Source: Pagrus major (Eukaryota; Chordata; Actinopteri; Spariformes; Sparidae). From it: a stretch of DNA of 64,000 nucleotides. The DNA lies in contig NC_133221.1 in NCBI RefSeq assembly GCF_040436345.1, positions 1,559,906 through 1,623,905 of the forward strand. Reading direction: 5' to 3'. A program made the position numbers and the translations under genes. The notes below the pieces were generated by a model. That model searched no databases. It saw only the letters and a program-made list of their open reading frames with translations, and was not told the DNA's origin. Positions 1 through 64,000 of the stretch are shown here, one piece after another (within the stretch, counting starts at the first letter, position 1; each line of letters starts with the position of its first letter).

Positions 1-455
1 GCACCACAAAGATAGTTGATAGTTGAGTCTCATTCCCAGGACGTCAAACAGCCACATGTTGGGTTGGTAAAGCGTCCCGAGCAGCAGCAAAGTGAGAAAA
101 TAAGAAACTCTCTGCAGATACGAGACACTAACACGCCTTTTCTCCCCATTCAGCCTCCCTCTCTGTCTGTTCACGTCTTTTACGTCTTTGTTTCGTCTCG
201 CTGCGTCTGCCGTGCGTGATGTGCTCTGATAGGTCGACATGTTGGGAAGGCGGCGTGCGATGACGCCAAATAACAATAATCCATAATTCACCTCAAACGC
301 ATCAAACTAAAGTAACGAGGCTGTTTGAAGCTGTGAGGAGGAGAAAGTTCAGATGTTTGTGTTCAGTTGTAGAGAGGGAAAGTCTCAGAGATACTCAGGT
401 ACAGGACAGATACCTGAAACATGTACTGAAGTACAGTAACAGTAGTATTTGTACT
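1..455. repeat. Interspersed repeat, copy A (inverted partner at 51760-52201)
   Basis: This block matches the reverse complement of 51760-52201 almost base for base, apart from an indel near 240-275 and scattered substitutions. It is cut by the window edge, so its outer end is unknown. An open frame of 67 codons at 16-219 recurs in the other copy, but only because the DNA is alike; there is no protein evidence. The opening bases also resemble 33640-33690 and 44590-44630, so this looks like a dispersed mobile-element family rather than a gene. Family not recognised. Confidence 0.75.
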
Positions 456-819
456 TCATTACTTCGTTACAAAGGTTAAAGGCTACTGTGTTTGAGCTAA
501 TATAATGTAACATCCTCAGTGTTCAGTGTGTTTCATGGGATTTATTGTTGTTTACTGTGAGATCGAACTGGATATGGAGAGTCAGGGCATTTCACTGATA
601 CCGGCACCGACTCTCCAACATCTCTCTGACATTTCTGGTATTGTGACAAACCTAATCTGAAGTGTTACTGAAGCTCTTCTTGACTTCTGAGAACTAAAAG
701 TCGACCGTCTCAAGTTAGAAAATCAGAAAATGAACTAATCAAAAGTTCAGAGTCAAAGTGGAGCAGATTGAGTCCTCAGCTTCTAAAGCTGCCTTGCTCA
801 TTAGCATCTTAGCTATAGT

Positions 820-822
<3 letters not shown>

Positions 823-867
<45 letters not shown>

Positions 868-996
868 ATCAGCTGTTTGACTCATTAGTGTGTTAACTAA
901 CAGCCAGTGCACGAACACACAAGATTGCCTTTGTAATCATCACACGCTACACAACAGGAGGCCTGGGACCTTGAGAGTGTTTGTGTGTTTGTGTGT

Positions 997-1037
<41 letters not shown>

Positions 1038-1218
1038 AGTGAGAGAGAGAGAGTGAGAGCCTGAGGTTTGATTAAAAAGCTCTTTTGTGGTTTTGAGATG
1101 CTAATCTTTCTATTATCAGCAGGATAAAAGGGAGTTTAGCTGCTTAAAGACAAACAAATGACTTCTGGCACACACACACCATACATGGCTAATGAGCGCT
1201 TTGTGTGAGAGCCTCTGC

Positions 1219-1293
<75 letters not shown>
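823..1293. repeat. Cluster of CA/GT microsatellites
   Basis: Three dinucleotide tracts lie close together: (CA)n at 823-866, (GT)n running into (GA)n at 976-1055, and (GT)n ending in CGCGCG at 1221-1293. The first is complementary in strand sense to the other two, so single strands of this block could pair. Open frames of Cys-Val or Thr-His repeats here are artefacts. Confidence 0.95.
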
Positions 1294-1294
<1 letters not shown>

Positions 1295-3470
1295 CTGTCT
1301 TTTTTTTCTCTCCAACAAACGGACAGAGAAACATCTAAATCTGTCTCGGCTCTCAGGTCTCACAGCTACACAAACACAAACACCTGAAGAAGAAATCCCA
1401 TCATGTCGGCGACAGGAAGCATTCATGACATCACTTGTCAGCTTACATACGGAGGCCAACTGTGATGTCAGCGTGTAGGCTGAAAGGCTGAAGTCCAAAC
1501 TCCTCACAGAACTGGATCCAAACAGCTTTCAGGAGGGTTGGACTGACAGCTAATCAACACAGCTGAGGCTTTAAGCTGTTCTCAGTGTGGGAGAAGGTGC
1601 TAGTTTAGGTGAGAAACGTGTTATTTCACATACATATTCATTTAAAATCCATTTTTATAGAAATATAATGCTACATACATTTTTATATGAGGAGCTGATG
1701 ATGTGGAAGCTGTCGTGAGATTCAGAGTTATCACCAGCTCTGCAGTTCCTCTCATGTCCACAGAGCATTTTAGCCTCATTGTTTTGTTTTAAAGCCCACA
1801 CATGACTCTTTGGTTGACCCTCTTTCCACCAGTTTTCATTTAATCAAACACTCTCTGATAAACCTGATGTTCACTACCCACTCTGTTTAGTAGAGTCAGA
1901 TATCTTTCTCGGGAGTTTGTGAAGAGTTTGAAACCTGGAACCGGATGTAGACCGTTTTCAAAATACGTGAAACAACAACAACCTCCGAGCTGAAACTAGC
2001 AAACTACTCCAACATCAACCTGTTCACAAATGGCACACATGTAAACAAGCTCGCAGCTGTGACCGTTTAGGGGATTCAGCCATTTTAATTCCCAACATGC
2101 AAATCAAGTTTCCACTGACACTATTTTGCAGAGGCACCTTCGCTGCATCCTGGGTTAAACCCCGCCCAAGACGACTGTTACTGGTTTACAGACATGTAAA
2201 CCAGTAACAGACTGAGAAGTGGTGCAGCTGGGCTCTCTCCATCACTGACATGGTGCTGTGGGAGATAGGTCCGGCTATGTAACGCTAACTATAGAGAAAA
2301 ACTCAACACTGTTTGGCTAAACACTCAATATCTTTATGCATTTACAATTAAGCAAATACAAATGTGGTACACGGTTCACACAAAAAAGCACGAAGACACA
2401 TAAACAATATACAAGATGAACAACTGCTAGCAGGCTAGCTTCCATCTGTGGTAACCAGACACGATCAGCTGAAATTCACCAGTTAACACAGGAGCAGTGC
2501 TCGTCTCTGAAAGTCGGCACAAATTTTTAAATCAGGCCTTGTAGATCTGATTTCTCACCTTCAATCCGTTCAGAAAACAGACTGTCTTGGACAACAGACC
2601 CACTGATTTCTGACAGCACTAGATACTGAAGTCAAAGGCGGCGCCTGTCTGGTCCACTGGGAATTGCTCGCCTGTCACATTCTACAAAAGTTTCTATCTT
2701 CTCGTACCCCTTATCAATCAAGGTGGTTCAGGTGCTGGTCAGAAGCCAGTGCCTAGTACTCTGGAACCAGTTCTTTGTGTTTCGACAGCCATGTAAACTG
2801 ACTCCTGGCCAGGAAAAGTGTTTCCAGAGAGGCGACAACACTTTGCTGGTCAACTAAAACTGCTTATGATGAACAGTTTGGTTCGACAGAGGCCGGCTCA
2901 GACAAAAATCTAAACGATTGCCGGGTCAGATGGATCTGCCAGAGCAAATGAAACGTGAGCTCGCAGATTAATCTGTTTCCAAGACTAAACGCAGACAAGA
3001 TGGAAACAGAAAGAGAGATGAAAGATGATTTTGAAGGTGAACAGAAGTGTAACATCTTTCTTCTCCACTCTTAGCACTGTTAGCGCTAGAGGACACCGAT
3101 GATACTGTCGATATGCTTTATATTGAGTCTTGGTGAGGAGTTCAGTGACCCGTCACAGTGATCACTCTGTGAACCATCTGAGTGACTCAGACACCGAGCA
3201 CATGGCTGCTCACTGTGACACTAAAAGAGCCTCTGCTAAATGCTTCCACTGTAAACATTATGTAATATGTATATGTGCTTTTAAGGGAGTTGAACCTCTC
3301 ACTGTAAAAACCAGCCTGCTGCCTCTTACTTTCACTGAAACTGAAAACATCTGAGAATATCGCATCACACGTGCCTGTAACGTCAATGCAGCTGCCGATT
3401 CACGATTAAGTAGAAGAAAGTGCGGAAAAATTCTACTTTACTTAAAAATTTAATTTCAAATCTACCTTTA
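1294..3470. other. Intergenic DNA with a perfect hairpin and a dispersed-repeat fragment
   Basis: No coding exon was recognised. At 2175-2210 there is a perfect inverted repeat, arms CTGTTACTGGTTTACA and TGTAAACCAGTAACAG, with a four-base loop. The DNA just before it (about 2115-2175) resembles 45028-45100, sharing the phrase ACACTATTTTGCAG and a downstream CACAAGACG/CCCAAGACG region, so it is probably part of an old DNA transposon family. Confidence 0.5.
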
Positions 3471-3474
3471 AAAA

Positions 3475-3735
3475 GGTGCTATATGTAAGAATTAGCCACG
3501 TGTCAAATTCATACTCAAAACAAATCGAGGGCAGCAAATGAGCAGAGTAACTGCTAAATGTAGCTGCCATTAGCTAGTTAGCTCAGTTAGCTGTGCGGCT
3601 AGGGGTTCGGACTGGGAGCTCGGGGACCAGTGGAGTGCTTGGGTTTACATCGCTGGTAGGATGTTTTGGACCAGGATGGGCCAGGGCTGGCTGGTGGCAC
3701 TTTCAGGCTTTAGAAGCGTTAGCTAAATGGGATAA
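3475..3735. repeat. Dispersed repeat, related to 17975-18185
   Basis: The order of phrases here recurs at 17975-18185: a GGTGYWATATGT start, ACTCATACTMAAAACAAAT, TTAGCTAGTTAGCTCAGTTAG, a GAGCTC-containing stretch and a GTTTACA block. The two copies are diverged, roughly two-thirds identical by eye. It starts like the fish MITEs that open with a GGTG-AATATGT motif. Family not identified. Confidence 0.6.
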
Positions 3736-5165
3736 TTAATAGTAGGATTAGCATCCTGTTACCATGGAAAACAGCACTTCCGGTTAAGTGACTGGACGCG
3801 CTGGAGGTAGGTTGCTTCTGAATAATTACGTATTTCCTGTACAATGTTCAGCAGCCAATCGCATTAGCGCTGTAGGTGAGTGACCCCCTTTTTGCATTTA
3901 TTGCTAAAGAGGGTGCACAACGTGACCGTGGATATGATCTAAAATTTAACTTCAGCTTGAGTTTAAGAATTTCACATACATCTGGTGTTGCGCTCACTGA
4001 CAAAGCTAAGCTAAGCGTGGGACTGATATCCATCTTCTCATATGACTCAAACAAGGACATAAGATAATCATGACTAAATGTTTTTGATGGTGATCATCTG
4101 CTGGACACTGTCGTTCATCTCCCTCCACATGGCTGTGGACAGCAGGTGAGGGCAGAGGGTTCGTGGAGCTGAGGAGCTGTTGATGCTCGCTGATGGCCTG
4201 ACTGGAATATGAAGTCCTAAGTAAGCGTTAATGTCCCTGAGGAAACCTACGAGGAGAATTATTTATGACTTCAGACGTTACATCACACTCAGGTTCTCTC
4301 TCCTCATCCCAGCTCCTCACCTCTCCTCACTTTCTTCTTCACCTTCAGTTTTTCTTTAGTTTCAATTCAATCCGTCACATCTCTCTGATCTCTCTGGACT
4401 CTGGTTGGGAGAGATGTATGGCCACTTCAAAGGCTAAAACAGCATCATTATTCAGCAGGAGAGGAGGACGAACACAGTTTGACAGACAGAGAAAAAAAAG
4501 ATGGATTTAGATGGTGAGAGGGCAAAAGGTAAGACGTGGGGGAAGGTTGTCGGTGTTTCTGAAACGTGTTGCGAAAGCTTGTCCTGCAGAAAAAGGTTCA
4601 ACACGTACACCTACACAAGTCTGACAGTAAAACGAGTCATTGTGCGGCGGTTTCACAATGTAAGCTTATGGGGAAAAGTCTTTTTGGGCCCCAGTGCGTC
4701 ACGTGATGATGTAATTAAACGGTTTGGCCACAACGAAAACTGGCTTCAAAGCCTGGCACACCAAAACATACCGTTTACTTTTACTATCGTCTTCTTATCA
4801 TCCTTTATTGTTTTGGTTTGTTGCATTTATTTTTTTAATTAATTAATTTTATTCTCTCTTCTTTTTCTGTGATTTTTTCCTGTTCTATCACTTTTATTTC
4901 TTGTGTGCACCAATTTCTGCCAACAATCCCACAATGCAATGTGTCAAATTTTAGAGTAAGTGCTGATGCAAAATGCTGATTCATCTCAACTTACTGTTCA
5001 TTTTAAACTACTGAGTTTGTGTTTATGTCTCATTTCATTGGCCAACAGCGACTTTATGTATTCATACATCTGACCGAAACTAAAATTAATCTCATTATTT
5101 ACCCTAAAACAAAGTCATAACCCCACAACCATCAGTTTAAATTGTACAGATGAGCCTCACAGTGT
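3736..5165. other. Intergenic DNA, no gene seen
   Basis: Unique-looking DNA. Open frames at 4265-4510 and 4501-4842 have no recognisable domain, splice context or homology. Nothing else was identified. Confidence 0.5.
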
Positions 5166-5422
5166 GAGGGTCACTCACACGCACACACTGCTGCACACAC
5201 GCACAGATGTGTGTGTGTGTGTGTGTGTGTTAACGGTTGACCAGCAGCACCAGTGTGTGTGTGTGTGTGTGTGTGTTTGTGTGTGTGTGAATACGCCTAC
5301 TTACTTGTTTACATAATCCAGTATGAATAAACATGAGATGATTTATGAATAAACATGGCCGAGTTAGCTCTGTGAACACACACGCGCGCGCACGTGCACA
5401 CACACACACACACACACACCTA
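5166..5422. repeat. CA/GT microsatellite cluster
   Basis: (GT)n at about 5207-5230 and 5253-5289, and (CA)n mixed with CGCG at 5378-5420. Spacer DNA lies between the tracts. No gene. Confidence 0.9.
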
Positions 5423-6550
5423 CATTACCATCAGTGGACTGTCATTCTACATTCTGTGAACCGCTGTTGCTCATTATTGTGAAGAAACACAATCAAAATA
5501 AAGTCATATATTTGTTAGTATATAGTTTATTATTCAAGTAACGAGTGTGTTGACTATCTGTTCTCTTTTCTTTCATCAGAGATTTCCATCTTGGAAAGGC
5601 AGCTCCAACGTTTATTCTTGTTTTATGATCTCGTTTAGCATCTTGAAGTTTCCGTTTCTTTGACAACGATTCACGCTCCTGTGATTTTTCTGTAAGATCA
5701 TCCATCCTTTATCAGATTCTGGTTTCAAAGTCCTCACAATCCAAACACTTTGGCAGGAAACAGCAGCCACTCGCTCTTCTTCTTCTTCTTCTTCTTCCAA
5801 CCCAGTCATTTCCACCAGCCACCCGAAACGCCTTCACTAGTGCCAGGTTGTAGAAACATGGCGATGCAACATGGCGACCTCCGTGGATGGAGACCGGCTC
5901 CCTAACACAATGACTCAGGTGATTATTGGGTTATTAAAAAGCACTTATGAATATTATATTTCATATTCTGTTCTGCTAGATGCCACTAAATATTACACAC
6001 TGTACCTTTAAAGAAATTGCGTAAAATTTGTATAGCCCGACTGATATAGCATTTTTGCGGCAGATGCCAAAACCGATAAAAAATTCCAACATTCATACAT
6101 CAGCCAAATTTCATAGGCTCAGTAGGGTATTCAAGACATCCCTTTAACCGGCAGTGCTTTCCAGCTCCTCCTGGGACTCGCGAGGCGTTCCCAGGCCGGA
6201 TGAGAGGTTCTGGCTGTGCCCCGGGGTCTCCTAACCCACAGACACGAATAATGTCCTGCTGTGTGCTACAAGAGACAACGTCTGACTTGATTCTCCGGAC
6301 CTTGTCCACAGTTCACATGAAAATAAAAATGGCTTTTGTGAGTCATTAAAATCTCTCACCCAGCCTGCAGGGGGCAGCATGAGTACTATTGCACACAGAA
6401 ATATAAAGACAATAAAAATCACCACGAAGGTTTTTAGACATGTCGTTCGCAGGATTTACAGCAGGACTAACAGTGGACCTCCAGGACGTCCCCTGTTGGC
6501 CCGCTGGTCTTGGGGAATGTAACCACGCCGAGGTCTGCTGTTGGATAGGT
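5423..6550. other. Intergenic DNA with MITE-like fragment
   Basis: Contains a GAA/CTT run at 5776-5798. The stretch ending near 6012 reads into a TACACACTGTACCTTTAAAG-type end, common at the termini of fish MITEs. No coding exon recognised. Confidence 0.4.
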
Positions 6551-6552
6551 AC

Positions 6553-6558
6553 ACGAGT

Positions 6559-6602
<44 letters not shown>

Positions 6603-7395
6603 ATACACAGACACACACACACGCTCTCTCTGGGAACTCTCGGCGCCTCATGAATATTCATGCAGCAGCAGCAGTTCTGTCGTTCGTTCTCACACTCGTT
6701 GGTTCTGTTTTGCTCTCAGTCAGACTGACGGCTCTCTCAGCTCGATTGACACTCGTCCTGCTAAGCTTCTCCTCTCTCTCTCCCCCCTCTCTCTCTCCCC
6801 CCTCTCTCCCCCCCCCCCTCTCTCTCTCTCCCTCTCTCTCTCTCCCTCTCTCCCCCCTCTCTCCCCCCCTCTCTCTCTCCCTCTCTCTCTCTCCCTCTCT
6901 CTCTCCCTCCCTCTCTCTCTCTGTCTCTCTCCCTCTCTCTCTCTCCCTCTCTCTCTCCCTCCCTCTCTCTCTCTGTCTCTCTCCCTCTCTCTCTCTCCCT
7001 CTCTCTCTCCCTCCCTCTCTCTCTCTGTCTCTCTCCCTCTCTCTCTCTCTCTCTCCCTCTCCTCCCCTCCTTCCTTATCTCCTTTCCTTGTCCCTCATCA
7101 GGCCACTCTCCCTTCTTTCCTAATACACTTTGTTTTCTTCTCTTCCCTCATCACCTTTCCACTCCTTCTCCGTCCTCTGCTCCTTCCTCTTCGTCTTCTC
7201 CTTCATCTTCTTCATCTCTGCCTTCTCCTTTGTCGTCTTTTTCGTCTTCATCTCCTTCGTCCTCTTCTTCTCATCTTCTTCATCTTCCTCTTCTTCATCT
7301 TCTTCTTCGTCGTCGTCGTCTTCTTCATCTTCTTTGTCGTCTTCTTCATCTTCTTCTTCTTCATCGTCTTCTTCCCTGTCCTCCTCTTTCCGTCA
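6553..7395. repeat. Large low-complexity block: (CA)n, CT-rich tract, CTTCAT/CTTCTT repeats
   Basis: Starts with (CA)n at 6560-6622. From about 6768 to 7066 the plus strand is nearly pure pyrimidine built from CTCTCT, CCCTCTCT and TCCCCCC, with an internal higher-order unit of about 62 bases (CTCTCTGTCTCTCTCCCTCT and neighbours) repeated at 6905-7060. From 7190 to 7395 it becomes CTTCATCTT/CTTCTTCGT triplets. Long open frames across it encode only Ser/Leu/Pro or Ser runs and are not genes. Such mirror-symmetric pyrimidine DNA can form triplexes. Confidence 0.95.
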
Positions 7396-7434
7396 TCGGG
7401 TTATTCTTCCTTCTTTCCCATCTCATTTCCTCGT

Positions 7435-8452
7435 TCCTCATCAGGCCACTGAGGGATTCGGATCAGGACTCCCAGCGGGTCGCTTCAAATGTTTTCTTCT
7501 GATCCTTTCTGGTGTATGTTTGAGGTCATGATCCTGCTGGAAGACCGATGACCCGTCACTGAGAAACATCTTCTGATCCTGGGCTGTATGTTTTGTCTGG
7601 ATAGTCTTCTGATTTTATTGTGCACAGATTCAAGACACCCATCGATCCCAGACACCCCCGAGCCTCCATGTTTCTCGGTAGTCATGTTCTTCTTTTCTCT
7701 ACAGGCTTCATTTTCTCTTCGATAAACAGAAGATTGGTGCGATGTAACAAAAAGCTATCATTTTGTTTCATCTGTCCAAAGCTTATATTCTCCCAGAGGA
7801 GACTGTGTTTTGTCATCGTCCAGTCTGGCTCTTCTCCATCTCTCTCTCTCAGAAGTGGGATCCACGGAGCCCATTTTGATTCAGACAGCGACTTGAAACT
7901 ATTGTACCTTGAAGTGAAAAATGTTCAATCTGTTTTGAGGTTTTTCTCAGTTCTTTATCAACTATTCACGCAATCCTTCTGTTCAATCTCAGGCCAATTT
8001 TCCCCCCTCGCTGCCACGTCCAGAGATGCTGGCTCCAGGCCTGGTTGGCAGCAGCAGTCACAGGAGCATCAAACTCTTTGAATCTTGACAATGACCATTA
8101 CATCTTCTCTCATCTTTTTAGGTCACCCTTTTCCTTTTGATGCACACAGAGGCACAAAGCAGCAGAGTGAGTCAGTTTCTCCTTTTAACTGGCTGCACGA
8201 GTGATTAGTAGATTGAAAACACCACAGTCTCCTTAAAGTATCCGTGCGAATCACTTACTTATTACAACATCTAAAAGGGTTACAATTAGTTTTATCGAAG
8301 GATTCATTCAGTCGTCTGACAGCTTTTTTTTTTGTTCCACTAGAAACCAAACACACACTATGACAAAAGGTCTTAATTGTGAACCATCCAGTGCGAATGG
8401 TGGATTACTTTTGTAAAATGAAAGGGTACCAATATTTTCAGCTACGGCTGTA
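7435..8452 (-). mobile_element. Degraded Tc1/mariner-like transposon
   Basis: The plus strand here reads like the reverse complement of a decayed Tc1-type transposase gene. Landmarks include GAGGTCATGATCCTGCTGGA (7520-7540), TTCAAGACACCCATCGATCC (7629-7650), TTCATCTGTCCAAAGCTTAT (7768-7787) and AGTCTGGCTCTTCTCCATCT (7821-7840). The right end near 8400-8452 (TACTTTTGTAAAATGAAAGG then GGTACCAATATTTTCAGCTA) looks like a Tc1 terminal repeat. The left end is lost in the pyrimidine tract, and the phrase CCTCATCAGGCCACT occurs on both sides of that tract (7096 and 7437). All frames are interrupted; there is no intact transposase. Confidence 0.55.
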
Positions 8453-10019
8453 TGACAGGCATCAACTACACCCTAAATACTTATATTCTCAAGAGTCTGC
8501 AGCTCATGTTGATTGTTGATTGTTCGGCCTCAGCTGGACAATAAAGTTATGTTGCGTCGTTGCTCACATGCTTTGAATTGTGGGCGGACTATAGGCTAAC
8601 GTTACTTATGTAGGAGGGATGTCGGAGGGAGGCAGAGTATTTTTCTCTCCAGCTACCTGTCGGATTTTATGAACCTGCTGTGAAGCACGAACTGGACGAG
8701 ACTTCTGCCTCACAACAATCACCAATCACGTTAGCCATTTCCACCTGAAGCTAACGTCTGCAGCCGTAAATAATAACTGTTAGAGTGAACCCAGCTAATC
8801 AGACAACATCTGAGGAGGTGCTGTCAACTCTGCCGTCCAGCTCTGAGAGAGGTGTGAGCAGCAGGGTGGGTAGATGTCTTATCTTAAAGCTGCCATGTGA
8901 CAACAAACCTGTAGACACTGCAGATGGATCAGTGTTTTGTTTCTGTCATGTTTATGTATTGAAAAGATGCAGCTTTTATTTTGTTGATTATTGGAAGGAC
9001 TTTATGAATGAAAGGGGAATTTAAATGATGAAAAAGTAGCAGTGCAGTGAAATAGATCAGTGAGGATGAGACGCATCGAGAATCATAATGAAATCGTAGT
9101 TTTTAGTCGATTTATCAGTTCGTTTTCCTTTTTCTTATTAATTATTTTAACATTTTTATCAACCAAACGATCAGTTGATTGAAGGAGAAAATGATCAGCA
9201 GATAAATCCAGAATGAAAATAATAATTTGCGTCAGTGCAACACAAAACAGCTCAAAATGATCTCCACCTCAACAACAGGAACATCCTGCTCTCACATTAA
9301 TGACTGAGTCATAATCAGTGTCGGGGTGTCACCTTGTTCTTCTCTGAACCTGCTGAGAATACTTTCTAACACGGGCTTTGACTTTTTTATTAATATAGAC
9401 TGTGTGTGTTTAATACAGCCGAGCCTGTGAGTTCTGTGTTCAGTCTGTTCTGTGACTGAAATGATCCGAATGATGAAGCCTGATCCTCCGAGCACACGTT
9501 AATCTACATTGTTGAATCACACCGTGTGTTCCTTGTTCTGTGGACTGAAATAAAAAGAAGAAGAGATGTTTGTCTTGTCGTGTCATTATAGGCTACATTA
9601 TAGAAGATATAGGTCGTTTGTGTTTCATATGACTGAGCCTACAATTAAAAATATTCATTCTTATCTCATAATATATCAGACTGTGATCGTCTGCCTGCTC
9701 ATCCCTGAGTCCAAGCACATTCGTTTATTTACACAGATCTCGGCTGTTTCATTCTATAGAGGTTATTTGGGTATTTTGTTGAGAGTAACTAAAAGTAGTG
9801 TAATAAGTAATTTATTACTCTATGCAGACAGTAATATTGTAAAGTATTATATTACTTTAAAATGAAGGTAACTAGTAATATGTGATATATTATTATGACC
9901 AGCATTGGGCAAGTTACATTCAAAATGTAATATGAGTATCAGTACTTTTACTTAAGTATCTGAATACTTCCTCCACCTTCAGACAAACAAGCCACAGTAC
10001 AGGATGTAGCCTCCATTAC
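8453..10019. other. Intergenic DNA, no gene seen
   Basis: AT-rich unique DNA. The stretch 9900-9975 (TTACTTAAGTATCTGAATAC) is a fragment of the dispersed family annotated at 13590-14325. The open frame at 9566-9865 has no recognisable similarity. Confidence 0.45.
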
Positions 10020-10485
10020 ATCAACTACAACAAACTACAACCAAACTACAACAAACTACAACCAAGCTACAACCAAGCTACAACCAAACTACAACCAAGC
10101 TACAACAAACTTCAACCAAGACTACAACCAAACTACAACAAACTACAACAAACTACAACCAAACTACAACAAACTTCAACCAAGACTACAACCAATCTAC
10201 AACCAAACTACAACAAACTACAACCAAGCTACAACAAACTACAACCAAGCTACAATAAACTGCAACAAACTACAACCAAACTACAACAAACTACAACCAA
10301 ACTACAACAAACTACAACCAAGCTACAATAAACTGCAACAAACTACAACCAAACTACAACAAACTACAACCAAGCTACAATAAACTGCAACAAACTACAA
10401 CCAAGCTACAACAAACTACAACAAGCTACAACAAACTACAACAAAGCTACAACCAAACTACAACAAACTACAACAAACTACACCA
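10020..10485. repeat. Minisatellite of 10-11-bp units (CTACAACAAA / CTACAACCAA)
   Basis: About 466 bases of tandem CTACAACAAA, CTACAACCAAA and CTACAACCAAG variants, interrupted by rarer TTCAACCAAGA and TGCAACAAA units. A larger repeat of about 60 bases is visible between 10250 and 10420. One strand is almost free of G, the other almost free of C. Confidence 0.95.
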
Positions 10486-11285
10486 GCAGCAGGAAGACAG
10501 ACAGACAGGATGTATTTGACTCACTCATCTGAAGCTTCATGGAGGTGAACTGGTCGCCATCATGTCCTCATCTTCCTCCATCCTCTTCATCTTCCTCCAT
10601 CTTCTTCATCTTCCTCCCTCTTCTTCATCTTCCTCCATCTTGCTCCATCTTCATCTTCCTCCATCTTCTTCATCTTCCTCCATCTTGCTCCGTCCTGATG
10701 AACCGACAGAAGCATCACTTTAAAAGTAGCTAACTAGCTAAAAGCAGCTAGCTGCTAACTGCCTGGTGTTAATAAAGTTGTGTTCAGGAGGACAGTACCT
10801 TCATTTAGTCTCTGACCGGCTGAACTTGAGTTTTTCCACATTAACATGCACTCACAGCCTGACAGCAGCCTGACAGCAGCCTGATTGAGCTGATAGCTAA
10901 TCGATACTTATTGATTCCACCTGGCGTCTCCTCCCCGCAGTCAGGGTGTCATGTCCTGGTTTCACCACACTCGGACTGTCGTTTACCAGCATGCAGAGCC
11001 GGGGGGGCGCTGTTTCACCACTGAGAGGCGATGGACCAGGATCATTAAGATAATCACCAATCGATCAGTTTGAAAGGAACAGGCTGACTTCAGGTTTAAA
11101 ATGAGTCTGTTTGGTGTTTCTTACTTCACTATCCGGAACTTCTGATGGGAATTTTTCACAGTTTGTTGACATTTTACACACCTGAAACAACAGGTAGATT
11201 AAAAGATCATTTTTAAAAGTAATTTTAAAAGAATATCTGTCATGTTATTTTAAAAAACATTATTTTTCCATTTAATTCAGCTCCT
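10486..11285. other. Intergenic DNA with CTTCCTCCAT repeats
   Basis: 10560-10690 holds short tandem repeats of the type CATCTTCCTCCATCTTC. The open frame over it is a shadow of the repeat. The remainder shows nothing recognisable. Confidence 0.5.
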
Positions 11286-11289
11286 TTTT

Positions 11290-11700
11290 TAAACTAACCA
11301 TCTTTTTTGTAACCATAATTTTTATCGGACATTATCCGTGTAAGACTGTCGATGTACAACCGGAAGGATACGAAAAATGAAACAAAGTAAAATAACATTT
11401 AAAAAAAGAACACAGATTCAGTCTTGTACCAGTTTCTTGCTCCTTGTGATCAGTAATATGTTGGTTAGATATCCATCACTGCCAGTGACATAATCATTTA
11501 TCATTTTAAGGTACATAACTTTACTTTCCTTACATATCCCAGAATGTCCTCCATTATAACACACACATTTTCCCCAAAAGTGTGCAGGTGTGTGATTTGC
11601 TTCATTATTTCCACATATTCTCCATCAGTCTGTTTACTCTTTATTTTAGGTGTAATGAAATAACAGGCTACAGTTTGTTTTTACCATCGTTTTAACATGG
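11290..11700 (-). mobile_element. L1-type LINE fragment, 3' end of ORF2 (related to 58670-59335)
   Basis: The reverse strand is homologous along its length to the reverse strand of 58670-59335. Shared phrases include TTGGTTAGATATC, CAGTGACATAATCATTTAT, ACATATCCCAGAA and ATTATTTCCACATATTCTCC. In the better-preserved copy this region translates to the C-terminal end of an L1 ORF2. No open frame survives here, so it is a dead, 5'-truncated copy. Confidence 0.6.
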
Positions 11701-13585
11701 AAGTGATGTTTACACTTAATATTTCGCCTCATCAAGACAAAATCTGGAATAACGTGGATTTTTTTAAATCAAGAAATGAGATGTTGAAAGCAGAGATGAC
11801 GAACTTTCTTTATTGTCTTTTCAAGAAGGAAACATGGACATTATTACAAATTCAATAGACAGGAGATAGGAAAATAATAAATATTAAAAAAAACAGTCCT
11901 ACAGTTGGTAATCAGTCGTCTCCAGGTTCACACTGATGCTCAAGATAATAAATAAAAGTGCCCCAAACTTTTATTTATTACATTTACATACATTTTTCCA
12001 TGATAGTGCTATCATCTGTTCTGCCTGTAACAAACATAAATCCAAACAGATTTACTCTTTCCAAAATGATGTGCGTTAGGATCATCACACCCGGATCAGA
12101 ACAACTCGTGTTTCAAAGTTATTTGTACAGATAAAATTTCTTCCGTCGTTTATTTGACCTCTCGAGCAGAATGAAGAAAAAGTCCCTTTGAATCCTCCAC
12201 GTTTAAAACACAGGTCGGGTTTATTACTAATGAGTTTGTTTAACTCTTCTGGGGTGATATGATTTTAATCTTTACTGATAATTCACACTATATCTCTCAT
12301 TGCAGAAATATCATTTTATATGAGAAGTACAGACACATGTGGTCAGTTTTAATTGTACGGGGGACATTTTGAATTTAACACAACACTTTACAAACCAGGC
12401 TGAGCTGATTTTTTTGCTGTGTGGATTAAAGTTACACTATGAATAAAAAAAATTGTAATTTAAAACTTTCCTCCTCGTTTCCTTCCTCTTCCTCCTCTCG
12501 TCCATCTCCTTCCTCCTCCTCCTCTCCTCCATCTCCTTCCTCCTCCCCTCAGCCTCCTCTGTCCTCCTTCTGTTTCTGCTCCTCAACTTTTCACTCCTCA
12601 TCAAGTCAACTCCACAACAACACGATTATTATTCTCCTCTCTGCCACACAGCGGCTGACAGCAGGTTCAGGAGCTGGTCTCCTGCTAATAACAGCACCAA
12701 TCATTTTACAATCCGTGTCAATAAAAAGCAGATTGAGCACAAAACCGTCTGAGGACGAACAGCCGAAGACGTGAACGAGCCAAACGAAGATAAAAGCTGA
12801 ACGTCTGCAGCTTCAGACTTTCATCACTGTGTGTTCACACTGTGACCTTCAGCTGACCTTTACCTGACAGACACACGGATCAGTCCAGATCAATACTCTC
12901 TCCACGCTACATTATTTATCTCTGTAATTTTCTCTTTGTGATTTTGTGAAGCACTCACAGGACTCATGAAGGCTTCATTCACTATGAAACATCTGACAGG
13001 TCTCATTTATGATGCAGCAGCACTTTACCTCTGACGGCCTGAATGGAGTCAGACTGAGAGAAGCCAAATATATTGAATTCACAAAAAGAAATGAAAAATA
13101 AATTGTAGTTATTCTTGTGAAAGATGATTTTTCTGGTGCCAGTGGTGGGTTGTCCCACAGCAGGAGGACAGCGCCCCCCTGTGGTCACATCAACACACTG
13201 CAGGTTGTCGCCACAGTGGATGAAAACATCTGTTGTGAAAATAAAGTTTGATTTCATCTGTTAATAAATCTGATGTCCTCACTCTGATGTGATCAGTGAA
13301 CCAAACAGGAAGTCCTCAACCTCATCATCATCATCATCATCATCATCACCATCGTCCAGAAGTTCAGCCTGAAACATAAAAACCTCTCAGTCCTGAGTTC
13401 AGCTGTGAAATTCAGCAACACTCCTTCATGTAATCTGCACGTTAGTGAGATTTATGTGTGTTTGTGACTTTATTTCTCAATATCAATATGTTTACCTCAT
13501 TTTATCCATATGCTGTTCTCCATCATACAAATTGTCTTCATCATGTTCTGTAAATAAAACAAAGAACAAACTCTGACCAGAGTTG
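11701..13585. other. Intergenic DNA with small simple repeats
   Basis: Holds a TCCTCC-rich stretch (12475-12560) and (CAT)n at 13322-13351. The open frames at 12439-12774 and 13003-13257 are not supported as genes: the first is Ser/Pro low complexity, the second has no recognisable family. Confidence 0.45.
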
Positions 13586-13589
13586 TAAA

Positions 13590-14325
13590 AGGTCTCCAAA
13601 GGTCATACTCGAGTAAAAGTGTTAAAATATCTGATATCAAATGAACTTAAGTATCAAAAGTACGAGTACAAGTAAATTATACATATATTTACATGTACAC
13701 ACAGTATAACTGAACACTATGGGACGACTTTGTCTCTGATGCAGCATGTAATCTGTAAAGTAACTAGTAACTAAAGTGATCAAGTAAAAGTACAATATTT
13801 GCCTTCAAAATGTAGAGAGGAAGAATAAAGTAACAGAAAAGGGAAAAACTCAAGTTAAGCACAAGTACCTCAAAATTAAGTACAGTGCTTAAGTAAATGT
13901 ACTTAGTTACATTCTGCCACTGGATACTCGAGTACATTTATTGTCAGAAAATTACAATTTATTCTTAAGTACATTTAATATCGATACTCGATACTTTTGC
14001 TCGAGTACTATTCATTCATTTACAGCCATAAAGTTACAGTAACAGAAAGTCCAGAAATATTCACATTAAAACAAAGTATCAAAAGTTAAAGTAATCCTTA
14101 TGTAGAAGAGCCCAGTCAAGGAAGTTACCTTACTGTCTATATTACATTATTGATTTACTACCACTGATGCATTAATGTGTAAATAAATGATCAATAAGTC
14201 ATCGTAAAATCTTTAAAACGTCACTAAATCTGGAAAATGCAGCAGACGTAGGAAGAAGCACCAAATTGAAGAACTCAGTACCAGTAATTAAGTAAATGTA
14301 CTTAGTTACTTTCCACTGCTGGGGA
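13590..14325. repeat. Dispersed MITE-like repeats, GTACTTAGTTAC family
   Basis: Carries two end-like stretches reading AGTAAATGTACTTAGTTAC followed by a CCACTG/CCACTGCTGG terminus (13890-13922 and 14288-14322), and internal AGTAACTAAAGTGATCAAGT. The same sequence set occurs at 19860-19990, 40655-41080 and 52320-52925. It is a very common type of short non-autonomous fish DNA element. No coding capacity. Confidence 0.65.
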
Positions 14326-14899
14326 AGAAGAAGAGGAGACATTTCTGATCTGAGTTCATCTTTAATGACACAAACAGCTGATCAGCCTCACTGAACATCA
14401 ATAAATTAACACGTCGTTGAGAAGTTAAAGGGAACATTTGATTCAACCAATCAGCTGATTCCCTGTTCAGCACTTCCTGCTCGACTCCTCACGCTGAAGC
14501 TGAAACTGTGTTCACGTTCATCGTGGAGACGTTGAGATTTATTGCGTTCTGTTGAACAGTCAGAAGACAAAAACATGTCGCGGCTTCACGTTCAGCAGAG
14601 GTTCTGTTCAGCAGAGGTTCTGTTCTGGTTCTAACTGTTCAGCTGCTCGGACTTCAAGATGAACCGAGTCTGAACTCTAGTCTCAATCACACCGGACCTC
14701 CTGCTCCACATTCACCTGATGAAGTACAAAGAAATTAAAACAAAGAAGCACCATTAATGCAATAAAACAATGTTCGTCTTCCTGCTGAGAGCGGCGGTCT
14801 GAGACTTCTTCTCTAACTGAGCTTCTCTGGAAGTAACAACAGATTTAACGAGTTGTTTTACATGAAGGGGAGGTGACAGGTGTCGTTACCGATGTGAGG

Positions 14900-16160
14900 G
14901 GCACATGCACGAGTACGTCCGCCATCTTGGACAGACAGGTACGGCAACACGACTTGGACAAACCACATACAGAGTCTTTAAATGTGACAGAGCCAGGGGT
15001 CACTCTTCTCTAGAGATCCTTTTCAGAGTCGGCCCAGCTGTTACGACCGACAGGGACCAGCTGTTACGACCGACAGGGACCAGCTGTTACGACCGGCAGG
15101 GACCAGCTGTTATGACCGGCAGGGACCGCGGCCACACTTTTATGTTCCTTAATTAATTTATAACCCCACCGACATTTCTCTTGTGAACTACAGTGTTTCA
15201 TCACGACTGCCTGAACACCAGTCACCACGGCTTCCATGAAGAGCAACAGTAAATATACCAAAGATAAAATACGTTTAAGAAAAATCTATATTTTTTATAA
15301 TATTGTACAGTATAATACTAATACCAGACTGCATTGTGTAGTTTTGGGGAGTTTATATAATGTCTCAAAATCTCATTTTCCATGACTGGAAAACTGGTCA
15401 ACTGTTTTCCAGGTTTTCCAGGACACATGGGAACCCTGAGAGCCTCCTTCCAGAAGCATCCACAGACAGAGGGACGAGGAGCGACTGTAACACACCACAG
15501 TGGATCGAAACAGGGACAATCAGCTGAAAACAAACTCGCTTCAGAAATAAAATCTCTGACAACAAAAGTTAACTGCAGGCTGAAAGAAAACCGGAGCCGT
15601 ACTCATGTTTAGCTTATTGTAGTGTGATGCAGGTTGTGTGTGTGTGTTGATGTATTGTTGTATTTATAGTTTATTGTACTGTGACTTTATGATACTGGAT
15701 GTTTTATGTCTTACATGTAAAAACCCAACCAGGGACAAGAGCTGAAAATGACCAATAACAACAACCTGTCGGTGCAGCGCGTCAGTTACATTCTTTATAC
15801 TGGATCCAGATAAACTGCATCGTCCCTGTTCAATAAAACACAAATAATAAAAAAAACTGCAGTAAAAGAGAAAAGTTAGTTTATATTTATGATTATATTT
15901 GCAAATCTTCTACGAGAACAAACGAGAAAGACGTTAAGATCTCCACTACTGCCCATTAAACAAACAAAAATAACATATCTAGTTTATTTTAGTTTTCAAT
16001 CTCACTCGTGTAAATTTAATATCATATCCTATTTAATGCTTCTTCTACTATGTTCTTTTTCCGTCACACCGTCACTTTCACTGCAGGTCTGTATGAGGTT
16101 TGTCCGAGCTGTACTGCCGTATCTGGCTGTCCAAGATGGCCGACATACTTGCGCACGCGA
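14900..16160. mobile_element. Possible transposon bounded by ~88-bp inverted repeats
   Basis: 14900-14988 and the reverse complement of 16068-16160 match at roughly three-quarters of positions, sharing GCCATCTTGGACAG, TACGGCA and GGACAAAC-TCATACAG. The interior has no intact open frame. It could be one non-autonomous element of about 1.26 kb, or two unrelated insertions of one repeat in opposite directions. No target-site duplication was identified. Confidence 0.45.
15035..15126. repeat. 23-bp tandem repeat, four copies
   Basis: Four head-to-tail units beginning CAGCTGTTACGACCGACAGG at 15035, 15058, 15081 and 15104. The last two units carry GGCAGG in place of GACAGG. Confidence 0.95.
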
Positions 16161-17164
16161 CACTTGCTACCAGGCTGTGACGGCAGCACTTGTTTCAACG
16201 CTAACAGAGACTCGCTGCTAGAAACACCAGCTGAACCGTAGTTTTCCTGATGATACGGCTCGTCTGTTGTGACACGTCGTGTTTTCAACCTTTCAGCTTT
16301 TTCCTTTAATTACATCTGATGTCCAGAACAGGACGAGTCTGTCTGCGATCAGGCTCCGCTCAGATTTTACACCTCAGAGTTCAACTGCATACGTATATTT
16401 TAACAGTGGTATAAATCCTTCAGTGTCTCCAGGAGCTGTGTGAAGTCTGTCAGACGGCCTCGAGTGATGTCGCTCGAGTCGGCGTCGGCCGAAGACGACA
16501 CGTTTGAAACTGAAACGAAGACGTTAGCCGAGCAGACGTCTGTAGCTGCTCCTCATCTCTGCCGCAGGCTACATTAGCTGCTACTAGCATAACACACAAA
16601 CCTCGGATCGGATTGTCCGTGGTGGAGTTGCATTGTGGGTAATGTAGGCCCCCAGGTTTCGACAAGAAAAGGGAATAAAAATGGCGATATCTCTGGTTCT
16701 GCTGCATCGATCGTTACCCTTTCTTCTTCAAGGTGGCCATCATGAGTCTGACGGCGAGCGATGAGATGATAAATTACACTTTATATAAAACACAGGATGG
16801 TTTTAAAACGTTAGGCGGGACACACTGTAACCTTCTAATACAACACAATAATGAAAAGATAAAGAGATCTGGACGACGTTGTGGTCGGACATCAGGTGAC
16901 ACTCAGGATCGTGTCTGTCGTGTCCTCCGGCTGCGGCGGCAGTGATGTCACTTCCTGCCGCTGGGATCACATGATGACGACTGCGCTGAGATGAAGCAGC
17001 TCACACGAGGCAGCATGAAGCGCCTCCTCGACCTCATCCACACAAAACTCGCAGGTTTGATTCCTGTGACGGCAGCTTCTCCTCCTCCTCCTCCTCCCTC
17101 TCTCTCTCCTCCACACACACACTATGTCTCTCTCTCTCTCTCTCTCGCTCGCTCTGTCCGTCTC
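16161..17164. other. Region downstream of mrgbp; probable 3' UTR nearest the gene
   Basis: The mrgbp stop is at 17165-17167 on the minus strand, so DNA just below it is likely 3' UTR; the polyadenylation site was not settled. 16628-16660 (TTGCATTGTGGGTAATGTAG) matches an arm of the fold-back repeat at 39995-40300. 17077-17165 is CT-rich. Confidence 0.4.
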
Positions 17165-19392
17165 TCAGGTGCGTCTCCTCTTGGCGCCTCCCGGACTCGC
17201 CGGGTTGGAAGACGACAGCAGTTTGTCGGCCGTTCGACTCCTCTTCCTCTTCTCCGCCTCCTTCCCTCCTCCTCCTCCTCCCGCTGCTCCTCCCTCGCTG
17301 CCTCCCTTCTCTTTGTCTCGCTCTCTCTCCTTGTCCCGACTGCTGCTCGTTCGCTCCGACATCTTCACCGAGGAGTTACTGCCTGGAGAGAGAGAGCGAG
17401 AGAGAGCGACAGGAAATGAGTCATACAAACTGTACGTCACATCATATCATGTTAATAACACAGTTGGACCTGTTGCATCTTTGGTTCATGAGTTCATCTG
17501 GTTGCTGTTTCACTAGAAACTGAGTCGTTGATAGTCATTGTTGTTGTTGTTGTTGTTTTACAGTTGTGGTCACAGAACCAAGAGACGAAACTCACAGTAA
17601 AGATAAAAGATAAAATTAGATTGAATTGCATTTTTCCCCAAATTTCTACAGAATACTGAGGCTGAACTAATTAACGATGATGATATTATCGTTAATTTGT
17701 TTCATGATAAGATATTATTGCAAATTTGTTCGGCCACAATAATCATGTAGTGAAACTGATATCTGACAGCCCTGATTAAAACAGAAAAGCTTCATGTCTA
17801 CAAGGCAGCGGAGGTAAACGACGGCACGATGTTTTCAAAGACGGCTTCCTGTCCGGTCTCACGACTCTGCACATCCCTGATTCGATCTGACTTTTGATTT
17901 TAAGGTTACGATTTGATTCAATGTTTTATTTAACAGACAGAAAATCTGTTCACAGCAAAGTGACACAGGGCAGTTTAAAGGTGTAATATGTGTCGAACTC
18001 ATACTAAAAACAAATAGGAGGCAGCATGTTGCTAGATTAAGTTCTGTACTGTAGCTTACATTAGCTAGTTAGCTCAGTTAGCCTTGTAAGTAGTGGTCTA
18101 GAATGAGAGCTCTGAGTACCGGGGACTCCAGGGGAGTGTCGGTGTTTACACCACTAGCACTGGAGCAGGTCAGGGCTAGTTAGTTAGCATGCTGCGATAC
18201 ACGACGCAGACATCATACTGTAAAAACTTATCTTTAAGTTGACAGTGTGACAGAAATGACAGGACAGACAAAGAACCGCTGCGTCTGAGCACCGTGAACA
18301 GAGACGGTACCTTCTTCATGTGTAGCCGGAGGTTCTCTCTCCATCCTGAACTCCTCTTTGCTGTCCTCCTCTGAGCCCAGCTTCCCTGAGAGAGAAACGT
18401 CCAGAGAAGTGTTTGTGCCTTCAAAGCATCAATGAGCAGAATTTAAACATTTCAGACGTCGTTGACTGTCGGTGTTTGTATCGACACTAACTGGGAATCC
18501 AAATCAAATGTGACTCCACCTTCACCCACCTGTCTCTGTCCTCGGCAGCAGGACGACTTACGGGAGAAATGTACTGAACAGAGCTGTGTTTACATGTAGG
18601 CTCAGCACTGTTTGTATTGACTGACCCTTTTGATTCTATCAGTGAAGCTGCTGAGTTCATGGGCACTCCGGGAGGCTTGATAAGTTATTACAGACACCAT
18701 TAATAAGTTGACATTAATAACACGTAAACAGCAGCTGATCTGTGTGATGTAAACAGCTGCACGCTGACTGACAGAGACAGTCTGTTCCATGAGAAACACT
18801 TCCTGTGAGGCCGTACTTACACATGCGTTGAGCTAAATGCTAACGGCAGCATGCTAACATGCTGATGTTTAGTAGGCATAATGTTTACCATGTTTACTAT
18901 GTTAGCTCTGAATGTTAGCATGCTAACAGTAGCTACGAGACGAGACCAGAGCTTTACATGGTGGTCTATGAGATAAACAGAAGAAGTGAGTGAAGCTGCA
19001 GAGAACAGAAGAAGATCATGTTCTAGTGGAGGCGTCACATCATGTCCTCACATGATGTCGTCACATCACATCATGTCCTCACATCACATCATGTCCTCAC
19101 ATCCCATCATGTCCTCACATCCCATCATGTCCTCACATCCCATCATGTCCTCACATCCCATCATGTCGTCACATCCCATCATGTCCTCACATCCCATCAT
19201 GTCGTCACATCCCAGCGTGTAAAATGTTTAAATAACTGCAAGGAACTGTGGGTAATCTACAGAGAGAGAGCCACATTATCATCCCAACAGAGATCACGCT
19301 CTCACCTTCTTTAACCTCCTGGATGATGTCATCAGGCAGAGAGAAGCTCTTCTCTGAGTTTGGAAACGGCAGGATCTCCGACTCGTGCTGCA

Positions 19393-19435
<43 letters not shown>

Positions 19436-19476
19436 AGTCACATACCAAAGGTTTCACAAGTGATGAACACAGTCAG

Positions 19477-19521
<45 letters not shown>

Positions 19522-21863
19522 TCACCAGAGCCTGCATGTCGTACATGGTTCCCAGATGGTCCCAGATGACGGAGGAGGAAACCTGCCGGCCGATGTTCTG
19601 ACTGAACTTGTCTCTGATACAGATCATGTGGAAGTGACGGTTCACTCCTGAAGAGACACACACACAGTTACACACTCGCTCTATACAGTGTAATAAATAA
19701 TAATAAACTTTATTTATACAGCACCTAATAAACAATGGTAGAAGCAGAATTTAATACAAATGAGACAATTAGGGGTCGACTGATACGACTTGTTCAGCAG
19801 CGGTTTTTAAAATCGAGGTGTGTGAAAAACAATATTTGGGACCGATATTCATTTGCACTAAAAACAAACAGTGACAAAATTAAAGTAAAATTTACTCAAG
19901 TACTGTTCTTGAGTACAATTTTCAGGTACTTCTCTGCTACTTCATACTTCCCCTCCACTACATTTATTTGATAACTTTAGTTACGTTGCAGATTGAGATT
20001 ATTTTATTGTTTATAGACTATTAATTGTGACGTGTTATCAATCAGACAGTGTTACTGGCAGGATGTTGCATCAGAGCCAAAGTAGCTCATTTGTTTTAAT
20101 TGGTGTATTTTATAGGCTATCTGACATAAAAAATAAACCGATACAGAGACAATTCAGATGATTATCTGATTATCGTCCAGACAGTTACAGATAAAACAAA
20201 GCTACACCTGAAGATGTTGAAGAACAGTGAGGACATAAAGTCTGAGACCTCGAGTCAAAATATATAAATATTTATTTTCTATTTGTTTCAAATGTTCAAT
20301 ACAAATAATAATATCAGTTTTATCAGTTTGAGTGAAAAGTTGAATCTTTGAAAAATGTCCATGAATGTCAGAATATCTCAGTATCTGGTTTGTCCTCCTT
20401 CATGCACTCGAGCTGCATGGACTCCACAAGTGAGTGTAGAACCTGCTGACTCATGTTACCCCAGCATGATGTGACAGGGTTCCACAAAGCTTCTTGTTTG
20501 GCTTTCTTTGTCTCCAAGTGCCCCCATAAATGTTGAATGGTGTTGAGGTCCGGTGACTGTGGAGGACAGTCCAGGACAGTCAGGACTCCTCGGTCTTCTC
20601 TGGTCTTTGAGGTGCGTTTGGGCTCCACAAACATCGAACCAGAGGGTGGAGCACGTCTCTGAAGGATGGAGTGGTGCTTCTGCTCGGTCAGGGTGGAGTC
20701 AGTCCTGTGCAGGAGTCTGAAAACATCTTCCAGCACCATGTTTCACTGTGGCTTTGAAACACTGTGGGGTCGTTCTGTCTCCTGTCCGCCTCCTTACATA
20801 CACCCTCCTGTTACTGACACTGATCCATCACTGGGATTCATCAGTAAATACACTCTTTTTATTGTATTTCTGAGCCCAACTCAAGTGTTTGTCCTTGTTT
20901 CCCTCCTGAGAAGTGGTTCAGAAACGTCTCCCCGTCCTCTGAGGCACTACAGGACAGCCTTCTGACAGGACGACTGCTGATTGATTATTCAATAAATTCA
21001 GTATCTGTGGTGAAGTGTTTTCCATCTCTCAGTGAACTGAGCTTCATGTGTTGATCCACTGATGGTGTGATCACTTTGGCTTTGGATACAACTGAGCTCC
21101 AGCACTGACCCCTGACAAGCCTTTAGTCCAATCACGATTAGACACTGAATAACTTCGCGTACCTTCTGAATCTGATCATTTCTGATTAATTCCAGGTTTA
21201 TGTGACGATATTACAGATTTTAAACGTGGTGTCAGACTTTTGGACTGCACCGTGTAAACACAGAATGCACACTGGTTATTTTAACTCGATGTTGATGTGA
21301 ATCTTTACATTTCCCATGACCCCTGAACGCGGCACAGACCTGCACCTTGACACCTGGAGTTTAAGTTTATTTTTGGGGGAAATGAAACTTTAAATATAAT
21401 CTCAGTGTCTTATTTTAAGCTCTGGTCGGATTTCACTGCAGCTGAGGCTGATCTGTCTCTGATCGGGTTTGTTTTCAGCTCAAACTATTTTATTTTTGGA
21501 CAAAATTAGAAAAACTAGCGGAAGAAAAACAGAAGAAGTCAAACTGGCGTCCAGTAATTAGACGGACCCCTCGGACGCGTCCGGGACCTCCAGTCCGGGA
21601 CACGGCGGGTTAAACGGGTCGGAGTGTGTAGCAGTTAGCGGAGTGTGTAGCAGTTAGCGGAGTGTGTAGCAGTTAGCGGCTCCAGCGGCTAACATGCTAA
21701 TAAACGTTAGCTGCCTCTTACCGACGGGCTTGTGTCCGATCATCGCGTGAAACAGACAGACCTCCACCTCGTGGCTCCACACCACCGAGTCCTCCCCGGG
21801 AACCAGCGCCGCGTCCGGAGGCTTCTCGTCGGTCTGATTCAGCGTCACGTCTGCTTCCCCCAT
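17165..21863 (-). CDS. mrgbp: MRG/MORF4L-binding protein (MRGBP), complete, five coding exons
   Basis: Subunit of the TIP60/NuA4 histone acetyltransferase complex, a nuclear chromatin regulator that binds MRG15-type proteins (family knowledge). Coding exons, in transcript order: 21722-21863, 19526-19647, 19306-19387, 18311-18385, 17165-17382. All have GT-AG borders and the phases join to 212 codons; human MRGBP is of similar length. The conserved EAF7-type core spans about residues 28-115 ([20 protein letters not shown], then [20 protein letters not shown] and [20 protein letters not shown]). Exon 4 is acidic and poorly conserved. Exon 5 is Ser/Lys/Glu- and Gly-rich with basic, nuclear-signal-like KRKRSR and a C-terminal AKRRRT typical of the family. 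The start is the first ATG in exon 1, giving MGEAD as in the human protein. Intron 1 holds a Tc1 relic, intron 2 is almost all CA/GT repeat, intron 3 holds an 18-bp minisatellite. Very sure of identity. Confidence 0.95.
17975..18185. repeat. Dispersed repeat in mrgbp intron 4, related to 3475-3735
   Basis: Shares ordered phrases with 3475-3735, including TTAGCTAGTTAGCTCAGTTAG and the GAGCTC and GTTTACA blocks. It sits in the mrgbp intron between exons 4 and 5. Old, diverged, non-coding. Confidence 0.55.
19040..19216. repeat. 18-bp minisatellite in mrgbp intron 3
   Basis: Tandem TCCTCACATCCCATCATG units, about nine in a row, with early units carrying ATCAC in place of ATCCC and some carrying GTCGTC in place of GTCCTC. 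Because the unit is a multiple of three it creates open frames on the plus strand; these are not genes. Confidence 0.95.
19388..19525 (-). promoter_or_regulatory. mrgbp: mrgbp intron 2: (AC)n at the 5' splice site and (GT)n at the 3' splice site
   Basis: This intron is only 138 bases. Read on the coding (minus) strand it starts GTGAGG, runs straight into about 40 bases of (AC)n (19480-19519), has a spacer of 47 bases, then about 39 bases of (GT)n (19394-19432) ending TGATGCAG. The two tracts are complementary and could fold into a long stem that brings the splice sites together. The acceptor has no polypyrimidine tract. This arrangement, (AC)m-(GT)n, has been reported for fish introns in which RNA pairing stands in for U2AF2; that link is from memory. 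Function here is inferred. Confidence 0.6.
20230..21252 (-). pseudogene. Tc1/mariner transposon relic with broken transposase, in mrgbp intron 1
   Basis: On the minus strand 20368-20739 encodes the C-terminal half of a Tc1-type transposase: [14 protein letters not shown], then the DDE-region signature [19 protein letters not shown] and a tail ending in LVESM. The usual QQDNDPKHTS block has decayed to a few residues (EPKRTSK) and the N-terminal helix-turn-helix half is not open. Ends resembling inverted repeats read AAAGTCTGAGACC (20237-20249) and GGTGTCAGACTTTTGGACTG (21226-21245). It is non-functional and lies antisense to nothing coding. Confidence 0.7.
21621..21677. repeat. 19-bp tandem repeat, three copies, in mrgbp intron 1
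   Basis: Three perfect units of GGAGTGTGTAGCAGTTAGC starting at 21621, 21640 and 21659. It lies about 45 bases inside the intron from the exon 1 donor. Confidence 0.95.
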
Positions 21864-21996
21864 TTTACACCGACAGGCTGAAACAGGCTGAAGAAGCTAA
21901 CAGAGCTAGCGGAGCTAACAGAGCTCGAGCGGAGTCTCGAGACTGTTTTGTTCCGCCTCCTTCGCCGGTAACCGGAAGTTTGCGCGTACTTCCGGG
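21864..21996 (-). promoter_or_regulatory. mrgbp: mrgbp promoter with paired ETS-type sites
   Basis: Just upstream of the mrgbp start codon, ACCGGAAGT at 21971-21979 and its inverse ACTTCCGG at 21988-21995 form two facing ETS/GABP-type sites about 110-130 bases before the ATG. This is a common TATA-less housekeeping promoter layout. The transcription start was not mapped. Confidence 0.55.
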
Positions 21997-24900
21997 TTTT
22001 CATTTATTTTTCAGAATAAATGTCACGAATTTATTTTAAGAAAGATTTTTATTCACATAATTTTACTTTTTGACGAATTCCACATTCAGAAATGTACATT
22101 TACAAACAAAAACTCAATTTCTTGTATTTATGAAGGAAATCAAAAAATATGTGTCAACGAGTTCTTTCTCAAAACAATATCAGCAAATATCAAAACAATA
22201 GATTAAATATGTTTCAGATTTTTAATTTATTCTGCTTACTTTAACTCACCTCTTTATTTATTTACTCTGTTTTTGTTTGCAGATAGGAATGTAAGTATAT
22301 ATATATGTAACTATGTAGATATGTATGTTGAGAGGTTAGTGGATGCTGGAGAATACATACTTATTATAATTATGAACACTTATAATTAATTATGGGAGTA
22401 GAACATGTTTATAGAATATTTATATTATTTATCTATATATTAGTTATAATACATGAGACAAATGGTTGATAAATTAAATGATATTTTGCAGGACATATTT
22501 GACTATAAATTATAAATATATATATAAAAAATAAAATATTATCTAAAGATTAATGGAGAGGAGTTGGGATTAGATACTGTAAATTCACATTTCTTCCTGC
22601 TCCTTTCGAACACGTAATTAGAAGTGCCTGTTTTCTTTTCTTATGTGCTATTCCTTTGTTGGTTTGTTTGTTTATGGTCTTTTTTAAAAGTACATGTTCG
22701 AAATAAAGATTTCGATCAATCCATTTTTTCATTTCTGTTGTTTTCATCTGTTTGAAATAAAGTTTGTTAAAAAAAAACCTTGATTTATCCCCTAAACTGC
22801 TAAATGATTTAGTATATAAACAACAAATAAATGAATAAAAGAACGTCTAATCTGTCAGTGGCAATTATAACAACACTTTGGTGTTTTCTCAGAATAAAAC
22901 AGGTGAACAGCACAGAAATCTGACAGGAAACCTCATTCAACATGCTACACAAACAAACAAACAAACAAACAAATAAACAAGTAAGAAATACATAATATTG
23001 TTGGTAATATTGTAACAACATCAGGTCGACTGTGTCGGGATGTGTTTGTCTCTTTATCGCCCGCAGGAGAACTTTTCTTCAACATTTCTTCCATGGAAAT
23101 CATCAGCTTCATCTTTCCTCGGCCGTCTGATTCAGTCGTCCTGTTAAACTAGAAAATTATAATTTGAATCGAGACGACCCTGAGATGAGTTCTGTTACCA
23201 GTGTGAACCGGGCAGTACCAGAGGCCTGATGAGGTGGAGCGGGTGGTGGGAATGTGAAAATGGTTCAACGCTCTTTTATGCTGCTCTTTGATTAAAAGAC
23301 TTAAAAAATAGTTGTAATAGGATGTAATAATGTGATATTTTTCTGTAATTGTTATAACAGCTGGTAGAAGTCCGGTTCAGGCTGAATTGATCATTTGGGG
23401 TAAAAAATTATATTCAGGTTTGAATTCTGGTGTTTGACTCTTTGAATTTGATTGAATCTTAAATCAGAATTTGACTGACTGGATAATTTGTTCCACATAT
23501 TTATTGTTTGTTTACTTAAAGAAAATAATTTTGAATTCTCAAGTGTAATCTCAAAATGTTGTATTCAGCAGTTTGAATATCACATTAATTAATAAATTAA
23601 GATTAGAATTATTTTTTGGGAGGCTCAAATATGTAAGTGTGGACTGCCTTTACTTACATCTTTATATAACATTATATAACAACCATTAACCAGGATGACA
23701 TATAACAAAAATGTCTTTTGTCAGTCGTGTTACTCTGAGTTGTTTAGTTATAGTAAAGGTACATTTGAAAAGCATAAAACATCTCCAAACTGCAGCTAAG
23801 AATGAAGATGGAAACAGCGATGTGTGCATCAAAGAAGCAGCCTGACTCGGAGTTATGCTTCTATACGGTGATCAAAACACCCAAAAACTTTATTGCAAAT
23901 AAAATAGTTACAGTCGGGGCCGTGAAACGACCTCCTGCACAAATGCAATCAGAGAGAGAAAGAAAAAAGAAAAAACCATTTCAGGTACATTATATTTAAA
24001 ATGATGAGGGGCTACTGAACTTCACTGAGCTGAATATGAGCAGGATACGTCTAGTTTTATTTTTTACATCAAAATACAAAACTGTGCATCTCTTAATAAA
24101 GCATCAACATCAATAACATCGAGAATAATAATGCGAGGCTGAATACGTCCAGTCAGAGCAGCTTTTACTCAAACGTCCAAAAACTTAAAAAGATCTGTTT
24201 TCCAGTTAACTTCAATCTGAGAACACGACGTCAGAATGGACACGTTCTGATTTTTGCACCTAAATAAAAAATACTTCCCAGAATGCCATCAAATACAAAT
24301 CAAATAATAAAAAGGTACTTTTGTGATGAATAACTACAATTAAATTCAAACTCTTGTTTTGAAATTCTGATTTTTATACAAAAACTCAACTCTGCTGTAG
24401 AAATTCACTTTAAAAAAGAGCCACTCCAGCAACTTTAGACATCAAAGTCAGTTTGCTTGTGATGGGTAGTCGAGCTCAGCCTGAGAAAACAGCTGTATAA
24501 TGTCTTCCATCAAGTTGCATCATGGGAAATGTATTTCCCATTAAAGATTTTTGGAGCTTGAGTACTCGTCGGGATATCTCTCTTTGACTTTTCCTTTTCG
24601 AACCCTCTCCTGTGAGCTGCCACACTTGTCTGAAGTGTGATACTCGATTGCTGAAGAAGCTCTTTAATACCAAAATTTGAGTTTTCCAACAAATCCTGAT
24701 ATTTTCCTGCAGTTTCTGAGCTGAATCTTAGAACTCAGTCACACAGCCAAAGTGATTCTGTCACATCTGTATTAAGACACTGAATGTCCACAGACAAAAA
24801 TCAGCTTCTGACATGATCGTACATTTATTTAAACCAAACAAAGGAGCAGGAGCTCATTTTTGTTACTTACATTTTGAAACTCAAATATTTTTATACAGAC

Positions 24901-26374
24901 TCGATTCTTCCCAGAATTTCAGGATAATAATGAACTTTGCCACGAGACAAAACTGTTGTGTAAGTTCAATTTTCTTATCTTAATATTTTCTTGATGAATC
25001 TTTTGGTCAATCGTTTGTTTTGTTGTCTGACCAAACACAAAATAATTCAAGTTTAACAGAGAAAAGCACCAAACCCTGACACTGGAGAAGCTCTAACAAC
25101 AAAACGGTTTATTATTTTATGTAATTCGCAGATAATCTAATGTCGATCGTTGAAGGGGAACGTGAAAACGTTCAAACCGGATCAGATCAGTCCGAGAACG
25201 CGTGTGGAAAAAAGTGGTTCATCCTCAGAGCTGATTGGATGACGAGGCCACAGGGCCCCTCCTCCTCGCAGCCTTTCCACCAATAAGATCTGAGAATGAG
25301 GACTGGAGATATTCAGCAGAGGAGGTTCAGTCTGCCTCCTCCTCCCTTTACTCCTCACAGGCCAGAACTTTAAGAGCGACAACAGGTGAACAGGCAGGTG
25401 GAACAGAACCGACAGACTGGAGCTGAGGTCCGGGAAACATTTGGTCCCTTTGATTAAAACTACAGTTGTTGACAATTTTAACCTTTAGATCATAATGAAC
25501 TCTAAAACATTCACACCTGAGCCGCCTTTCAGGAATAACACAGTTATTATGAACCGTCAGTGAAGAGAGATTTATCTCCTGGTTAGCGGCGAGGAAACAG
25601 TCGGTCTGTAGACGAGGTGGTGATGAACAACTGTCTCCATCTTAAAATTCTGGCCTTTTTACAAGAAATAAGTCAAACAAAGTAAAACAAAACTAAACCA
25701 ACAGAAAATGCTGATGTAAGAAAGCAGAAGGCAGAGTGAGCGTCGGCCCGGCGCCAAATAAACCAGGAAGTGAAGAAACCCAGAGACAAAGAACCACAGC
25801 TGGATGAATTCAACCAATGAGAGTTGTGGTTCTTTGTTCGGAGGCTTTAAAGACAGGAAGTTCAAACAGATCGGTTCATGTACCGTGATTTTTCCACTTT
25901 TGAGGCTTTTAAAGGCTTAAAGAGTGGAGCTGAACGTCTTCCTGGTCTATCTGAGCCAGCGAGCTGCAAACACACAAGAAGATCAGAAGCGACGCCGCCG
26001 CGGCTGGTTTCACGTGTTCAGTGTTTTCTACACGTGTTCCCAAACGTATTGCTGGACAAAGACGACTGACGGTCGCCGCAGACGCGTCGTGTTCCTGTGT
26101 GAGAGCAGCGGAGACAGAGAGGATCATGGTAGGCACCGAGTCTGAACTGTTGTAACGAAACAACCTTTAATCAGAAACACCACCACCGCTACCACGGAGA
26201 CCAGCGGCCGTTCCCATGGTTACTGGAGACAAACACTGGCTACATGGGCCCCGTTTCCCCCGGCGACAAACAGGAAGCTGGAGAGGGGGGAGTGGGAGGG
26301 GCTTCAGTGAAATGTGGTGGCAGCAGGCTGATGAAAGTGTTTGGGGGAGGGGCAGGGAGAGGCAGCGACGGATG
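21997..26374. other. Intergenic DNA between mrgbp and hm13, including probable hm13 3' UTR
   Basis: No coding exon was recognised. Sequence just below 26375 should be hm13 3' UTR on the minus strand. A candidate reverse-strand AATAAA lies at 23890-23895, others occur in the AT-rich DNA, and I cannot choose between them. 22250-22560 is very AT-rich. (CAAA)n at 22950-22975 is a small microsatellite. Short open frames at 25182-25475 and 25909-26163 have no supported homology. Confidence 0.4.
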
Positions 26375-29300
26375 CTATTGGTCCTTTTTATCCGATTCTG
26401 ACGAGTCCTCTTTAGCGTCCTCATCCTCAGGAGGCGTCTCCTCGTACCTGCAGAGGAGGAGAGAGAAAGACAGAGGAGGGAAACAAATGTTTTCATGTTC
26501 AGCAGAATATTCACTACAAATAATCAATTGTTCCTCTGATTAACTGAATATTGGTGTAGATGCAGTTCGGCTCCTGATCAGCAAATCAACACAGCGACCA
26601 GGTGTGTCAGTGTCAATAACAGGGTGGAGTAACATTCACAGTTGAACCTCTACAGGTAACCGAAGCTACTTTTTCTGTACGTTACTCTCTCTGAAATAAG
26701 CAAAGTCACCTCAGATGTAAAAAAAAAAAATAATAATAAGAGCAGCTTTGCTTCAAATGAGGAAGCAAAGCTGTTCAAAGACCTGGCAGCAGCTGGAGAA
26801 ACTGTTTTTACTCTGTGTACTTTACTCAACCTGGATATCTGGACTCAATATTGTCCAATACTGTGCTGATACTCCACCAGCTTCTACATTTCAAACATCT
26901 AAACATGAAACTGAAAAGGAGCATCAGTAACAAACAGCAGAGAGCAGTAATGTGCCGTTGCAGCGTCTCGTCTGCCTGGTCCAACACCAGCATTTTAGCT
27001 CTGTTGTCGTCACTACAGCAGCGCTCGCTGGATTAATATTTCCCCGTAAATATTATGTAATTCAAATACAATTGGTTTCATACTAAGGTTTCTGAAACTA
27101 CAAAAACTGTTTTAGAGGCTAAACACCATGTTAGTAAAGACTTTCGGATGTAGTCAGGGGCTGAGTTTTAGCCAACAACAGCACTTCTCCTACAAACTAA
27201 TTAATTAAATATGTTAACAAAGACGTTGATCACGCGTATAGAGATTATCTCTCGGTGAGCACAGCGCTGTCTGCACACGTGCTAACGTCAGCTAGCTTTC
27301 ATGCTGTCGAACACGCTCCACTCTCCAGCTATTAGATATATTAGATGTTTGACCAGGTGTTTCCTCAGTTCAGACGTGTCGCCCTGACTCACTGTGACTT
27401 GTTGCAGGAGTGACGTGAAGAAGTTTAGTTCAATCAGAGTCATGACAGATGCAGAAGGCGACATGGCTACAATCTCCAAAAACATACAGCTGCTGTCCTG
27501 CAGGCTGCAGAGATCATTACATATATTATAAATACTGACATATTTTGTTCATGTGGACGAGACAAAGCTGATGGAGAGGTGGTCAGAGCTGTTTGTGACA
27601 CACAGACGGATGGATGGATGACAGCACTCGTCTTGTTAATGGGCTGATTACCTGCCCAGGTGAGACAGGAGAGGGAGAGTAAAGAGAAAGGGGCGGGGCC
27701 TCTACATGTGGGGCGTGGGCTGTAGCCGGCGGCGGCGGGGGGAGGAGCCTGTCGCCATAGAGATGGCATCCATGGAGCTAGCCAGGCTGGCGGGCGAACC
27801 GCTGACAGTTGGGAAGGAAGTGAGCCTGGGAGAGGCGGGGAGAACTTCCTCTGACGACTCATAGCTAACCACGGGGGAGACGGAGGGAGGAGGAGGAGGA
27901 GAGGTGATGGAGGAGAAAATCAGAAAAAGAAAAGATAAAATGAAAATAAATTGTCATAGAGAGGGGAGGAGAGACAGAGGAAGGAAAGACAGAGAGAGAG
28001 AGACTGTCGTAAGTTTGTGTCTTAAACTTTAAAGTTACAGAAAACTTCTGCTTAAATATCTGAGGAACGAGAGGGAGGGAGGGAGGGAGGGAGGGAGGAG
28101 AGGACGAGAGGAGTGAAGATGAGACAGAAGAGGATGAAGTGACGGAGCAGAGGAGGAGAAGAGATGGAGAAGGAGGAGGACAGACTGAGGAAGGTGAGGC
28201 TGGAGGAAGAGGTGAGCGGCTGTCGATCACAGACGTCTCAGTGATGAGGAGGATGAAGAGATGAGACAGACGGACAGTAAATAAAGAGCGTCACGATTCT
28301 CTTCACTCATTTCAATTTAAACATTTTGTTTTCAGCACTGCCGGCTCTGCCATCGTTACACTACCTCCTCTGTGTCAGTAAAGATCTACAGATCGTTGGT
28401 TTAATGTCCTGAAAACTTTTTTTAAAAAGATAGACGTATTTAACAACAACAACTAATCACAGCCTTCAGTGATTCAACAATAAAAACCACAAGTCAGAAA
28501 CTCAGTTTGTTACAAATCTAGGTGCTGTATCGTAGGCAACTGGACTTGTTTCAGTTTCTTGAACTTGGTTACAAAGTTCAGTTTCTCTTATCTGTCCAGA
28601 GTGAAGCCTCTGCACAAACAAATCAGTAAAGGATCTCTGAAACAGAAAATAAACCAACATGTGTGACGCTGTCAGAGTCAGCTGATCGTCGTCATCACAC
28701 AGGAGAGTCTCTGGTCCTGATTTTCATTTTGATGATAGAAACAAGAAGCTCAATTCAACTGATTTTCATTCTAGAATCAAACTGGTGACACCTTCAGTAT
28801 TTACTGAACATATTATAGACTGTAAGACTACAGACTGCACACTGAACACTACAAACTAAATGTAGTGATGCAATCTTGTGTCAAAGTCCACATCAACTTA
28901 CCAACAGAGTCACAGCTCAGTGTAGATTTTAAATGTCATCTGGTCACAAAATGTTTTGTTGTCTTGGGTCATTTTAACTTCTCCTTTATTAATAATTTAG
29001 GATTTTCTCTTGCAGACAGATTTCCACGATGGTAACACTGAGCCTGTTTCTGTTCGTCTCTTTGTGTTTCAGGCACTTTGAGGCCTCAGCTGTTTATTCT
29101 GCTGTCCAATCACACAGCAGAAGGAACTTTTATGGAAAAGACAAAATCATGTGAGCGGGAGGTTTCACTACACCAGCAGTAATAATACTTCTTATTAATT
29201 TAGCTCTAAATCCAACAAACTTAACATAAAGTGTTGAAGTTTTTAGGTATTTGAGAAAATGTTCGATGTTAACTCGATGTTGTTATCCCAGGTCTGTTTT

Positions 29301-29978
29301 GGAATTAATAAAGTGTCTCCTGTGGAGATCGTTTCATCACTCTCAGCCCAAAAACTGGAGACTAAACTCTGAATCATCACGTGATGACCAGGACGTGCGG
29401 CTGCCATGGTTACTCACCTGAACATCTCTGTGAGCTCTCCTTTGATCAGCGCTACGATGACGGGGAAGCCGACGCAGGCCGGGACCAGGTAGAGCAGAGC
29501 GGGCTGCAGAGGGAAGTTCAGTTTAGTTCAAACAGTCCAAATTCATCACAACGACCTGCACGACCTCTGACCTCGCCTCGTACCTGTGCGTGTTTGAAGG
29601 TGTGCATGACGAAGATGGTGAGGCCCAGTCCGAAGATGTAGGCCAGGAAACTGGAGTAGAAATACGTCCTGCTGTTCTTCTTTAAGCTGCAGGAAGACGG
29701 AGAGTTCAAAAACTTTAAACTTTATACGACAGAGTGAAAAGAAGATCTCATCATGACCGTTAAACATTAAAGAAGAGATGTTATCCACAGCAGAAGAAGA
29801 AGAGAGAGGGCGGGCGTTACCTGACGTCGAAGCGCAGCAGCAGAGCGATGAAGATACCTGGGATGACGATGTCACCCAGACCCAGCATGGCGAAGTTACT
29901 GGCTCCCAGTCCTTTCTCCAACAAGTCCTGAGGAAAGACCACTGGACCAGAGAGAGACAAAGAGAGAGGGAGAGACAG

Positions 29979-30009
<31 letters not shown>

Positions 30010-30027
30010 TAGAGAGACAGACAGAGA

Positions 30028-30083
<56 letters not shown>

Positions 30084-30111
30084 GAGATAGAGAGACAGAG
30101 ACAGACAGAGA

Positions 30112-30143
<32 letters not shown>

Positions 30144-30150
30144 CAGAGAC

Positions 30151-30181
<31 letters not shown>

Positions 30182-33100
30182 CGGTCACAGCAGGAATCAC
30201 AACACATCAGACGTGATGATACAAACAGATTGAGGACAATGAAGACACAATGACATTCAGCTCTACTGGAGACATTACAACCTGTCTCAGTCTCACATAC
30301 TTACATTTGATTGGTGCTTCAAAGGACTTGGCAACCGTTACCATGACGTTGGTCCCAAACACCTGGAGAGAGAGTGAGAGGGCGAGCAGACAGATGTTAG
30401 AGACCATTTTTTAAATCAGCCTGCTGATGTCCAGTGGCAAATAAAAGTACAAATTCTTCTAATTAAATAATGAACATGTGATGGTTTTTATTGAATGTGA
30501 ATGTGTTCAAACTCAACTCACCCAGAAGACGTCGTAGACGAACAGCCCCCCCAGCAGGATGCAGCCGGTACTGACGTTGTTCAGGTGAAGCAGCTCCACT
30601 CCGTTCAGGGCGAACGCCAGGCCGAACAGGTTATTGGCTATCCAGTGCTGTGATGTCACAAAACACACAGGTTATTGGCTATAAAGTGCTGTGATGTCAC
30701 AAAACACACAGGTTATTGACTATAAAGTGCTGTGATGTCACAAAACACAGACAAAAATAATTGCTGTTTGTGATGTCACATAATCGACTGATCTGGCATC
30801 ATAAAACATGGTTTAACTCATGTGATTGGTTACCCAGTGCTGTGACATCATGGAAACAGTCACATGTTTGTTTTAACCTCTAACCTGTCAGACTTTACCT
30901 TTTTGAGCAGGTACCAGACTCCCACCACACTGCTGATGAGCAGACACACCAGGTTCTTGGTGTCAAACTCATAGTTGACGATTTCTGCAGAGAGACGGAG
31001 AGATATGAGTCAGGCTGAAGAGGCGGTTCAACCAAATTACAAAAAAAAAACGTGGAGGTTTCTGCCTCCACCACAGAGACAATTTTTTTCATATATTCAC
31101 AACAAAAGTTGTCTCTGACACGTTAGCTTGTGGTGCCAACGTGTCAAGAAGCCCCGAGATCCCAGATTGATTTGAAAAGACGTTATTGACACCCTTTTTG
31201 TAGCTGCTGAACTAAAAGAAGGTCGAGGGTGTAAATAACATGTTCTCAAATCATTGTGTGATCTCTTCTCTCCTGCAGACTGTGATCACAGCAGACGAGC
31301 TGTATGGAGACATCTGATGTTTAAATCGTCTCCAGCTGCTTCAGGTGTTCAGCAGAACGCTGCAACTCTGTTTTACTGTGAAGCTCCAGAAATGTTTTGT
31401 GGACTACGAGACTTCACCTGACTTTATATCATCAGGAGGAGATGATGGCTGAGCCTGACTTTATATCATCAGGAGGAGACGATGGCTGAGCCTGACTTTA
31501 TATCATCAGGAGATGATGACTGAGCCTGACTTTATATCATCAGGAGGAGATGATGACTGAGCCTGACTTTATATCATCAGGAGATGATGGCTGAGCCTGA
31601 CTTTATATCATCAGGAGGAGATGATGGCTGAGCCTGACTTTATATCATCAGGAGGAGATGATGACTGAGCCTGACTTTATATCATCAGGAGGAGATGATG
31701 ACTGAGCCTGACTTTATATCATCAGGAGGAGATGATGGCTGAGCCTGACTTTATATCATCAGGAGGAGATGATGGCTGAGCCTGACTTTATATCATCAGG
31801 AGGAGATGATGGCTGAGCCTGACTTTATATCATCAGGAGGAGATGATGGCTGAGCCTGACTTTATATCATCAGGAGGAGATGATGGCTGAGCCTGACTTT
31901 ATATCATCAGGAGGAGATGATGGCTGAGCCTGACTTTATATCATCAGGAGGAGATGATGGCTGAGCCTGACTTTATTTCATCAGGAGGAGATGATGGCTG
32001 AGCCTGACTTTATATCATCAGGAGGAGATGATGACTGAGCCTGACTTTATATCATCAGGAGGAGATGATGACTGAGCCTGACTTTATATCATCAGGAGGA
32101 GATGATGACTGAGCCTGACTTTATATCATCAGGAGATGATGGCTGAGCCTGACTTTATATCATCAGGAGGAGATGATGACTGAGCCTGACTTTATATCAT
32201 CAGGAGGAGATGATGGCTGAGCCTGACTTTATATCATCAGGAGGAGATGATGGCTGAACCTGACTTTATATCATCAGGAGGAGATGATGGCTGAGCCTGA
32301 CTTTATATCATCAGGAGGAGATGATGGCTGAAAGTACATTTTTTGGGTGAACTGTTCCTTTTAAGAAACAGTCCAGTATGAAAACTGTCAACAATGTGTT
32401 CTGTAGATGATCCGGAGCAACACGCACACGTGTTCAATATCATGAACACTGAACACTATAAACAAAACTCAAAAACTATCTGCATGGAGAGAAACTACTG
32501 GAGCAGCCTGAGGAGCTACCTGAGGAGACACATCACTTCATTTTAACAGACCAACAAGGCTGGAAGTTGTTGCTTTAGAGGTTTGTGAGGAGGTACGATG
32601 TTCAACAGTGGAGTCAAACTAAAGTGCATTGGACTACATGTCCAGGATGAGCTCAGATGATGACACACTGGTCCTTTGACCTCTTGGTAAACACTGGTGT
32701 GTTGCAGCAGGTCTCACCCTCTTTGGACTCTCCGGAGCCCTGAGTGAAGAGCAGCTGGTACTGTTTGTTTGGGAAAGACTCTGGAAAGATTCTGGACATC
32801 AGAGGACTGAGGGACAGAAACAAAAAGAAAGTGAACATCACGGACAACCTCAGTGAACCTGTCATATTTCACAACACGTCCATCGGTGCGTCGCTGTACC
32901 TCATAGTGTGAGACAGAGCCAGCACGCCCAGGCCGAAGAAGTAGACGGACAGCAGCAGGTTGATGTACTCTTGAGAAAATACCTGCGTCAAAACACATTA
33001 AAGTCAGTGTGGAGGAAGCTTTTATCACAGTGCCATCTGTTCTTCTCCATGAGGCCCCTGGAGGACAGCTGAGGAAACCCCGAGATACCTTGAAGAAGAG

Positions 33101-36084
33101 GTAGAGCCCAAACAGAGTGCAGCTGGCGATGATGGGAAACCTGGCTGCGTCTCGACCGGTGATCGTCTCCGGCATGTCTGATGAATTCTGGGAGGAGACA
33201 CAAAGAGAAAACACAGAGAATCAGACGGATGTTGTAGCTTCACTTGCAAAAAACTCCAGTTCAACCAAAAACAACACCGAGTTCAAGTCTGCTACCAAAA
33301 ACCTTTGAAATGAGCTCAAACTAGTGAAGCTGAAGAACACGACTCTGCAGAACTCCCACCAGCAGCTTCAAGCAGCGATGAACCGATTTCATTACGACTG
33401 ACACACCGGTTACAGTTAGAGATATATGGGTGTTGGTGTACATGTTGTCGATATCAGACAACTGAAAACATTTTCTTCTTAAAAAGGAACACGGTGCAGG
33501 AAACAATGCTTTGGATGATATATTTATTAAATTTCATGGGAAGTTTACAGCTTCAGTTCACTGGTGTCATTTTAATTATTAAGTGTATCCTTACAGTTAA
33601 AGCAACAGTATGTAGGCAAACTTTTAGAGCGATTCTGAGAAAGATAGTTGATTTTTGAGGCTCACTCTCAGGTCGTCAAATACTCCAGGAACCAGTGGAG
33701 CGACTTCAGCTGTACAACCTCGTCTGAGTCTGACAGGACAGTGTAAAGACTTCACTGAAGGCTGAGGCTGAGCCTCACTGGTCACAGATACTGAGGTGAC
33801 AGCTGACTGGATCTCACATTAATTATGTGGCTTTAGTTCCTACTGACGATCAGGTGAGTACTTCACTGTCGTTCTGTCCGTCTACACTCAGATCTGAACT
33901 GCTGCTGCTACCAAACACACACAAAGAGACTGAGTGACTTCAGCAGGTTTATAAAAAGTCCCTGAGCGAGAAGCCTGAGAGTCACCTCCATCTATATTCT
34001 CCTCCATCCTCTCCCCAGAGAGAGAAAATGGGACAGGAGAGGAAAGAGGAGGAGGAGAAGGACAGAGGAGACGAGGACAGAAGAGGGAGGAAGAGAAGAG
34101 GAGAGGATCCTTGTTGCTGAACGCTGTGTTAAAAGGAATCATTCAGTCAGATCACTAATTTAAAGACTACAAACGCCTCACGCAGACCAGTTTAAATGAA
34201 GCTCAACACATCAGAAGAAGCCTGCAGACGTGTGTTTGTCTGTGTGTGTCGGTGCTGTAGGTGTCTAACAGATGGAGGATGTTGTCCCTGCTGTCAGAGT
34301 TCATGTCATTAGATACACACACAGCCAGAGGAGAAGCGTCAATACAGAGCGCTGTGTTTGGTCAGAGGCAGGTTTAAACAAAGTGAGGAGAAAACCCTCT
34401 GATGTTCTTCAGTCCTCTGAACTGTACGTACAGAACATGTCAGACAGGAAACGGCTGGCAGGTCCTGATTAAAAGCCTTTACATCCCAAAGTCTGCAAGA
34501 GTATTGATTATAGAGCTGCAACGATCGGTGAATCAAAAGAAAATCAAATGCAAACTACTTAACTAATGGACACCGTCTGGTTCCAGCTTCTTAAACGTGA
34601 GGATTCACTGCTTTTCTTTGTCTTTTAGGACAGTAAATTAAGAGTCTCTGGGTTTTGTGATCTCACAGTTTGTTTTTGACATTTTACAGACTAAACCTTT
34701 CTTCAATTAATCGTGAAAATTTGAACTCCACCGTCTGTCTGTCTGTCTGTCTGTCTGTTACAGGTAGCGTAGGGCGACTTTTTGGAGCTTTTCTCTGAAG
34801 CCGACGCCTTGAGAGCGCTCAGAACGAACCAGAACAGTAAAGTTGTGTGCTGACAGATAAACAATGAGCTCTGTGAAGCTGAGAGCAGCTGCAGATTCAG
34901 CTGATAATTCTGTCAGTTTTTCACACAGTGATTCAGCTAAAAGTCAACAGTGAAGTCAGGTTGTTTCACAGTGAACATTTACATGTAAGTCAGCGTCTGA
35001 AGCGATTCCTCCTCCCTCAGCGTTAGCAGAAACACAGCCCCAGTGTTAATGTGTGTTAATGTGGTGTAAACAGTGTAGAGTATTGTGTGTATTTGCTGCT
35101 CCCAGCGGCTCTCATACTCACTCTGAACCCAGAATCGTAATCATTTTCTCCGAGCTCCTACAGACAGACGGACAGACAGACGGACAGACAGACAGAATGG
35201 ATGGACAGACAGATGTGCACAGACAGACAGGGAGAAAGAGGGATCAGATCGGCGACAAAGAGGAGGGCTGGAGGCAGGGTCCATCATCATATCAACCCAA
35301 CAAGAGTCAGAGGCAGGAAACAAATCAGCATCGAACTCTGAGAGGGAAACGGATTAATGATTAAAGATTCATAATAAAGACGGCTGACAGAGAGACAGAG
35401 AGGAAGGATGAAGAGAGGAAGAGAGAGAGAGGAAGAGAGAGAGGAAGGATGACATGCAACAAAGTTCAGGAGCCGGATTCAAACCCAGACTGATGCATGT
35501 TTCTGTCAAACTGTCTCTGCTGGCCGTCGTGCTCGCTCACTGAGCCACAGGTGTTCAAAAATTTACAATAAAATGAATAAAAGTTAAAGTTTTTTAACAG
35601 GAACGAGTCATTATTAAGTGCAAGCGCCTTGGAATTGTACCCAAGTGCAGTACTTGAGTAAATGTACTTAGTTTGACCGATTTCCTTCTTCCAGCAGCAC
35701 TTGGTACCGGCCCACAGCGCCAAAACTACTAGTAACTGGTTTGCGGACCGTGGTATCGGCCTCCACGCCGCAGTGATGCAGTTAGTCATGCAAAAGGAGC
35801 CTCGACCAAGTATTGAGTGAATAAATATATTAAAAAACATTTTCAGAGGGTCGACACTTCTGTATTATAAACCCATTTCTTTGCTTGGTCTCATGTAATA
35901 TTCTAATATTGCACCTGAACGTGTTCTTCACAGGTGGATGTAAACTTTTGTCCACGTCTGTACACTCTGCACCACTTCCTACCAGTCATCATGACACTGA
36001 GCTGCACAGGATGAGGGAGGTATCACCACTGCGCATGTCCGCAAAAACCCCAAAATGAGTGCAAATAAATCCCTCTGTACACGT

Positions 36085-36117
<33 letters not shown>

Positions 36118-36967
36118 GTTTAACTCCCTCTGTCATGTTTTATCTCATGATAAACTCAGGTGTTAACTTATTGTTGCTGTCGTGTTTGTATTCCTGGTTG
36201 TGTGACGTGCCTCTCCTGGTGACACCTGTCCTGCTCACTCATCCAGGTAGAAGTGAGACAGCAGGTAAACACCGGAAGTGTAAATAAAGAGCCGGAGTCC
36301 ATCAGGAGCGACCGTCACCGGACAAGCCACCGAAAGTACAAGAAAAAGAAAGAATAATACTTTAATTTTAGACGCTTTAAAAGCACCAGGCCTCAAACGC
36401 ACCAGAGGAGCTGTGACGTCACGTTATCATGTTGTTGAGAATAACCGTTAATATGCAAACAGCTGTAACGTTCCTGCTAACGGCAACGTGTTTTTTAACG
36501 GGAAAACACTTCATTTTTATGATTTTATCAACAACTTTGACACATATACGGGTTTATTTACCCGCAGTCGGAGCTGTTCTCCGTGTTCACGTTGATAAAT
36601 ATCATTTAAAAACGTCTGAGACTCGTTTAAATCGTCTGAACAGCCGCTAGCTAGCCGTCTAGCTGAGCTAGCTAGCCGGTAGAAGCTAACTGAACGCATC
36701 ACCGAGGTGCGTTCAGGGGGGGCTGCCGCTGAAAGGTACCTTAGATTTGGAGCAGGTGACGGACCGCAGGGCTCCGAAGAAGATGGGCAGCAGCGCCATG
36801 AACACCAGGCTGCCGTACGCCAGCGCCGTGCCCTCCGGGGTGGCCACGAATTTAGCCGTAGCGTTGAGCGCCTCGGTCCCGTTGGAGTCCGTGGCGTTCA
36901 GGGCATCCAGGACCACGGCGGCGGCGGCCTCCGGGGCCGAGGCCGGAGCTTGTTCTGCCTCGGACAT
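26375..36967 (-). CDS. hm13: Signal peptide peptidase (HM13/SPP), complete, main isoform of 383 aa
   Basis: ER intramembrane aspartyl protease that cleaves leftover signal peptides and some tail-anchored proteins (family knowledge). Coding exons in transcript order: 36740-36967, 33089-33187, 32900-32982, 32718-32806, 30899-30984, 30522-30647, 30305-30362, 29821-29941, 29584-29686, 29418-29503, 26375-26447. All borders are GT-AG and phases join without a break. Catalytic motifs: YD in GGLFVYDVFW (Asp about 234), GLGD in MLGLGDIVIPG (Asp about 280), and PAL at about 332-334; their spacing equals the human enzyme's. The luminal N-terminus has three N-glycosylation sequons (Asn 24, 29, 35). The protein ends in KKDQ, a KKXX-type ER-retrieval signal. 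The N-terminal 40 residues are Ala-rich and differ from human. An alternative last exon at 27702-27864 is annotated separately. Introns hold a MITE-born minisatellite and tandem acceptor copies. Confidence 0.96.
27702..27864 (-). CDS. hm13: hm13 alternative last exon (isoform without KKXX signal)
   Basis: Sits between exon 10 and the usual last exon. It has an acceptor ending GTGGTTAG and continues exon 10 in the same phase as exon 11, adding 54 residues (SYESSEEVLPASPRLTSFPT, then VSGSPASLASS, an SPRRRR stretch, ending in PTPHM) and a stop at 27702-27704. The total would be 413 aa. The LP-SPRLT-FPTVSGSPASLA core and the RRRR run match what I recall of the longer human HM13 isoform, so this alternative tail is old and under selection. 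It lacks the KKXX retrieval signal, so this form may leave the ER; in mouse a comparable isoform was described at the cell surface (from memory). Confidence 0.85.
28070..28260. repeat. GAGG/GGAA-rich purine stretch in hm13 intron
   Basis: (GGGA)n at about 28072-28098 is followed by purine-rich DNA between the alternative exon and exon 10. On the coding strand this is a long pyrimidine run, but it is on the wrong side of the alternative exon to serve as its acceptor tract. Confidence 0.6.
29942..30190 (-). repeat. hm13: GA/GACA microsatellite merged with the hm13 exon 8 acceptor
   Basis: 29945-30181 is (AG)n and (GACA)n on the plus strand. On the hm13 coding strand it is CTCTCT/CTGTCTGT ending CTCTGGTCCAG directly before exon 8 (29941). 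Thus roughly two-thirds of the 362-base intron 7 acts as an oversized polypyrimidine tract. Long plus-strand frames of Arg-Glu and minus-strand frames of Ser-Leu are artefacts. Confidence 0.9.
30629..30750 (-). repeat. hm13: 41-bp tandem repeat copying the hm13 intron 5/exon 6 junction
   Basis: Three units of 41, 41 and 40 bases (30629-30669, 30670-30710, 30711-30750). The first holds the first 19 bases of exon 6 plus 22 bases of intron 5 with the true acceptor. The other two, inside the intron, repeat the acceptor and exon start with few changes, so decoy exon starts fall at 30688 and 30729. A more diverged fourth copy is visible at about 30823-30850. Use of a decoy would read HFIANNLCVL and then a TGA stop. 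Confidence 0.9.
31135..32364. mobile_element. MITE of the TTAA / AGGAACAG family, swollen by a minisatellite (hm13 intron 4)
   Basis: The right end reads TTTTTTGGGTGAACTGTTCC followed by TTAA (32361-32364), the same terminus as the elements at 47803-48449 and 49238-49635. The left part (AAGAAGCCCCGAGATCCCAG, then GTCGAGGGTGTAAATAAC) matches their interiors, but the left terminus is not visible. Between them the element carries the 25-copy tandem array annotated next. Confidence 0.7.
31415..32332. repeat. 37-bp minisatellite, 25 copies, inside a MITE
   Basis: Units begin CTGACTTTATATCATCAGGA and end GATGATGGCTGAGC. Most are 37 bases; three or so lack one GGA and are 34. Variants with GACTGAGC in place of GGCTGAGC are mixed along the array. 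I counted 25 GACTTTAT starts. Outside the array the same bases occur once in the MITE's own tail, so the array grew from that tail. Confidence 0.95.
33188..36739. other. hm13: hm13 intron 1: repeat fragments
   Basis: The largest hm13 intron. It holds a dispersed repeat near 33600-33690 (AAAGATAGTTGATTTTTGAG, related to the start of the window), (GTCT)n at 34736-34759, (GACA)n at 35160-35230, a SINE at 35388-35554 and (CA)n at 36087-36112. An ACCGGAAGT site occurs at 36272. No additional coding exon was recognised. Confidence 0.55.
35388..35554 (-). mobile_element. tRNA-derived SINE in hm13 intron 1
   Basis: Read on the minus strand: a tRNA-like head GTGGCTCAGTGAGCGAGC (A-box type) at 35534-35551, a B-box-like GGGTTTGAATCC at 35475-35486, then TTTGTTGCATGTCAT and a CTTCCTCTCTC tail. 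This head-and-tail order is that of tRNA-derived SINEs widespread in fish. The B box has TTTGAA instead of TTCGAA, so it is probably not transcribed. Confidence 0.7.
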
Positions 36968-37260
36968 GGTTGTTCAGATACGGGCTTCAGGGGACCGCGG
37001 GCAGTGCTGGAGCGGCGGCGGGGGGCTGACAGACAGGCGGAGGCGGAGGCTGGAGCCGTGTGTTTGTCATTCATCCACCGCGGAGCCGCCGGAGTCGCGT
37101 TAAGGCCACGTTTCCTAAAGCAGCGAGCACAGAGGAGGCGGCAGCGACGAGGTCTCACTCTGCTGCTGTTACCGGGGACCGTAATCATCGCTGACAGCCT
37201 GTCTGCGTCCATGCAACATGTTTGAGATGTAGTTTGAGGGCCGGAGCTGAGGAAGAAACG
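36968..37260 (-). promoter_or_regulatory. hm13: hm13 5' UTR/promoter region, CpG-rich
   Basis: DNA upstream of the hm13 ATG is GC-rich with many CpGs (36700-37200), in contrast to the AT-rich surroundings, as expected for a housekeeping promoter. The exact start is unknown. The 172-codon open frame on the plus strand across this area is a by-product of GC-rich DNA antisense to exon 1. Confidence 0.5.
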
Positions 37261-37959
37261 ACAGGAGGAAGTTTGATGTTTCAAGTCTAAATGTAGGAGA
37301 CTTTTTTTCTTGAAGTGCATAGTGAAAAAAACGTCCTACTCATTGTTTTTCCTCACCCCTGGCCCTCGCACTCTTCCGTAGAAATTTAAGGAAGCTGGTG
37401 CTATAATTTCCCTCGGTCAATCCAGAGATTATGTTTGTGATTAATCAGTTAATGCTTTGGTCCACTACGTGTCAGAAAACAGTAAAAATCACAATCACAT
37501 TTTCCCAAAATCCAACTGAAAGACACTGGTGGCAATCTACTGGTGTTGGATGCTACTAGAGTCGATAAAACATGTAAAAGTGTCATCACAAGTAGCTTTG
37601 CAGAGGAGAAAACGTGACAGTGCCACTGCGTGATCAACACACTTAGACAACAGCTGTGCCTGAAACACCTGCTAGTGACAGACAGACCTGGTGAGTGTGT
37701 TGAGCTCAAGTGTGAGACATCTTCATGAAGATAGACGATCTCTGCTGTGAGGAACTGGCGCGTCTTCTTCGTTGGTGGAACAAGTTGTTCCGAGCGGCTG
37801 CAGCAGGTGTGGAGGACTGAAGCTGATACACAAGGAAATATGGATCAATGCATATGATCAGTTTCGATCAGAATGTATGAAAGACGAGGAAAAGAGTTTG
37901 AAGGGATTTCTAATTAACTCCATTATAAATAAGCTTCAAATAAAGTCTTTGTCATATTT

Positions 37960-38640
37960 TATATAAATATTTTAATGAAAAATCTGCAATTTTTTTTCCC
38001 AATAGCTTCCAGGTCACGTGACCCATTGACTCAAAATCAATGCCGAAATGTCTTCCTGTCCTAGTTGAGTGAGACAAATGGCTTTTTATTGGATTTTAGT
38101 CCTCGTCATATTTTATGTTAATATTTTAATGCCAAATCATAATTTTTCAAATGGGTCCTTGTATAGTCAGCAGTTTTTTTTCCAATATGTCCCAGGTCAT
38201 GTGACCCATTGATTCAAAATCAATGTCGAAATGTCTCCCTGTACTGTTTCAATGAGACACACCTCTTTTTTTATTTTAGTGTTTTTCCTATTTTTAAAAA
38301 TATGTATTTATATTTATTTTTTGTGAATATTTTTAAAGATAAATTAGTAACTTTCTTCAAAAGCTGCACGGGACCCATATTCACTCAAAATCAACGCAGA
38401 CATATCTTCGAAATGATTTTTGCATTTTAGTCCTCATATTTTATATTTATATTTTAATGAAAAATCTGCATTTTTGTCAAATGGTTTCATGTATATGCAG
38501 CAGTTTTTTTCTATAGCTTCCAGGTCATGTGACCTTTTGATTCAATATCAATGCTGAAATATGTTTCTATACTGTTTCAATGAGACACACCTCTTTTTGT
38601 TGGATTTTAGTTTTAGTCATAATCAATTAAATCGGTGCCA
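37960..38640. repeat. Diverged ~180-bp tandem repeat, about four units
   Basis: Units are marked by CTTCCAGGTCACGTGACCCA / GTCCCAGGTCATGTGACCCA, then TCAAAATCAATG, GAAATGTCTYCCTGT and GAGACA, starting near 38004, 38184, 38355 and 38517. The third unit is the most decayed. Each unit also holds a TCATATTTTATRTTAATATT stretch. The CACGTGAC core is an E-box-like palindrome in the first unit. No coding capacity. Confidence 0.75.
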
Positions 38641-39990
38641 CTCCGTCAGTTGGTCAGAAATCCACTGCTCAGCACACCGACCCACAACTGTTGGTCTGGT
38701 TGCTTCCTCATGGTTGCGACCAGCATGAATGTTCCTACAAGCTGATGTTTAAATTATGATGGTGAAGTGAACATTGGAGCGAGTTGAAGACAGATTTTCC
38801 AAACTTTTACAGCTCCTCTCCCCTCTGTCAGTTGAGTCCTCCAGTCTGGCTGTCACCTTCTGCTCCATACACACCAATGTAAAAATCTGAAAATGGTTAA
38901 TAAATGATGATCTTCTGAACTGTGACTGTGCAAAAAGCATGAATGATACGAAAAAGTTGAATGGATATGAGAAAGTCCAAATCTTTGTGCAAGTTTCAAA
39001 GTTTTAATGGAGTTTCTGTGAATGTCTGAAGGAGACGGACGAGTCTCTAAATGAGCCGGTGTGAAGTGATTTCTATTTGACTTCCATTAAAAATAAACTC
39101 AAAAGAAAGTTTAATATCTTGAAAAGTTTTAATGGGATTTGAAAGTTGAATGATTGTTTAAAAGGTGCCATTTGTGAGAAAAGTTGAACGAGACTCATAA
39201 ATCAACTCTTCTTGTCGCTGTGCAGCAGGAAAATGTGGGATTTTTGAACGTCCGTTTACTTGAATGGGCAGAAAAAACATGGAATATCTTGGAAATCATG
39301 GAAGATATCAAAATTCTGTACGATAGCAATGATGTCCTGATTGAGATGAAATAATTAATGTTAAAAACAAAAAAAACAAGACGGGAGAATAATCACCACC
39401 AATAACATCATCTGAAGCATTTTAATACAACATAAAAAAACTTGACTGAATATTAGAAACATAAAAACACACACACACATTCCTGACATATTTCAAATAT
39501 TTACACGATCAGTTTCTGTACAGACCTGAGGCGCAACAGAAAAGAAGAAGATGAAAACATGGAGGAGGTGTTCACTGACTCACCTGTAAAAACAGCTCTA
39601 TAATGGGTTTAAACTTCAATCTACAGTATGTACATTCATTTAGAAAGTGTTAAACTCTTAAGTCTTACATCAAGCATTTGTACTCTCGTGGTGCTGAACA
39701 GCTTCATCAGGCAGTTTTTTTTCATCTAAGCAGCTGTGTGGACCAGAATAACTACTCTGTCGTCGCTGCTAAACAATAAATAAACACTAATTAATTCAGA
39801 TAATTCCTTTAATCATCATCCTTTTAATTATTTCTGTTCACATAAACAATGAAAGTCTTTGGCATCGTCTAAATGGCACCAGAAGGTAGTTTCACTGTTA
39901 CTGATCCGGGTACAAAAAACTCTCCACCAGCAAAAATAGTGAAAATAATGTTAATAAGATCACAAAGTGTGTTCACAGGTCTGTGTGGAA
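38641..39990. other. Intergenic DNA, no gene seen
   Basis: Between hm13 and the DNase gene. No coding exon, RNA gene or clear mobile element recognised. Confidence 0.45.
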
Positions 39991-39994
39991 ACCG

Positions 39995-40305
39995 TAGTGT
40001 GAAGCCTTTTGTAGCTCCACAGGAAGCTGCATCGATCTGAGAACTTCCTCTAGTGATGTCACTCAGTGGCTAAGTTGCATTGTGGGTAACGTAGCCTCCA
40101 GGTTTTGAAAGGCAAGGTGATATCTCTGCTTCATTTGTTTTTAAACTGTCCACAATGAGTCCAGCAGTGCTGTAGGAGTGCAATGATAGACTAGTGGACT
40201 GCTTTTCAAAACCTGGTGCCTACATTACCCACAATGCAACATCCGCCGAGTGTCATCACTGGAGGCAAGTTATCGGATTACGACGCAAAAGGCTTCATAC
40301 CGCTT
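39995..40305. mobile_element. Fold-back (palindromic) MITE-like repeat
   Basis: Left arm 39999-40115 and right arm 40190-40302 are inverted copies: GTGAAGCCTTTTG versus CAAAAGGCTTCATAC at the outer ends, and TTGCATTGTGGGTAACGTAG versus CTACATTACCCACAATGCAA inside. The loop is about 75 bases. Part of one arm recurs at 16628-16660, so the family is dispersed. No open frame. Confidence 0.8.
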
Positions 40306-40654
40306 TTTCCTCATTGGCAGCCGAACTCCCCGAACACACTTTAATGTGGAAAGTTGACGTGCAGAATAAATGAAGATCATTTTTAGGTTCTCGTGATTTT
40401 TCATTCAGAGTTTCCTGATGATCTTATTTTGTAGTCAGTGCAGTTGCTGCTGCAGATGAGATCATGTAGCACCTATCAGATATATTTTCATGGTGATCAG
40501 GACTTCAATGGGTTTAAAGTATATTGGCTTCTTTCCTTCCTTTTAAAAGCACATTTTATATCGATATAATAATGAGATAATTAAGCATTGACCTTTCTGT
40601 GTCTTGCAGCTGGTCGGCGGCTCAGTCAGCTGCACTGTGGTCGGATAGTAGTGG

Positions 40655-41080
40655 GAGAAAGAAATACTACTGCGTACGTGAACTTTGTTTGTAAAAGTTC
40701 TACTTACTCAAGCTAAGCTAAGTGCTTAAATAGTATCTGCATTAAAAAACATCAAAAGTACCAAAAAGTACTCATTATGCAGAACGGCCCCAACGTTAAT
40801 ATGTAATCATCAGTGATGCTGCAGCTGGTGAAGGTGGAGATAATTTAACTACTTTATAATCTGCTGGGTAACTTTATCTGTAATATTATCTCATCATTTA
40901 TTAATTTATTTATAATTGGTTTTAATAATCTGAATCTGGAAAGTAACCAACATCTAAAGCTGTCAAATAATGTGGAGTGAAGTAAAACGTTATTGGAAAT
41001 ACGCAAGTAAAGTACAAGAACCTCAAAAACTGTAAAATAGTTCAGTAATTGAGTAAATGTATTTAGTTACATTCCAACTG
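40655..41080. repeat. MITE-like repeat, GTACTTAGTTAC family
   Basis: Ends in GAGTAAATGTATTTAGTTAC then ATTCCAACTG, and contains AAAAGTACCAAAAAGTACTC and the internal sequence also found at 13590-14325 and 52320-52925. It lies just downstream of the DNase gene and may overlap its 3' UTR. Confidence 0.6.
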
Positions 41081-41198
41081 AGTAACTACCATGCATGTTA
41101 CTTTGAGCCTGATCCCTCCCAGTAATCAGATTACTCTGTGAAGGTCAACAGACTCTCTGGCTTTTAGAGCATTTACACCCGAAGACTGGAGCAGACGA

Positions 41199-41377
41199 TC
41201 ACAGAGCGGACAGGAAGGACTGGACGACCGCAGAGACACTGAGGAGGATCAGGAGGGGCGTGGCCTGAAGGAGAAGGGCGGAGCCTTTTAGTGTCACCTC
41301 CACGGGCAGGTGGTCGCTCAACTGCAGCGCCTGGCAGACAGAAGCAACAGAGCACAGAGTCAAACAACAAGGACATC

Positions 41378-41418
<41 letters not shown>

Positions 41419-41565
41419 GAGAGACAGACAGACAGACAGGCAGACAGGCAGACAGACAGACTCACGAGGCTCCTGGAGAGTTTGAACTCTTTGTGATAGT
41501 TGAAGACATTTGCAGAGAACGGAGCGATCGCCTTCAGCAAGGGTTCCCCGTGGACTATGATCCTG

Positions 41566-41613
<48 letters not shown>

Positions 41614-41971
41614 CAAGCAAACAAAGAATATAGACAGTGTGAGCTGAAATCTTTTGCTTTCTCTCATCATTCTTTCCTCATGTCGTCCCCCATTTTATTC
41701 CATCTTCATTCCCCTGTCTGTACACACACACACACACACACACACACATGCACACACATGCACACACATGCACACACATACACACACACACACACACATA
41801 CACACACACACCTGTCATAAGCACAGTGGGTCTCATCAGAGACGGTGGTGTCCACTTTGTCTCCAATCAGAGAGGAGAACTTTGAACTGCTGAACAATCG
41901 GATCTTCTTCTTGCTGGCTCGGGTAACGTAGGCACAGCCGGCGTGGAAATCTCCCAGGAGCATCACATTCT

Positions 41972-42019
<48 letters not shown>

Positions 42020-42531
42020 ATTAATGCAAAGACACATTGAATTATTCATTGGCAGAAAACTCAAAACTCTCTGTGAAAATAAGAAATGGGAAAATAAGAG
42101 AAGCTGGAGGAAACAAAAACAAAAGAAAAGGAAGTTTATTTGTACATTTTGAAAATCAGTCCGAGTCACAGATGTGGGCTCGAGTCTGTTTTGATGACTT
42201 GCAACAGAACATAAATTACTTGAGACCTGGAGGTTGAACACACAATGTGTCATTTCTGCCACTAGAGGTCTCCTAATCAAAAAGAAGTCGGTAGCAGATC
42301 CAGACCTCCAGGAGTCTCATCAGATTCTGCTCTGATCCGACGGGAGCAGAGCTCAGAGTTACTTTGTGACTTGTGGGATTAAAAAGTGGATTTATCTTCA
42401 GTCCTGTTTATCAGCCTGACTGCAGCAGTGATCCGGAGGTGACCTCCAGGTTCTGTACTGTTGACTGCTGACTGGAGCTGGAGGGGAAATGGACTTTACT
42501 TCATGAACGTAACGTTACAGAGAGGAGAGAG

Positions 42532-42565
<34 letters not shown>

Positions 42566-45500
42566 TCTCTGCTGAGTGCTGACTTCACTCAGAGCTTCAC
42601 CTCAACTCAAACACAAATGTTACGTTTCGTCTCGTTCTCCAACTTCCCTCCTCTCTCTTCTAGAAGTTTTAGTGACAGACGACCAAATGTTACCTTTGAG
42701 GAAACTTGTTGATTTTTCTGGTTTGAACATCGTTGGAAATATTTGAGATAACGTAAGAACAAAGGTCGAGTTGTTTTTAGACTTAACGCAGAAATCTGAC
42801 GTTATATCTTCAAAGACTCAAACTTGACATTTTTTATTTCTTACTGAGAGGTAATTATGAAATAAATAACCTTTAATAAAGCTATTAGTTTATTACTTGA
42901 GTCACATGTCTGGTCCAAGCTGATGCACGATGCTAGCTAGCTAACAGCTTCAGCTAACGTCTTCGCCCTCCGCTGGTGTAAAGGTAAACAAGACGAGAAG
43001 TCTGAAAAGCTTCCTCCAGCTGTTCTCTCGTCCTGTCAAAGCCCTTTTCCTCACCTTGTTGTTCCATTTCTTGCTGACTTCCTCACAGACGTCGTAGAGC
43101 CGGTCGATCTCCTGGATGGCCTGACTGGGTTCAGTGTGCAGAGGAACCAGGATAAACTTGTTGATTGCTGCGGGAGAGAAAGAACACGAGGAGTCGTACA
43201 TGATGCACAAGGCGGGTCAGTAACTCCTGTATGTTTTGTGTCCACTGACCGGTTCTGTTGCTTTGGAACGCAACGACAAACGGCTCTCTGACAAAGGACT
43301 GTTTCTTCTGGTACTGATGCTGCCCCGTCACATTCACCGTCTCGACCCTGTTTGGAGAGCAGAAGAGGTTCAGATGGAAGAGGAATAAAACTGCTGCTGG
43401 ATCCAAAGTGGAGGGATTTTACTTGATCGTTCACTCATGAGCGTAATCCAAGTCACAAGATCAGAAATTGATTTGAAAAGATGTCATTGACACTCGAACA
43501 CGTGGGTTTTTTTTCTCTTTAAAAAAGTCCTCAGCTACTTCAGTTGTTGCAAAATAATGCAAAAATATTTCTGATGTCTTTTCATTCATGAAACATCTCG
43601 TTGAAGTTACATCCCACAGGCTGAGAGACTGTCCAGGTGTGCACAGGTGTGTTTGTGAGTGGATGGCGGCGCTGCATCTTACCTGTAGATGAACACGTAC
43701 TGCTGCATGTTGCTGGGAGAGTTTCCCAGACTCTTACTGGACAGCGACTTGTAGTGGTACCCGTTATACCTCAACACAACAAACAAACACAGAGAAACTG
43801 TGAGGAGAACAAGCAGTGAACGCTCATCGGTCACTATCAGCACAGTCCCACAACCATGTGAAGAGTTTTTTTATATGTGATTTCTCTCTGATTGATTTTA
43901 AACCTTTACCTATCTGGGGAAATATCACTGACGGTAAACTCTCCTTTTAAGGCAGGGAAGCTGTTGGCTGTTGTTTTCAGCTGTGTACAGTAATGCCACA
44001 GATTAATAAACAGCTACATTATGATGTTGTTCAATTAAAAAACAATTACGGAGGAAAATGAAACCATCCATCGCTGACATGGAGCCAGGTGTCCTCGGAC
44101 CTGGTGAGCTGCCAGCCACAAGGCAGAAATGTGACCGCAGACATCTGAAGCGTTGAGTTTTGACTCTGGTTTGTTTTTGCTGTTCATTACCACCGTAAAC
44201 CTCGAGACCAGTGGTTCTCAACTTTTATTTTTGCTTGTGAGAAAAGAGCAGTTTCTCCCCGGGCCTCTTGTCATGATTAAGATGTTTTTGTGTTGTTAGT
44301 TGCACCTCTCACACGGTTTCATTTAGATCAAAGTTTTAAGTCCAAAGTGTTTTTTTTTTTAATTTTTACATTAAATATAAATACTGGAGAAAAGCAAAAA
44401 CAAAAAACACACAAACTGAAAACAGATGTGTGAATCACATTAATCATGTGACGACCCCTCAGAGGAATCTGGTGACCCTTAGGAGGGGCCCGACCCCAAG
44501 GTTGGACTGAACGAGCTAACTGTTTATAAAGCAGTTCAGAGTGTCTCCACCTGTAACATGCTGCGCTGACATTGATGCAGTTTGTGAGAAAGTTGATTTT
44601 TGAGTCTGATTCCTGACTCGTCAAATACCGACGGAGGTCGGATTGGCCGCCATCCCAGAGCGTCGGTATTCGACGAATCGGGATTTCTTACAAATTTGAA
44701 ATTTAACAATCTAATAATGTCACACAGTCGCAGCATGAGACATTTTACTGCACAACCAGTGCTTTTACTCCATATTGGACTATTTTGACATTATTGTATG
44801 GTTACTTTTGCATAAGTGAGTCAGTCTTTAACCGCTGGGGCAGTCGGCAGTTAGTTTTCCCTAAAAACGACCTGTTTGACAAGTTTCCCACAGATCCACA
44901 CATGCACAACGACCTCGATTTAGACTGTGAACAACATAATTAAATAGGTAAGAATCATGCTTTTAATCCCACGTAGGTTAGTGATTAACACATTTTATAA
45001 TTCAGTCGGTATTCTCCTCCACTTCCACTATCTGCGACACTATTTTGCAGCAGCACCATTAACGCATTCTGGGTTTAGTGCCACACAAGACGTTTGGAAA
45101 TAAACGAGCCTGATCCAGAATGATGATGGGTTCAGACGGACCTTTCTCCACACAGTGTGGAGACGGGCCTGGCTGTGTGACACGACCCTCAGAGTGGCTC
45201 CAGGGACACCAGCAGACATGCACTTGTTAGGAGAGAGCTTGCAAATCCCACATCTCTTCGTTAGCATAATCAGATAGCTAAACTTGAACTTGATTAGCAG
45301 ATTGGAACCAACCACCCAAGATTAGAAAAATCAGTTTTCACCAAGAAATCAAACAGAAGAAAATGAGACTGTTGTTCCCTGTTAGACATCACCAGAAGGA
45401 AAGCAGCTGCCTGCACAGTTTCAGATAATTTGGGTTAAATTGGGTCATTTCTAAAGTGGAGCCAAGAAATGGCATTTACACCACCGGCACCAAATGTAGC

Positions 45501-48500
45501 GACTCAGATTTTATGTAGAAAAAAAAATGTATCTTGATACTTAATAGCAATAATGGAATGAATACTAGTCAGACAAAGAGAAACAAACTCAAATATGCTC
45601 GTTAAATTGAACTCTGCTAGAAGAAAAACTACACTATAGATCGACTGTGAAAGCAGCTTGTTAGAATCCATATTCACATTTATTGTTAGGCAGCGACCTC
45701 TAGTGGCCATAGTAATAAGTCAGGCAACAAAGGAGGAAGTCAGGTGACGAGTATAGTGACAAAATCCGCATAAGCGACACGTCACTAAAAATGCATCGAC
45801 AGCAAAACCATTGTTTTCCTACGCCACGGCGTGCTCGTCTCCTGTGCTGTGCCTCGTGTTTTTTAAACCGTTTTTAGGAGTTGAAATATTCTCCATTTTT
45901 AAGCACAAGGTCGCACAACTTTTTCAGTTAATTATATTTGATTGCACAACCCGCTACACAGCTGCACCACGCTGTTTTGTCCAAAACATGTTTTTCTGAG
46001 GTGTTTTTGAAGCCATTAGTGGCGAGTGAGAACGGGAACTAACACACGGCCTGCATGAGCAGTACTTGTGTGTGGTGTTACATCTTGCTTTTCATTCCAG
46101 CGTCTATGTTAACAGGTTAGAGCAGCACACTGCCGGCGTGAGTAGTGCGTCTCACCTGCGCATCAAGTGAAGCTGCAGCTGTGCTTCATCTAGAGATTCA
46201 GAGTCTCGCCTATTTTTACCACAACATGCGTGAGTTTCTTTTTCAAAAATATACCTGAAGACGACTTGCAGACGGCGTCATATCGACATCATACCAGCGT
46301 TACACTACAGTTTTGATGTCTGTCTTGTTTTTTTCCTGTGCACTCTCTTTCTCTCCCTCCCTCCTCGCAGGGGTTCAGGAAAATCATGTCATCATATTTA
46401 CTGATAATAATAAAACTCCATGTAAACAGAGCACCAGGCAGCAGCCCCCTGTGCAGAAACACTGCCCGTGTGGACACAAGCAGGCAGCGTGTCCCACCTG
46501 TGAGGGAGGAGGACGGGTCGGACGGATGTTTCAAAAAACCCGGAATTTTCAGTTTGTGTCCCGTGTGAAAACAAGAGTCAACGGTGAGTTATTTTAACCT
46601 AGTAATGCTAATTACTTACATCGTGTACATAACGTTACTTAAGTTACATGTGTTTAGTTTGATAAGTAAACTTATTTTCAGGACCTTTTCTAAACCTAAC
46701 CAAGTGTTTGTCTTGTCCAAACCGAATAAAACTATGAGCGTACGACAACATTTGTTTTGGGAGTCAGTGGCAGACGACCTATTCAGTCATTTAGATATCA
46801 GGATGATTTCGTAACTCATCTGTTCAGCATCACTCCAACAAACTGCTTCCACCAGTGTTAAATGTTTGGTTAATTACGGTCAATTGTGATCAAAGTTGTA
46901 ACTTGATTACTTACTTACTGACTTTCCTGGATGTGTGTGTGACGTTTCTATGTGTGCATACAGGATATACAGTATGTTACATTATTTACAAAGTTACAAC
47001 ACTCGATTGGTTTTGGCCAGCTGGCTAACGCTGGTACATTTACAGAAATGTTGATTAATGTGTGTTGTTACTGAAATGAAATGAAATATGACAAAAATGT
47101 TCAATATTTTGCTGATGACACTCAAATCTATGTTTCTGCTGCAGCCAATAACTTAGCAATAGCTTTAAAATATGTAAGAATATGATTATGTTTTATGAGC
47201 GTAAGACACAAGATGTCTGTGCAGAATGTAACTGATCAACCCCCTGATTTGTATGTATTATTGTGCACAACATACAATATTAATAATTGTTGAATAGTGA
47301 CATAAATTAACTGAGTTGTGTCAAAAGATGTAAAATTCATTATTTAATTAATGCTTATTGGCTCAATCATGCCACAACAAGCTGCGTCGGACCTGCTCCA
47401 TCAGGACCCTCTCAATCCCAATTTAACCCTTCGGTATAATTTCATGTAACACTTTATTTTGGTTAATCTGCTCAGCTGACTCAGAACAAGGGCAGTTTCA
47501 ACAGACAACAGACAATCCTCGAGCTTTCTCCTCCAGCTGTCTCCTCCAGCTGTCTATAAAAATTATCACCTGGATGTGGTTTAGAGTCAGTTTGGGAACT
47601 ACTTTATGAAGGTAATCTTCTGGTTTACATGTTTTACATTCAGGATTCAACATGTAAATCAGACAACAACTCTGGAGTGGTTGGACGGTGTATGTTTTAA
47701 CTTTTGATGCAGCAAGGCGAGTGGTTTCCCTCTTTGTTTTGTGCTAAGCTAGGCTAGTCATCCAAATCTCTGTAAGGGATGTACAGAGCTGTTCCTTTAA
47801 CCTTAAAGGAACAGTTCACCCAAAAAGGAAAACTCTGCATCTGAAGTCAACTGCTTGTCGAGGGTGTAAATAACGTCTTTTCAAATCAGTTTGGGATCTC
47901 TGAGACTTCTTGAGACTTGGATGAGCGATTTTTTCTGTTGTTTTTTCCGTTTTAAAACAAGTCCCCAGCTACTTCAGTTAATGACTACCTCCTCCTCCCC
48001 TCATGCTGATGGAAAGTCAGGTGAAGTTTCATAGTCCACAAAACATTTGCAGCAGTGTTGCAGCATTCTGCTAAACAACTGAAGTAGCTGGAGACTTGTT
48101 TTAAAACGGAAAAACACATTTAAAACATCAAATGGCTCCGTACAGCTCGTCCAGTGTAGATCGCCCAGATCGATTTGAAAATATGTCGTTTACACCCTTT
48201 TTAAAGCTGAAATCTTCACTGTAGCTGCTAAGCTAAAAGGGTTAGCGTACACCCTGTCTGAGCTCAACCGCACGTCGAGGGTGTAAATAAAGTTTTTTTT
48301 TTAAAAATCACTTTGAGATCTCGGGGCTGCTGGTGACTTGGACAACAGACGAGCTGTATGGAGCCCTTTTTTACTGTGAAGCTCCAGAAATGTTTTGTGG
48401 ACTATGAAACTTCACCTGAATTTTCATTTTTGGGTGAACTGTTCCTTAAATGTTAAACTTATCAAGTCACATAAACTGTTAAAAGTCCATGTAGATTGAA

Positions 48501-49976
48501 ATGAAAGGATTATTCGGCGTGTTCGAGCATCGACTGATAACCCTGTTGATAGAGACCTTCGACCAGTCAGCTGACATGTTGCAGAGTTACTGTAACAGTG
48601 ACCGTCCCAAATAAAGTGTCACCAATTATCACAGGCATTAGGATTAGTAAAGAGAGTAAATAAAGGTGATTGGATGATTAATTATGATTAGATAATGTTC
48701 CACATGCTCATAAAATCCACTGTACCTTTCGGTTTCCCTGTTGGAGGCAGACGGCAGACACATACAGGTAATGATCACCATATTGTATCAATACATGATG
48801 CGGTTACAGTATCGTTAGCGTGACTGTCTGAGTACATTCACGTTTAAGTCCCCCAGTTCAGCGATGACGTTTTGTTAACATTCAAACAGCTGAGAGAGCT
48901 CACAGTTGGTGCTGTATCATTAATCCTTTAAACAGCTTTTATTGTTGAACTTAACTCATTATTTACTAATGCTGTAAAGTAAAGTTCAAAGCAGGTAATA
49001 GGAATAAGTTTTTTCTGCCAGGTAATAATGTAGTTATATAAATATTCATAATCCATTAAGAAGTGTTTTACTTTCTAATAAACCATTTAAAGAACGAGCA
49101 AAACATTTATAATAACAGTTAATAAAAGCAAAGTGGTAGACAAAGAGTTAAAAAAGCTAAGAAGGGATGTTTCACAACCTGGCAACCCAACACTTAATAT
49201 TGGTTTTAAATTGTGTAAAGCGCAAGTAAATGATTAATTAAAGGAACAGTTCATCCAAAAATGTAAATTCAGTCCTTATCCACAAAACATTTCTGGAGCT
49301 TCACAGTAAAACAGAGTTGCAGCATTCTGCTAAACAACTGAAGCAGCTGGAGATGATTTAAAACAGGAAACAACTGGAAAAACCCAAACAAACAGCGCGT
49401 CCAGGTCTCAAGAAGTCTCCGAGATCCCAAACTGATTTGAAGAGTTGACACCCTTGTTGACACCCTTGTCGAGGGTGTCAACAACATCTTTTCAAATCAG
49501 TTTGGGATCACATCTCGGACTAGATGTTTGGGTTTTTTCAGTTGTTTCTCCGTTTTAAAACAAGTCCCCACATCAGCATGGAGGGAGGAGATGATGACTG
49601 GATCTTTACATTTTTTGGGTGAACTGTTCCTTTAACACCTTTTATAAAGGGTGCCTTATTAGAAAGTGATGACTTTCAATGGACTTGTTCATTAAACCAG
49701 ATGAGTCACGACTTGTATCAGAGACTTCTGATTGGTAGTTAACACTCGGGCCAATCGATCCCACTGCAGAGCGAGGCAGTGTGTCATGAACGTGACCTGC
49801 GTCAGGTGTGTTTGTACCTGTTGAGAGATTTCACCAGAGCGTCGATGGCTTTAGGATCCATCACCTCCTGCAGGAGAGCGATGTCACAGCGAGACACGAT
49901 CTGCACACACAAACAGATTGAAAGCATCAGAGCAACTGTCTTTATACAGTGTGTGTGTGTGTGTGCGTGTGTGTGT

Positions 49977-50016
<40 letters not shown>

Positions 50017-50189
50017 CCTACCCGCAGCAGAGTGTGCATCAGTCTGTAGTTTGAAGATTTCACCTTGTCGAACTTCTGCACATTGAAGGCACAGATCCTG
50101 AGTCCTGACTCTTTAGCTCCTCCCATCGAGAGGGTGATGAAGGAGAAGAAGAGGAGGAGGAGAGGAAGAAGAGGAGAGCGCCACCCCAT
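41199..50189 (-). CDS. dnase1l1l: DNase I-family endonuclease, DNase1-like-1 type, complete, 311 aa
   Basis: Secreted or membrane-anchored Ca/Mg-dependent endonuclease (family role). Coding exons in transcript order: 50022-50189, 49818-49900, 43683-43769, 43250-43347, 43055-43167, 41812-41969, 41466-41562, 41199-41330. All have GT-AG borders with matching phases. Residues 1-24 form a signal peptide (MGWRSPLLPLLLLFFSF). Active-site equivalents: Asn36, Glu68 (LLQEV), His156 (VPLHTEP), Asp190 (GDFHAG), Asp235 (HCAYD), Asp274/His275 (LSDHLP). The Cys195-Cys232 pair matches the DNase I disulfide. The usual GDFNAG reads GDFHAG, so the Asn that helps bind phosphate/metal is His. The last 25 residues (LLLQATPLLILLSVSAVVQS) are hydrophobic, as in DNase1L1, suggesting a GPI-anchor signal. 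The symbol is the best guess among fish paralogues; dnase1l1 is the alternative. The 5' UTR splices in at 50196. Five splice sites abut microsatellites. Confidence 0.88.
41376..42016. repeat. Microsatellites packed around exons 6 and 7 of the DNase gene
   Basis: (CAGA)n at 41379-41460 next to the exon 7 donor; (CA)n at 41567-41610 next to the exon 7 acceptor; (CA)n with CATG/CATA breaks at 41723-41811 touching the exon 6 donor; (CA)n at 41972-42016 touching the exon 6 acceptor. On the coding strand the donor continues as GTGTGTGTGTG and the acceptors read TGTGTGTG...CAG with no pyrimidine tract. Confidence 0.95.
43449..43620. repeat. Fragment of the TTAA / AGGAACAG MITE family in DNase intron 3
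   Basis: Contains AAATTGATTTGAAAAGATGT followed by a decayed GTCCTCAGCTACTTCAGTTG stretch, both found inside the complete elements at 47803-48449 and 49238-49635. The termini are missing. It sits in the intron between exons 3 and 4, close to the exon 3 donor. Confidence 0.5.
43770..47800. other. DNase gene intron 3 (distal part): dispersed repeats, no exon seen
   Basis: Part of the 5.9-kb intron between exons 2 and 3. It holds the hairpin at 44604-44690, a DNA-element fragment at about 45028-45100 related to 2115-2175, and otherwise unique DNA. Open frames at 44328-44624, 46289-46534 and 46313-46597 lack recognisable domains. Confidence 0.5.
44604..44690. repeat. Inverted repeat (hairpin) with CGTCAAATACCGACG arms
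   Basis: The left arm 44612-44633 (CCTGACTCGTCAAATACCGACG) pairs with the right arm 44661-44682 (CGTCGGTATTCGACGAATCGGG), four mismatches, around a 27-base loop. The sequence just before it (AAAGTTGATTTTTGAGTCTG) resembles the beginning of the repeat at base 1 and 33640-33690. Confidence 0.75.
47803..48449. mobile_element. Palindromic MITE flanked by TTAA (copy in DNase intron 3)
   Basis: TTAA then AGGAACAGTTCACCCAAAAA at the left end, and TTTTTGGGTGAACTGTTCC then TTAA at the right. The interior is largely self-complementary (GTCGAGGGTGTAAATAACGT, GTTTTAAAACGGAAAAA, TTGTGGACTATGAAACTTC and their inverses). TTAA flanks point to a piggyBac-type mobiliser, by inference. A second copy of a right-hand end (CTGTTCCTTTAA) sits immediately to the left at 47789-47800, hinting at a tandem or nested insertion. 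Confidence 0.8.
49238..49635. mobile_element. Palindromic MITE flanked by TTAA (second complete copy)
   Basis: TTAA-AGGAACAGTTCATCCAAAAA at the left and TTTTTTGGGTGAACTGTTCC-TTTAA at the right. It is shorter than the copy at 47803-48449 and is nearly one long palindrome centred near 49455, where GACACCCTTGT is tandemly doubled next to the inverse CGAGGGTGTC. It lies in DNase intron 3, 183 bases from the exon 2 donor. Confidence 0.85.
49901..50021 (-). promoter_or_regulatory. dnase1l1l: DNase gene intron 1: (AC)n at the 5' splice site, GT repeat at the 3' splice site
   Basis: The intron is 121 bases. On the coding strand it begins GTAGG, then about 68 bases of (AC)n with a few GC breaks (49949-50016), then a 33-base spacer and TGTTTGTGTGTGCAG. 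The 3' GT run is short, about 12 bases, but complementary to the AC tract and directly at the acceptor, and no polypyrimidine tract is present. This is the same layout as mrgbp intron 2, so RNA bridging of the splice sites is plausible. Confidence 0.5.
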
Positions 50190-50196
50190 GGTTGGA

Positions 50197-51755
50197 CTGA
50201 GGAGAAGAGAAGCGACACAAAATATCCATGTTGTTATCTCTTTGTTGTTCATTCAAACTTCAGAGCTGTTCTGCTCGGGAGGACAACATCTTTAAACTTT
50301 TCTGATTCCAGAAATGTCTCAAAAGCTTCATGTTTAATTAGAAGAAACAAATCAAACAGATCTGTTTTACACCCACGACTTTAAATTGAAATGTTTTATC
50401 TTTTAGCAAACAGACTGTCAAACCTGAAACCTCCAAACGCACAACTGCAGCTGGAACAGCTGGTGCAAAGTTAAGACTAAAGGAGAAATACTTCCTGCTG
50501 ATACCAACAGACTTCAGCACACAAGAGAAAGAAAATCCAGCTCTTCTCTGCAGCAGAGTCAACAGAAGGCTCACAGACGTTATAATGGCTGTGAGAGCTG
50601 TTTTGTGTGTCGGTCGACTCCTCCCAGTTGTTTTTGTGTTTAGCAAAATATGCCACAAGAGAATTTGAAAAAAAATAAAATGTAGAGAAACCTGTTTGCA
50701 GTGTTTGTGATATGTGAAGGGAAATGCAATAAAGACCAATAACTAGAATAAGAATGGAAAAAGGATATAAAACAGGCGTGGACAAGATTTTTGCCCTGGA
50801 GGGCAAAAACTTGAAGTGAAAGGTCCAGTGTTTGGTTTGTCCGTTCTGGGCTGCTGTAGACACTGACTGAGAAGCTCATTCAACAGTTTGTAGTTTCTGG
50901 TGATTTTGAACTAATAGAAAACTAATTATATGTTGAATATACTTGTTTATTTTCTGCCAATGGGTTCATACATCCTGCACACCGGACCTTTAACGGTGGA
51001 CCACAGGCCAAAAGCAAACACATTTTTATTTTATTGTTTAAGATGTTAAAATGTTCCCTTCACTGACCTCCTGAACACTGATTGCTCAGATTATGAACAA
51101 TAATTAAAAATTAGGGATCCTACATAATTAAAGAGAAGGAGCGCACCAACTTTGGGCAGCCCTGTTCTGAAGGACACAAATCAAAAGATAAAGAGTAATA
51201 CATATGTAAAAGTATTAAAATGATTAATTAACATTCACCTGGAGTGAAGGTGGGATGTGTAATTTCTCAGTATAACTTTAAAATGTCCTGATTCACGGCG
51301 AGGAGGCTGGAAACAATCTGTCCTCTGGATTCAGGGACTGAAGCAGGAACAACACCACAGCAGCAGATAAAGGAGGGAAACGTTTTTCAGTTTTTACAAC
51401 CAAGAATCAGAGCAGGAGGATTTAAATATTAACCTCTTTAACCGCTGCTGAACTTTAACAGCTTTAAACAAACAGAGTGCGACTGTGTGACAAGTGGAGT
51501 GGTTCGACTGGTCTGATGGACGAGTGAGAGCATGTTCAGACCTGAGACAGACAGAGAGACAGAGACAAGCCAGCTGTTCATGAGGCCCTTTGACGACAAC
51601 CCAGCATCTCTGAGAGCCTGAGGACGACAACACCAACTGAATCAGACCGACCACATTATAACAAACAGAAATATGTATTATGTACAGAATTACCTGACCA
51701 CAATAAAAACTCCTACATGAAGAAAAGCTTTGACTCTGAACAGACTCCGTGAACA
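50197..51755. other. DNA upstream of the DNase start exon; part of its 5' intron
   Basis: A splice acceptor (CTTCTCCTCAG, ending at 50197) precedes the start exon, so the transcript begins farther right. Between here and the candidate 5' exon near 56243 I recognise no coding exon. Open frames at 50338-50863 have no supported similarity. Confidence 0.45.
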
Positions 51756-51759
51756 AAGT

Positions 51760-52201
51760 ACAAATACTCTGTTCCTGTACTTCAGTACATGTTTCAGGTA
51801 TCTGTCCTGTACCTGAGTATCTCTGAGACTTTCCCTCTCTACATCTGAACACAAACATCTGAACTTTCTCCTCCTCACAGCTTCAAACAGCCTCGTTACT
51901 TTAGTTTGATGCATTTGAGGTGAATTATGGATTATTGTTATTTCCCAACATCACCAGACTGATGTCGACCTATCAGAGCACATCACGCACGGCAGACGCA
52001 GCGAGACGAAACAAAGACGTAAAAGACGTAAACAGACAGAGAGGGAGGCTGAATGGGGAGAAAAGGCGTGTTAGTGTCTTGTATCTGCAGAGAGTTTCTT
52101 ATTTTCTCTCTTTGTTGCTGCTCGGGACGCTTTACCAACCCAACATGTGGCTGTTTGACGTCCTGGGAATGAGACTCAACTATCAACTATCTTTGTGGTG
52201 C
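51760..52201. repeat. Interspersed repeat, copy B (inverse of 1-455)
   Basis: Reverse complement of the block at the window start, with matching sequence from CATGTGGCTGTTTGACGTCC through GTACTTCAGTACATGTTTCA. The outer border near 52201 is followed by unrelated DNA, which gives one true end of the family. Confidence 0.75.
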
Positions 52202-52319
52202 GTTCAGGAACAGCTGGGACAAATCCTACTGACTCTACCTTTAACTTTAATAGTCTTTGAATTATATTAATATGACGTGAGCTTCAGTTAGCTTTGACCA
52301 CAAATGTCCTTCAGAGGGA

Positions 52320-52925
52320 GACTTTTTACTCTGATACTCTGAGTACATGTCAGAGCCTGTACTCGATTACTTTTACTGGAGTAAACAAGTTGAATCAGTA
52401 CTTCTACTTTTACCAGAGTCTGTTTTTACACGAGTATCTGAACTTCTGCTGGAGGAGAGGGTGTTTGGACTGTTGACTCGTTGTAATAATGAGACAAGAT
52501 ATTGTGTGAAAATATTACTTTGGTAAAAGTTAAAGTCACCTTTATGAATAGTACTCGAGTTAAAGTCTTAAAGTATCTGATATTAAATGTATTTATTATC
52601 TTCAGTAAAATAAACATACATCTACATGTATGTATAAACTGTATACTACGGGTCAACTGATTATCAGATCTGATATTCAGCATTTATCTGATTATCAGAA
52701 CCAGATCAAAACCAAACCATGCTAATCAGCTTGTAATCTACAAAGTAATTAGTAACTGAAGTTATCAAATAAATGTAATGGAGTAAAAAGTACAATATTT
52801 ACCTCCAAAACGTAAAGGAGTGGAAGAATAAAGTAACAGAAAATAGAAATACTCAAATAAACTAGCAGTAAATTGCACTTAATACAGTACTCGAGTATAA
52901 GTACTTAGTTACATTCCATCACTGC
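52320..52925. repeat. MITE-like repeat, GTACTTAGTTAC family
   Basis: Shares with 13590-14325 the phrases AAAGTCTTAAAGTATCTGAT, AGTAATTAGTAACTGAAGTT, AGTACAATATTTACCT and the terminal AAGTACTTAGTTACATTCCA followed by TCACTG. Non-coding. Confidence 0.65.
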
Positions 52926-52989
52926 AAACACCACATGAGGGCAGATGTGATAACAAACATTCCTGCAGCAGACGGCAGTAAAACATGCC

Positions 52990-53080
<91 letters not shown>
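52990..53080. repeat. Long (CA)n microsatellite, about 45 units
   Basis: Uninterrupted CA dinucleotides over about 90 bases, the longest pure tract in the window. Cys-Val and Thr-His open frames across it are artefacts. Confidence 0.98.
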
Positions 53081-53504
53081 CCCCTCCCAGGCCTGGAGGT
53101 GGAGGGACCAGTCGAGTGACTTCTGCTCAAACACTCCCTGTACACACTGGATGCCTTCACATAAACTGTAACAGTGTGCAGGAGACACGACGTCTTAACT
53201 TTAACGTGCTGTATGTTCATGTGCTCCATAATGTAACACAACATGATGTGGTGCTTGATCAGACCGAGTCAGATTTTAATCCTCTGCGTTGTGTAAAACA
53301 GGAAATAAAACTGTACCGTCACTGCTCGAGCGTCCGGTCGTTACAACACAGTGAACCTCCTCGTGTCACAGTCCTGACTGCAGGACCGTGAAAGCAGAAC
53401 TTGTACAAATACTCTGTTACAAGTAAAAGTCCTGCGTTCAAAATGTCATTTAAACTAACAGCTGACAACTCTTTCACCTCAACGTCTCTCTGTAAGGAGA
53501 TACT

Positions 53505-53552
53505 GATGTCACAGTGTGATGTCACAGTGTGATGTCACAGTGTGATGTCACA
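53505..53552. repeat. 13-bp tandem repeat GATGTCACAGTGT
   Basis: Three full units from 53505 followed by a partial one (GATGTCACA). TGATGTCA is close to a CRE half-palindrome, but nothing else here indicates regulation. Confidence 0.9.
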
Positions 53553-53813
53553 ACATCCACGTGTAGATTAGTTCCCTATAAACCTCACCTTCACTGAGAT
53601 TTGGCCACCGGGACAGATTATTCCGGCAAAAATAAATATTTCTGACTTTGAATTATGACCCGATTAATATTGTAAATGTTAAAAATTCTGAGTTTGAATT
53701 TCTTCTCCAAAACTACACACTTCTCCTTTAGGTTAGAAGACTGAGAAGAGACAGACTTTAAAAAGAATTTTCCCAGAAACTATAAATTAATACTTAAGTG
53801 GACTAAATGAGAA

Positions 53814-54004
53814 ATGGACTCACACACACATTCACACACTGAAGGCGTGGCTGCCATGCAAGGTACCAACTGCTCATCAGGAGCTATTTGGGGTTCAGTA
53901 TCTTGCTCAAGGACACTTCAACGTGCAGCTGGGGGAGCCAGGGATTCGAACCAGCGACCTACCGATGACTAGACGACCCGCTCTACCTCCTGAGCTACAG
54001 CCAC
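53814..54004 (-). mobile_element. tRNA-derived SINE with intact A and B boxes
   Basis: On the minus strand it starts at 54004 with GTGGCTGTAGCTCAGGAGGT (A-box region TAGCTCAGGAGGTAGAGC) and has a perfect B box GGTTCGAATCC at 53942-53952, spaced as in a tRNA. The body follows with GTGTCCTTGAGCAAGATACT and ends in a TGTGTGAATGTGTGTGTGAG-type tail. The head resembles a tRNA but lacks a credible anticodon stem and 3' acceptor pairing, so I call it a SINE rather than a tRNA gene. Confidence 0.8.
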
Positions 54005-56240
54005 TTAGTACTTATCACCATCTCTCCCCATTCTTCACTTAAACAGGCCACAAAATGTGAAACAATAAACCCGTCTGATCCCTAAATCCCCTCTGAATGG
54101 GAGGAGGCCATCACGAACACGAACAGTCACGGTGACGTCAGCCAGCAGAAACTGGACGTGTCTGAGAACACGAGGTGGGACCGTTCACATATACACCATC
54201 TGACATGAGTCACCTACACCTGAACCACCGGTTCACACAGGTCCTGTGACCCGGTGTGGTCAGTGTCTCATTGTGAAGTGAGGTCGGCGTGAGACCGAAC
54301 AAACCACAACAACAAAGCAAAAAGTGAAAAGAAGAAGAGAAACTCATTGACTTGTTGATCTCAACATGCACAGGACTCTGTAGTCGTGTCCCTCAGTGAT
54401 CAGTGTGTTTATGGTTTCAAACAGGCAGATTATAGAGAAGATATTCTGGATGATTAATCCTACACACACAGAAAGTGGTGCACAGATACGTTATGTGTGT
54501 CGACGACTGTCAGATGGACATTTCATGCAGGCGGTCCACGACGCCAGACGGATATTTGGAGGGCATTTTGATCCATTTAAGTTGGAGTACCATGTCCCAG
54601 GTATCCTTGTACCTCACTGTCATTTTCACATATCGCAACATAAATTCAAAATGGCGGTTTGAAGGGGAGGTGCACTATAAATCATTTTATTCTCAGAAAA
54701 CCAGACAGATAAAAAAAATATATTATTGTACTTGAGAAGTTGTAAAAAATACTAATACGATTTTTACGCACATTTTTCTCTGTGACTCCAGCGGACATTA
54801 TGCACCAAAGGGTTTATTCTGCATATGTATGCCTTTTTGTATTTTTTTGTGATACATTTTACAGTTGAATATTGTTATTAAACAGTAATAATCAATACTC
54901 TTCAGAGTCTATCAACATTTATGCTCATTTTTATCTAAATATGGGTCCGAAAGGCAGAATATTGCTGCTTAACGTCAGCTGAGTGAACAGACGTAGAAGA
55001 AAAACATTATTAAACTCTGGATAAATGTTTTTCCAACATCCTGTCTGGTCTTCTGAGAATAAAAGGATTTACAGTTATTCCCGAATCACTTTTTATACTG
55101 TTGGTGCTCGGTGACCACTGCAGTGGACATTTATGCAACTCTTTCAAAATAAAATACACCGAATAAAGTAATTGGCAGGATTTTTCACTTGTTTGGAGTA
55201 AAAATAAACATTTAGAAAAATGTTTCCTTGTGATTTAATAATTCATGCATGAAATGGTTTAACAATCCCACCACTGCATCTTCCCACCATCCAATCACAG
55301 CATCTTTCTCTCCCAGTTTAAACATTTGTGAATGACCCGGCACATCCTGTCTGAACAGGAAACACAGCAGCAGTTCGTCTGTGACACGTTAACTTTGCTC
55401 TGAATGTGTCGGTTGTTGAGGCCAAACTGAAATATTCAGTCACCAATTAACAAGGAAACAAGTTGGTCTCTAACACCGGGTGACTTCAGACATGAAGAAT
55501 GACCAGGCTTTAAAGTCTGTTTTGGATATTTAGTCTTCATCCCTGAAAATCCTCTTAACAATCTTCATGTATTTAAACTGACAACAGGTTTTCAGAGCTG
55601 CACCATCACGTGACACAACAGTTTCTGGATGTGTTGCACAACAATTTCAAACTGACAATATGACCTTTACAAATCTGAGAACTTAAAACAACAAAAGAGA
55701 GTTTTTAAAAAGGCTTTGCTTCTTAAACTCTGCTGGACTTCATCTTAGACATTTGTCACCATTCCAATATTTTATAGACCAAAGAGTCAATCAATCAATC
55801 AATCAAGAAAACAATCTGCAGATTAATTAATAATGAAATGAATTGTTAGTTTGAACTCCACTCAACTTTCAACAACTTTAGTTTGCACTAATACCAAATG
55901 TCCGGCTGACTTGAGTAGAAATGTGTATAAAAGTACGCAGAATGTTTCTACAATAATAAAGACTGAAAACTTCTGAATGTAGATTAAAAAAAACGGATTA
56001 TTGAGAGTTTACAGGTGAGTGAAGGCGTGAAAACAAGACTCACAGGTGACAAGAGAACATCCATGTTACACAGAACAAACACACCTTGATCTGGGTCACA
56101 CACAGACACACGCTCCACCCTCCGGCCTCAAAACCGCCTCTGAATACTTTTAAACGCTTCAAACCAGCACACACTGAGACCACCCAGCACCTGCTACTGG
56201 TCCAGTCCCAGCACACAGTCCTGGTGGTACTGGTTTTCTT
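54005..56240. other. Intergenic DNA, no gene seen
   Basis: Unique AT-rich DNA. The open frame at 54396-54662 has no recognised domain. (AATC)n occurs at about 55790-55804. Confidence 0.45.
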
Positions 56241-56242
56241 AC

Positions 56243-56340
56243 CTGTTCAGGTGAGCGGAGGGTTGACCGTGTGTTCACCGCTGAAACTCTGCTGAAAGTT
56301 CCTGCTGCTGCTGCAGGGTGGAGGCTCATTACCTGCTGCG
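56243..56340 (-). other. Candidate non-coding first exon of the DNase gene
   Basis: The start exon at 50022-50196 needs an upstream 5' UTR exon. On the minus strand, CTGAACAG|GTAAGAAAA at 56250-56235 is a near-consensus donor preceded by moderately GC-rich DNA. The right border is arbitrary. Other donors could serve. Confidence 0.25.
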
Positions 56341-56959
56341 AGTGATGTCACCTGAACTACTACCTGGTTGTCGGGTTGGCCACGCCCCTCCTATACTGCT
56401 GCATTCAAGGCCTGTGGGAGAGACAACACAGCTCTCAGAGGCTTTCTGTCAGGTGAGTAAATACAGAAGAAGAAGGTACATCGTGAATCCCTCTGGAGGA
56501 GGTGAGGCAGAAGTCAGGATTTGGACCGTTGAGGACATCAAGAAAGAAACATGATACAAAAGAAACAATTAATATTTGTCATCTATCATCACATAATGCG
56601 GCTCTTGTATTGGTCGGAGTGGAAGAACAGGATGACGTCTGGTCGATCAACATTTTTACACGTCACTGAGCTCCAGTTTGAACATGTCTGACAAAAAACC
56701 CCACAAGATTTCATTTCATACTGTGAACAGTGCAAAAGTTATATTTGTTCTAATTAGTAAAAAAAAATGCCACTACAGCTTTTTTATATATATTTTAGGT
56801 AAACAGTGATTAATGGTCCACTCGTTTTCATATCAGTTAAAAAATGTAAATCAAGAGTAAGTATATGTTTCTGACACCAGGCTGTCCTGTGACCACTTCA
56901 CAGTGTCTGAGTTTAATTTTGTGGATTAATTCAGATATTTTCATCCCAGTGACATGACC

Positions 56960-57210
56960 TTAACTGTCCCCTTAACGGCTTTAAACAACTGAAGTAGCTG
57001 GAGACTTGTTTTAAAACGGGAAAACAACCAGAGAAACATGAAATGTCTCCATACAGCTCGTCTGCTGTAATCCAAGTCTGCAGAAGCCCCGAGATCACAA
57101 AGCTGCAGCTGAAGTGAAGAGCTCATCTTACAGAATAATGCTGTAAATAACATCTTTTAAAATCAGTTTGTGACCTCGGGGCGTCTGGAGACTTGGATTA
57201 CACCTGATGA
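56960..57210. repeat. Truncated copy of the TTAA / AGGAACAG MITE family
   Basis: Carries AACAACTGAAGTAGCTGGAG, CTTGTTTTAAAACGGGAAAA, TACAGCTCGTCTGCTGTAAT and AAGCCCCGAGATCACAAA, all internal to the family, with an inverted second half (ATCAGTTTGTGACCTCGGGG). Terminal AGGAACAG repeats are absent. Confidence 0.65.
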
Positions 57211-57545
57211 GCTGTTCAGACATGGTGTTGTCTGGGTATTTTGCTCATTTTTATACTGTAGTATTGCTAATTTGACATAAGTAACTGTACTGTTCTTCTG
57301 ACAGCATTGATAATATCAATTGATATCAAAGCAGGACTTATATTTAAGTATTTTTGTTTCATTACATCACTGCTATTCTTTTATTGTGTCATGATCAGTT
57401 ATTTTTAATTATTCGTTTGTATGTCTGCTTGTTTTTCTTTAACTTCCTGCTAATGTTGCTTTATTTTAACTTATTGTCATTGTTTACTTTGATCCTTTTG
57501 TGAAGCACTTTGGACTGCATCTTGGCATGAAAGGTGCATCACAAA

Positions 57546-57550
57546 CAAAG

Positions 57551-57581
<31 letters not shown>

Positions 57582-57682
57582 CATTATTATTATTATTATT
57601 GTTGTTATTGTTATTATTATTATTATTAATATTGTTGTTGTTGAAAGGTGCCGTACAAATAAAGTTGTTATTATTATCATTA

Positions 57683-57754
<72 letters not shown>

Positions 57755-57761
57755 TTGTTCC
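57546..57761. repeat. TTA/TTG trinucleotide repeat block next to the snx21 promoter
   Basis: (ATT)n at about 57551-57628 and 57667-57680, then (GTT)n at 57681-57761, with a short unique insert AAAGGTGCCGTACAAATAAA (57646-57665). This insert and its partner AAAGGTGCATCACAAACAAA (57529-57548) are near-copies, so the block is a duplicated GGTGC-plus-triplet unit. Confidence 0.9.
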
Positions 57762-57769
57762 TTACCGCC

Positions 57770-58018
57770 CCCTGCTGTCCTGTGTAGAGCAGTGCATCTC
57801 CTTATATGGTGGCTGTCGGACATCCGGCCGGTCCCGCCTCCCCCTGCAGGCTGCGGCCGGGGATCGTTTGAGGAATCCGGGACAGAGTCAGTCAGCTGTG
57901 GACCCCACAACCAGCAGCAGGACGGTCCAGCCCGGAGGTCCTGACCGGAGCTTCAAGCGCTGCATTCCCCCGCTGACATGGACTAACAGGAGCGCAGACA
58001 GTCAGCGTCGAGCCCGGG
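57770..58018 (+). promoter_or_regulatory. snx21: snx21 promoter and probable non-coding first exon
   Basis: GC-rich DNA after a long AT-rich stretch, ending in a strong donor CCCGGG|GTGAGT at 58018/58019. The coding exon at 63139 starts with an acceptor, so an upstream non-coding exon is required, and this is the only GC-rich candidate. The exon's left border is not determinable. Confidence 0.5.
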
Positions 58019-58669
58019 GTGAGTGATCCAAACGTCCCAGTGCTCCGTGAGTCGGTTCTGGGTCCATAAAGACCAGAACACACTGACAGCAAACTAACTT
58101 GTTAGCTCGTTAGCCGTTAGCACCACAGCCCCTTCATTCAGCCAGAACAGAAACAGGACCGTCCGGTTTTAATCCGCCAGTTTGAGATTTAAACTTTAGT
58201 TCTACTTGAGAAGGATTAACTGGACCCGTCAGAACAAGCTTCAGGCACCGGTTAGTGGGTCAGTGACTGAACTCTGGCTGCTAGCTAACTAAGTGAGTCA
58301 GTTACTGTCACCATCCCATTATAAACATTAACAGGTAGGAAAAGAGCAAAGTTGTTAGCTTGTTCGCTACTTTACCTCCACGGTCCCTTCATCAACATGC
58401 TTCTCTGTAACTGCGCTTAACGTTAATTACTTTTATAATCTGAGTGTTAACCAGCTAGCTAACCGCAATACTTATAGCTAACTAGTTAACTGACCGGTGC
58501 GCTACCTTTACGGACGCCTCGTAAACTCCTGTTCTCCTAAACTGGAACAAGGCTTTGGAATATACATATTTATATACTTAAATATATATATATATATACT
58601 TAAATATATGTATAATACACACACATATATATGATTTTTTTTTTTTTTAGAAAATTTCCCCCCCAAAAT

Positions 58670-59335
58670 GTGTAACTCTAATTTTTATTGGACATTTCAG
58701 AGCATGTAACAAAAAACAGTATCCATGTAAGATTGTCAATTTACAACTGGAAGGATATGAAATATTAAACAAAGTAAGACAAAGTAAAAAGAGAAGAATA
58801 AACACAAATACAAACAGCCGTGGTTACCAGTGTCCATGATCTAAAGGGAGTTTACGAGTCCATCATCTTGAGATGAATTCATCAGTTACTCACTGTGTCA
58901 TGAATCATCCATTTCTTCAGTATTTCCTCTCAGTCTGAGCTGAAGCTTCTCCACCACATCGACCTCTAACAGTTTCTCACTGCTCCACAGTCGGGGGTTC
59001 AGTCTGGCACCAGTTTGTTGCTACTGATCAATAATATCTTGGTTAGATATCGATCACTACCAGTGACATAATCATTTATTCTTCCAAGTTACATAACTTT
59101 ACATTCCTTGGGTGTTACATATCCCAGAACGTCCTCGATTATAACACATTTACCCAAAACGATTGTATCTCATGACATTCCCAAAAATGTGTGAGTGTGA
59201 TCTGCCTCATTATTTCCACATATTCTCCAACAGTTTGTTTACTCTGTATTTTAGGTGTAATAAAATAATGGGTTACATTTTTCCACCCAAACTCCCTCCA
59301 TGTCCTCTGATTTGTAGTGATTGTGTTCAAATTTA
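58670..59335 (-). pseudogene. L1-type LINE fragment: C-terminal end of ORF2 (snx21 intron 1)
   Basis: On the minus strand 59330-59139 reads open and ends in TLTHFWECHEIQSFWVNVL, the HxFWxCxxxxxFW signature near the end of L1 ORF2 proteins. Upstream, KNVTHYFITPKIQSKQ fits the FITPK segment. Further down the frame is broken but VEKLQLRLR, the last conserved ORF2 motif, is visible around 58960. This is a 5'-truncated dead copy; 11290-11700 is a relative. Confidence 0.7.
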
Positions 59336-59339
59336 CAAA

Positions 59340-61669
59340 CTGTAAGGCAACAATTAAATTCAGTTACAAAGGAAACTTCTTAACACATAAAATAAGACAT
59401 AAAACTTTAATACAGAGGCAAAAACATGTTTTAAAAACCCTTTCCCCCTGTTTTATTATCATAAATAAAGGAAATGGGAAAATAAAATAGAAATGGATCA
59501 AGGCCTTACATAGATGATTTCTTTTTTCTAACAATATATAGAGATCTTCTAAAGTGGGATTTCATTATAATAAGAAGTAAAGAGTTTTTCTACATTTATC
59601 TTTATGAATAAAAGATTATTAAAACATTGGACATTAGTTCTAGTTGTGTGTCTTTTAATAAGATGCCATAAATAATGCTATTATGATTTAAAACAGGTGC
59701 TGTTGAATAACTAACAACACTTATAACTGTGAACATCATTTGACAGTTGACTATAAATAAAGTTTATTATTAGGTTTAAGTATAAACAGTATAGACTATA
59801 TATAAAAAGATATAAAAGCCACAGGCTGTCAGGATATAAGCCGTATAATAGATACTATAAATGATCCCAAACAACTTTTTCAGTATTATAATGATGGTTG
59901 CACGATACATAACAAATTATTGGCCCCAGATTTGGGAAATTTATATTATCCGCTATTTATTGTATCTGTGAAATTCAAGCTGATAACGAGAGCTGATGAT
60001 ATGAAGAAGATTGTTTTCATTGACTTAAAAACTCTGATACGTTATGTGGCTGTTTGCATCTTTAAAGTTGGTTAACAAATAAACAGAGACGAAGACGAAG
60101 AAGATTAGATATTAAATCATCCATCTTTTCTCTTTACAGTGTGTATAAGAGATTATCTCGTCTGTATCAGCCACGAGAAGCAGAAAATGATCAGTTATTG
60201 GTATTGGCTTAAAATAATCCATATCGTGCAACTGTAATTATGATCTTTCAGAAAAAATTGATCATATCAGCACATGTTAGGCAACATATACGCCGATACG
60301 ATGTATCTGTGCTCGGCTGATATCGTCCGTCGTCTTGACGCCTGTGTTGTGTGAGCAGGTCGGTGGTTCACGTTTGTTTCCGGCAGGTCGGGCTGAACTT
60401 TTGTGTCCTGGAGTTGGAGGGAAGACAAACTGTTCTGATGGCTGCCAGGTGTGTGTCCTCCTAAACGGAGACACCTGATGTGCTCAAAATGTTGAACGCG
60501 TGACGGAAGGATCCCGTGAAGCTCTGCAGGCCGAGAACTCGCTGTGTGTGTGGATCTCCTGGCTGCAGGCTGACTGAGCAAGCTGCTGCATTATTAATGT
60601 GTGACATGATTTCCATTCAGAGCGGCCGCCAGCTCTGTAACCGGAGCCAGCTCGGCCTGCTGCTGCTCGGCCCGGTTTGTTTCCGATGTAGATCAGTTTG
60701 TCTGCGGAGCTGAAATGTGACCGGTTGTTTTTTTCAGTGACCTGGATTGTGGAAGTGAACGTCCCGTTGATATTTACTGTGGACATAAAATGAAGAATGA
60801 AGAGTGTCTGGTCTGACTTTCTCTGATCTCTCATCAGAGACGTGTTCATTTACCTCTTTCTCTTGTTTTAGCTGCACACAGCGATGTGGAGGAAAGCTCT
60901 CACTACACATCGATTTCACAAAGCTTTAATCAGGCCGAAGGAAACTGCTCTCTGCAGAATACTCTGTGTTGATAAAGACTTCTCCTAAAGACAGTCGTGG
61001 AAAGTAATTAAGCACCAGGGTTGCTCCGATGGCGACACCAGCATCGGAAATGCCTAAAATGCTGGAACAGGAATCGGCGAGTAGACGAGTCTAAGTCCAG
61101 ATCTGATGCCACAGGATTCATCAGACCCCGCAGCGTCCTGTACGCCTGAATGCAACTTCATTTTTTATGTAGTCACCTCAGTAACTTCCTGTAACACTTC
61201 AGCAAACTTACATTTGTTGATATTTGTGTGTCAATAAAATGTACACAACAAGAGGATGAAGCCGGTGAGTCACAGCCTTTTGGCTCGTGGGTTTGGTCTG
61301 GTTGGGTCTCTTTGTAGGGACGAGACAATAAAAGGTTTTATCACAATGAAAACACCAACAATAAGCTGATCATGGTGGATAAAATGTCCTCACATGAAGG
61401 ACTCGGTAAAGCTGTCTAGCTGACTGAAGCACAGTCCTATATCAGTTTCCTGATTTATTTTGAAGCCTCTGTTTCCTTATTTTTACTTTAATGTTTTAAG
61501 ACTATTTTGATGATTATCGGGATAATACTGTGAATCGAGAATATGTTGGACGGGACACCGATGAGATGAAATGTTTGGATCGGCCCAAACTTCGTGCTTT
61601 GTCTCGTTTCAGATGTGTATGACTCATTATCAGCCAAAGTTTTTTCTTCTTTCCTCTCCCATTAATTAT
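59340..61669. other. snx21 intron 1, no further gene seen
   Basis: AT-rich intron DNA with no recognised exon. 60470-60720 is a more GC-rich patch with open frames on both strands but no recognisable protein. Confidence 0.45.
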
Positions 61670-61677
61670 CTGACGAG

Positions 61678-62891
61678 TAGGGGTGTCACGATTTCGATTT
61701 TTTATCGAAATCGATCGAAATTACGTCACGATCTCGAGCATCGAAGTCAAAGAGAGGATCGACGATCCCCCCCCTCCCCGTGTACAAAGCTACGCACACT
61801 ACGCAAAGTTACGCAAATGACGCAGCACATTGTAGCCGACGCCGCTAGTTACCTATCCTGCAGGTTATGACACGATGGCGAGTGCAGATAAAGGAGGAGA
61901 CGCGGCACCGGAGCTTGAGCTCCTGCTTCTCTTAAATCACATGTATGGAAATACTTTGCGTTCCCGGTGAGTTATGTCGACGACGTTCGCGTTGTTGACA
62001 AGAAGACCACAGTGTGTAAGATATGCTATGCGCGTGTACCATACCCGGCCACGGGAAACACTACGAACATGGCAGGACACATTCGCCGGCATCACAAAGA
62101 TGTAGATTTGACAGCTGGGAAAGCACCATCACTGGTCCAGCCAACTATTCAATCCTCGTTTGCAATAAAACTTCCACAGACCTCAGCTCGCGCAAAAGCT
62201 ATAACTAGCGCTATAGGGCTATTTATAGCAGCAGACCTGCAGCCTTACTCGGTGGTGGAAAACACGGGATTTAAACATTTAATTAGCGTACTTGAGCCAC
62301 GCTACAGTATGCCCAGCAGGTCGCATCTTACAACAAAAGTGGTTCCCTCCATGTATGAAGACGTTAAAGAAAAAGTTGTGAGGGGTCTGAGCAATGCAGA
62401 GTTAGTTGCCTTAACAACAGATGGCTGGACCTCAAGAGCAACTGAGAGTTACATCACCGTCACAGCGCACTACGTCAATAAAGATTGGGAGATTGAAAGT
62501 CCAGTCCTTCAAACTCGCCCCATCTATGAAGCACACACAAGTGATAATCTGGCAGAAGTGCTAAAGGAAGCGTCTCATTGTTGTTTGTTTTTGTTGTTGA
62601 AAACAAGATTGTTACCTTTATATTGCAAATAAATAATTTAAATTTGACCATTAGTGCCTAATGTGATACATTATGGAAATTGCATCACTTACATGTAGCC
62701 CAACTTTTGAAATAAGATTTACTGTACAAAATTTGATGAATAAAACCAATGATCGTAGACTAGACTAGTCTGAAAATAGCATAGGCGTCTGTGCTGTAAG
62801 AAAAAGAAAAAAATCGAGAATCGAATCGAATCATGACCCTAAAATCGAAAATCAAATCGAATCGAGGATTTGGAGAATCGTGACACCCCTA
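61678..62891 (+). mobile_element. Internally deleted hAT transposon with target-site duplication
   Basis: Terminal inverted repeats TAGGGGTGTCACGATT (61678) and AATCGTGACACCCCTA (ending 62891), flanked by a perfect 8-base duplication CTGACGAG at 61670-61677 and 62892-62899. Eight-base duplications and a TAGGGGTG terminus are hAT features. Subterminal DNA is rich in TCGATT/AATCGA. The 1214-bp element keeps only the start of its transposase gene, so it could move only with help from a full copy elsewhere. The perfect duplication suggests a fairly recent insertion. It lies in snx21 intron 1 in the same orientation as snx21. Confidence 0.93.
61875..62632 (+). pseudogene. Truncated BED-finger hAT transposase (ZBED-like)
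   Basis: A start at 61875 (MASADKGG) is separated by a single-base-type frameshift near 61910-61934 from the main frame, which begins KSHVWKYFAFPVSYVDD. A BED zinc finger follows: CKIC at about 62013-62024 and HIRRHH at 62080-62097, giving the C-x2-C...H-x4-H pattern. Then a hAT N-terminal region containing ALTTDGWTSRATESY, the conserved T-D-G-W-T-S segment with the first catalytic Asp. After AEVLKEA (about 62571) homology stops and the frame ends in 3' flanking DNA, so the rest of the RNase-H-like domain and the dimerisation domain are deleted. Inactive. Confidence 0.9.
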
Positions 62892-62954
62892 CTGACGAGC
62901 CCTCAGATTTATGAGGTGAGCCTCTGGAGGGGCCTGATCCCCTGAGGGAGCTAA

Positions 62955-63020
62955 ACTAAAAAACTAAAACTAAAACTAAAACTAAACTAACTAAGCTAAA
63001 CTAACTAACTAAACTCTAAC
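62955..63020. repeat. AACTAAA simple repeat
   Basis: Tandem ACTAAA and ACTAACTAA units directly before the second snx21 exon region. No function evident. Confidence 0.8.
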
Positions 63021-63169
63021 GTCACTTTACTGCAAAAAATAGAACAATTTTCGATTATAAAAAAACAATTTTTCGATTATACCCCAGTTAGATGATTACT
63101 GAACTTTAACTCTTAACGTCTCCCTGTTGTTTCTTCAGCCCCTCCCCCCTGCGGTGGCCAGGCGGCGTC

Positions 63170-64000
63170 ATGGCGTCCCGGCTGCTGGACCGTCTGAAGC
63201 GCTCGCTGTTTAAAGATGGTCAGGGGGCGGGACCTGAGCAGGAAGCAGGAGGCGTCCAGGAGGAGGAGGAGGAGTTTAAAGAGGACGACTGGGAGGCGGA
63301 GCTGGAGGAGGAGGAGGAGTGTGTGACTGATCGGCTCGGGGGGACGCTGTGCTTCGACAGCGAAGGAGGAGGAGGAGGAGCAGGAGAGGATGGAGCTGAG
63401 GGCGAAGGCTCAGGGCCGGACAGTGACTCCGACTTCCTGGGAGAGTCGATGGAGGAGGGGCTCAGCAGCGCAGGTGAGGTGGAGCTCTGCTCATTTAACA
63501 CGATGATGCTCATGTACGAGCATTTTCACAATCTTACCTGTGATATTAGTTCATACGAGTGTTCCAGGTCCAATTCTGTCGGTCAGATCAAACGACACAA
63601 GCGCCTCAATGTTTTGACAGTTTTATTCACAGTATCGTTGGAACAAATCTGTTTCTATTAATTGAGGTCCAGTGCTCACTTTTTATTCTAAAACACGTTT
63701 CCTTACATACTCACCAACAGATTCATGTACAGTAGATTTAAAGTCACTTTAGATTGGCACTCACCTGACCCCTCTCTCACCTGTCCTGCTCAGACACCAG
63801 TCCTGTGGGCGTGTCTCCAGTAGCCCCCTCTCCCTCCTCCTCCTCCTCCCTGCTGACGCGGCAGCTTCAGGAGAGCTGGAGGAGCCTTCGTGGACTCGGG
63901 GGAGGAAGCCCCACCCCCGCCGGGAGGCGACTGACTGACAACTTGTTGTTCGAGGTGACGGATGCCAGCGTGGTTCAGGAAAGCTCCTCCAAATATGTGG
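63170..64000 (+). CDS. snx21: Sorting nexin-21 (SNX21), first two coding exons, cut by window end
   Basis: Endosomal PX-domain protein that binds phosphoinositides and carries a C-terminal PXB domain (family knowledge; both domains lie mostly beyond the window). Coding exon 1 is 63170-63473 (exon starts at 63139 after TTTCTTCAG), phase 1; coding exon 2 starts at 63794 and is still open at 64000. The protein starts MASRLLDRLKRSLF, matching the MASRLL-RL start in human SNX21, then a long acidic Glu/Gly/Asp stretch with DRLGGTLCF (human SRLSGTLSF). Exon 2 has a Ser/Pro stretch, then LLTRQLQESW and LLFEVTDASVV...SSKYV, the entry to the PX domain. The start ATG sits in TCATGG, the only in-frame candidate after the acceptor. 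Readings beyond the exon 1 donor (63474, GTGAGG) are intron. Confidence 0.93.

Follow-up and report, generated by a model that had tools for sequence, protein, structure and literature searches.

The window analysed is a 64,000-nucleotide stretch of Pagrus major DNA (RefSeq assembly GCF_040436345.1, contig NC_133221.1, positions 1,559,906 to 1,623,905) and carries mrgbp on its minus strand. Intron 2 of this gene occupies window positions 19388-19525, is 138 nt long and reads, in transcript order, GTGAGG, (AC)20, a 47-nt loop, a 39-nt GT arm and ATGCAG. These coordinates, the length, the loop and the two complementary tracts had been given in a preliminary description and were confirmed on the sequence. 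The tracts do lie at both ends of the intron, but not directly at the splice sites as had been stated, since a 6 nt spacer separates each from its site. The features of the gene, in transcript order, are:

21720..21863, minus strand: exon 1, ends approximate, from tblastn with a human MRGBP query
19526..19648, minus strand: exon 2 (GVNRHFH...MQAL), ending at the donor, with human MRGBP and Pfam Eaf7 matches
19520..19525, minus strand: 5' splice site and spacer, GTGAGG, from the sequence
19480..19519, minus strand: (AC)20 arm in the transcript, from the sequence
19433..19479, minus strand: 47-nt loop, from the sequence
19394..19432, minus strand: GT arm of 39 nt, (GT)19 and one G, containing no A, from the sequence
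19388..19393, minus strand: ATGCAG, the 3' splice site, without a pyrimidine tract, from the sequence
19306..19387, minus strand: exon 3, from human MRGBP homology
17168..17248, minus strand: last coding stretch (RKRSRTADK...AKRRRT), from tblastn with a human MRGBP query

The exon join, between QAL and HESE, is set by human MRGBP (2n1d_A; E 4.1e-23, no gaps, query residues 18-68), and the exon product matches Pfam Eaf7 (E 2.4e-9). The mrgbp protein searched against this genome gave two matches, its two exons at this locus, and a second copy or pseudogene was rejected on the single copy and the stop-free exons. Long dinucleotide arrays are error-prone to assemble, which gives some footing to an assembly error or a dead gene copy as the source of the pattern. 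Against this, the exons found are free of stops and conserved to human MRGBP, the gene has one copy, and the pattern recurs in other genes; an artefact is extremely improbable.

The preliminary description had also claimed an acceptor without a pyrimidine tract, and indeed no pyrimidine run longer than 1 occurs in the 40 nt that precede CAG. A TG tract adjoining the acceptor is shared with CFTR intron 8, where a (TG)m tract lies just before the acceptor; unlike mrgbp intron 2, the CFTR intron has a T tract after the TG tract and is not known to carry a pairing AC arm next to its donor. A minor-spliceosome (U12-type) intron, which would carry an ATATCC or GTATCC donor and a TCCTTAAC branch point, was rejected: the donor is GTGAGG, and inspection by eye found the TCCTTAAC motif absent from the 138 nt.

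The intron RNA has a predicted fold of -84.7 kcal/mol (z -5.37), with none of 200 shuffles as stable; with both adjoining exons included, z is -6.35 and none of 100 shuffles is as stable. The predicted AC-GT stem comprises 36-39 bp and begins 6 nt in from each splice site; the earlier expectation that pairing would bring donor and acceptor together is upheld in the predicted fold. When the AC arm is deleted or inverted (ViennaRNA), only -14 to -15 kcal/mol remain.

The GT arm contains no A, and the only A downstream of it and ahead of the final AG lies 5 nt from the 3' splice site, which is too near for a branch point. A branch point in the apical loop or the AC arm, 46 nt or more from the acceptor, is therefore expected. 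The loop holds two branch-point-like motifs, CTGAC and GTGAC, whose A residues lie 85 and 50 nt, respectively, from the 3' splice site, as well as an acceptor-like CTTAG ending 45 nt upstream of the real acceptor. This CTTAG could belong to a two-acceptor switch, in which ATGCAG would be used when the stem is formed, while an open stem would let CTGAC reach CTTAG and yield an mRNA longer by 45 nt. CTGAC fits yUnAy and is 40 nt from CTTAG, as against 85 nt from ATGCAG. In the predicted fold most of CTTAGG is base-paired (mean unpaired probability 0.37-0.39), and the extra 45 nt are open and in frame at the present repeat number, adding 15 residues within MRGBP. However, an insert is in frame by chance in 1/3 of cases, and this one would vary with every repeat-length allele; a switch is improbable.

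The reading we favour, with modest confidence, is that mrgbp intron 2 belongs to the (AC)m-(GT)n class, is removed by the major spliceosome and has its splice sites bridged by the stem. In the published model, folding would hold donor and acceptor together and favour their use as a pair. Donor and branch point would then sit at opposite ends of a stem of ~10 nm, which would have to open or bend before the first step. Once the lariat has formed, with the donor G joined to the branch A, AC-GT pairing would leave ~12 nt of single strand from the catalytic centre to the acceptor. So short a path would favour exon ligation to an acceptor far from the branch point and bypass the CTTAG of the loop. 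The preliminary description suggested that introns of this type may need little U2AF2 and that mrgbp expression would follow repeat length; in the reading favoured here, repeat length would matter only under some minimum stem, not as a dial.

A further proposal is that the stem acts at exon ligation and not only in early site choice: the branch point would be forced to the hairpin tip, the AC-GT arms would re-pair round the lariat and carry the branch-distant acceptor past a nearer AG, and such introns would lie near chromosome ends. We put this forward tentatively and consider it rather unlikely. If true, these introns would offer a natural case in which structure replaces the pyrimidine tract as the guide to the acceptor, and they would cluster towards chromosome ends, where turnover of short introns and AC/GT arrays may be fastest. 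For comparison, excerpts of PMC9508853 give a human branch-point distance of 29.3 +- 11.9 nt, with an optimum of 19-23, and describe yeast RNA folds that shorten the distance from branch point to acceptor. Budding and fission yeast and the mrgbp intron would share a long path from branch point to acceptor that a fold makes workable; the yeast fold, as excerpted from PMC9508853, sits between branch point and acceptor, whereas mrgbp has one arm upstream of its probable branch point.

Assignment to the fish (AC)m-(GT)n introns, as made in the preliminary description, fits the features that can be tested on sequence, and the same order recurs in this genome. Intron 2 is real and a clean example of a class already described in zebrafish, not a new kind. 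The zebrafish introns were reportedly described by Lin et al. (2016, Genome Res 26:12-23). As far as the excerpts of the articles on this fish class extend (PMC9024468, PMC7404189, PMC9198270), AC near the donor, GT near the acceptor, a strongly negative fold energy and splice sites drawn close are common to the zebrafish introns and the mrgbp intron. The latter additionally lacks a pyrimidine tract and belongs to another gene in another fish. The branch-point-at-tip argument and the role in step 2 are inferred here and do not come from the zebrafish class.

How often such an arrangement would arise by chance was estimated from array density. Arrays of at least 36 nt within 10 nt of both splice sites are expected at ~3e-7 per intron under independence, an estimate that disregards array clustering. 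Eight opposite-type array pairs no more than 110 nt apart occur in 259 kb, mrgbp's own among them, which by hand arithmetic is ~6x the expectation from the array density of that estimate. Among an assumed 220,000 introns, independence predicts 0.6 with arms of at least 14 nt at both ends, the ~six-fold clustering not included. With the criteria relaxed to arms of 4 units and a GTRAG donor, a scan of the window and ~195 kb of sampled genome found no AC-first case besides mrgbp, and one GT-first stretch. For the other AC-first pair of the window (823-1035), neither inspection by eye nor the relaxed scan showed a GTRAG donor ahead of the AC arm on either of the two strands.

Across the genome, two pattern scans with one donor form and two gap ranges recovered 20 GTGAG-AC...GT (AC-first) places, a count that may be a lower bound; a chosen interior site, serving as scan control, was recovered as expected. 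Homology supports an intron at six of them (mrgbp, calpain, KIF1A-like, ABCF-like, PEAR1-like and GOST), and at 11 of the 20 intron status is not demonstrated; one locus (L035) was inspected in part. The five homology-supported introns other than mrgbp carry both tracts, and four have no pyrimidine tract of their own. Seven further introns show mrgbp-like anatomy and lack a pyrimidine tract. Homology spans the join in four of these (calpain, KIF1A-like, ABCF-like and PEAR1-like EGF, the last with a Pfam match under its curated cut-off), begins only 4-6 residues before the join in an MBT-like intron, and gives way to open frame alone in L038 and L044; family and structure searches with L044 gave no match. 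In mrgbp and these seven, the last A lies 35-66 nt from the acceptor in seven and 25 nt in one, as against the human branch-point distance given above; this shared anatomy speaks for the favoured reading. Over nine introns the shorter arm measures 15 to 39 nt and arm lengths are uncorrelated (Spearman -0.08); matched arm lengths were rejected as a sign of selection on the stem, and the data speak against a simple length rule.

The most serious competitor to the stem-bridging account, which we regard as plausible though doubtful, is that these are passive microsatellites: abundant AC/GT arrays tolerated in short introns wherever their order is harmless, with pairing as a by-product. GT after the donor would create decoy donors, hence AC there, and GT before the acceptor, being half uridine, could stand in, if poorly, for a pyrimidine tract or attract proteins that bind UG. 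The unmatched arm lengths agree with this. So do the associations between repeat length and binding, of hnRNP L with AC and of TDP-43 with GT, at human splicing-linked repeats in excerpts of PMC13174678. On the other side, 0.6 introns are predicted (clustering ~six-fold apart) against eight found that lack a pyrimidine tract of their own, two of these identified from the open frame alone, and the review PMC7404189, as excerpted, says that in fish introns the structures affect splicing highly significantly, as minigenes and mutagenesis confirmed.

The order of the arms is better explained by passive arrays than by pairing. A codon score above 2 on both sides was reached by 7/19 AC-first places, 0/22 GT-first places and 0/28 CTCAC-flanked hairpins (one-sided Fisher, 0.0022 vs GT-first; 4.7e-5 vs the controls pooled), with human codon usage and the best join taken over both strands at each locus. 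At a cut-off of 4 the counts are 3/19, 0/22 and 0/28. Three of the seven best-join passes (L037, L042, L044) sat on a different join or strand from the intron. Scored at the adopted joins, 4/19 AC-first places pass (L029, L036, L038, L041; p ~0.04 vs GT-first and ~0.005 vs pooled, by hand); L037 and L044 miss the cut-off on one of their two sides, and L042 is lost because the exon downstream of it does not fill the 75-nt scoring stretch. The GT-first sample comprised 24 loci, two of them unparsed, and many of its GTGAG words fall within GT arrays, so that this control has fewer true donors. The CTCAC sample came from the first 100 of 189 rows, as the 30 places left once two test places had been excluded; 29 were fetched and one was unparsed, leaving 28. 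By this score, mirror-order places do not appear to be introns, and the contrast with AC-first places speaks for the favoured reading. GT-first hairpins pair equally well and yet none was found at an exon join, so the order bias counts against pairing as the whole story.

AC arms also occur beside donors on their own: among 10 sampled GTGAG-AC sites, none had a GT array of at least 5 units in the next 330 nt, and one of these AC-only donors adjoins a homology-backed HTRA exon, again as passive arrays would have it. Read backwards as a control, the scans gave 19 rows vs 42 and 33 vs 75, the rows not being merged into places. AC-first hairpins beside CTCAC outnumber those beside GTGAG (189 rows vs 42), so there is no enrichment for GTGAG neighbours as such.

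The mrgbp intron is an unusually pure, near-symmetric case (arms of 40 and 39 nt, spacers of 6 nt) in a single-copy chromatin gene, and the matched intron set suits asking whether, and at which step of splicing, RNA pairing can replace the pyrimidine tract. Should an annotated survey confirm them, the absent mirror order and the bias towards chromosome ends are facts that any model of the class has to account for. The bias was unexpected: for 19 of the 20 AC-first places a contig end is no more than 3 Mb away, a cut-off picked after the distances were seen.

The preliminary description had assigned intron 2 of mrgbp to a 138-nt interval, and homology of the flanking exons confirms a real intron with exactly those boundaries. 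Human MRGBP (PDB 2n1d, E 4.1e-23) spans the exon 2/exon 3 join without a gap; the Pfam family Eaf7 also matches the two exons when joined (E 2.4e-9). These two exons are the sole matches to the protein (n = 2) in the 786 Mb Pagrus major genome, where the window corresponds to C7:1559906-1623905. A human MRGBP query placed exon 1 and the last coding part, and the interval is therefore intron 2:

~21863-21720, minus strand: exon 1, match to the human MRGBP query
19526, minus strand: end of exon 2 (...DMQAL)
19525 to 19388, minus strand: intron 2
19387, minus strand: start of exon 3 (HESEILPF)
17248-17168, minus strand: last coding part, match to the human MRGBP query

The neighboring introns carry further features: nine copies of an 18-bp minisatellite just past exon 3 (19051-19214), and, inside intron 1, an open frame (20371-20742, minus) with a 13-residue stretch that looks like a Tc1/mariner transposase remnant.

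The intron consists of GTGAGG, (AC)20, a 47-nt loop, a 39-nt GT arm and ATGCAG. Its predicted RNA fold has an energy of -84.7 kcal/mol (z -5.37; 0 of 200 shuffles as low), and the z-score reaches -6.35 when both exons are included (0 of 100 shuffles as low); removing or inverting the AC arm leaves a predicted energy of -14 to -15. The acceptor lacks a pyrimidine tract, as first described: no pyrimidine run in the last 40 nt is longer than 1, and pyrimidine content is 45% in the 20 nt upstream of CAG. A good branch motif lies 40 nt from a CTTAG in the loop; splicing to this CTTAG would insert 45 nt in frame, and the predicted fold would partly hide the site.

According to papers that cite the primary study (Lin et al. 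2016), some fish introns have AC dimers by the donor and GT dimers by the acceptor; such introns have been analyzed with minigenes and by mutagenesis, and reportedly splice with no need for U2AF2 (PMC9198270, PMC7404189, PMC9508853, PMC9024468). These accounts agree with the fish (AC)m-(GT)n class named in the preliminary description. The class is already known from fish, and mrgbp intron 2 is a further case: judged from its sequence, it is real, more than chance and correctly classed by structure, with a putative function. The abstract of Lin et al. 2016 is said to report such an intron in about one-tenth of zebrafish genes. No title on a survey in other fish appeared among the matches listed for papers giving the DOI or PMC number of that study.

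Two scans of the genome identified 20 places with the AC arm near the donor (AC-first). The pattern GTGAG N{0,10} (AC)7 N{20,50} (GT)7 returned 42 rows, representing 13 places, and a spacer of N{51,81} returned 75 rows, including mrgbp and six further new places. The other 19 places were inspected individually, one locus (L035) in part. Homology crosses the join in introns of a calpain (PDB 1zcm, E 2e-28), a KIF1A-like kinesin (E 6.4e-21), an ABCF-like gene (PDB 5zxd, E 3.6e-12; the Pfam ABC_tran match, at E 0.0006, falls short of the curated cut-off), a PEAR1-like EGF gene (Pfam E 2.4e-8, also short of that model's curated cut-off, with weak PDB matches) and a GOST gene (Pfam E 1.2e-7), the last of which has its own pyrimidine tract. 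In an MBT-domain gene, the homologous stretch (E 2.4e-5) extends just 4-6 residues upstream of the join, and open, codon-like frames alone suggest introns at L038 and L044. Eleven of the 20 places, including L035 and L043, are without support as introns.

Codon usage was scored at whichever join gave the best value on either strand, a pass requiring a score above 2 on both sides; mrgbp scored 7.3. Passes were obtained for 7 of 19 AC-first places, against 0 of 22 scored in the mirror order (GT-first; 24 fetched) and 0 of 28 AC-first hairpins flanked by CTCAC instead of GTGAG (29 fetched), with one-sided p values of 0.0022 against GT-first alone and 4.7e-5 pooled. Rescoring at the adopted joins left 4 of 19 (L029, L036, L038, L041), the best-join passes of L037, L042 and L044 having been at another join or strand; the p values, calculated by hand, become about 0.04 and 0.005 in this harsher comparison, as the restriction applied to the test set alone. 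An AC-then-GT pair beside a donor is thus often a sign of an intron, and the mirror order is not. CTCAC-flanked hairpins outnumber GTGAG-flanked ones (189 versus 42 rows), and the signal therefore lies in coding flanks, not in raw numbers. The mirror order would pair equally well; the order bias supports the class, suggests that pairing is not the sole constraint, and deserves a proper annotated survey.

In mrgbp, the stretch separating the GT arm from the AG has a single A; at a distance of 5 nt, this A is too near the splice site to act as a branch point. Eight of the introns examined lack a pyrimidine tract, and in all of them the GT arm contains no A and reaches to 2-7 nt from the acceptor. 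The nearest A upstream of the arm is therefore 25-66 nt distant from the acceptor (46 nt in mrgbp), which exceeds the human branch-point optimum of 19-23 nt quoted in a passage of PMC9508853. The A-free arm and the too-close A argue that the branch point should be located in the AC arm or the loop. A stem of ~36-39 bp, while it stands, would then separate the donor from the branch point ahead of step 1; once the lariat has formed, AC-GT pairing would draw the acceptor toward the donor, by then joined to the branch point. On this reasoning, we favor a role for the stem at exon ligation, on top of its published bridging role.

GTGAG followed by (AC)10 alone occurs often, with 433 matches on the forward strand. 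Ten such sites were sampled from C1, each over 4 Mb away from the contig ends; none had a GT array of five units within the next 330 nt, and one adjoined a clear HTRA exon (E 5.7e-14). These AC-only donor sites weigh against over-reading the AC arm. Three similar sequences on C1 (L104, L107 and the partly N L110; 29.93, 35.04 and 35.51 Mb) share the terminal sequence GAGGGACA, after which come GTGAG and a long AC array; they appear to be a multi-copy element with an AC tract adjoining a donor-like site. Within the window, an AC-first inverted microsatellite pair (823-1035) is without a GTRAG donor beside its AC arm, whichever strand is read.

The AC-first places cluster toward chromosome ends. 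With a 3 Mb cut-off picked after the fact, 19 of 20 lie near a contig end (on C1, C2, C4, C5, C7, C10, C17, C22 and C23; the lone exception is on C16), in a zone of ~18% of the genome, compared with 8 of 24 GT-first (p 2.8e-5) and 16 of 30 CTCAC-flanked controls (p 0.0016). Contig interiors were covered by the search, which recovered a test site chosen there as well as many control matches. Denser arrays near ends may explain part of this bias: (AC)12 positions per kb number 1.9 in the window, 3.6 in its flanks, 1.3 in 14 samples located 5 Mb from the starts of contigs and 0.84 over the genome as a whole. No title on the subject appeared among the literature matches listed, and the end bias likewise deserves a proper annotated survey.

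Elsewhere in the window, a 37-bp minisatellite comprises 25 copies with 96% matches (31417-32331), and a 237-codon open frame (61919-62629, plus) resembles, by eye, a BED zinc finger or the start of a hAT transposase. Open frames at 1-306 (minus) and 51905-52267 (plus) have FDAFEVNYGLLLF and STYQSTSRTADAARRNKDVKDVNRQRGRLNGEKRRVSV in common and are, by these shared stretches, two copies of one repeat.
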